From Bacteroidales bacterium (GTDB lineage Bacteria; Bacteroidota; Bacteroidia; Bacteroidales; UBA932): a stretch of DNA of 32,166 nt. The stretch covers positions 1 through 32,166 of the forward strand of contig JAFUUB010000059.1 of assembly GCA_017483985.1 (NCBI GenBank). Direction: 5' to 3'. The notes below the pieces were generated by a model. It ran no database searches, was not told the origin of the DNA, and saw nothing but the letters and a program-made list of their open reading frames with translations. Positions 1 through 32,166 of the stretch are shown in pieces. Within the stretch, counting starts at the first letter, position 1. Every line of letters starts with the position of its first letter. A program made the position numbers and the translations under genes.

Positions 1-88
1 CAGCAGCATTCCCTTTCTCGACCTTCTGGGCTGCAGCTCCTGCGATCGGAAGATCCAGCCCGCGTCTGAGTTTGATGTTGTTTGACAT
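1..88 (-). CDS. nqrA: Na+-translocating NADH:quinone reductase subunit A, N-terminal fragment
   Basis: The reverse strand from base 88 reads an ATG followed by 28 further codons that run off the window edge. The peptide begins MSNNIKLRRGLDLPIAGAAA, which matches the conserved start of NqrA (MS-x-x-IK-x-(R/K)-(K/R)GLD-(I/L)). NqrA is the cytoplasmic, quinone-site-associated subunit of the six-subunit Na+-pumping NADH dehydrogenase, the usual respiratory entry complex in Bacteroidales; in most genomes nqrA leads the nqrA-F operon, which would lie to the left of this window. Only 29 residues are visible, so the call depends on this start motif. It diverges from the helicase gene. No clear TAnnTTTG box was found upstream on this strand. 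Confidence 0.72.
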   Translation of the reverse strand, partial: MSNNIKLRRGLDLPIAGAAAQKVEKGNAA

Positions 89-124
89 TATGAGTGAGTT
101 TGTTATAAAAAATCGCTGTCGGGC

Positions 125-144
125 TGAAAGAATATTTTCTTTCA
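125..144. repeat. 8-bp inverted repeat in the nqrA/helicase divergent region
   Basis: TGAAAGAA (125-132) and TTCTTTCA (137-144) form a perfect inverted repeat with a 4-base spacer, inside the roughly 160-base region between two divergent genes. It could be an operator or a weak hairpin. It lies about 37 bases upstream of the nqrA ATG and upstream of a possible TAATTTCG -7 box (173-180) for the helicase. An AT-rich 8-mer palindrome can arise by chance. Confidence 0.35.
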
Positions 145-247
145 ATCCGCCGCGAATTTACTCATTTTTTCTTAATTTCGCGCCGGTTCTGCGGACAATC
201 GCACCATATATTTTAAGACAGGATTGAAATTGGAGAATACCGGTAAC

Positions 248-2689
248 ATGGAAGAGATTGGAATGGATATCCTCAAGGGATTGGACAGCCGGCAGAGGGA
301 GGCTGTGTGTTGTACGGACGGGCCGGTATTGATCGTCGCCGGTGCCGGTTCCGGGAAGACCCGGGTACTGACCAGCCGCATCGCCTACATCCTGGCGCGG
401 GGCGGGGAACCGGACCGGATCCTGGCGCTGACCTTTACCAAGAAGGCGGCCACGGAGATGAAGGAACGCATCGCCGCCATGGTGGGGGAGCGGAAGGCCC
501 GTCGCCTGTACATGGGTACCTTCCATTCCGTTTTCGTCCGTTTCCTGCGGGAATATGCCGACCGGCTCGGCTATCCCGCCTCCTTCACGATCTACGATAC
601 GACCGACCAGACCAGCGCCGTCAAGCGCTGCATCAAGGAACTGAACCTGGACGACAAGGTCTACAAGCCCAAGGATGTCCTGGCCCGGATCTCCATGGCG
701 AAGAACAACCTGGTCACCCCGCAGGCCTATGCCGCCAACACGCAGGCGAAGATCAACGACTCCCATGCCAAGAAACCGGAGATCTGGCGGATCTACGCGG
801 TCTACCAGCAGCTGCTGAAAGCCTCCGGCGTGATGGATTTCGATGACATCCTGCTCAACATGAACATCCTGCTGAAGGACTGTCCGGATGCGCTCGCTTC
901 GATCGCCGGCCGTTTCGACTACATCCTGGTCGACGAGTACCAGGATACGAACTTTGCCCAGTACCTGATCCTCAAGAAGCTGGCGGCCGTCCACCGCAAC
1001 CTCTGCGTCGTCGGCGACGACAGCCAGTCCATCTATGCGTTCCGCGGTGCCAAGATCGAGAACATCCTGAATTTCCGGAAGGATTATCCGGAGATGCACA
1101 TCTTCCGGCTGGAGCAGAATTACCGCTCCACACAGACCATTGTGGATGCGGCCAACTCATTGATAGCCAAAAATGAAGGACGGATTCCGAAAAACTGTTT
1201 CTCGAAAGGGGAGCAGGGGGACCTGATCCGGTTGATCCAGGCCTATACCGAACAGGAAGAAGCCCTGCTGATCGTTTCCTCGATCATCTCGAAAATGCAG
1301 CAGCGCGGTGCGCAATATGCCGATTTCGCCATCCTCTACCGGACCAATTCACAGTCCCGCGCCCTGGAGGAAGCGCTCCGGAAGCGAAACCTGCCCTACA
1401 TGATCTATTCCGGCCACTCCTTCTTCGAGCGGGCGGAGGTCAAGGACATGATGGCCTATTTCAAACTGGCGGTGAATCCGGCTGATGACGAGTCGTTCCG
1501 CCGGGCCGTGGGCAAGCCGGCCCGCGGGATCGGCGATACCTCCCTGCAGGCGCTGGATGCCGCGGCCAAGGCGGCGGGCGTCCCCCTGCTGGCGGCGATC
1601 TCCCTGGAAGGTCTGGACCGGTTCGGCCTGAAGGCGGCCGCCGTGACCCGGCTGAAGGCCTTCTCCGACATGATCCTGAAATTCAACGCCCAGCTGGCGT
1701 CTACGGACGCCTATGCCGTCGCCGCAGGCCTGTCGGATGCCAGCGGACTGTACCGATCCTACAAGGAAGATACCTCCATCGAGAGCCAGTCCCGGGCCGG
1801 GAATATCGAGGAACTGGTCAACAGCGTCAAGGCTTTCGTGGAGGACCGCCACAATGCGGCCATCGAGGAAATGATGGCCGAAGGCAGCTTGTCGGACGGC
1901 TCCGAAATCGCTGAGACGGACCTTCCCGTGGTGACGCTCGGCGAGTATCTCGAGGACATCTCGCTGCTCAGCGCCGTCGACGTCGATGACGACGAGACCA
2001 ACAACAAGATCGCGCTGATGACGGTCCACTCGGCCAAAGGCCTTGAGTTCCCGTACGTCTATGTGGCCGGCATGGAGGAGAACCTCTTCCCCTCGGGCGG
2101 CCTGCTGGCCTCGCCGACCGATATCGAGGAAGAGCGGAGGCTGTTCTATGTCGCGCTGACCCGGGCCAAGGTGGCCGTGGAACTGAGTTTCGCCCAGACC
2201 CGCATGCGCAATGGCAAGCATGAGTCCAATGCGCCCAGCCGGTTCATCCGTGAGATAGACCGGAAATACCTGCAGAACCCGCTTTCGAGCGAGGATTTCC
2301 GGGCCCGCAGTACCGAGGACCGGGAGGATTCTTCCCGTTTCGGCGGTTTCGGCTCACGCTTCAATCCGCGCGGCGGTTCGCCCGGATATGCATATGGCTC
2401 TTCCGGCAAGGTTTCCTATACCCCGAAATCCACCGCTCCGAAGGTCTCCGCCCCCAAACCGGTCCCGGCCCGTCCCGCTCCGGTATCGCAGCGGGCGGAG
2501 GACCCCGGGTTCATCCCGATGTCGGTCCTGGAAATGACCCCCGGATTACGGATTGAGCACAACCGTTTCGGCCTGGGGACCATTTTGGAAATCACCGGCG
2601 ATCCGGACAAGCGGATGGCGGTCATCCGCTTCGACAAGTACGGGGAGAAAAAGCTCCTGCTGCAGTGGGCCAAGATCCGCAAGGCGTAA
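248..2689 (+). CDS. uvrD: UvrD/PcrA-type superfamily 1A DNA helicase
   Basis: This is an ATP-dependent 3'-5' DNA helicase acting in repair and in removing proteins or stalled polymerase from DNA. All SF1A motifs are visible in order: Walker A AGAGSGKT near the N-terminus, Walker B VDEYQDTN, GDDSQSIYAFRGA (motif III), LEQNYRS (IV), TVHSAKGLEFPYVYVAGMEE (V) and VALTRAK (VI). A low-complexity Pro/Ser/Gly linker follows motif VI. The last ~50 residues (PGLRIEHNRFGLGTIL to the end) match the small C-terminal domain of PcrA/UvrD that contacts RNA polymerase. The frame is open from a TTG at 224; I prefer ATG at 248 or, equally likely, ATG at 263, which gives the family-typical start MDILKGLDSRQREAV. 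The protein is about 810 residues, a normal length. Its promoter may be TAATTTCG at 173-180. The next element is a separate small transcription unit. Confidence 0.93.
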   Translation: MEEIGMDILKGLDSRQREAVCCTDGPVLIVAGAGSGKTRVLTSRIAYILARGGEPDRILALTFTKKAATEMKERIAAMVGERKARRLYMGTFHSVFVRFLREYADRLGYPASFTIYDTTDQTSAVKRCIKELNLDDKVYKPKDVLARISMAKNNLVTPQAYAANTQAKINDSHAKKPEIWRIYAVYQQLLKASGVMDFDDILLNMNILLKDCPDALASIAGRFDYILVDEYQDTNFAQYLILKKLAAVHRNLCVVGDDSQSIYAFRGAKIENILNFRKDYPEMHIFRLEQNYRSTQTIVDAANSLIAKNEGRIPKNCFSKGEQGDLIRLIQAYTEQEEALLIVSSIISKMQQRGAQYADFAILYRTNSQSRALEEALRKRNLPYMIYSGHSFFERAEVKDMMAYFKLAVNPADDESFRRAVGKPARGIGDTSLQALDAAAKAAGVPLLAAISLEGLDRFGLKAAAVTRLKAFSDMILKFNAQLASTDAYAVAAGLSDASGLYRSYKEDTSIESQSRAGNIEELVNSVKAFVEDRHNAAIEEMMAEGSLSDGSEIAETDLPVVTLGEYLEDISLLSAVDVDDDETNNKIALMTVHSAKGLEFPYVYVAGMEENLFPSGGLLASPTDIEEERRLFYVALTRAKVAVELSFAQTRMRNGKHESNAPSRFIREIDRKYLQNPLSSEDFRARSTEDREDSSRFGGFGSRFNPRGGSPGYAYGSSGKVSYTPKSTAPKVSAPKPVPARPAPVSQRAEDPGFIPMSVLEMTPGLRIEHNRFGLGTILEITGDPDKRMAVIRFDKYGEKKLLLQWAKIRKA

Positions 2690-2706
2690 ATTTTTTTCTA
2701 AAATAC

Positions 2707-2736
2707 TTTGATTTGCAAGAGTTTTGATTATATTTG
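2707..2736 (+). promoter_or_regulatory. Bacteroidota-type promoter for a small transcript
   Basis: TTTG at 2707-2710, an 18-base spacer and a perfect TAnnTTTG (TATATTTG, 2729-2736) give a good sigma-ABfr promoter. No gene starts nearby except a six-codon frame, and a strong terminator ends 75 bases downstream, so this promoter appears to drive a small RNA. Confidence 0.65.
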
Positions 2737-2740
2737 CAAT

Positions 2741-2811
2741 GAAGTTTTTCATAGTTTAAGTTTAGGTTAAGTAGCGGGGCGGACGCAGGGATGCGTTCGT
2801 CTCGTTTTTTT
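2741..2811 (+). ncRNA. Candidate ~70-nt small RNA or leader-peptide transcript
   Basis: The 5' end is inferred from the -7 box ending at 2736 and the 3' end from the terminator U-tract ending at 2811. The intervening RNA is AU-rich for about 35 nt and then becomes the terminator hairpin. A six-codon frame, MKFFIV then stop (2739-2759), begins at or just before the predicted transcription start, so it may not be translated. ATGAA and TTCAT (2739-2743, 2748-2752) could form a small 5' hairpin. I do not recognise a named family. A covariance-model search against Rfam Bacteroidales RNA families would decide whether it is known. Confidence 0.5.
2775..2811 (+). terminator. Strong intrinsic terminator of the small transcript
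   Basis: Bases 2775-2787 pair with 2792-2804 in an uninterrupted 13-bp stem (ten Watson-Crick pairs and three G-U), with a GGGA loop. Seven T residues (2805-2811) follow directly. This is a textbook Rho-independent terminator on the plus strand. Confidence 0.85.
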
Positions 2812-2892
2812 ATTCTTTTCAATCGGCCGGTTCGACCTATCGACTGAAAAATTAATCAAAAGGTCCTTTCATTTTCTTTTAGCCCTGTCCCG

Positions 2893-2959
2893 GAGCAACC
2901 GGAAAAGTTGCTCGGAAAATTAATTTCTGTTTCTTTGCCGCTTCTTGGGAGGGGCAAAG
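2893..2959 (+). repeat. Two small inverted repeats upstream of the lipoprotein gene
   Basis: GAGCAAC (2893-2899) pairs perfectly with GTTGCTC (2907-2913) across a 7-base spacer, and CTTTGCC (2933-2939) pairs with GGCAAAG (2953-2959) across 13 bases. A near-consensus -7 box, TATCTTGG, lies at 2960-2967. The second repeat therefore sits over the -33/-7 spacer, where an operator would act. No regulator is known. Confidence 0.4.
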
Positions 2960-2983
2960 TATCTTGGCACAAAAATGTGTGCC

Positions 2984-4033
2984 ATGAAAAAAATTGCTTT
3001 CCTGCCGGCGGCCCTGATCGCCGCCGCCCTGTTCTCTTCTTGTGAAGAGCTGTTCCCGTCCCGCGAGCCGGGAACCCTTTCCATCCACTTTGCCAACCGT
3101 CCGGTCACCAAGGCCGCGGACCTTCCTGATTCCAGCCGGTTCATCCTGCAGGTGACCGGCTCCGGAGGGAAGTCGGTCTACGAGGGAACCTTCGGCGACT
3201 GCCTGGACCCGCTGCCCGTCGATCCCGGCACCTATCATGTGTCGGTTCGTTCCCGGGATTTTACCGCACCCGCTTTCGACCAGCCGCTGTACGGAGACGT
3301 ACAGGAAGCCGTGGTCTCTTCCGGCTCGACCGTCGACGTGGCCCTGGTCTGTCATCAGCTGAATGCCGGGATCCGCCTGCGGATCGCTTCGGACTTCTTG
3401 GACAATTATCCGAAAGGCCTGTTTTTCGTCCGGTCGGATGACGGCCGCCTGCCCTATGCCTATCGGGAGCAGCGGATCGCCTATTTCAATCCGGGACCGG
3501 TCAGCGTGGTCCTGGATGATGACGGGGAACAGAGCGTCCTGTATACGAAGGACTTGGCGGAGAGGGAAATCCTGACCGTCGCGGTTTCTGCGCCCGGACC
3601 GGCCTCTTCTTCGTCCGGGAGGATCAGCGTCGCAGTCGATACGAGCCGGACCTGGACGGAGGACCAGTACATCATCGGCTCCGGCACGGTCACGGCCATG
3701 GACGGGCGCGACCGGGAGCATGCGATGGATGTGACGACCGCCCGGAGCAAGACCGGAGCCAAGGGCGTCTGGGTCTATGGCTATATCATCGGCAACGCGT
3801 CCCCGTTCCTGGGCCTGAGTTCGGAAACCAACCTGGCCATCGCCGGGAAGACTTCCGTCTCCTCAAAAGCGTCCTGCCTGTCTGTGGAATTGAAAAAAGG
3901 CAGTATCCGGGATGCACTCAACCTGGTTTCCCATCCCGGCAACCTGGGACGGAAAATCTTTGTGAAAGGGGATATTGCGACCTATTACGGAATCCCCGGG
4001 GTCAAGGAGATCTCCGAATGCCATCTTGAATAA
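2984..4033 (+). CDS. Lipoprotein with DUF4493-like and DUF6359-like domains
   Basis: A 349-residue secreted lipoprotein, starting at ATG 2984; the in-frame ATG at 2975 and TTG at 2945 would only lengthen the signal peptide. The signal peptide MKKIAFLPAALIAAALFSSC has a lipobox with Cys20, followed by two Glu residues, a form seen in lipoproteins exported to the Bacteroidetes cell surface. The N-terminal half (GTLSIHFANRPVTKA, then PLPVDPGTYHVSV) resembles DUF4493, a fimbrillin-like beta-sandwich. The C-terminal ~110 residues (GVWVYGYIIGN, TNLAIAGK, ALNLVSHPGNLGRKIFVKGD, YYGIPGVK) match the pattern of DUF6359, an OB-like domain common in Bacteroidetes lipoproteins. Its function is unknown; a cell-envelope adhesive or structural role is possible. 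It stands alone, with a terminator after it. The domain names are recalled and were not searched. Confidence 0.8.
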   Translation: MKKIAFLPAALIAAALFSSCEELFPSREPGTLSIHFANRPVTKAADLPDSSRFILQVTGSGGKSVYEGTFGDCLDPLPVDPGTYHVSVRSRDFTAPAFDQPLYGDVQEAVVSSGSTVDVALVCHQLNAGIRLRIASDFLDNYPKGLFFVRSDDGRLPYAYREQRIAYFNPGPVSVVLDDDGEQSVLYTKDLAEREILTVAVSAPGPASSSSGRISVAVDTSRTWTEDQYIIGSGTVTAMDGRDREHAMDVTTARSKTGAKGVWVYGYIIGNASPFLGLSSETNLAIAGKTSVSSKASCLSVELKKGSIRDALNLVSHPGNLGRKIFVKGDIATYYGIPGVKEISECHLE

Positions 4034-4038
4034 AAAAT

Positions 4039-4068
4039 AAGCCGCCCCCGGGGAACCGGGAGCGGCTT
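4039..4068 (-). terminator. Terminator between convergent genes, best oriented for the M16 gene
   Basis: AAGCCGC (4039-4045) pairs with GCGGCTT (4062-4068), and the stem continues inward as CCCGG/CCGGG after one C-A mismatch, with a GGAA loop. On the minus strand the stem is followed by TTATTTTTTATT, giving a U-tract. On the plus strand no T run follows, so termination of the upstream lipoprotein mRNA would be weaker. Confidence 0.75.
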
Positions 4069-4085
4069 GGGGATAAAGGCGTGGA

Positions 4086-6977
4086 TCAATAGCCGAAGAT
4101 TTCTTCCAGGCTGACGGTCTTGACGGGACCAAGGCTGCGGAGGAAGGCCATGTCCAGGTCGGCAGGGTCGCCGAGGATGCCGTAGACATAGGTCCGTCCG
4201 TCCACCCACTGGGCCTTGGTGGCCATGAGGTCGGCGAGGGTCATGCCCGGGACCTGCTCGAAAACGAGCCGGTCGTCCGGTTCGGCGATGCCCAGGTCCT
4301 CACAGGCGAGGTAGGCGTTCAGCACGCCGATGCCGGTGGTGCGTCCGGTACGGAGCCGGGACAGGATGGCGGTCTTGGCGATGTCGAAGGCCTTTTCGGA
4401 TTCCGGCATTTCGCTGATGATCTCGTCGAAAGCCGTGACGGCGGCCTTGAGCTTGTCGTTCTGGGAACCGATCGTGGCCGCGAAGGAATAGCTGTCACCG
4501 GCGAAGGCGGGGGCGGAGAGGGAACCGCCGGCGCTGTAAGCCAGGGCCCGGGACTCACGCATTTCCTGGAAGACGATTCCGTTCATGCCGCCGCCGAAAT
4601 ACTCGTTGAAGAGGGTGATGGCCGGCTGGGCTTTCCCGTCGTAGGCTTCGCCCCGGTTGGAGTACTGGATGTAGTTGAACTGGCGGGCGCTGTACGGCGC
4701 GATCACCACGGCGGCCTGCGGCGTCTGCAGGCGGGGCTGGCGCGTCTTGGTGACCGGCTCGAGGGCCTCAGGGACCGGATGGACGGCCGCGAGGGTCTGG
4801 CAAAGGGCGTCCGCCTCCTGCGGTCCATAGTAGAGGATCCGGTGCTGCTTGCCCACCAGGCCGCGGACCTTGGCGAGCAATTCCTCGGAGGTCAGCGCCT
4901 TGAGCTGGTCGTTGGTCAGGGTCGTCTTGCGGATGTACTCGGGCCCATAGGTGATATAGCGGCGCAGGGCTGCGTTGCAGGCGCGCTGGTTGAGCTTGGC
5001 ATCCGAGCGGTTCTTGAGCGCATCGGCTTTCAGGCTTTCCAGGATCGCATCGTCGCCGACGGCGTTTGCCAGGAGGTCCTCGACGAGGGCGATGGCCTTG
5101 TCCAGGTTCTCCCCGAGGCCGTTGAAGGAGATGACGGTCCCGTCGCCGCCCGCACTGGCGCCATACGAGCAGGCCAGGCGGTAGAGTTCGGATGCGATGT
5201 CGGCCGCACTGCGCTCCGGCGTGCCGAGGTAGGAGAGGTAATCGAGGGCGAATCCGAGGGCCGGATCGGCGGCGGTGCCCAGGTCAAACCGGTACTGGAG
5301 GGTGGCGATGCCGTTCAGGTCGTTCTTCTTGTAGAGGATTTCCAGACCGCGGTCCTGGCGTTTCTCCATGTCGGTGCCGAAATTCACGAAGACCGGCTCG
5401 ATGGGCTTGGGAACGCTGTTCTGGATATCCTGGAGGAAGGCGCTCTGGAGGTCGCGGTTGGTGACGATCGGCGTGATCTTGGGGGCTTCGATCTTCTGGA
5501 TGTTCGGATCCTGTCCCAGGTGCTTGTAGGCGATGACATAGCTTTCTGCGCCCAGGTATTTCTGCGCCCAGGCCACGATGTCCTCCTTGGTGATGGCTTC
5601 GATCCGCTCCTGCAGGCGGGTATCGTGGGCCCAGTCGTTGCCGCCGATGAAGGAATCGACGAAGAGCATGGCCCGGCTGCGGTTGTTCTGCAGGCTGCGC
5701 ATCCGGCTCAGTTTCCAGTTGTTGATGGCGGCCTCGACAAGCTTGCCGTCGAAGTCTCCTTCCCGCAGGCGGGCCACTTCGCCCAGCAGCAGGTCACGGA
5801 CCTCCTTCAGGTCCTGTCCTTCTTTCGGCACTCCGATCAGGAGCATCTCGCCGTAGTCGGTACGGCCATAGGGGAAGGCCTGGACCTCAGCGAGTTTCTG
5901 GGCCTGTGCAAGGTCCAGGTCCATCAGGCCTGCCTGGCCGTTATAGAGGATGGCTCCGGCAATCTCCGCGATTTCGCTGTCGGTGTCGGTGGTACCGGGA
6001 TAGCGCCAGCCGATCATGGCGAATTCGGCGTCGTAACCCAGGACGTGCTTCTCCACGGGAGCCGTGATCGGCTGCTCCGCCTCGTATTGCAGGGCCGGGA
6101 CGCTGGCCGTGGCCTTCCAGTCGCCGAAGTATTTCTCGATGACCTTGATCATCTCGTCCGGATTGAAATCGCCGGACAGGCAGATCGCGCAGTTGTTCGG
6201 GACGTACATGAGCGCTTTCTGGCGCTTGATGGCGGTGATATCCGGATTCTTCAGGTGCTCCTGCGTGCCGATGACGGTCTGGGTGCCGTACGGATGGTGG
6301 GGGAAGAGGACGGAGTCGATGGCGACCATCGCTTTCTCCGTGTCGTCGGTCAGCCCCTGGTTGTATTCTTCGTAAACGGCTTCCAGTTCGGTGTGGAAAC
6401 CACGGACGACCATGTTCTTGAACCGGTCGGACTGGACCTTGGCCCAGTTCTCGACCTGGTTGGCCGGGATGTCTTCCTGATAGCAGGTCACATCGCTGGA
6501 GGTGAATGCGTTGGATCCTTCGGAGCCGATCAGGGCCATCATCTTGTCGTATTCATTCGGGATGGCCAGTTTCGAGGCTTCGTAGCTGACCGAGTCGATC
6601 TGGTGGTAGATAGCGGCACGTTCGGCCGGATCCGTCTTGGTGCGGTAAACGTCATAAAGGGCCTGGATCTGGTCGAGCATCGGCTTCTCGGCTTCGAAGT
6701 CGGTGGTGCCGACGAGCTGGGTGCCCTTGAACATGATGTGCTCGAGGTAGTGGGCGAGACCGGTATTGTCGGCCGGGTCGTTCTTGCCGCCGGAACGGAC
6801 AGCGATGTAGGTCTGGATGCGCGGGGTCTCCTTGTTGACGGTCATGTAGACTTTCAGGCCGTTGTCCAAGGTGTAGATCTTGGCGTCAAGCGGATCGCCG
6901 GCAACGGTCTGGTACCGGTTGCAGGCGGTGGCGAGCAGGGCGGTGGCCACTGCGGCGAAAAGAAGGATTCTCTTCAT
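4086..6977 (-). CDS. M16 family zinc metallopeptidase, two tandem M16 units, lipoprotein
   Basis: A 963-residue pitrilysin-family peptidase with an N-terminal signal (MKRILLFAAVATALLATACN). Cys19 is a probable lipidation site, although -3 is Ala rather than Leu. The inverted zinc motif HxxEH is intact as H76-Y-L-E79-H80, and the downstream acidic helix ELEAVYEEYNQG supplies the third zinc ligand. The second half (from about residue 540) is the catalytically inactive M16C partner, with the usual SREALAYS-like segment written here as SRALAYS. M16 enzymes of this size form a clamshell that degrades peptides; this one is probably periplasmic or surface-bound and feeds amino-acid fermentation. It diverges from the tricorn-like protease, so the two peptidases share an intergenic control region. 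A weaker TATCTTTA box lies at 7005-6998 for this strand. Confidence 0.93.
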   Translation of the reverse strand: MKRILLFAAVATALLATACNRYQTVAGDPLDAKIYTLDNGLKVYMTVNKETPRIQTYIAVRSGGKNDPADNTGLAHYLEHIMFKGTQLVGTTDFEAEKPMLDQIQALYDVYRTKTDPAERAAIYHQIDSVSYEASKLAIPNEYDKMMALIGSEGSNAFTSSDVTCYQEDIPANQVENWAKVQSDRFKNMVVRGFHTELEAVYEEYNQGLTDDTEKAMVAIDSVLFPHHPYGTQTVIGTQEHLKNPDITAIKRQKALMYVPNNCAICLSGDFNPDEMIKVIEKYFGDWKATASVPALQYEAEQPITAPVEKHVLGYDAEFAMIGWRYPGTTDTDSEIAEIAGAILYNGQAGLMDLDLAQAQKLAEVQAFPYGRTDYGEMLLIGVPKEGQDLKEVRDLLLGEVARLREGDFDGKLVEAAINNWKLSRMRSLQNNRSRAMLFVDSFIGGNDWAHDTRLQERIEAITKEDIVAWAQKYLGAESYVIAYKHLGQDPNIQKIEAPKITPIVTNRDLQSAFLQDIQNSVPKPIEPVFVNFGTDMEKRQDRGLEILYKKNDLNGIATLQYRFDLGTAADPALGFALDYLSYLGTPERSAADIASELYRLACSYGASAGGDGTVISFNGLGENLDKAIALVEDLLANAVGDDAILESLKADALKNRSDAKLNQRACNAALRRYITYGPEYIRKTTLTNDQLKALTSEELLAKVRGLVGKQHRILYYGPQEADALCQTLAAVHPVPEALEPVTKTRQPRLQTPQAAVVIAPYSARQFNYIQYSNRGEAYDGKAQPAITLFNEYFGGGMNGIVFQEMRESRALAYSAGGSLSAPAFAGDSYSFAATIGSQNDKLKAAVTAFDEIISEMPESEKAFDIAKTAILSRLRTGRTTGIGVLNAYLACEDLGIAEPDDRLVFEQVPGMTLADLMATKAQWVDGRTYVYGILGDPADLDMAFLRSLGPVKTVSLEEIFGY

Positions 6978-7037
6978 GTTTCAGGAAAATTTGACGGTAA
7001 AGATAGAAAAGAATCTTTACAATCTGAAAAAACCGTA

Positions 7038-7068
7038 TTGGTAATGCCGGGAATTAACCTTACCTTTG
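7038..7068 (+). promoter_or_regulatory. Promoter of the tricorn-like protease
   Basis: TTG (7038-7040), a 20-base spacer and TACCTTTG (7061-7068) match the Bacteroidota consensus. Transcription would start near 7073-7076, leaving a leader of roughly 30 bases to the ATG at 7103. An in-frame TTG at 7070 lies inside or beside the promoter and is not a credible start. Confidence 0.7.
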
Positions 7069-7102
7069 GTTGAGGCATGATTATGAAGCCTTTGACAACA
7101 GT

Positions 7103-10100
7103 ATGAAACAACAGATCCTTTCCCTCCTTGCCGGCTTCGCCGCCCTGGCCTGTGCGGCCGCGCCTGCCGGCAACATCCGGTTTGCTTCACATCCGTCCCT
7201 CTCTCCGGACCGGAAGCAGATTTACTTCAGTTACGACGGGGATATCTATTGCGTCCCCTCCGCCGGCGGCCAGGCTGCAGCCCTGCTGACCATGCCGGGC
7301 GTCCAGGATTCCCCACTTGTCTCCCCGGACGGGAAATGGCTGGCTTTCAGTTCGGATATCCAGGGGAACAACGATGTCTACGTCGTATCCCTGGCCGGAG
7401 GCGCGGCGGTACAGCTGACCTTCCATGAGGCTCCGGACGTACCGGTCGGCTGGTCGGCTGATTCCCGGTACATTTATTTTGAATCGACCCGCGCCAGTGC
7501 CCGCAAGACGACCTTCCGGGTCGCGGTCGGCGGCGGCACGCCGCAACAGATGTTCGACGGTTTCTTCAACACGGTGGTCAACCTGACGGAGAATCCGGCG
7601 ACCGGGGAATTCCTTTTCAACGAATCCATGGAGAGCATCAGTTTCCCGACCCGCAAACGCTATGTCGGCGACCACAATCCCAATATCAAGTCCTGGAATC
7701 CCCGGACCAAGACCTACAGCGAACTGACCGACTACATCGGGAAAGACCAGTGGCCCATGGCGGACCGCGGCGGCACCATCTATTATGTCAGTGACGAGGC
7801 TAACAAGGAATCCAACATCGTCAAGTATGTGAAAGGCGGCAAGCCGGTGCAGCTCACGGCCTTCGACCGTTCCGTCCAGTATCCGTCGATCGCCTTCGGC
7901 GGCAGCGCCATCGTGTTCCTCAAGGATTACGAAATCCATGTCCTGGACCTACCCGGGGGCACGGTCCGCGTGCCGCAGATTTCCGTGGCGTCCGGCAGCG
8001 TGGAGGTGCGCCGCTCCTTCACCGAGCAGACCCCGACCGCCGCGGACGTATCGCCGGACGGAAAGAAATTCGCCCTGGTGATCCGCGGCGGACTGTATGT
8101 CTCCGACACCAAGTGCAAGTTCCTGCAGCGGCTTGCCACCCCCGCCGATGAGCGGGTCAGCGAAGTGGTCTGGGGCGATGACAGCAAGACCCTTTATTAC
8201 ATACGGACGGAAAAAGGCTGGACGAACTTGTACCGGATCCCGGCGGACGGCTCTGCCGGCGAGACGGCGGTCTTCGTCTCCGAGAACAATTCCAAGAACC
8301 TGACGGCCAACGCCAAACGCACCAAGCTCGCCTTCATGGACGGCAGCCGCGCCGTCATGCTCCATGACCTGAAGACCGGGGCGGTTACCCAGGTGGCCGA
8401 AGCCGAGTTCTGGTCGTTCCAGGGCTACGACCTGTCGTTCTCCTTCGACGACCGCTACCTGGCCTTCGATGCGATGCACCTGTTCGAACCGGACGTTTTC
8501 CTGTACGACCTGAAAGAAGGGAAACTGACCAATCTCACGCATTCCGCGGCCGTGGAGCACGGCGCCGTCTTCTCCCCGGACGGCCGGAACCTGTATCTGC
8601 TGGCCAATCCCACTTCCGCTTCCTTCCCGAAGGGGACGCGGGCGTCGCTGTACAAGCTCCCGCTCCGCAAATACGACGCGCCTTTCAAGTCCGCGACCGT
8701 CGAGGATCTTTTCAAGGACAAGAAGGACGCTCCCGCCAAGGACTCTTCCGTGGTGATCGACTTTGCGGACATCCATGAGCGGATGACCCGCGTCGAGCGG
8801 GACGGCAGCCAGAGCGGCCTCTATGTCTATTCGACGAAAGGGAAGGATTACCTGCTGTACCGTTCCTACGGCTCGGGACCGGGCGGAACCTTTGCGCTCG
8901 AGATCTCGGATCCCGAGGCCAAGCCCAAGCAGATCAAGGATCTGAGCGGCGGCTCCTTTTTCAGCTGCAAGGACGCCCTGTACTGCCTGTCCTCCGGCGC
9001 CGTCTACAAGGTGGACCCGGGAGCCGGCTCTGCCGTCAAGACGGCCGTGTCGAAGGATGTGGAGGTCGTCCTGGGAGACGAGTTCAGCCAGATGTTCCAT
9101 GAGGCCTGGGCCGTGCTGGAGCAGAATTACTACGACGTCAACTTCCACGGGACGGACTGGCGCGCCGACCGGGATTACTATGCTTCCTTCCTGCCGTATG
9201 TCCGTACCCGGGCCAACCTGCGGACGCTTATGACGGACCTGCTGGGAGAACTGAATTCCTCGCACATGGGCTTCACGTCCAATGGCTCGGAAGAAAAGCA
9301 GGAAACGCGGATCCGGACCTATGGGACCGGTATCGTCTTCGACAACGCCGCCCCTTACAAGGTGTCGGGGATCCTGGCCGGATCGCCGGCGGACAAGTAC
9401 GGGATCGATGTGCGCAGCGGCGACCGCCTGGTGGCCGTCGACGGCCGGCGCATCGATGAGCGGCAGAACCGGGAACGCTACTTCTCCGGAGCCGTCGCGC
9501 GGGATGAACTGCGGCTGACGTTCAGCCGGGGTGGGAAGGAATTCGATGTCAAGGTCCATCCCGCTTCGTTCTCCGCGGTCAAGACGCTTGCCTACAAGGA
9601 GTGGGAGACGCAGCGCGCCGACAGGGTCTCGGCACGGACCGGCGGGAAGGTCGGATACATCCACATGCGGGCGATGGGCGCCGAGGACCTGGATTCCTTC
9701 CTGCTGAAGATGCATACCGAGGTGTATGACAAGGATGCCCTGATCCTGGACCTGCGCTACAACAACGGCGGCAACGTCCACAAGGAAGTCATCGATTTCC
9801 TCCGCGGACAGGCCCATTTCGAATGGTCCTACCGGGATTTCCCGAAGACGAGCCATCCGAATGTCGCCCCGGCCGGCAAGCCGATCGTCGTCCTTGTCAA
9901 TGAGCACAGCCTCTCGGATGCGGAGGTGACGTCCAACGGCATCCAGACCCTGGGCATCGCCAAACTGGTCGGAACGGAGACCTACCGGTGGATCATCTTC
10001 ACCTCTTCGGTCCGCCTGCTGGACGGATCCACGGTCCGGATGCCCGCCTGGGGCTGCTACAGCGTCGTGACCGGGAAGGACCTGGAGAATACCGGCGTCA

Positions 10101-10216
10101 AGCCGGATATCTATGTGAAGAACACGTTCAAGGACCGTCTGGAAGGGAAGGATCCCCAGCTGGATGCGGCCATCGCCGAGGTCCTGTCCCAACTGGGGAA
10201 CGGCCTAAATCGGTAA
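7103..10216 (+). CDS. Tricorn-like S41 peptidase with beta-propeller, PDZ and tail-specific protease domains
   Basis: A 1037-residue exported protease; archaeal tricorn is of similar size. The N-terminus is a signal peptide (MKQQILSLLAGFAALACAAA). Residues ~25-330 and ~330-620 contain repeated TolB/PD40-type blades (SPDGKWLAFSS, SADSRYIYF, SPDGRNLYLL), so two propellers are likely. A core domain (EAWAVLEQNYYD) and a PDZ domain (~residues 750-830) precede the C-terminal S41 catalytic domain (LDLRYNNGGN). By position, the tricorn-type residues would be His721 (SSHMGF), Ser938 (HSLSDAE) and Glu995 (ENTGVKPD); all are present, so the enzyme looks active. It probably trims peptides in the periplasm and may work with the divergent M16 peptidase. 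The start at ATG 7103 fits both the promoter and the signal peptide. Confidence 0.92.
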   Translation: MKQQILSLLAGFAALACAAAPAGNIRFASHPSLSPDRKQIYFSYDGDIYCVPSAGGQAAALLTMPGVQDSPLVSPDGKWLAFSSDIQGNNDVYVVSLAGGAAVQLTFHEAPDVPVGWSADSRYIYFESTRASARKTTFRVAVGGGTPQQMFDGFFNTVVNLTENPATGEFLFNESMESISFPTRKRYVGDHNPNIKSWNPRTKTYSELTDYIGKDQWPMADRGGTIYYVSDEANKESNIVKYVKGGKPVQLTAFDRSVQYPSIAFGGSAIVFLKDYEIHVLDLPGGTVRVPQISVASGSVEVRRSFTEQTPTAADVSPDGKKFALVIRGGLYVSDTKCKFLQRLATPADERVSEVVWGDDSKTLYYIRTEKGWTNLYRIPADGSAGETAVFVSENNSKNLTANAKRTKLAFMDGSRAVMLHDLKTGAVTQVAEAEFWSFQGYDLSFSFDDRYLAFDAMHLFEPDVFLYDLKEGKLTNLTHSAAVEHGAVFSPDGRNLYLLANPTSASFPKGTRASLYKLPLRKYDAPFKSATVEDLFKDKKDAPAKDSSVVIDFADIHERMTRVERDGSQSGLYVYSTKGKDYLLYRSYGSGPGGTFALEISDPEAKPKQIKDLSGGSFFSCKDALYCLSSGAVYKVDPGAGSAVKTAVSKDVEVVLGDEFSQMFHEAWAVLEQNYYDVNFHGTDWRADRDYYASFLPYVRTRANLRTLMTDLLGELNSSHMGFTSNGSEEKQETRIRTYGTGIVFDNAAPYKVSGILAGSPADKYGIDVRSGDRLVAVDGRRIDERQNRERYFSGAVARDELRLTFSRGGKEFDVKVHPASFSAVKTLAYKEWETQRADRVSARTGGKVGYIHMRAMGAEDLDSFLLKMHTEVYDKDALILDLRYNNGGNVHKEVIDFLRGQAHFEWSYRDFPKTSHPNVAPAGKPIVVLVNEHSLSDAEVTSNGIQTLGIAKLVGTETYRWIIFTSSVRLLDGSTVRMPAWGCYSVVTGKDLENTGVKPDIYVKNTFKDRLEGKDPQLDAAIAEVLSQLGNGLNR

Positions 10217-10253
10217 AGTCCGAAAAAGTGCCGTATCTTCTCCATGAATTTCT

Positions 10254-10261
10254 TATCTTTG
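10254..10261 (+). promoter_or_regulatory. -7 box of the purC promoter
   Basis: TATCTTTG is a perfect TAnnTTTG box 22 bases before the purC ATG. No clean TTG was found at the -33 position. The short leader leaves little room for a riboswitch. Confidence 0.6.
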
Positions 10262-10283
10262 TGTCCGGATTATATTCTCTGTT

Positions 10284-11225
10284 ATGGAAGCCATCGTAAA
10301 AACTGATTTCTCCTTCCCCGGCCAGCGGGGCAAATACACTGGCAAAGTCCGCGATGTCTATGACATTGACGGCAAGTACCTGGTCATGGTCGTCTCCGAC
10401 CGGATTTCCGCCTTCGATGTCGTACTGCCGAAGGGCATCCCGTTCAAGGGACAGGTCCTGAACCGCATCGCCGCCAAGTTCCTGGATGCGACGTCTGATA
10501 TCCTGCCGAACTGGAAGGTCGCCGTTCCGGATCCGATGGTGACGGTCGGCCTGAAGTGCGAACCGTTCAAGGTCGAGATGGTCATCCGCGGCTACCTTTC
10601 GGGACATGCCTGGCGGGAGTACAAGGCCGGCAAGCGCATGATCTGCGGCGTTCCGATGCCGGATGGCATGGTCGAGAACCAGAAGTTCCCGGAGCCGATC
10701 ATCACCCCGACCACCAAGGCGGCGGAAGGACATGACGAGGACATTTCCAAGGAAGAGATCATCGCCCAGGGCATCGTCTCCCGGGAAGATTACGAGCAGC
10801 TCGAGGCCTACACCCGGGCGATCTTCCAGCGCGGCACCGAGATCGCGGCGAAGATGGGGCTGATTCTGGTCGATACGAAATACGAATTCGGCAAGCGGGA
10901 TGGCCAAATCATCCTGATGGATGAGATCCACACCCCGGATTCCTCCCGCTATTTCTATTCGGACGGCTATGCCGAGCGCCTGGCCGCCGGCGAGCACCAG
11001 AAGCAGCTTTCGAAGGAGTTTGTGCGCGAGTGGCTGATGGCCAACGGTTTCCAGGGACAGGAAGGCCAGCAGGTCCCGGAAATGACGCCGGAGGTCGTGG
11101 CGGGAATTACCGACCGCTATATCGAGTTGTATGAGAATATCACCGGCGAGAAGTTTGAGCGTGTCGATTATGATGTCGAGACGATCGAGGCCCATGTGCG
11201 GGCGTGCCTGGCACAGCTGAAATAG
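10284..11225 (+). CDS. purC: SAICAR synthetase (phosphoribosylaminoimidazole-succinocarboxamide synthase)
   Basis: Catalyses ATP-dependent ligation of aspartate to CAIR to form SAICAR in de novo purine synthesis, in the cytoplasm. The 313-residue protein has the family's ATP-binding start ([15 protein letters not shown]), the first signature [14 protein letters not shown] near residues 36-49, the RGYLSGHAW segment and the second signature LVDTKYEFG followed by [14 protein letters not shown]. The length (~310) is that of the longer, yeast/Bacteroidetes-type PurC rather than the ~240-residue form. It is the only purine gene in the window and appears monocistronic, with its own promoter and a strong terminator. 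Confidence 0.97.
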
Positions 11226-11243
11226 AAATCCGGGATCGGAAAT

Positions 11244-11281
11244 AAAAAAAGGATTGGCTCTGACTGAGTCAATCCTTTTTT
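11244..11281. terminator. Bidirectional terminator between purC and tRNA-Gly
   Basis: GGATTGGCTC (11251-11260) pairs with GAGTCAATCC (11266-11275) in a 10-bp stem with one G-U pair and a TGACT loop. It is flanked by A7 on the left and T6 on the right, which can extend the stem or serve as U-tracts in either direction. It can end both purC (plus) and the tRNA transcript (minus). Confidence 0.88.
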
Positions 11282-11285
11282 GTTG

Positions 11286-11358
11286 AGCGGAATGCGAGGT
11301 TCGAACTCGTGACCTGCGGCTTGGGAAGCCGCCGCTCTACCAACTGAGCTAATTCCGC
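11286..11358 (-). tRNA. tRNA-Gly, anticodon CCC
   Basis: The reverse strand from 11358 folds as a complete 73-nt cloverleaf: acceptor GCGGAAT/ATTCCGC, D-stem GCTC/GAGC with GGT in the loop, anticodon stem GCGGC/GCCGC enclosing TTCCCAA (anticodon CCC), a 5-nt variable loop, T-loop TTCGAAC and discriminator T. CCA is not encoded. One defect is visible: positions 49 and 65 of the T-stem are A and C, so that pair is a mismatch. It is transcribed from a promoter at 11573-11542 and ends at the shared terminator. Confidence 0.95.
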
Positions 11359-11532
11359 TTTTACTTCGTAAAATCGGGTTTCTTGGCTGCGCCTCGGAAG
11401 AGTAAACAAGTTTTCTCTTCGCTCGGCTTGCACAAGAATTCCGCATTCTCTTCGGGTTTCTTGGCTGCGCCTCAGAAGAGTAAACAAGTTTTCTCTTCGC
11501 TCGGCTTGCGCGAAAAATCCGCTTTTACTTCG
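11353..11532 (-). repeat. Tandem direct repeats in the 5' leader of tRNA-Gly
   Basis: A block of about 71 bases occurs twice, at 11374-11444 and 11452-11522, with period 78. The copies are nearly identical over their first 58 bases (one G/A difference) and diverge at the ends. A second short element, (t/a)TCCGC followed by a T-rich stretch ending in CTTCG, occurs three times (11353, 11439 and 11517), flanking the two long blocks. The first of these is the tRNA's own 5' end. Each long block holds GAAGAG...CTCTTC, able to form a hairpin in the pre-tRNA. The pattern looks like 2.2 copies of a unit that once included the tRNA edge. No integrase is nearby. Confidence 0.8.
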
Positions 11533-11541
11533 TTTGGATTA

Positions 11542-11573
11542 CAAAGATACGAAAAGTTTTGGATTCTGAACAA
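11542..11573 (-). promoter_or_regulatory. Promoter of the tRNA-Gly transcript
   Basis: On the reverse strand, TTG (11573-11571), a 21-base spacer and a perfect TATCTTTG (11549-11542) form a Bacteroidota promoter. Transcription would start near 11537, giving the tRNA an unusually long leader of about 180 nt that contains both repeat blocks. It is back to back with the Nudix promoter. Confidence 0.65.
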
Positions 11574-11577
11574 AAAA

Positions 11578-11607
11578 TTGGCATCTCTTTCTTTTTTCCT
11601 ATCTTTG
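11578..11607 (+). promoter_or_regulatory. Promoter of the Nudix gene
   Basis: TTG (11578-11580), a 19-base spacer and TATCTTTG (11600-11607) match the consensus well; the ATG is 22 bases further on. The -33 elements of this and the divergent tRNA promoter lie within eight bases of each other. Confidence 0.7.
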
Positions 11608-11629
11608 CGTAAAACAAACGCAAGCGACG

Positions 11630-12316
11630 ATGCCTTATACTTATGAATATCCCCATCCGTCCGTCACGACGGACTGTGTCATTTTCGGATACGATGTCCG
11701 GGAAGGTCTTTCCATACTGCTGGTCCAACGCGGCATCGAGCCGTACAAAGGCCGCTGGGCTTTTCCGGGCGGATTCCTGAAAATGGATGAGGATGCGCCG
11801 ACCGGCGCCCTGCGGGAGTTGCAGGAGGAAACCGGCCTGGCCTCTGCCCATATCGAGCAGCTCGGAGCTTTTTCGCAGGTGGACCGGGATCCCCGCGAAC
11901 GGGTCATCACGATCGGTTTCTATGCCCTGGTCCGCAAGGCCGATGTCCGGGGCGGCGACGATGCCGCGGACGCCCGATGGTTCCCGGTATCCCAGGTCCC
12001 GCCCCTGGCCTTCGACCATGACCACATCCTTCGCGTGGCGCTGCAGCGGCTCCGGGAACAGATCCATTTCCAACCCGTCGGCTTCGAACTGCTGCCGGAA
12101 GTCTTTACCATGCCCCAGCTCCAGGCACTCTATGAAGCCATCCTTGAGACGCATTTTGACCGGCGGAATTTCGCGGCCAAGATGACCAAACTCGGCATCC
12201 TGACGGAAGCCGCCGGCCGGCCTTCCGGCACAGCCAGCCGGATCCCGCAGACCTGGCGGTTCAACGAGGAACGATACAAAGAGATGAAAGCCAAAGGATT
12301 CCGCTTGGAATTCTAA
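11630..12316 (+). CDS. Nudix hydrolase with C-terminal winged-helix domain (NrtR/ADP-ribose-pyrophosphatase-like)
   Basis: A 228-residue protein with an N-terminal Nudix fold and a complete Nudix box at residues 48-70: G48-x5-E54-x7-R62-E63-L-Q-E66-E67-T-G69-L, so the hydrolase site looks intact. The C-terminal ~80 residues (TMPQLQALYEAIL, FDRRNFAAKMTKLGIL, RFNEERYKEM) match the winged-helix part of Nudix-related regulators such as NrtR and Bacteroides AraR. In that family the Nudix domain senses or cleaves ADP-ribose or another ligand and the winged helix binds DNA. Either a regulator of NAD or sugar genes or an enzyme is possible; the intact box argues that catalysis is retained. It meets the TIR gene tail to tail with interlocked stop codons. 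Confidence 0.87.
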   Translation: MPYTYEYPHPSVTTDCVIFGYDVREGLSILLVQRGIEPYKGRWAFPGGFLKMDEDAPTGALRELQEETGLASAHIEQLGAFSQVDRDPRERVITIGFYALVRKADVRGGDDAADARWFPVSQVPPLAFDHDHILRVALQRLREQIHFQPVGFELLPEVFTMPQLQALYEAILETHFDRRNFAAKMTKLGILTEAAGRPSGTASRIPQTWRFNEERYKEMKAKGFRLEF

Positions 12317-13278
12317 CCGCGGAACAGGGCGAAGAACTGACCCAGATCCAGGAAATGTCCGGCAAAACGGCCGATCACGACCAGCATGCATTTGATGGCC
12401 AGGTAGACCAGGATCAGGTTTTCCGGGTCGTTCCCTTTCATCAGCACTTCTTCCCGGCTCATCTGCCGAAGCAGCGAGGGACGGGTCGGCGTATGGTACA
12501 GGCAGGCCAGCCAGATGCCCAGCCAGCCCAGGATCAGCAGCAGGTCACAGACGAACAGGTCGATCCGCGCGGTTGCGAAAGCGGCGCAGAGGACGACCCC
12601 GACGGTCAGGACCGGCAGGATGAAGCGGGACCGGCGCAGCCGCAGCAGGCGGATGACGTAGTAGATGGACATCAGCAGGGCAAACTCTCCGACGAATCCG
12701 ATCATCCCGCCGGCGATCTCGCTGGTCTGCAGGGTCTTAGCCCATAGGAAAAGATAGGTGAGCAGCGCATAGATCCCGGTCAGGACCACCAGGGCGGCAT
12801 AGAGGGTCAGACGGGTCAGCTGCGGCAGGCGGCCGTATTCCAGGCCGGTCGTCTCGTCGATGCCGGGGTGCTGGATCCGGGTCAGGATGTGGCGGAGGGT
12901 CGTTGCCTCGTCCGCCCCCTGCCAGTCAATATACTGGATGGAGGCCAGGTAGAGCGAAACGGCATCGTTGTAGGGGGAACGGTCGAGGCGGACCGGAAGG
13001 ATCCTTTTCCCGAAAGAAATGGCGGAACTGATCTCGCGCAGCGTCCAGGGGGACGCGTTGGCCGCTTCCGAGGATAGGAAGAGGAAGACATCGCAGGCCT
13101 TGATGTTCCGGACGATCCGTTCGGCATAGGTATCCCCGCCTTGCAGTTTCTCCCGGTCGATCCAGTAGGCAATCCCTTCTGCAGACAGGGCGTCGAGCAC
13201 CTTGTCCACAGGGTTTCCGGGGAGTACATGCCCGGCGGCATCCACCCGGTCTTTCTGCGCGTAACTGATAAATACCAT
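12313..13278 (-). CDS. TIR-domain protein with C-terminal membrane segments
   Basis: A 321-residue protein. The N-terminal ~135 residues are a TIR domain: FISYAQKD at the start, AYWIDREKLQGGD at the BB-loop region, ACDVFLFLSS, and SPWTLREI with Glu82 at the place of the NADase catalytic glutamate. The rest is hydrophobic, with about five membrane segments (roughly residues 157-179, 188-211, 219-237, 240-261 and 287-305) and a basic loop RLRRSR. Bacterial TIR domains usually cleave NAD+ or make cyclic ADP-ribose signals, often in antiphage defence; a membrane-tethered TIR could be a sensor-effector in one chain. No other defence gene is adjacent. I chose ATG 13278 because the longer TTG start at 13287 lies inside the promoter; this makes the mRNA nearly leaderless. 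Confidence 0.85.
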   Translation of the reverse strand: MVFISYAQKDRVDAAGHVLPGNPVDKVLDALSAEGIAYWIDREKLQGGDTYAERIVRNIKACDVFLFLSSEAANASPWTLREISSAISFGKRILPVRLDRSPYNDAVSLYLASIQYIDWQGADEATTLRHILTRIQHPGIDETTGLEYGRLPQLTRLTLYAALVVLTGIYALLTYLFLWAKTLQTSEIAGGMIGFVGEFALLMSIYYVIRLLRLRRSRFILPVLTVGVVLCAAFATARIDLFVCDLLLILGWLGIWLACLYHTPTRPSLLRQMSREEVLMKGNDPENLILVYLAIKCMLVVIGRFAGHFLDLGQFFALFRG

Positions 13279-13292
13279 GGTATACAAAGGTA
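13272..13292 (-). promoter_or_regulatory. -7 box and start-codon palindrome of the TIR gene
   Basis: TACCTTTG (13292-13285, reverse strand) ends only six bases before the ATG, so the transcript begins at or a few bases before the start codon. ATACCATGGTAT (13272-13283) is a perfect 12-base palindrome covering that ATG and could be an operator. No clear TTG at -33. Confidence 0.55.
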
Positions 13293-13339
13293 GGAATAAA
13301 AAGATTCTGTTGGTGCATTCGGGTGAAAGATTCTATTTA

Positions 13340-13356
13340 TGTGTAAAAATTACACA
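13340..13356. promoter_or_regulatory. Operator 1 of creD, perfect inverted repeat
   Basis: TGTGTAAAAATTACACA is a perfect palindrome (TGTGTAA/TTACACA around AAA) just upstream of the creD -33 element. It recurs as operator 2, and the centres are 52 bases apart, close to five helical turns. Confidence 0.75.
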
Positions 13357-13361
13357 AAATA

Positions 13362-13393
13362 TTTGCAGATATGGGTAGTCTTCCTTATCTTTG
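13362..13393 (+). promoter_or_regulatory. creD promoter
   Basis: TTTG (13362-13365), a 20-base spacer and TATCTTTG (13386-13393) form a consensus promoter lying between the two operator copies. Transcription would start within operator 2. Confidence 0.75.
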
Positions 13394-13408
13394 CGTAAAA
13401 ATTACACA
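13392..13408. promoter_or_regulatory. Operator 2 of creD, overlapping the transcription start
   Basis: TGCGTAAAAATTACACA repeats operator 1 with one change (C for T at the third base). It starts at the last bases of the -7 box and covers the predicted transcription start, the classic place for a repressor. The regulator is not encoded beside it. Confidence 0.72.
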
Positions 13409-13413
13409 GTATT

Positions 13414-14661
13414 ATGAATCCTTCCTCCAGATTATTTGTTAAAATCGGCCTGATGGCCGTTCTTACTTTGTTGATGCTCATCCCTTTGGCTATGATCAAA
13501 AGCCAGATTCAGGACCGGCAGGAAGCGTTGGACGCGAGCGGCGCCGAAGTGGCTGCCAGCTGGGCCGGCGCCCAGGTCTTCGGCGGCCCTGTCCTGAAAA
13601 TCTACCACGCGGTCCCTTTCGAAGATAAGGGGAAGACCCTGATCGATTATCAGAAAAAAGAGGTCCATCCCGTCCAGCTCCGCTATGATATCGATGCACA
13701 AACACAGACGCTGCACCGCTCCATCTATGAGATCATGGTCTACCGTTCGACGGTTCGGCTGTCCGGAAGTTTCCGGATCCCGGAGCAATACCTGGATGAC
13801 AAGGATTTTTCTGTCGAACTCGAACTCGGCGACCTGCGGGGCATAGAGGGAGATGCCGTCCTGACGCTGGACGGGACGCCGTATCCCTTCGTCGGGAGCG
13901 GGGAGGGGACCATCGCCTGTGATGTGACCCCGGATCGCGCCAAGATCAAGGCGGGGGAGTCCATCCCGTTTGAGATGACCTTGAAAATCAAAGGCTCCGA
14001 GTCCATCATGATCCATCCCTACGGTGATGCGACGGAGGTGACCGTTACGTCAGACTGTCCCACGCCTTCTTTCGCCGGCGACTTCCTGCCGGATGAACGG
14101 ACCGTCGATGAGAACGGCTTCAAGGCGCATTGGAGTGTTTCCCGGATCAACCGGGGCGATCCCGCATCGTCCTCGTTCGGGGTCCGGCTCCTCAAGGGGG
14201 TCACCCGGTACCAGCAGACGACCCGCAGTGCGAAATACGGCATCCTGATCATCCTGCTGGTCTTCATCGCCGGACTGACCGTGGAATTCCTGACCCGGCG
14301 GGAGATCAACCTGGTCCAGTATGTCGTGATCGGATTGTCCCTGGCCTTGTTCTATGCCCTGCTGCTTTCCTTCTCCGAATTCCTGACGTTCGGGAAAGCC
14401 TATGTGCTGGCAGCCGGCATGACGACGGCCGCCCTGACGGGGTATTTCCGCGGCATCCTCAAGCATGCCTCGGCCTGGATCCTGGGAGGTCTGGTCGCCG
14501 TTGCCTATATCTTGAGTTACATTTTGTTGCAAATGGAGAGCTATGCCTTGATCTCCGGTACGCTCATCCTCTTCGGCATCCTGTGCGCCATCATGTGGTT
14601 CACCCGGAACCTGACCCGGCAGGAGGACGGATCGGCGGATCAAGGGATCAGGATCTCGTAG
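13414..14661 (+). CDS. creD: CreD-family inner-membrane protein
   Basis: A 415-residue membrane protein with one N-terminal TM segment (residues ~8-28), a periplasmic beta-rich domain with the family hallmark GGPVLKIYHAVPF, and about five TM segments from residue ~275 to 400. This is the architecture of CreD, also called CET or inner membrane protein, which in enterobacteria belongs to the CreBC regulon and affects envelope and colicin/beta-lactam responses; its biochemical activity is unknown. In Bacteroidetes it is usually controlled by a small winged-helix regulator rather than CreBC, but none is adjacent here. Expression is probably under tight control by the paired operators. The 3' end overlaps the convergent transglycosylase gene by 22 bases. 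Confidence 0.87.
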   Translation: MNPSSRLFVKIGLMAVLTLLMLIPLAMIKSQIQDRQEALDASGAEVAASWAGAQVFGGPVLKIYHAVPFEDKGKTLIDYQKKEVHPVQLRYDIDAQTQTLHRSIYEIMVYRSTVRLSGSFRIPEQYLDDKDFSVELELGDLRGIEGDAVLTLDGTPYPFVGSGEGTIACDVTPDRAKIKAGESIPFEMTLKIKGSESIMIHPYGDATEVTVTSDCPTPSFAGDFLPDERTVDENGFKAHWSVSRINRGDPASSSFGVRLLKGVTRYQQTTRSAKYGILIILLVFIAGLTVEFLTRREINLVQYVVIGLSLALFYALLLSFSEFLTFGKAYVLAAGMTTAALTGYFRGILKHASAWILGGLVAVAYILSYILLQMESYALISGTLILFGILCAIMWFTRNLTRQEDGSADQGIRIS

Positions 14662-15509
14662 GTCTTCTTGTTCTTGTTGGTAAGCTTGTCTGAACGGAGC
14701 CAGAGATTGGCTCCTTTCAGGCGGGCATAGGTCGTTCCGTGGGATTCGGCGAAATCCACCAGGCTCTCGACAGGCCCGGAAACGGTGACGGTCTTGCGGG
14801 GGGCGACGTAGGGATAGCGCTCATCCATCGGAACGTCGAAGCCGAACGCGGCCGGATGCTCGAAGAACATCTTCATGGCCAGCAGCCGGAACATGTAGCG
14901 GGACGTCTCTTCCGGGAGCCAAAGTTCCAGGGCCGAAGTCTGGCGCTGGTCGTCGAGCCGTCTGCGGATGCCGGCCTGCCCGGCATTGTAACTGGCGGCT
15001 ACGGTCATCCAGTTCCCGAATTTCGCCAGGGCGTCCTTCAGGAATTGGCAGGCGGCAACCGTTTCTTTTTCAATGTGATATCTTTCATCCACCTCGCTGC
15101 TGACTTCCAGCCCGTATTGCTGGGCCGTAGCCTTGGTGAACTGCCACAGGCCGGCGGCTCCGGCCGTGGAGAGGGCCTTCGGATCCAGGTTGCTTTCAAT
15201 GGCCATCAGGTATTTCAGGTCCTCCGGAATCCCGTATTTCTGCAGGATGGGGCCGACCTGGTCGAAATACCGCCGGGACCGCTTGAGGATCAGGGTGGTA
15301 TTGGTATGCATATACGTATAGGAAATCAGTTCCCGGTCCATCCGCTCCTTGAAATCGGGACGGTCGAAGCGGATCGTATCTCCGGCGAAAACCATGTAGA
15401 CGGGTACGACCGGCGCCTGTTTGTGCAGGATTTCAGCGGAATAGGGTTCCTGGGCCAGGGCGGTCAGGGCCAGGAAGGAGAGCGTGAGGGAGAGCAGGAT
15501 TCTTTTCAT
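14640..15509 (-). CDS. Lytic transglycosylase, SLT (MltD-like) domain
   Basis: A 289-residue secreted enzyme that would cleave peptidoglycan glycan strands to anhydro-muropeptides in the periplasm. The signal peptide is MKRILLSLTLSFLALTALAQ, cleaved near residue 20. The SLT fold shows the catalytic Glu105 in AIESNLDP, followed by AGAAGLWQFTKATA and AASYNAGQAGI, all family-diagnostic. The C-terminal ~45 residues (VDFAESHGTTYARLKGANLWL) look like a single degenerate LysM-type module, so wall binding may be weak. I chose ATG 15509 over the upstream in-frame start at 15536 because it begins the signal peptide. A TATCTTCG box lies at 15532-15525. Confidence 0.9.
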   Translation of the reverse strand: MKRILLSLTLSFLALTALAQEPYSAEILHKQAPVVPVYMVFAGDTIRFDRPDFKERMDRELISYTYMHTNTTLILKRSRRYFDQVGPILQKYGIPEDLKYLMAIESNLDPKALSTAGAAGLWQFTKATAQQYGLEVSSEVDERYHIEKETVAACQFLKDALAKFGNWMTVAASYNAGQAGIRRRLDDQRQTSALELWLPEETSRYMFRLLAMKMFFEHPAAFGFDVPMDERYPYVAPRKTVTVSGPVESLVDFAESHGTTYARLKGANLWLRSDKLTNKNKKTYEILIP

Positions 15510-15586
15510 GGGGACTCGTTTGTGCGAAGATAACAAAAACCCCGGTGAAATCCATGTCCGGTCGGAGGATTTAGGAACGTTTTAGA

Positions 15587-15618
15587 TTTGCAGATGCGTC
15601 GGAATCTTCCTAATTTCG
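15587..15618 (+). promoter_or_regulatory. Promoter of the acyl-CoA synthetase
   Basis: TTTG (15587-15590), a 20-base spacer and TAATTTCG (15611-15618, one mismatch to TAnnTTTG) lie 61 bases before the preferred ATG. The gap is otherwise featureless. Confidence 0.55.
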
Positions 15619-15679
15619 CCCTGCAAGCCGTCCTTTTCCCCAATGCGGACGGATTGCGGACTTGACAAACAGACGTGTT

Positions 15680-17356
15680 ATGATAGAACGGTTCTTGAAA
15701 CAGGCGCAGTTTGCGTCTTTGGAGGACTTCCGGAAGCATTTCCGGCTCAAGGTCCCCCGCAATTTCAATTTTGCCTACGATGTGATGGATGCCTGGGCCG
15801 CCGAGCAGCCGGACAAACCGGCGCTCCTGTGGGCCAACGACAAAGGGCGCAGCACCCAGTATACTTTCGCGGACATCAAGCGGCTTTCCGACCGCGCCGC
15901 CTCTTATTTCCGGTTCCTCGGCATCGGGAAGGGGGACATGGTCATGCTCATGCTCAAACGGCGGTATGAGTGGTGGATCTGCATGCTGGCCCTGCACAAG
16001 ATCGGGGCGATCGCCATCCCGGCGACCCATCTGCTGACCAGCCTGGACATCGTCTACCGAATCGAACGGGCGCGGATCCGGGCCATCGTCTGCGCGGGCG
16101 AACCCTACATCCTGAACCACATCATCAAGGCCGTCGACCTGTGCGGCGGTGTCGGCCGGACCGTCCGGACCCTGATCAGCATCGGTCCCGAAGTGCCGGA
16201 AGGTTTCCATGATTTCCATGCGGAGTGGCGGTCCGCACCGCCGTTCCACCGCCCGGAGAAAGTCAACACGAACGACGACATCATGCTGATGTATTTCACC
16301 AGCGGAACGGCCGGCGAACCCAAGATGGTCATCCATGACTACCGGTATCCGCTCGGGCATCTGGCCACGGGGGCTTTCTGGCACAACCTCGGCCCGGACA
16401 GCGTGCACCTGACCATCGCGGACACCGGATGGGCCAAGGCGGCCTGGGGCAAGATGTACGGCCAGTGGCTGGCCGGAGCCACCTTGTTCGTGTATGACCA
16501 CGACCGTTTCAAGGCAGATGATATCCTATTGAAAATCAACCAGTACCGCGTCACGTCCCTCTGCGCTCCGCCGACGATTTTCCGCTTCCTGATCCAGGAA
16601 GACCTGGACCGGTATGACCTTTCTTCCCTGAAATGGCTCTGTACGGCCGGCGAGGCCCTGAACGGGGCCGTCTATGATACGATGCTGCAAAAGACCGGGC
16701 TGAAGATCCACGAAGGTTTCGGCCAGACCGAATCGACCCTGCTGCTGGGGACCTTCCCCTGGATGGAACCCAAGCCCGGCAGCATGGGCATTCCGTCTCC
16801 GCAATACAAGATTGCCCTGCTCGGACCTGACGGAAAGCGCGTACGCCGCGGCAAGGTGGGGGAGATCTGCATCAAGACGGACGGCGGCGTCCCGCCCGGC
16901 CTGTTCCGGGGATACCTGAATGAAGACTTGAAAACCAACGCGGTATGGCACGACGGCTACTACCATACCTGCGACCAGGCGTGGCAGGACGAGGACGGCT
17001 ATTTCTGGTTCGTGGGGCGTAACGACGACATCATCAAGTCTTCCGGTTACCGGGTCAGCCCGTTCGAGGTGGAAAGCGTGCTGATGATGCATCCTGCCGT
17101 GCTGGAATGTGCCGTGACCGGCGTCCCGGATGCGGTCCGCGGTTTCGTCGTCAAGGCCAGCATCATCCTGACCGACGCCTACAAGGCCAAGGCCGGCCCG
17201 GCGCTGGCCAAGGAAATCCAGACGTTCGTCAAGTCGACGACCGCTCCTTACAAATATCCGCGTGTCGTGGAATTCGTTGCGGAACTGCCCAAGACCATCA
17301 GCGGCAAGATCCGCCGCAACGAGATCCGCCGCAACGAGATCCGCCGGAAGGGTTAG
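15680..17356 (+). CDS. Medium-chain-type acyl-CoA synthetase (AMP-forming)
   Basis: A 558-residue member of the ANL adenylating superfamily, converting a carboxylic acid, ATP and CoA to acyl-CoA. Motifs in order: the P-loop YFTSGTAGEPKMV, the aromatic GFGQTEST, the GRNDDIIKSSGYRVSP hinge and the catalytic Lys543 in PKTISGKIRR. The overall pattern (FAYDVMDAWA, DTGWAKAAWGKMYGQWL) is closest to ACSM/MACS medium-chain or aromatic acid synthetases. The substrate cannot be read from sequence; butyrate, branched-chain or phenylacetate-type acids fit an amino-acid fermenter. The C-terminus is unusual: a perfect 15-base tandem repeat yields RRNEIRRNEIRRKG after the catalytic lysine. I chose ATG 15680 over a TTG at 15662. 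The stop interlocks with that of the convergent ATP-grasp gene. Confidence 0.93.
   Translation: MIERFLKQAQFASLEDFRKHFRLKVPRNFNFAYDVMDAWAAEQPDKPALLWANDKGRSTQYTFADIKRLSDRAASYFRFLGIGKGDMVMLMLKRRYEWWICMLALHKIGAIAIPATHLLTSLDIVYRIERARIRAIVCAGEPYILNHIIKAVDLCGGVGRTVRTLISIGPEVPEGFHDFHAEWRSAPPFHRPEKVNTNDDIMLMYFTSGTAGEPKMVIHDYRYPLGHLATGAFWHNLGPDSVHLTIADTGWAKAAWGKMYGQWLAGATLFVYDHDRFKADDILLKINQYRVTSLCAPPTIFRFLIQEDLDRYDLSSLKWLCTAGEALNGAVYDTMLQKTGLKIHEGFGQTESTLLLGTFPWMEPKPGSMGIPSPQYKIALLGPDGKRVRRGKVGEICIKTDGGVPPGLFRGYLNEDLKTNAVWHDGYYHTCDQAWQDEDGYFWFVGRNDDIIKSSGYRVSPFEVESVLMMHPAVLECAVTGVPDAVRGFVVKASIILTDAYKAKAGPALAKEIQTFVKSTTAPYKYPRVVEFVAELPKTISGKIRRNEIRRNEIRRKG
17309..17338 (+). repeat. 15-bp in-frame tandem repeat at the 3' end of the acyl-CoA synthetase
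   Basis: ATCCGCCGCAACGAG occurs twice without change (17309-17323 and 17324-17338), and a third partial copy begins at 17339. Each unit encodes IRRNE. Slippage here would change the basic tail by five residues without breaking the frame. Confidence 0.9.
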
Positions 17357-18543
17357 CGGGTCTGGGACAGGTCCCGCAGGAAAGCCTCCTTTTCCGCTTC
17401 GCTCCGGATCTGGACCATGTACATCTGGTCTCCCAGGTCGGGGGCGATGGCGGCCGGGATCCGGCCCGTCATGACCATCCGGGATTCGTACCGCTGGAGG
17501 ATGTCCTCGTGGCTGAGCACGTAGTTCCGTCCGTCCCTGCGCCCGTAATAGACGCACCAGTGGTCGTCCCCGCTTTCCGGAAGCAGGCGTTTGCCGGCCG
17601 TGACCATGTCCGCCCAAATCGTGTAGACGTCGGTCGAATGGGCATAGTCCATCATGTCCGGGGTGTATCCGCCCGCAGGCCGCATATTGGTCTCCAGTCC
17701 GACGAAATCTCCCTTGACCCCGAGTCCCTTGCGGTCCCGGTCGAGCCGGAAGAACTCGAAATGGACGAAGCGGTTCTTGACGCCGAAGGCCTTGAGGGTG
17801 GCGCGGCCGCGCTCGCGGAGTTGCTCCGGAACGGCCGGCAGGACCTCATACGACATGTCCAGCCGCTGGTTGACAACGTCCATCATCGACGGCGGGAAAT
17901 GGGCGGAGGACTCGAAGAGCGGTCGTCCCCGGCCGTCGCAGATGGCATCATAGGAGTAGATATCGCCGGTAACGAATTCCTCCATGACATAGGGGACGGC
18001 GGGCTTGGCGGCAAAGAACGCCTCCAGTTCCGCGGAACCCCCGATCTTGTAGGTCGCCTCCGCACCGACGCCAATTTCCGGCTTGACGATGACCGGGTAA
18101 CCGGTCTGATCCAGGAAACCCAAGGCTGCCTCCAACGTGGAAACCTTGTGCTGGCGGGCGGTGGGGATGCCGCCCTTGGCATAGTATTTCTTCTGGGCGG
18201 CCTTGCTCTTGAATTTTTCGATGCCTTTCAGCTGTACGCCGGTGGTAACATTGAAATCCGTCCGGAGCCGGGCGTCCAGTTCGAGCCAGTACTCGTTGTT
18301 GGATTCGATCCAGTCGATCTTTCCGTATTTGTGGGAGAAATAGGCGACAGCCTTGAAGACGGCTTCATAGACTTCAAGGCTGTCGACACGGTAGTATTCG
18401 TTCAGGGCCCCTTTCAGCTGGGGCTCCAGGCTGTCATAAGAAGCATCTCCGATGCCGAGCACGGTCACGCCGCGTCGGCGGAGACGGTCGCAGAAGTTCC
18501 AGTACGTCTGCGGGAAATTCGGGGAAATAAAGATAAAGTTCAT
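17353..18543 (-). CDS. ATP-grasp domain carboxylate-amine ligase
   Basis: A 396-residue ATP-grasp enzyme. The N-terminal part (MNFIFISPNFPQTYWNFCDR, GVTVLGIGD) is the PreATP-grasp Rossmann-like domain. The ATP-binding core has YPVIVKPEIGVGA, YVMEEFVTGDIYSYDA and the metal-binding HFEFFRL...GLETNMRPAGGYTPDMM. Such enzymes form an amide or peptide bond through an acyl-phosphate; the substrates are unknown, with amino acid or dipeptide ligation a reasonable guess. There is no biosynthetic cluster around it. A consensus promoter ends four bases before the ATG, so the mRNA is predicted to be leaderless. It converges on the acyl-CoA synthetase with a 4-base overlap. Confidence 0.85.
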   Translation of the reverse strand: MNFIFISPNFPQTYWNFCDRLRRRGVTVLGIGDASYDSLEPQLKGALNEYYRVDSLEVYEAVFKAVAYFSHKYGKIDWIESNNEYWLELDARLRTDFNVTTGVQLKGIEKFKSKAAQKKYYAKGGIPTARQHKVSTLEAALGFLDQTGYPVIVKPEIGVGAEATYKIGGSAELEAFFAAKPAVPYVMEEFVTGDIYSYDAICDGRGRPLFESSAHFPPSMMDVVNQRLDMSYEVLPAVPEQLRERGRATLKAFGVKNRFVHFEFFRLDRDRKGLGVKGDFVGLETNMRPAGGYTPDMMDYAHSTDVYTIWADMVTAGKRLLPESGDDHWCVYYGRRDGRNYVLSHEDILQRYESRMVMTGRIPAAIAPDLGDQMYMVQIRSEAEKEAFLRDLSQTR

Positions 18544-18547
18544 GCCG

Positions 18548-18578
18548 CAAAAATACGGCCTTCTCCCCGGATTCCCAA
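18548..18578 (-). promoter_or_regulatory. Promoter of the ATP-grasp gene
   Basis: On the reverse strand, TTG (18578-18576), a 20-base spacer and TATTTTTG (18555-18548) match the Bacteroidota consensus. The -7 box is followed by CGGC and then the ATG at 18543, so the start of transcription nearly coincides with the start codon. Confidence 0.72.
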
Positions 18579-18633
18579 TAAAAAACGAACTTTTAACGTT
18601 TAAATTACATTGACTCTCAGGTATTTCCGGTGC

Positions 18634-20703
18634 CTAGTCCGCGAATATCATCTCGTCGAAGAGATAGCCGGCGTGGCCGATGTATTCGATGTTGAAGAGC
18701 AGGTAGCGGATGTCCAGGGAGATGTTGCGGCAGATTTCCGGATCGTAGACGATGTCACTCATCGTCCCTTCCCAGACGCGGTCGAAGTTGATGCCGATCA
18801 GGTTGCCGTCGGCATTGATGACCGGGCTGCCGGAGTTGCCGCCGGAGGTGTGGTTGGTGGCCAGGAAGCAGACCGGCTGGTCGTCGTGGCCGCCTTCGGC
18901 ATAGATGTCCCGCAGGGTCTGGGGAATGTTGTAGTCGAAAATCTCCGGATTGTCCTTCTGGATGATTCCCTTGAGCGTAGAGACCGGACGGTACCAGGTG
19001 GCGTCCGCCGGCTCGTATCCGGCGACTTGGCCGTAGGCGACGCGGAGGGTCAGGTTGGCATCCGGATAGAACGCCTTGTCCGGCTCGAATTCCATCTGGC
19101 CCTTCATGTAGTCGCGGTAGGCGAGGTTGATCTCGGTCCCGGTCCGGTTGATGACCGGACGGAGTTCATTGTAATACCACTGGTAGAACGCATCGTAGAG
19201 TTTGACAGCCGGATCCTCGGCGACTTTCTCCCGATCCGCAGCCGTCAGGGTGAGAACTATCTCCTTGTCGGTGAAGAGGGTCTTGGCGAAAAGGTCGTCC
19301 CGCCATGCTTCGGCAGAGCCATAGGCCTGCATCTGCTCTTTGTAATAGGCCGGCTGGAAGTCCGGGGACAGCTGTTCGCCGAATGCCTTCATCAGCACGG
19401 CAAACACTTCTTCGTCAATGGGTTGGTAGTAGTCTTTGAAGAACGATTCGACATATTCGTCTTTGGCGGCTTTGTCATCCAGGCGGGCGCGGACGTTGGA
19501 CGCCAGCTGGAGCAACTCGGTCGGCCGGGCCGCTTCGGTATAGTACTCGTACGCCCGGTAATAGGGCTCCCGCTCGGCGTACAGGGCTTCCAGTTTCTCG
19601 AGCAATCCGTCATAGCGGGTTCCCTTCGCCCACTGCTTGAAACGGGCCTCGTAGGCCTTCTTTTCCGCCACGGTGTTCATTTTGGCGATGCCCTTGGCCT
19701 CGCCCTGCCATTTCTTCCAGGCGTTGGACACACTGGCCGCCTTCGAAGAGTATTGGATGCGGACGGCCTGGCTCTGGGCCATGTATTTCTTGATGATGTC
19801 CAGCCGCAGGGTGCGCAGGGCGATCTTCTGCGGGTCGGAGACCTCGCCGACATAGCGGACGTCATCGGAAGTGACATATTCCTTGGTACTGCCGGGGCAG
19901 CCATAGACGAAGGTGAAGTCGCCGTCTTTCACGCCGGCACGGGAGATCTTGAAGAATTTCTTCGGGCGGTAGGGGACATTCTCGGGACTGTAGTCGGCCG
20001 GATTGTTGTCCTTGTCGGCGTAGACCCGGAAAATGGAGAAGTCGCCCGTATGGCGCGGCCACATCCAGTTGTCCGTATCGCCGCCGAACTTGCCGATCGA
20101 GGACGGCGGGGCGCCGACCAGGCGGACATCCCGGTAGACCCGGTAGACGAAGAGGAAGTACTGATTGCCGTAATAGAGGGCTTCGACGCTGGCCCGCAGG
20201 CCCTTGCCTTCCGCCGTAGCGGCCTTGACCAGGGCGTCGGAGTTCTTCCGGACCAGGGCGGCACGCTCTTCTTCGGTCATCTTGGACTTATAGCCTTTGA
20301 GTACGGCGGCCGTGACATCTTCCATTCGCTCCAGGAAGCTGACAGTCAGACCTTTATTGGGAAGTTCCTCGCTTCGGCTCATGGCCCAGAATCCGTCCTT
20401 GAGGTAGTCGTGTTCGACGCTGCTGTGCTGCTGGATCTGGCTGTATCCACAGTGGTGGTTGGTGAAGAGCAGCCCCTGGTCGGAAACCAGTTCTCCGGTG
20501 CAGCCGGAACCGAACAGGACGACGGCATCCTTGAGGGAGGCCTGGTTGACGCTGTAGACATCTTCGGCGGAGAGTTTGAAACCCTTGGCCTGCATGTCGG
20601 CGATGCGCTGGGAGATCAGGGCCGGCAGCCACATGCCTTCGTCCGCCTTGAGCGGACAGGCGGCGACGATGAGCGCCAGCAGGAACAGAAGCTTTCTTTT
20701 CAT
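18634..20703 (-). CDS. S46 family dipeptidyl peptidase, DPP11-like
   Basis: A 689-residue periplasmic serine exopeptidase releasing dipeptides from peptide N-termini. The signal peptide is MKRKLLFLLALIVAACPLKA. The chymotrypsin-like catalytic elements are visible: FTNHHCGY (His83/His84), the DNWMWPRHTGDF segment carrying the Asp, and GGNSGSP with Ser624. The residue that sets P1 preference in this family (Gly673 in DPP7, Arg673 in Porphyromonas DPP11) falls at Arg642 in the sequence INFDRVWEGTMSD, predicting preference for Asp/Glu at P1 (DPP11 type). The frame is open far upstream of ATG 20703 through the divergent operon, but that part is antisense to the alarmone synthetase; ATG 20703 begins the signal peptide. 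A TATATTCG box at 20735-20728 could be its promoter. It complements the M16 and tricorn-like peptidases in peptide use. Confidence 0.94.
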   Translation of the reverse strand: MKRKLLFLLALIVAACPLKADEGMWLPALISQRIADMQAKGFKLSAEDVYSVNQASLKDAVVLFGSGCTGELVSDQGLLFTNHHCGYSQIQQHSSVEHDYLKDGFWAMSRSEELPNKGLTVSFLERMEDVTAAVLKGYKSKMTEEERAALVRKNSDALVKAATAEGKGLRASVEALYYGNQYFLFVYRVYRDVRLVGAPPSSIGKFGGDTDNWMWPRHTGDFSIFRVYADKDNNPADYSPENVPYRPKKFFKISRAGVKDGDFTFVYGCPGSTKEYVTSDDVRYVGEVSDPQKIALRTLRLDIIKKYMAQSQAVRIQYSSKAASVSNAWKKWQGEAKGIAKMNTVAEKKAYEARFKQWAKGTRYDGLLEKLEALYAEREPYYRAYEYYTEAARPTELLQLASNVRARLDDKAAKDEYVESFFKDYYQPIDEEVFAVLMKAFGEQLSPDFQPAYYKEQMQAYGSAEAWRDDLFAKTLFTDKEIVLTLTAADREKVAEDPAVKLYDAFYQWYYNELRPVINRTGTEINLAYRDYMKGQMEFEPDKAFYPDANLTLRVAYGQVAGYEPADATWYRPVSTLKGIIQKDNPEIFDYNIPQTLRDIYAEGGHDDQPVCFLATNHTSGGNSGSPVINADGNLIGINFDRVWEGTMSDIVYDPEICRNISLDIRYLLFNIEYIGHAGYLFDEMIFAD

Positions 20704-20779
20704 GTTGTCAGTACGGTTGGTTTGGGACGAATATACGGAAATTTTGGGAATGTTCATTTCGAAGTTAGGAAGATAATCG

Positions 20780-20787
20780 TATATTTG
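20780..20787 (+). promoter_or_regulatory. -7 box of the six-gene alarmone/partner-switch operon
   Basis: TATATTTG is a perfect TAnnTTTG box 21 bases before the ATG at 20809. No exact TTG is present at -33. Transcription would start about 15 bases before the first gene. Confidence 0.6.
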
Positions 20788-20808
20788 CATAATATAGCAT
20801 ACCTCTTT

Positions 20809-21915
20809 ATGACCATGCCCACGCCAGAAATCCAGTTGACACCCCACGCCGAAACGATCCTGGAGCAGTATCGTGCCCTGGAGCCGTTCCTGGGGAAAAT
20901 GGCGGATGCCCTCACGGACAAGCTCCATCGGTATTTCGAAGAGGCCGGCCTGGTTCCGGCTGCGTTGGAACACCGCGTGAAGACGGAGGCCTCCCTGGTG
21001 GGGAAACTGGAACTGAAAGGGGATAAATACCGGGATATCTATGATATCACGGATCTGATCGGGCTCCGGGTCATCACCTTCTATGCAGACGATGTGGACC
21101 GGGTGGCTTCGGTGATGGAGCACCATTTCGGCATCGACTGGGAGAATTCCGTCGACAAGCGGAAGGCCCACGAGACCGACAGTTTCGGCTACCTGTCCCT
21201 GCACTATATCTGCCGGGTGCCGAAAAGGCTGTACTACCGGCGGGGCCATCCCGAACTGAACAACCTGCGGTTCGAAGTCCAGATGCGGACGGTCCTGCAG
21301 CATGCCTGGGCCAACATGAACCATGACACAGGCTACAAATCCGGGGTGGAAGTGCCGCGGATCTACCTGCGCCAGCTCAGCCGTCTGGCCGGCATCCTGG
21401 AACTGGTCGATGACGAATTCGGCCGGCTCCGGACCGAAATCACCGATTACCGCCGCCGGATGCAGTCGCTGGTCGCCTCCGGCCGCCTGGACGAGGTCGC
21501 CCTGGACGGGGACACCTTCCGCAGTTACCTGGAGGTTGGTCCGTTCGATGAGTTGAACCACCGGATCGCGGCGGTCAACCAGGCGGAGATCCTGCCCGTC
21601 TCGCTGATGCATTTCCTCCCGCTGCTGCAGCGGCTGGATTTCAGGACGCTGGAAGACGTGGATGCCATGATCCGGGACTGCTCCGAGGGGGCCTACCAGC
21701 TCGCCCGTTACCAGATCGGACTTTCCGATATCGATATCATCTCCTCTTCCATCGGCCTGCAGAACCTGTGCCTGGTCCATACCCTGAAAAAGGGCGGCGG
21801 CGTCCCCGGCGTCCGTTTCGTGCTGGACCAGCTGAACGGTCCCTCGGACAGCAACCTGCCGATGGCGGAGTATCTGGTGTCCCAGGCCCGGGGCCTTCCT
21901 TTCATGAACCAATGA
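20809..21915 (+). CDS. RelA/SpoT-type alarmone synthetase without hydrolase domain
   Basis: A 368-residue protein with a RelA/SpoT nucleotidyltransferase domain at residues ~40-200 and no HD or TGS/ACT domains. Synthetase residues are in place: R56-V-K58 and Lys66/Lys70 (ATP and phosphate contacts), Asp82 in YDITDLIGLRVI (metal), FGYLSLHY with Tyr128 and His132 (GTP stacking), and Glu156 in FEVQMRT (catalytic). The usual HAWAEIEHD element reads HAWANMNHD, with Asn169 and Asn171 for the two Glu residues. The C-terminal ~170 residues are helical-looking and unassigned. It probably makes (p)ppGpp, but a toxSAS-like activity (ppApp synthesis or tRNA pyrophosphorylation) cannot be excluded. ATG 20809 is preferred; ATG 20815 is possible. 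The hydrolase gene follows after four bases. Confidence 0.87.
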   Translation: MTMPTPEIQLTPHAETILEQYRALEPFLGKMADALTDKLHRYFEEAGLVPAALEHRVKTEASLVGKLELKGDKYRDIYDITDLIGLRVITFYADDVDRVASVMEHHFGIDWENSVDKRKAHETDSFGYLSLHYICRVPKRLYYRRGHPELNNLRFEVQMRTVLQHAWANMNHDTGYKSGVEVPRIYLRQLSRLAGILELVDDEFGRLRTEITDYRRRMQSLVASGRLDEVALDGDTFRSYLEVGPFDELNHRIAAVNQAEILPVSLMHFLPLLQRLDFRTLEDVDAMIRDCSEGAYQLARYQIGLSDIDIISSSIGLQNLCLVHTLKKGGGVPGVRFVLDQLNGPSDSNLPMAEYLVSQARGLPFMNQ

Positions 21916-21919
21916 CGCC

Positions 21920-22498
21920 ATGCCCAACCATCCGATAGATACCTCTTTGCTAGACCGTGCCATCATCTATGCCGTCCGTGCCCATGCCGGGGTGCAGCGG
22001 CGGGGGAAAGGATTCCCATACATCGTCCATCCGATGGAAGCGATGGCGATCGTGGCCACGCTGAGCCCCGACCAGGAGCTGCTGGCCGCTGCGGCGCTGC
22101 ATGATGTTGTCGAAGATACCGAAGTGACCATCGAGGATATCCGGACGGAATTCGGAGACCGCATCGCCGGCTTGGTGGAGGCGGAGAGCGACAAGTTCGT
22201 GGAGGGCGTTTCGGAGTCGGACAGCTGGCGCAGCCGCAAACAGGCGGCGATCGACCGGTTGGCGGCGGCGCCCGAAGAGGTCAAGATGGTGGCGATGGGC
22301 GACAAACTGTCCAACATGCGGGCCATCGCGCGGGATTACGCCGTGCAGGGGGACCGGCTCTGGGAACTGTTCCATGTAAAGGACCGCGCCTCCCATGAAT
22401 GGCATTACCGGGGGCTTGCCGACTCGCTCCGGTCCCTGGCCGGGACCCCGGCTTATGAAGAATTCGAACGATTGATAGACCAAGTTTTCGGGAAATGA
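21920..22498 (+). CDS. Small HD-domain alarmone hydrolase (MESH1/SAH-like)
   Basis: A 192-residue stand-alone HD phosphohydrolase like the SpoT hydrolase domain or MESH1. All expected residues are present: RRGKGFPYIVHP with His37, the HD pair His61-Asp62 in ALHDVVEDT (Glu65 and Asp66 follow), and GDKLSNMR with Asp128 and Asn132. It would remove the 3'-pyrophosphate from (p)ppGpp using Mn2+. It lies four bases after the synthetase and overlaps the next gene by four (ATGA), so translation is probably coupled. The pair supplies synthesis and breakdown as two separate proteins, like a split Rel enzyme or a toxSAS with its enzymatic antitoxin. Confidence 0.88.
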   Translation: MPNHPIDTSLLDRAIIYAVRAHAGVQRRGKGFPYIVHPMEAMAIVATLSPDQELLAAAALHDVVEDTEVTIEDIRTEFGDRIAGLVEAESDKFVEGVSESDSWRSRKQAAIDRLAAAPEEVKMVAMGDKLSNMRAIARDYAVQGDRLWELFHVKDRASHEWHYRGLADSLRSLAGTPAYEEFERLIDQVFGK

Positions 22499-23331
22499 CA
22501 GAACCGATCAAGATATCCCTGGATGATTACGTGCTGACCGGTGGCGGATTCAATGGCGAAAGCTATGACCACAAGACCGATCCGGACGTGATGTTGAAGC
22601 TTTATTTTCCGGGCAGGATCCGGCAGCCGCTGGACGAGATGCTGATGGCACGGAAGGTGTATGACCTGGGCATCCCGTCGCCGGAGCCGGGCGATTATGT
22701 CGTGACCGAAGACGGTCGGTACGGGATCCGCTTCCGCCGCATTCCCGGCAAGGTCTCGTATGCCAGGGCGACGGGGGATCATCCGGAAAAGGTCGGCCAG
22801 TATGCCGCGGAGTTCGCGCAGATGTGCCGCCTGCTGCACGGCACGCATGTGGATACGGGCCAGTTTGAAAATGTGAAAGGACGGTATCTGCACCTGTTGG
22901 AAGAGAACCCGTTTTTCACCACCGTGGAAAAGGACCGTCTGGCCCGTTTTATCACGGATGCCCCCGATACCGATACGGCCATCCACGGCGACCTGCAGTT
23001 CGGCAATGCCATCTTTGCCGGGAACGAGCGGTATTTCATCGACCTGGGAGATTTCTGCTATGGTTACCCGATGTTTGACCTGGGCATGCTGTATCTGTGC
23101 TGCAAACTGGATAAGGGACCTTTCCTCGAGGAGACGTTCCATATGACCTCGGAGACGGCGTCGCGGTTCTGGGATGCCTTTGCGCCGGTTTATTTCGGCG
23201 CTGACCGTCCGCTCCGGGATATCGAAAAGGAAATCCGGCCTTATGCTGGGTTGAAAGCGCTGATCATTGAACGGGATGCCCATGAACCCAGGCCGGAATT
23301 CCATGCGGTTTTGCAAGAAGTATTGAGATAG
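22495..23331 (+). CDS. APH-like phosphotransferase (TIGR02172-type)
   Basis: A 278-residue kinase-fold protein of the aminoglycoside/choline kinase superfamily. It has an N-lobe glycine loop (LTGGGFNGESY), Lys35 in VMLKLYF, the catalytic loop H164-G-D166-L-Q-F-G-N171 and the metal motif FIDLGDFCYGYPMFDLG (Asp183/Asp186), all intact. The pattern fits the TIGR02172 paralogous family, whose substrate is unknown to me. Nothing suggests drug resistance: it is embedded by a 4-base overlap in a chromosomal signalling operon. It may phosphorylate a small molecule or a protein of this module. It is followed after seven bases by the phosphatase gene. Confidence 0.85.
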   Translation: MTEPIKISLDDYVLTGGGFNGESYDHKTDPDVMLKLYFPGRIRQPLDEMLMARKVYDLGIPSPEPGDYVVTEDGRYGIRFRRIPGKVSYARATGDHPEKVGQYAAEFAQMCRLLHGTHVDTGQFENVKGRYLHLLEENPFFTTVEKDRLARFITDAPDTDTAIHGDLQFGNAIFAGNERYFIDLGDFCYGYPMFDLGMLYLCCKLDKGPFLEETFHMTSETASRFWDAFAPVYFGADRPLRDIEKEIRPYAGLKALIIERDAHEPRPEFHAVLQEVLR

Positions 23332-23338
23332 AGATTCC

Positions 23339-25411
23339 ATGATGAAGATATCCAAAGCATTGCGTCGTCTCCATGTCCGGGAAGGGGTTGCGCTGATTCT
23401 GGTAGCGGCCATCCTCCTGGAGTCGATCGCCCTGGTGCAGTGGTATTTCTCCCGGAAAGGCCTTCTGGAAGAAGCGACGCACCGTGCCCAGAGCGAGTTG
23501 GAGGTGAACCAGCTCGAGATTGAAAAAATAACGGGTTCGGTTGAGACGGTCGCGCGGAACACCGCGTGGACGCTGGAGTTTGGGCTGGAACATCCGGATA
23601 TGGTCTGGGGCATCCTGCACCGGCTGATGGAAAACAATCCCGATGTCAAGGATGTGGCCGTCGCCTATGTGGCGGACTATTTCCCTTCGGAAGGCCGCTG
23701 GTATGAACCGTTGCTGGCGCGTCGGTCCGACGGTACGGTCGAGGAAATGGTCCTGGGATCGGAAAGCCACGACTATCTTGGCAGAGATTGGTTTACCGTC
23801 CCCCTGCAGAGCGACAAGGGTTCTTGGAGTGAACCTTATTTTGATGAGAGCGGCGGCAAAACCATGGTCGTTACCTATTCTGAACCCTTGCATGACGGAA
23901 CGGGAAAGCCGGTCGCGGTCCTTGCCATCGACCTGGCCCTGGACTGGCTGACGGACCTCGTGGAGGGGATCAATGTTTATCCGAATGCGTACAGTACCTT
24001 GACCAGCCGGAGCGGGGAAGTCCTTGCCTGTCCCGCCGAGACCCTGACCATTGGAAAGGCCCTTCGCTATGAGACGCCTCTGGACAGGACCGGTTGGAAA
24101 CTGTCCGTGGTGATTCCGGAAGAGGATATCTATGGCGGAATCCGGAAGGTCGGGCTGATCGTCACGGTTCTGCAACTGCTCGGCCTGCTGATCCTGGGAC
24201 TGATCGTCCAGCATTCCGCCCGGGAGCAGGCCAAACTGGAGGCGGTCGAGGCCGGCAAGGAACGGATTGAGAACGAATTGATGATCGCCAGCCGTATCCA
24301 GCGGTCGATGCTGCCGAAAGTCTTCCCGCCTTTCCCGGAACGATCGGATGTCGACCTGTATGCCGCCTTGCTGCCGGCTAAGGAAGTCGGCGGCGATTTC
24401 TATGACTTTTTCATCCGCGATGAGCGCCTGTTCTTCTGTATCGGTGATGTGAGCGGAAAGGGCGTTCCTGCCGCATTGGTCATGGCGATGACCCGCAGCC
24501 TGTTCCGGACGGTTTCCAATCATGAAAAGAGCCCTGCCCGGATCGTCACCATCATGAACGAAAGCATGACGGACATGAACGAAAGCAATATGTTCGTCAC
24601 CTTCTTCTGCGGCGTCCTGAACCTGACCTCCGGCCATTTGCGCTATTGCAATGCCGGCCATAACGCCCCGGTGCTGCTGACCAACGTCATCGAACCCCTT
24701 CCGGTCGAGCCGAACCTTCCGCTCGGCATCCTGGCCGGTATGGCCTTCAAGGAGCAGGAACGGGATCTCTCCTATGACGATGCCCTTTTCCTGTATACGG
24801 ACGGCATCACGGAGGCGGAGAATGAAAAGAAAGATTTTTTCGGCGAACACCGGATGCAGGAGGCCCTCCGGAAACGGGGCAGTGCCAAAGAGCATCTGGA
24901 GAATGTCGGAAAGGCCGTCCGGCACTTTGTCGGCGGCAATGAGGCCAATGATGACCGAACCATGCTATTCCTCCATTATATGAACAAGATTCTCCCTGAC
25001 GCTTCCGAGCGTCACCTTGTCCTGCACAACGATATCCAGCAGATTCCGCAGCTGGCCGACTTCGTCGGAATCATTGCGGAGGAAATGGGACTGGAGCAGA
25101 GTCTGGCCATGGGCCTGAACCTGGCATTGGAAGAAGCCGTGACCAATGTCATCCTGTATGCCTATCCTCCGGGCTCTGACGGACTGGTCGACATTGAGGC
25201 GATCATGCGGGCCAAATCGTTGGAATTCATCATATCGGACAGTGGTATACCTTTTGATCCCACGCAGGCGCCGATGGCGGATGTGACCCTGAACGTCGCT
25301 GAACGTCCGATCGGGGGACTCGGCATTTATCTGGTCCGCAGTATCATGGATTCGGTAAAATACGAGCGGAAAGACGGACAGAATTTCTTGTCGATGACGA
25401 AAAATATTTAA
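23339..25411 (+). CDS. Cache-domain membrane sensor fused to SpoIIE/RsbU phosphatase and RsbW-like kinase
   Basis: A 690-residue fusion. Residues ~16-36 are TM1; ~40-265 form a periplasmic Cache-type sensor (DYLGRDWFTVPLQ, GKPVAVLAIDLALDWL); ~271-292 are TM2; a short coiled coil leads to a PP2C-type SpoIIE domain (~325-548) with metal-binding Asp353 (GGDFYDF), Asp370 (GDVSGKG), Asp488 (LYTDG) and Asp538/539 (NDDRT). The C-terminal ~140 residues are a GHKL ATPase of the RsbW/SpoIIAB kind: ALEEAVTNVILYAY (N-box), SDSGIPFDP (Asp634) and GGLGIYL. One protein could therefore both dephosphorylate and phosphorylate the STAS protein encoded next, under control of an external ligand. Such fusions are known in partner-switch systems. 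The start could also be ATG 23342. Confidence 0.92.
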   Translation: MMKISKALRRLHVREGVALILVAAILLESIALVQWYFSRKGLLEEATHRAQSELEVNQLEIEKITGSVETVARNTAWTLEFGLEHPDMVWGILHRLMENNPDVKDVAVAYVADYFPSEGRWYEPLLARRSDGTVEEMVLGSESHDYLGRDWFTVPLQSDKGSWSEPYFDESGGKTMVVTYSEPLHDGTGKPVAVLAIDLALDWLTDLVEGINVYPNAYSTLTSRSGEVLACPAETLTIGKALRYETPLDRTGWKLSVVIPEEDIYGGIRKVGLIVTVLQLLGLLILGLIVQHSAREQAKLEAVEAGKERIENELMIASRIQRSMLPKVFPPFPERSDVDLYAALLPAKEVGGDFYDFFIRDERLFFCIGDVSGKGVPAALVMAMTRSLFRTVSNHEKSPARIVTIMNESMTDMNESNMFVTFFCGVLNLTSGHLRYCNAGHNAPVLLTNVIEPLPVEPNLPLGILAGMAFKEQERDLSYDDALFLYTDGITEAENEKKDFFGEHRMQEALRKRGSAKEHLENVGKAVRHFVGGNEANDDRTMLFLHYMNKILPDASERHLVLHNDIQQIPQLADFVGIIAEEMGLEQSLAMGLNLALEEAVTNVILYAYPPGSDGLVDIEAIMRAKSLEFIISDSGIPFDPTQAPMADVTLNVAERPIGGLGIYLVRSIMDSVKYERKDGQNFLSMTKNI

Positions 25412-25416
25412 ATTTG
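25388..25416 (+). promoter_or_regulatory. Internal promoter before the STAS gene
   Basis: TTG (25388-25390), an 18-base spacer and TAAATTTG (25409-25416) form a full promoter. The -7 box contains the stop codon of the phosphatase gene and ends four bases before the STAS ATG, so the transcript would be leaderless and carry STAS plus antiporter only. Confidence 0.7.
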
Positions 25417-25420
25417 CGAT

Positions 25421-25726
25421 ATGAAAGTTACGATCAACAAAGAGGAGAAGGCTACGGTTGTGGTTTTGACCGGCCGTCTGGATACGCCTTCTGCGCAGGA
25501 AGTCAGCAAAGCAATGGAACCCGTCGTAGCCGATGCTTCGGGAACCATCATCCTGGACTGCTCGGGCTTGGAGTATATTTCCAGTTCCGGTCTCCGGATT
25601 TTCCTGACGGTCCGAAAGGCCGCCGCCGTCCAGGGCGGAAAGGTGATTGTGAAGGGTATCAACAGCGATATCCGCAATGTCTTCATGATGACCGGTTTCC
25701 TGAACCTGTTCGAGATCGAGGCCTAG
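25421..25726 (+). CDS. STAS-domain anti-sigma factor antagonist (RsbV/SpoIIAA-like)
   Basis: A 101-residue single-domain STAS protein. The diagnostic loop DCSGLEYISSSGLRIFL carries the phosphorylatable serine (Ser55 or Ser56) at the start of helix 2. In partner switching, the RsbW-like kinase phosphorylates this serine and the SpoIIE phosphatase removes the phosphate; the unphosphorylated form binds and sequesters the kinase or another partner. The kinase and phosphatase are both in the preceding protein. No sigma factor is encoded in the window, so the output is unknown. It has its own predicted promoter and lies four bases before the antiporter gene. Confidence 0.92.
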   Translation: MKVTINKEEKATVVVLTGRLDTPSAQEVSKAMEPVVADASGTIILDCSGLEYISSSGLRIFLTVRKAAAVQGGKVIVKGINSDIRNVFMMTGFLNLFEIEA

Positions 25727-25730
25727 GAGC

Positions 25731-27188
25731 ATGCTGTCGGATCAACTGCTGCTGTTGGCATCGCTGCTGGTCTTTGCCGCTGTGCTGATCACCAAGGTCG
25801 GCGCCCGGCTGGGGGCACCGTCCCTGCTGCTGTTCCTGATCTTGGGAATGGTGGCCGGGGCCGACGGCCTGGGTCTGGAGTTCGGCCGGTATGAGATTGC
25901 CGAGTCAATCGGGCATTTTGCCATGACGGTCATCTTGTTTGCCGGCGGTCTGGAGACCTCCCTGTCCGAGACCAAGCCCGTGATCCGGCAAGGCGTCCTG
26001 CTGTCAACGGTCGGCATCATCCTGACGACCGCCTTCACCGGCATCTTCATCTATCTGACGGTCGGGAATTCCATCGGCGGTGTCGCCCTGACGTTCCTGG
26101 GCAGCCTGATGATCGCGGCGATCATGTCTTCGACGGACTCCGCGTCCGTGTTCTCCATCCTCCGCGGCAAGAACCTGAACCTGCGCGAGAACCTGGGCCC
26201 GATGCTGGAATTGGAATCCGGTAGCAATGACCCGATGGCTTTCGTGTTGACCATCATCCTGGTCGGGGTCTTTTCGACGGATGTGCAGATCGGGTCGGGA
26301 GCCCTTCTGCTGAAGGGTGCCGGCATCCTGATGGTGCAGCTGGTCGTGGGACTTGCGATCGGCCTGCTGGTGGGCTATCTGTCCAAGTGGGTACTGGAGA
26401 AGGTGGACCTGGAGAATGTGTCCCTGTATGCCATCATGGTCTTCAGTATCGGCTTCCTGGCCAATGCCCTGGCTTCGATCCTGCATGGAAACGGACTGCT
26501 CTCCCTGTACATCGCGGCCGTGATCATCGGAAACCAGGTCCAGTTGAAACATCGCCGTGACGTCCTGAAATTCTCGGATGCGATGACCTGGGTGATGCAG
26601 CTGATGATGTTCTTGATGCTGGGCCTGCTGGCGCGTCCTTCCCACATGCTGCGCATCCTGGGACCGGCCCTGCTGATCGGTCTGTTCATGCTTTTCATTG
26701 CCCGTCCGATGGCGGTCTACCTGACCCTCCTGCCGTTCCGGAAGATGAGTTTCCGGGCCAAGACCTTCGTGTCGTGGGTCGGCCTGAAGGGCGCCGGTCC
26801 GATCCTGTTCGCCTTGACACCGGTCGTCGCCGGCCTGGAAGGTGCGACCGACATCTTCAATATCGTGTTCGTCATCTCCCTGCTGTCCCTGATCCTCCAG
26901 GGCTTCTCCCTTCCGATCGTAGCCCGCTGGCTGAAGCTCAGTTACGATGCGGATCCGCAGGTCGAGACCTTCGGCATGGAGATTCCTGAGGAAATGGGCA
27001 TGCTGCGGGACCATACCGTCCTGGAAGAGGAACTGGGGGATGGGAAGACCCTCCGCGACCTGCATCTGCCCCATGGTATCCGGGTTATGATGGTCCGGCG
27101 CGGGGAACGGTTCCTGGTGCCCCACGGAAGCATGGAACTGCTTCCGGGCGACCACCTGATGATCATCCTGGGAGAGAGTGACGATTAA
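25731..27188 (+). CDS. CPA1-family K+(Na+)/H+ antiporter with C-terminal TrkA_C-like domain (NhaP2/CvrA-like)
   Basis: A 485-residue transporter with about 12 membrane segments over residues 1-395. CPA1 features are visible: MTVILFAGGLETS, SSTDSASVFSILR and LELESGSNDPMAF (the ion-binding ND pair). The C-terminal ~85 residues form a cytoplasmic regulatory domain of the TrkA_C/RCK_C kind (LRDLHLPHGIRVMMVRRGERFLVPHGSMELLPGDHLMII). It would exchange K+ (or Na+) for H+ across the inner membrane and so affect turgor and pH. It is the last gene of the operon and is also served by the internal promoter, so it may be the effector or a target of the STAS protein. The stop interlocks with the glycerate kinase stop. 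Confidence 0.92.
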   Translation: MLSDQLLLLASLLVFAAVLITKVGARLGAPSLLLFLILGMVAGADGLGLEFGRYEIAESIGHFAMTVILFAGGLETSLSETKPVIRQGVLLSTVGIILTTAFTGIFIYLTVGNSIGGVALTFLGSLMIAAIMSSTDSASVFSILRGKNLNLRENLGPMLELESGSNDPMAFVLTIILVGVFSTDVQIGSGALLLKGAGILMVQLVVGLAIGLLVGYLSKWVLEKVDLENVSLYAIMVFSIGFLANALASILHGNGLLSLYIAAVIIGNQVQLKHRRDVLKFSDAMTWVMQLMMFLMLGLLARPSHMLRILGPALLIGLFMLFIARPMAVYLTLLPFRKMSFRAKTFVSWVGLKGAGPILFALTPVVAGLEGATDIFNIVFVISLLSLILQGFSLPIVARWLKLSYDADPQVETFGMEIPEEMGMLRDHTVLEEELGDGKTLRDLHLPHGIRVMMVRRGERFLVPHGSMELLPGDHLMIILGESDD

Positions 27189-28222
27189 CGGCCCTCAAGT
27201 GAAGAAATGAGTTCCGAAACAGCCTGCTGCAGATTGTGGCGGGCTGTTTCCGTACGGAGGGCTTCCTGCAGCGGCAGGCTCCGCGGAGTCGCTTCGGCCA
27301 GATAACGGAATCCCGCTTGGGAAAGGGCGCCCCGGTCCTCGATCCGTCCGGAAACGAGGGCGACCGGGATGCTTTTTGCTTTTTTCAGTACGGCCTGGGG
27401 AACTTTCCCGGCCAGGGTCTGGCTGTCAGACTTTCCCTCTCCGGTGACAATCAGGTCACATCCTTCGCAGGCCCTGTCAAATCCACTGAATGCCATGACC
27501 GTATCCGCTCCGGGAACGAGCCGTGCGCCCAGGCAGGCGAGCATCGCTCCGCCCAGTCCGCCGGCAGCCCCGGCACCGGGCACATCCGTAATGTCGATGC
27601 CTGTTTCCTGCCGGATCCGGCCGGCCTGCCGGACCATCCGCTCTTCCAGTTGTTCGACCTGGACCGGGGTCGCTCCCTTCTGGGGACCGAAGACCCGGGC
27701 CGCTCCCAGGGGGCCGACAAAGGGCGTATCCACGTCGCAGAGCACTTCGATGTTCGCCCCGGCCGCCCGTTCAGCCAGGCCGGGAACGGAAAGCATACCT
27801 TCGCCGCCATCACAGGTGGCCGATCCGCCCAGGCCGACGAGGATGCGCCGGCAGCCTTGTTCCAGGGCGGCCAGCAGCAGTTCTCCCACACCCCGGGTCG
27901 TGGTCAGCAGGGGATTGCGGCGCTCCGGCGGGACCAGCGACAGCCCGCAGGCAGCCGCCACTTCGAGGATCGCCACGTCGCCGGCTACCCCGTAAAAGGC
28001 TTCCACCGGCTGTCCAAGGGGGCCCGTAACGGTTCGGGAAAGCCGTTTGCCACCCAGGGCACGGGTCAGGACGGAAACCGTGCCTTCCCCGCCGTCGGCC
28101 AGCGGCATCTCCAGGGTTTCCCAGTCCGGGCGGACCTGTCGGACCGCATCCGCCATGGCCGCCGCCACGCAGGCTGCGTCCATGCATTCTTTGTAGGAAT
28201 CCGGAGCGAGGAGGATCCGCAT
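27185..28222 (-). CDS. Glycerate 2-kinase (GlxK/GarK family), internally short
   Basis: A 345-residue cytoplasmic kinase phosphorylating glycerate with ATP to 2-phosphoglycerate. Family features: MRILLAPDSYKECMDA at the start, MPLADGGEGTV, ILEVAAACGLSLV, VGLGGSATCDGG, PGAGAAGGLGGAM and DLIVTGEGKSDSQTLAGK. Homologues are usually about 370-380 residues. The difference lies after GGEGML, where the usual ~35-residue segment (with the glycine-rich turn and the LDPRL-like helix) is missing and the chain passes directly to GLAERAAGANIEVLCDVDTPF. All recognisable catalytic motifs remain, so it may still be active. It is the last gene of a minus-strand operon, one base after the PPOX-like gene. Confidence 0.92.
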   Translation of the reverse strand: MRILLAPDSYKECMDAACVAAAMADAVRQVRPDWETLEMPLADGGEGTVSVLTRALGGKRLSRTVTGPLGQPVEAFYGVAGDVAILEVAAACGLSLVPPERRNPLLTTTRGVGELLLAALEQGCRRILVGLGGSATCDGGEGMLSVPGLAERAAGANIEVLCDVDTPFVGPLGAARVFGPQKGATPVQVEQLEERMVRQAGRIRQETGIDITDVPGAGAAGGLGGAMLACLGARLVPGADTVMAFSGFDRACEGCDLIVTGEGKSDSQTLAGKVPQAVLKKAKSIPVALVSGRIEDRGALSQAGFRYLAEATPRSLPLQEALRTETARHNLQQAVSELISSLEGR

Positions 28223-28223
28223 C

Positions 28224-28712
28224 TTATTTTTCCCGTACTTGTTTGCCGGTCATATGCTTGATGGTCAGTTCGAGCACTTCGGCGTGGGGCGCGTTCCGTC
28301 GCATGTCGTCTTCCATGTCATAGGAATCCGGGAAATACTTCTTTCCCAGCTGGCGGAGACGGAAGGTGTGCTCGATGCCGTTGTCCACGATATGGATCCG
28401 GCCGAAGCAGATGACGCTCTTGACGTGGTACCACCAGTCACCGGGCTCCCGGACGGTTTCGTCCAGGACGGTGAAACAGGCTTTGTCGCAGGCGCGGATG
28501 GCATCCACCTTGTGTCCGTCCTTGGCACAGTGGAAATAGATCTTTCCTCCGTCATGGACGAAGTTGATGGGCACCGTGTAGGGATAGCCGCCGTCGCCGA
28601 TGACGGACAGGAACCCCCGGTATGCCGCGTCCAGGATGCGGACGCATTCTTCCTGCGGCAACTGCTGCTTGAACCGGCGCATCGGCCGGAACTCCATGGC
28701 GGCTTCTTCCAT
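28224..28712 (-). CDS. Flavin-binding PPOX/Nim-like split-barrel protein
   Basis: A 162-residue protein of the pyridoxamine 5'-phosphate oxidase-like fold. The pattern MRRFKQQLPQEECVRILDAAYRGFLSVIGDGGYPYTVPINFVHDGGKIYFHCAKDG, quoted here as motifs GFLSVIG, YPYTVPINFV and IYFHCAKDGHK, is that of the NimA-like FMN-binding group. KSVICFGRIHIVD completes the barrel. Nim proteins can reduce nitroimidazoles, but most such chromosomal homologues have unknown substrates, so resistance is not claimed. The start may be ATG 28712, 28697 or 28682. It sits between the LolA-like gene and glycerate kinase in one operon. Confidence 0.85.
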   Translation of the reverse strand: MEEAAMEFRPMRRFKQQLPQEECVRILDAAYRGFLSVIGDGGYPYTVPINFVHDGGKIYFHCAKDGHKVDAIRACDKACFTVLDETVREPGDWWYHVKSVICFGRIHIVDNGIEHTFRLRQLGKKYFPDSYDMEDDMRRNAPHAEVLELTIKHMTGKQVREK

Positions 28713-28726
28713 CTTACCTTGGGTGA

Positions 28727-29353
28727 TCAGCGTTTGTCGATGATCTGCGCATTCGGATACTGAGACGGGTCAAACGTGACGTCCTTCTCGGTGACATTCA
28801 GGGCGAAATCGCGCAGGATGACGGAAACGATGCCCTTCCCGGCCTTGAGGCTGACGGGCAGGTAGGTGTCCTTGGCAACGACCAGGTCCATGGTCCTGGG
28901 ATCGTCCTTGACGGTATTGTCCTTGGATTTGGTGCAGCGGAACTCCCAGGTTTTCGCGGTTTCCTTTCTCAATTTGACATCGTAGCCCTTGGTGACGCTG
29001 TCCAGCATCTTCGCGTTATCTTCCGCATCGGATGTCTCCCCGGGTTTGGCATTCTCGATGGTGATCGTGTTTTTCCCGGAGTCGTACTCCCAGCTCGTCA
29101 TCCCGTCAGACCAGTTGATGAATTGGGTGCCGTCCTTCACCATGGTCATCTTGTATTTATCTCCGTGGGAATAAACCGTGGTGGCGATGGAGCCGAGCAG
29201 GCTGACCTTGATTTCCATGACCATGGAGAATCCTTCCGCTTCAAAACGGTCCGTCTCCCGGTCCATCCGGGCGATGATTTCTTCCGGGGTCTGGGCGAAA
29301 AGCGCCGTCGAAGCCAGCAGGGCAGTAAGCAGAAGCGAGACAATCTTTTTCAT
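28727..29353 (-). CDS. LolA-like periplasmic outer-membrane lipoprotein carrier
   Basis: A 208-residue secreted protein with signal peptide MKKIVSLLLTALLASTALFA, cut near residue 20. The mature chain begins with a helix (TPEEIIARMDRETDRFEAEGFSM) and continues as a half-barrel of alternating strands (KYKMTMVKDGTQFINWSDGMTSWEYD, here noted by FINWSDG and TSWEYD), as in LolA and Bacteroidetes LolA_2 proteins. LolA ferries lipoproteins from the inner to the outer membrane. I chose ATG 29353 because it starts the signal peptide; the open frame upstream is antisense-free but lacks one. It lies ten bases after the cytidylate-kinase-like gene. Confidence 0.82.
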   Translation of the reverse strand: MKKIVSLLLTALLASTALFAQTPEEIIARMDRETDRFEAEGFSMVMEIKVSLLGSIATTVYSHGDKYKMTMVKDGTQFINWSDGMTSWEYDSGKNTITIENAKPGETSDAEDNAKMLDSVTKGYDVKLRKETAKTWEFRCTKSKDNTVKDDPRTMDLVVAKDTYLPVSLKAGKGIVSVILRDFALNVTEKDVTFDPSQYPNAQIIDKR

Positions 29354-29363
29354 AGTGAGGTGA

Positions 29364-30002
29364 TTATTCGGGGTTGATATATTGGAGGATGAGATCGACG
29401 GCCTGGTCTTCGGACAGGTTGTCCATGTTGAGGACCAGGTCATAATTCCTCAGGTCATAGCGGCTGACACGGGCGAACCGTTTGACGAAATGCTCGCGAC
29501 CTTCATCCACCTTTTCGATGATTTGCAGGGCCTCCTCTTCGGAAACGCCCTGTTTCTGCACGATCCGCTCCACGCGGTGTTCCCTGGAAGCATGGATGAA
29601 GATGTCCAGTTTGTTCGGCTCGTCCTTCAGGACGAAGAAAGCGGAGCGTCCGGCAATGACGCACGGACCTTCCTGCGCGAAAGCGGTCAGGATCTCCCGC
29701 TCGCACCGGAAGATGTCTTCCGTGGTGGTGACCAGGTATTCGGCGGGGGACGGTCCCAGCAGGGTTTCCTGGGACGGCGCCGCCTTTACGAAAGCGGCGA
29801 ACTCGCTGAACCAGTTGGATTTTTTGCCCTTGATCCGCTCAATCTCGCCGGCACTCAGGTTGAAGCGGCGGATGAGTTCTCCGATGAGTTGCTTGTCCAG
29901 GAACCGGACCTGCAGTTTTTCAGCGAGTTTCCGCCCGATCGAGCGTCCGCCGGAGCCGACTTCCCGGCTGATGGTGATGACGAATTTTTCGTGGGTATTC
30001 AT
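29364..30002 (-). CDS. Cytidylate kinase-like family protein
   Basis: A 212-residue P-loop protein: FVITISREVGSGGRSIGRKLAE contains the nucleotide-binding loop SREVGSGGRSIG (residues ~12-23), followed by VRFLDKQLI, CVIAGRSAFFVL and a lid region with HASREHRVERIV. This is the 'cytidylate kinase-like' family (Cytidylate_kin2), common in Bacteroidetes, whose substrate is generally unproven and which is distinct from the housekeeping Cmk. It leads a four-gene operon. TACCTTTG at 30053-30046 on this strand is a probable -7 box about 44 bases upstream. Confidence 0.85.
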   Translation of the reverse strand: MNTHEKFVITISREVGSGGRSIGRKLAEKLQVRFLDKQLIGELIRRFNLSAGEIERIKGKKSNWFSEFAAFVKAAPSQETLLGPSPAEYLVTTTEDIFRCEREILTAFAQEGPCVIAGRSAFFVLKDEPNKLDIFIHASREHRVERIVQKQGVSEEEALQIIEKVDEGREHFVKRFARVSRYDLRNYDLVLNMDNLSEDQAVDLILQYINPE

Positions 30003-30045
30003 GGTAATGGTCTTTACTTCGCATGCGCAAGGGCTGTGCTGGTAA

Positions 30046-30053
30046 CAAAGGTA
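30046..30053 (-). promoter_or_regulatory. -7 box of the cytidylate-kinase-like operon
   Basis: A perfect TACCTTTG on the reverse strand in the region between divergent genes. The -33 element is not clear. Confidence 0.5.
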
Positions 30054-30111
30054 TCATTTTTATTTTGAAAACCGGAGCGTAACACCGATATTTAATGCCA
30101 CGATTTGAAGA

Positions 30112-31017
30112 ATGGCAGATAATCGGAACAACCGTGTATTGTGGATCCTCCATACGGCCGTTTTCCTGGCCGGATGGACAGGCATCTTCGGCCGTCTGAT
30201 TTCGCTGGCCGGCCTTCCGCTGGTTTGGTACAGGATCCTGGTCAGCGTCGTCGTGCTGGCCCTGGTGCTGGCCGCCATGGGACGGCTCCACCGGGTCGGG
30301 GGAAAAGCCCTCCTGAAGATCGCGGGATGCGGCGTCCTCCTCGCAACGCACTGGGTGGCTTTCTTCGCCAGCATCCAGGCTTCCAACGTCTCCATCGGCG
30401 TTGCCTGCGTGGCGACCTCCTGTTTTTTCACAACCCTCTTCCATCCGCTCATCAACCGCAAACGCATCAGTTGGACCGAGGTCCTGATCAGTTTCATCGC
30501 CATCGCGGGTGTCCTTCTGATATTCAGCCTGGATGTGCGCTACCGGCTTGGAATCGCCCTGGGGCTCCTCTGTGCCGCCCTCTATTCCATCTTCTCCATC
30601 CTCAATATCAACGTCGCCCGGGAGACCGGGGAGGACAGTGCCACCATGCTGCTCTACGAGCTGGCCGGGGGCGTCCTTTTCCTTACCTTGTGCATGCCCT
30701 TGTATGCACACCTCTTCCCGGCAGAGCCGGTCGTCCCTTCAAAGGCCGACTATCTCTGGCTGCTGCTTCTGGGGTCCATCTTCACGGTCCTTCCCTTCCT
30801 GTTCCAGCTCCAGGCCCTGCGCAGCCTGTCGGCCTTCACCGTGAACCTGGCCTACAACCTGGAACCCGTGTACAGCATCGCCATCGCCGCCGTACTCTTC
30901 GGCGAACTGCGGGAGGTGAACTTCTCCTTCTGGCTCGGAATCGGCCTCATCGTCATCTCCGTCCTGATCCAGACCTGGCGGGTCCGGCGCGGAACGGTTT
31001 TCATGGAAAATGTATAA
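30112..31017 (+). CDS. EamA/DMT-superfamily transporter
   Basis: A 301-residue integral membrane protein with ten predicted TM helices in two EamA repeats (the first about residues 10-140, the second about 145-290). Family features include FLAGWTGIFGRLISL at the start, THWVAFFASIQASNVSIGVA, and in repeat two LSAFTVNLAYNLEPVYSIAIAAVLFGE, noted here by NLEPVYS. DMT carriers export or import small metabolites or amino acids; the substrate is unknown. No consensus promoter was found immediately upstream. The DUF6440 gene follows after 18 bases and may be co-transcribed. Confidence 0.9.
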   Translation: MADNRNNRVLWILHTAVFLAGWTGIFGRLISLAGLPLVWYRILVSVVVLALVLAAMGRLHRVGGKALLKIAGCGVLLATHWVAFFASIQASNVSIGVACVATSCFFTTLFHPLINRKRISWTEVLISFIAIAGVLLIFSLDVRYRLGIALGLLCAALYSIFSILNINVARETGEDSATMLLYELAGGVLFLTLCMPLYAHLFPAEPVVPSKADYLWLLLLGSIFTVLPFLFQLQALRSLSAFTVNLAYNLEPVYSIAIAAVLFGELREVNFSFWLGIGLIVISVLIQTWRVRRGTVFMENV

Positions 31018-31035
31018 TTCTAACAACCCATAATT

Positions 31036-31224
31036 ATGAGAATAGACAGATTTGATATTCAGGGAAAGGAAAACCTTTCCATCATGACGGACGCCATCAT
31101 CGTGGTCGATAAGGAAACCGGCGTGAACTACCTTTTTGTCTGCCGCGGCTACGGCGGCGGCCTCACTCCGCTGCTTGACGCCGACGGCAAGCCCATCATT
31201 ACCAAAGACGGTTACCGGAAATGA
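31036..31224 (+). CDS. DUF6440-like small protein
   Basis: A 62-residue protein with the pattern IIVVDKETGVNYLFVCRGYGGGLTPLLDADGKPI, recalled here by the motifs DKETGVNYLF, GYGGGLTPLLD and DGKPI. This matches the small DUF6440 family found in Bacteroidetes and Firmicutes. Its function is unknown. Its last four bases overlap the start of the flavodoxin-fold reductase (ATGA), so the two are probably translationally coupled. Confidence 0.8.
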   Translation: MRIDRFDIQGKENLSIMTDAIIVVDKETGVNYLFVCRGYGGGLTPLLDADGKPIITKDGYRK

Positions 31225-31799
31225 AATCGCTGGTTGTCATTGACGCCTGCGTCCGGCAATCGGAGTCCCGTACGCTGCGCATCGCAGAGCCGCTGGTCGA
31301 CGCACTTTCCCGGCGCTACACCGTCACCCGCTTCCGCCTTCCCGAAATGGACATCGTCCCGCTGACGCCCGGCCTTTATGCCGGACGCGGGAACGGCGAG
31401 ATTCCCTCCTGGGCCGCAGAGGCGGCCAGGGCCATCGCGGATGCCGACCGGATCCTGATTGCGGCGCCTTTCTGGGACATGAGTTTCCCTGCCGTGCTCA
31501 AGTGCTTCTTCGAGCAGACCTCGCTCTTCGACATCACCTTCACCGACAACGGCAAGACCTGCGTCGGCCTCTGCAAGGCTCCCAAGGTCCTCTACATCAC
31601 CACACGAGGCATGGACATCGCAACCGGCAGCGACCTGGAACAGGCCACACCCTATCTCAAGGCGCTCAGCCGCCTGTGGAACCTGGGCGAACTGACGACC
31701 CTCTCCGCACAGAACATGGACTACAGCACCGCGGAAGAAATCGAAGCCCGGATCGCCGCCGCCGTCTCCGAAGGCCTGACGCTGGCCCAGACGTGGTAA
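31221..31799 (+). CDS. Flavodoxin-fold NAD(P)H oxidoreductase
   Basis: A 192-residue protein of the Flavodoxin_2/NADPH-dependent FMN reductase kind (AzoR or MdaB-like). The FMN phosphate-binding start is degenerate (DACVRQSESRTLRI); IADADRILIAAPFWDMSFPAVLKCFFEQ is the typical flavin-contact segment, with the motif APFWDMSFP, followed by LYITTRG. It probably reduces quinones, azo or nitro compounds with two electrons from NAD(P)H. It overlaps the DUF6440 gene by four bases and is followed by a long hairpin. Confidence 0.87.
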   Translation: MKSLVVIDACVRQSESRTLRIAEPLVDALSRRYTVTRFRLPEMDIVPLTPGLYAGRGNGEIPSWAAEAARAIADADRILIAAPFWDMSFPAVLKCFFEQTSLFDITFTDNGKTCVGLCKAPKVLYITTRGMDIATGSDLEQATPYLKALSRLWNLGELTTLSAQNMDYSTAEEIEARIAAAVSEGLTLAQTW

Positions 31800-31824
31800 C
31801 GCTGCATCGCACCTCCTGAAAACG

Positions 31825-31862
31825 ACAGCGAGACAAGCGGTTTTCTCCGTTTGTCTCGCTGT
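31825..31862 (+). terminator. Long hairpin after the reductase gene
   Basis: Bases 31825-31840 pair with 31847-31862 in a 16-bp stem (one G-U) with a TTTTCT loop. No T-tract follows directly; T-rich sequence appears 10-27 bases later. It may be a terminator or an mRNA 3'-end stabiliser. A second small repeat, TAAGAG/CTCTTA (31875-31880, 31890-31895), lies just after it. Confidence 0.6.
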
Positions 31863-32032
31863 AAATCAGTATTTTAAGAGTAGTTTTTTCTCTTAGTACT
31901 CCTCATTAAAGATTGAAAACAGCCCTATTAATACTTTTATTATCAATAAGGTAGATTGTGTTCAAAAACTCAGGGAAGTCTTAGGGAAGAGGACGCCCAG
32001 GGATTCCAATAGTGACGAATCGGTACCGCCAT

Positions 32033-32166
32033 TCAGATCCTGGGCTTTTGGATAACCCGGATAATCAGGGAAACGAAATACACGATGAGACCGTAGAGGA
32101 CCGGTATAAGACTGATCTTGATGCCGCCGGCGACAATGTTTTTCGCAACGTCATCATGTGCGGACA
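32033..32166 (-). CDS. C-terminal fragment of an integral membrane protein (possibly MotA/TolQ/ExbB-like)
   Basis: On the reverse strand the 43 codons before a TGA at 32035-32033 read SAHDDVAKNIVAGGIKISL and continue IPVLYGLIVYFVSLIIRVIQKPRI. A single strong membrane helix ends in a basic tail. The arrangement of an acidic N-terminal stretch, a conserved xYGL motif and a final helix resembles the C-terminus of MotA/TolQ/ExbB-type proton channels, but too little is visible for a firm call. The 233 bases between the reductase stop and this stop hold only the hairpins; I see no other gene there. Confidence 0.5.
   Translation of the reverse strand, partial: SAHDDVAKNIVAGGIKISLIPVLYGLIVYFVSLIIRVIQKPRI

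What the first reader, a model, noticed from the sequence alone, without database searches (positions are those of the whole stretch)
20809..27188. Six-gene operon joining alarmone turnover, an APH-like kinase, partner switching and a K+/H+ antiporter
The sequence shows a RelA/SpoT synthetase, HD hydrolase, APH-like kinase, Cache-SpoIIE-RsbW fusion, STAS protein and CPA1 antiporter on one strand with 4-base overlaps or gaps of at most nine bases. Each family is known, but I do not know a described pathway that contains all of them. A coherent reading is that a periplasmic signal acts through the Cache domain to set the phosphorylation of STAS, which then acts on a partner (antiporter, alarmone enzymes or an unlinked regulator). 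Alarmone level would be tuned by the first two genes and ion balance by the last. No sigma factor is present, so the output is probably not classical.
Basis: partly seen in the sequence, partly recalled or inferred. Interest (0 to 1): 0.82.

Follow-up and report, generated by a model that had tools for sequence, protein, structure and literature searches.

The report
Phospho-switch cassette beside alarmone enzymes
In uncultured gut and rumen bacteria, a sensor-driven protein phosphorylation switch is kept together, through many gene shuffles, with a matched pair of predicted alarmone-making and alarmone-destroying enzymes and often an ion transporter, which suggests an undescribed way for an outside signal to set a bacterium's internal stress messenger.

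Summary
The six genes are real and at the stated place. Five form a conserved cassette: RelP/RelQ-like synthetase (SYN), small HD hydrolase (HD), APH-fold kinase (APH), Cache-SpoIIE-RsbW sensor (SPO), STAS. Of 74 distinct SYN-containing loci with flanks, HD is in 70, APH 72, SPO 71, STAS 70, although gene order changes at least 30 times on a quick tree. Unanchored, 121 genomes of the genus hold SYN in 67 and HD in 66, both in 64. The cassette recurs in three other families of the order. HD and APH are fused in four genus genomes and in a metagenomic family. The K+/H+ antiporter is optional (30 of 74 loci) and sits in varying positions; related switches neighbour a Na/Pi cotransporter (with SYN) or, without SYN, an NhaC antiporter or a MATE-RsbW fusion. 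Best reading: a partner switch whose STAS protein controls a dedicated alarmone loop, SiaC-SiaD-like, optionally with ion transport. Enzyme activities and the STAS target are inferred. Ten searches of an open-access library found no description; the library is partial and one search was too broad to count.

The parts
20780..20787 (+). TATATTTG, a match to TANNTTTG (Bacteroidota -7 promoter element, recalled), 21 bases before the first ATG
   Evidence: 8 such words on the + strand of the whole window, so weak evidence
20809..21915 (+). SYN: predicted small alarmone synthetase, RelP/RelQ-like (ATG at 20809 or 20815)
21451..21912 (+). C-terminal helical domain of SYN (residues 213-366), candidate regulatory domain
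21920..22498 (+). HD: predicted small alarmone hydrolase (SAH)
   Evidence: HD_4 72.8 bits; PDB relatives 4yf1, 7qoe, 7qoc, MESH1; H37, H61-D62, E65-D66, D128, N132 identical in all 93 proteins
22495..23331 (+). APH: APH-fold kinase near TIGR02172
   Evidence: APH 59.5 bits, TIGR02172 214.6 bits; HGDxxxxN and IDxGD motifs kept; fused to HD in four relatives
23339..25411 (+). SPO: membrane Cache sensor - SpoIIE phosphatase - RsbW kinase in one chain
   Evidence: two hydrophobic segments at residues 12-38 and 267-294
23450..24139 (+). Extracytoplasmic Cache/PDC sensor region of SPO, between the hydrophobic segments
   Evidence: MCP-like_PDC_1 73.2 bits at residues 92-206; most diverged part of those compared
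24419..24976 (+). SpoIIE (PPM) phosphatase domain of SPO
   Evidence: 170 bits, residues 361-546
25028..25402 (+). RsbW-like (HATPase_c_2) kinase domain of SPO
   Evidence: 86.5 bits, residues 564-688
25421..25726 (+). STAS: anti-sigma-antagonist-like protein
   Evidence: STAS 62.9, TIGR00377 71.7 bits over its cut-off
25580..25588 (+). Ser54-Ser55-Ser56 of STAS, holding the presumed phosphorylated serine
   Evidence: S54 and S55 identical in all 86, S56 in 84 of 86 proteins; that the phosphosite lies here is by recalled analogy to SpoIIAA/RsbV
25731..27188 (+). ANTI: CPA1 K+/H+ antiporter with C-terminal TrkA_C (RCK_C), no CorC domain reported; optional member
   Evidence: NF003716 502.1 bits over cut-off, TrkA_C 40.9 bits; in 30 of 74 loci

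Best explanation
A chromosomal signalling cassette in which a periplasmic ligand, read by the Cache domain of SPO, sets the balance between SPO's SpoIIE phosphatase and RsbW kinase and so the phosphorylation of the STAS protein. One form of STAS then binds and switches the dedicated alarmone enzymes next door (synthetase SYN, perhaps through its C-terminal domain, and/or the hydrolase-kinase unit HD/APH), giving an alarmone loop separate from the cell's two long RSH enzymes. Where a transporter is present (here a K+/H+ antiporter) it is a second, exchangeable effector tying ion flux to the same switch. Shown: gene content, kept catalytic motifs, conserved linkage, fusions. Inferred: the enzyme activities, the STAS-to-enzyme contact, its direction, and the antiporter as effector.
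For: The five core genes are together in 65 of 74 loci with flanks, with all cassette genes on one strand in 69 of 74, and gene order changes at least 30 times on a quick tree. Unanchored co-occurrence in the genus. In 295 genomes drawn from the order, SYN orthologues (E below 1e-150) and HD or HD-APH occur in the same 7 genomes and are adjacent in all 7; five of these (G001, G595, G697, G757, G730), from four families, carry the whole module. HD-APH fusion in four genus genomes, in G595 and G697, and in 120 of 120 listed relatives of the fused query (483 matches in all; a fused query favours fused hits). Catalytic residues kept. Each of 12 genus genomes tested has two long RSHs, one with HDVVEDT and one with a degenerate HD, whether or not SYN is present, so SYN/HD is additional. 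Swappable input: an NMT1-type binding protein precedes SPO in 7 of 80 loci. Swappable transporter: CPA1; Na/Pi-cotransporter+PhoU before the RsbW-SPO-STAS-SYN-HD/APH cassette in L322/L323; and, in modules of genomes where no SYN was found, NhaC right after STAS in L259 and a MATE-RsbW fusion right after STAS in L279 (120 of 120 listed relatives have both domains). Precedents: SiaC activates diguanylate cyclase SiaD (PMC8457831, abstract); unphosphorylated PtsN binds the CPA1 antiporter YcgO (PMC11808508, passages) and PTSNtr acts on SpoT (PMC13104625, passages).
Against: No interaction or activity was or could be tested. The mirror-tree comparison gave weak partial correlations of STAS with SYN (0.14-0.27), HD (0.23-0.27) and ANTI (0.21), about zero with APH (0.05, -0.02), and only 0.02-0.20 with RsbW, its expected partner, so it has no power. 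SYN-HD exists without the switch in G615/G797, and SPO-STAS modules exist without SYN in other families (L257, L258), so neither needs the other. Some loci lack HD, APH, SpoIIE or STAS. 54 of 121 genus genomes had no SYN match (many of these genomes are incomplete). SPO-STAS paralogues at about 40% identity are followed by unrelated genes. The YcgO precedent acts through a CorC domain that was not found in the window's antiporter.
Confidence: 0.55

Rival explanations
1. The switch is an ordinary partner switch acting on an unlinked sigma/anti-sigma or other regulator; SYN, HD, APH and ANTI are merely co-transcribed stress genes under the same promoter.
For: Partner switches usually act on transcription (recalled; PMC8256260 and PMC11418112, search listings). 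SPO-STAS modules occur without SYN elsewhere.
Against: Mere co-regulation does not demand that the genes stay together through some 30 rearrangements, and no sigma factor was found in the cassette. Flanking genes were not tested systematically for sigma factors.
Confidence: 0.22
2. SYN-HD is a toxin-antitoxin (toxSAS/SAH) pair armed or disarmed by the switch.
For: A SAS beside a SAH is an arrangement known from some toxSAS modules (recalled; toxSAS papers as listing). A weak PADLOC match, PDC-S33, 53.4 bits.
Confidence: 0.1
3. The antiporter is a passenger that often lands beside the cassette, not an effector.
For: Present in only 30 of 74 loci; 7 of 27 copies of its close subfamily stand apart from the other genes searched; a related group in 13 genomes never co-occurs with SYN.
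Against: 18 of 27 copies are in a SYN block and 20 of 27 in a block with STAS, in several positions including inside the cassette between APH and SPO or SPO and STAS; one of the 7 apart, in G004, has an RsbW domain directly upstream; other transporters sit at similar modules, one fused to RsbW.
Confidence: 0.35

Closest known systems
SiaABCD of Pseudomonas aeruginosa (SpoIIE phosphatase, kinase, SiaC, diguanylate cyclase SiaD)
   Same: A small switch protein, set by a phosphatase and a kinase (recalled; PMC7647112 seen as listing), binds and activates a nucleotide second-messenger enzyme (PMC8457831, abstract)
   Different: Here the neighbouring enzymes are a predicted alarmone synthetase and hydrolase, not a GGDEF cyclase; kinase and phosphatase are one chain; an APH-fold kinase and a transporter are added; binding is not shown
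PTSNtr (PtsN/EIIANtr) control of YcgO, TrkA, KdpD and SpoT
   Same: A phosphorylation-switched protein acts on a CPA1 K+/H+ antiporter and, in some species, on alarmone metabolism (PMC11808508, PMC13104625, passages)
   Different: A different phosphotransfer system with unrelated proteins; YcgO is bound through CorC, which was not found in ANTI
DarB-Rel of Bacillus subtilis
   Same: Couples potassium state to (p)ppGpp synthesis (PMC7900238, abstract)
   Different: A c-di-AMP receptor acting on long Rel; no partner switch
SigB/SigF partner switches (RsbU-RsbW-RsbV, SpoIIE-SpoIIAB-SpoIIAA; recalled)
   Same: SpoIIE-type phosphatase, HATPase_c_2 kinase, STAS with a serine motif
   Different: No sigma factor in the cassette; phosphatase and kinase fused to a Cache sensor
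toxSAS modules (FaRel2, CapRel)
   Same: Small synthetase with a partner gene
   Different: Closer in fold to RelP/RelQ; the partner HD is fused to a kinase in relatives; linked to a signalling module

Membership tests
Partner-switching module | SpoIIE/PPM phosphatase with conserved metal-binding aspartates | tested here: met
   170 bits; D353, D370, D488, D538, D539 identical in all 80 proteins
Partner-switching module | HATPase_c_2 kinase domain with N-box and G-boxes | tested here: met
   86.5 bits; E599, N603 in 79 and D634, G636, G659-G662 in 78 of 80
Partner-switching module | STAS protein with conserved serine motif | tested here: met
   TIGR00377 over cut-off; S54, S55 identical in all 86
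Partner-switching module | Phosphorylation of STAS by the kinase and reversal by the phosphatase | not testable with these tools
   needs biochemistry
Sigma-factor partner switch (SigB/SigF type) | Sigma factor in the operon | tested here: not met
   no sigma domain among the six proteins
SiaABCD-type switch | GGDEF diguanylate cyclase as output in the operon | tested here: not met
   no GGDEF domain among the six; it works like it at most
Small alarmone synthetase (RelP/RelQ type) | Synthetase fold and catalytic residues | tested here: met
Small alarmone synthetase (RelP/RelQ type) | Nothing beyond the synthetase and its small C-terminal helical bundle | tested here: not met
   an extra domain of about 150 residues
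Small alarmone synthetase (RelP/RelQ type) | (p)ppGpp synthesis | not testable with these tools
   needs an enzyme assay
Small alarmone hydrolase | HD-domain metal and catalytic residues | tested here: met
   H37, H61-D62, E65-D66, D128, N132 in all 93; PDB SAH relatives
toxSAS toxin-antitoxin | Adenosine/tRNA substrate and growth toxicity neutralised by the partner | not testable with these tools
   substrate cannot be read from sequence with confidence
PRK05326 K+/H+ antiporter (CPA1) | Score over the curated cut-off | tested here: met
   NF003716 502.1 bits, cut-off 355
YcgO-like PtsN target | CorC_HlyC domain | tested here: not met
   not reported by Pfam; the protein ends at residue 485, just after TrkA_C 437-480
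TIGR02172 kinases | Score over the curated cut-off | tested here: not met
   214.6 bits against 228.2, just below; the Pfam APH cut-off is passed

The most novel reading that the evidence does not exclude
SYN, HD and APH form one nucleotide pathway rather than a simple on/off pair: the APH-fold kinase, which is fused to the hydrolase in a large family with one record named Fibrobacter, phosphorylates the alarmone, its breakdown product or the hydrolase itself, so that a partner switch writes and erases a modified alarmone, and the cytidylate-kinase-like enzyme found between SYN and HD in some loci feeds the same cycle. The switch at the same time gates a cation-coupled transporter.
Probability: 0.15. 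Interest if true: 0.92.

Novelty: new variant of a known kind. Interest (0 to 1): 0.72.

Why it matters
Alarmone levels are usually explained by starved ribosomes, regulatory domains of long RSHs or transcription of small synthetases (recalled). A sensor-driven partner switch hard-wired to its own synthetase-hydrolase pair would be a new input route: an extracytoplasmic ligand setting (p)ppGpp, in uncultured gut and rumen Bacteroidales. It gives a concrete target list (STAS against the SYN C-terminal domain, HD-APH, the antiporter tail), a first functional setting for TIGR02172-like kinases, and a possible parallel to PTSNtr joining potassium and alarmone control.
Full report
What is there. 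Six ORFs on the + strand, 20809-27188, spaced 4, -4, 7, 9 and 4 bases, flanked by a divergent S46 peptidase and a convergent glycerate kinase. They are a RelA_SpoT synthetase (SYN), HD_4 hydrolase (HD), APH-fold kinase (APH), Cache-SpoIIE-HATPase_c_2 chain (SPO), STAS and a PRK05326 K+/H+ antiporter with TrkA_C (ANTI). The source assembly is not held; the nearest genome, G001, shares 23% of sampled words, and its cassette contig has the length and match position of one titled 'uncultured Bacteroidales bacterium isolate RUG528'.

Are they one unit? In a sample of 121 genomes of the genus, SYN is in 67, HD in 66, both in 64. Within chains of genes less than 4 kb apart SYN is linked to HD in 61 of 67 genomes, to an APH match in 58, to a STAS match in 55 and to ANTI in 18; contig ends lower these numbers, and distant APH or STAS matches are counted. 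A scan of named genomes gave 80 SYN loci, all titled as Bacteroidales, Bacteroidia, Bacteroidaceae or Prevotellaceae (the best 80 of 562 confirmed): 33 read SYN-HD-APH-SPO-STAS, 14 the same plus ANTI, and the rest are permutations, reduced sets or pieces cut by contig ends, 23 arrangement strings in all. After pooling with fetched genus loci, removing identical SYN and keeping loci with 2 kb on both sides (74 of 100), HD is in 70, APH 72, SPO 71, STAS 70, ANTI 30; 65 hold all five core genes and 69 have all genes on one strand. On a quick tree of SYN+HD+APH the gene order changes at least 30 times and the presence of ANTI at least 11 times (ten of the pooled regions had been picked partly for unusual arrangements or an antiporter). 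Other neighbours recur in at most 11 of 80 loci. Genes that are reshuffled yet stay together are the strongest sequence-only sign of a common function.

Beyond the genus. In 295 genomes drawn evenly from the order, strong SYN orthologues (E below 1e-150) occur in 7 and HD or HD-APH in the same 7; an eighth genome, G563, has only a distant synthetase (E 5e-25). In all 7 SYN and HD (or HD-APH, or APH then HD) are neighbours. Besides G001, G730 (another family) has SYN-HD-APH-SPO-STAS; G757 has SPO-STAS-SYN-APH-HD; G595 and G697 have RsbW-SPO-STAS-SYN-HD/APH fused; G615 and G797 have SYN-HD only, next to an amino-acid-type ABC transporter (Pfam run on G615 only). An earlier sample of one genome from each of 24 other families showed none. 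In a phylum sample (395 genomes) there were 14 further, distant synthetases and the 12 neighbourhoods fetched held no partner. So the cassette is sparse but not confined to the genus.

Fusions. HD and APH share one stop-free frame in G090, G119, G108 and G021, with both Pfam domains confirmed for G119 and G595. A database search with the G119 fusion lists 120 of 120 best hits (483 in all) with both domains, one of them named Fibrobacter sp. by its source; a fused query favours fused hits, and the name may be a binning error. Fusion suggests that hydrolase and kinase work on one substrate or on each other. SpoIIE and RsbW are fused in the window and separate in G119, G595 and G697; G099 keeps RsbW and STAS without SpoIIE.

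Input. The Cache region is the most diverged part of those compared, and an NMT1-type binding protein stands before SPO in 7 of 80 loci and in SPO modules of genomes without SYN (L256 in the genus, L257 and L258 in other families). This fits a receptor whose ligand is swapped.

The transporter. The antiporter's close subfamily (27 copies, 26 genomes) is in a SYN block 18 times and in a block with STAS 20 times; 7 copies are apart, one of these with an RsbW domain directly upstream (G004). It sits after STAS, before SYN, between APH and SPO, between HD and APH or between SPO and STAS. The cassette of G595 and G697 is preceded by a Na/Pi-cotransporter with PhoU (gaps of 43 and 212 bases). In two genus genomes without a SYN match, G019 and G073, related SPO-STAS modules are followed by an NhaC antiporter (L259) and by a MATE protein fused to an RsbW domain (L279); 120 of 120 listed relatives of the latter carry both domains (same caveat on fused queries). 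I read this as an exchangeable effector; against it stand the absence of ANTI from 44 of 74 loci and the many unrelated genes after STAS paralogues.

Mechanism. Most likely STAS, switched by SPO, contacts SYN and/or HD/APH and sets alarmone level, and contacts or is accompanied by a transporter. This works like SiaC-SiaD (PMC8457831, abstract) and resembles in outcome PTSNtr, where PtsN binds YcgO depending on its phosphorylation (PMC11808508, passages) and PTSNtr acts on SpoT in Caulobacter and Ralstonia (PMC13104625, passages); DarB-Rel links potassium to (p)ppGpp (PMC7900238, abstract). It is a member of none of these: no GGDEF and no CorC domain was found and no PTS or c-di-AMP receptor domain is among the six. 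Direction and partner remain inference; the mirror-tree test did not decide.

Novelty. Partner switching, SAS, SAH and CPA1 are known kinds; the combination and the fusions were not found described in ten searches of the open-access library, which misses most subscription journals. PMC8256260, a review of STAS-only proteins, has none of the words alarmone, ppGpp, antiporter or Bacteroid in its main text. I rate it a new variant of a known kind, interest 0.72.

Noticed in passing
window 29364-30002 (-): A cytidylate-kinase-like protein (PF13189); its family stands between SYN and HD in several relatives (e.g. L164, L166, L182, L187, L189, L210; after SYN without HD in L186) and is part of the block in 12 of 74 loci. 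In G037 it directly precedes the antiporter.
   Followed up: partly
L279:6748-8508: MATE transporter fused to an RsbW-type kinase domain, right after a STAS gene; the 120 listed relatives carry the same two domains, two named Prevotella by their sources.
   Followed up: partly
L260, L261, L049, L122, L322, L323; P0203: HD hydrolase fused to the APH-fold kinase, with one record named Fibrobacter sp..
   Followed up: partly
L032:4201-6745 and L326:8913-11464: An SBP_bac_3-permease fusion plus ABC ATPase lies beside SPO in G003 and beside SYN-HD in G615: possibly another transporter partner.
   Followed up: no
L031:6529-8524; L036: In the nearest genome G001 the SPO gene matches in two different frames, i.e. 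it looks interrupted; in G026 both HD and SPO match in pieces in different frames.
   Followed up: no
window 25409-25416: TAAATTTG across the SPO stop codon, a match to the recalled Bacteroidota promoter word, might allow a separate start for STAS-ANTI.
   Followed up: no
L260:126-2201: In G119 a long RSH with a degenerate HD motif is encoded, on the other strand, two genes upstream of the cassette.
   Followed up: no
window 18634-20703 (-): S46 dipeptidyl-peptidase-type gene divergent from the operon.
   Followed up: no
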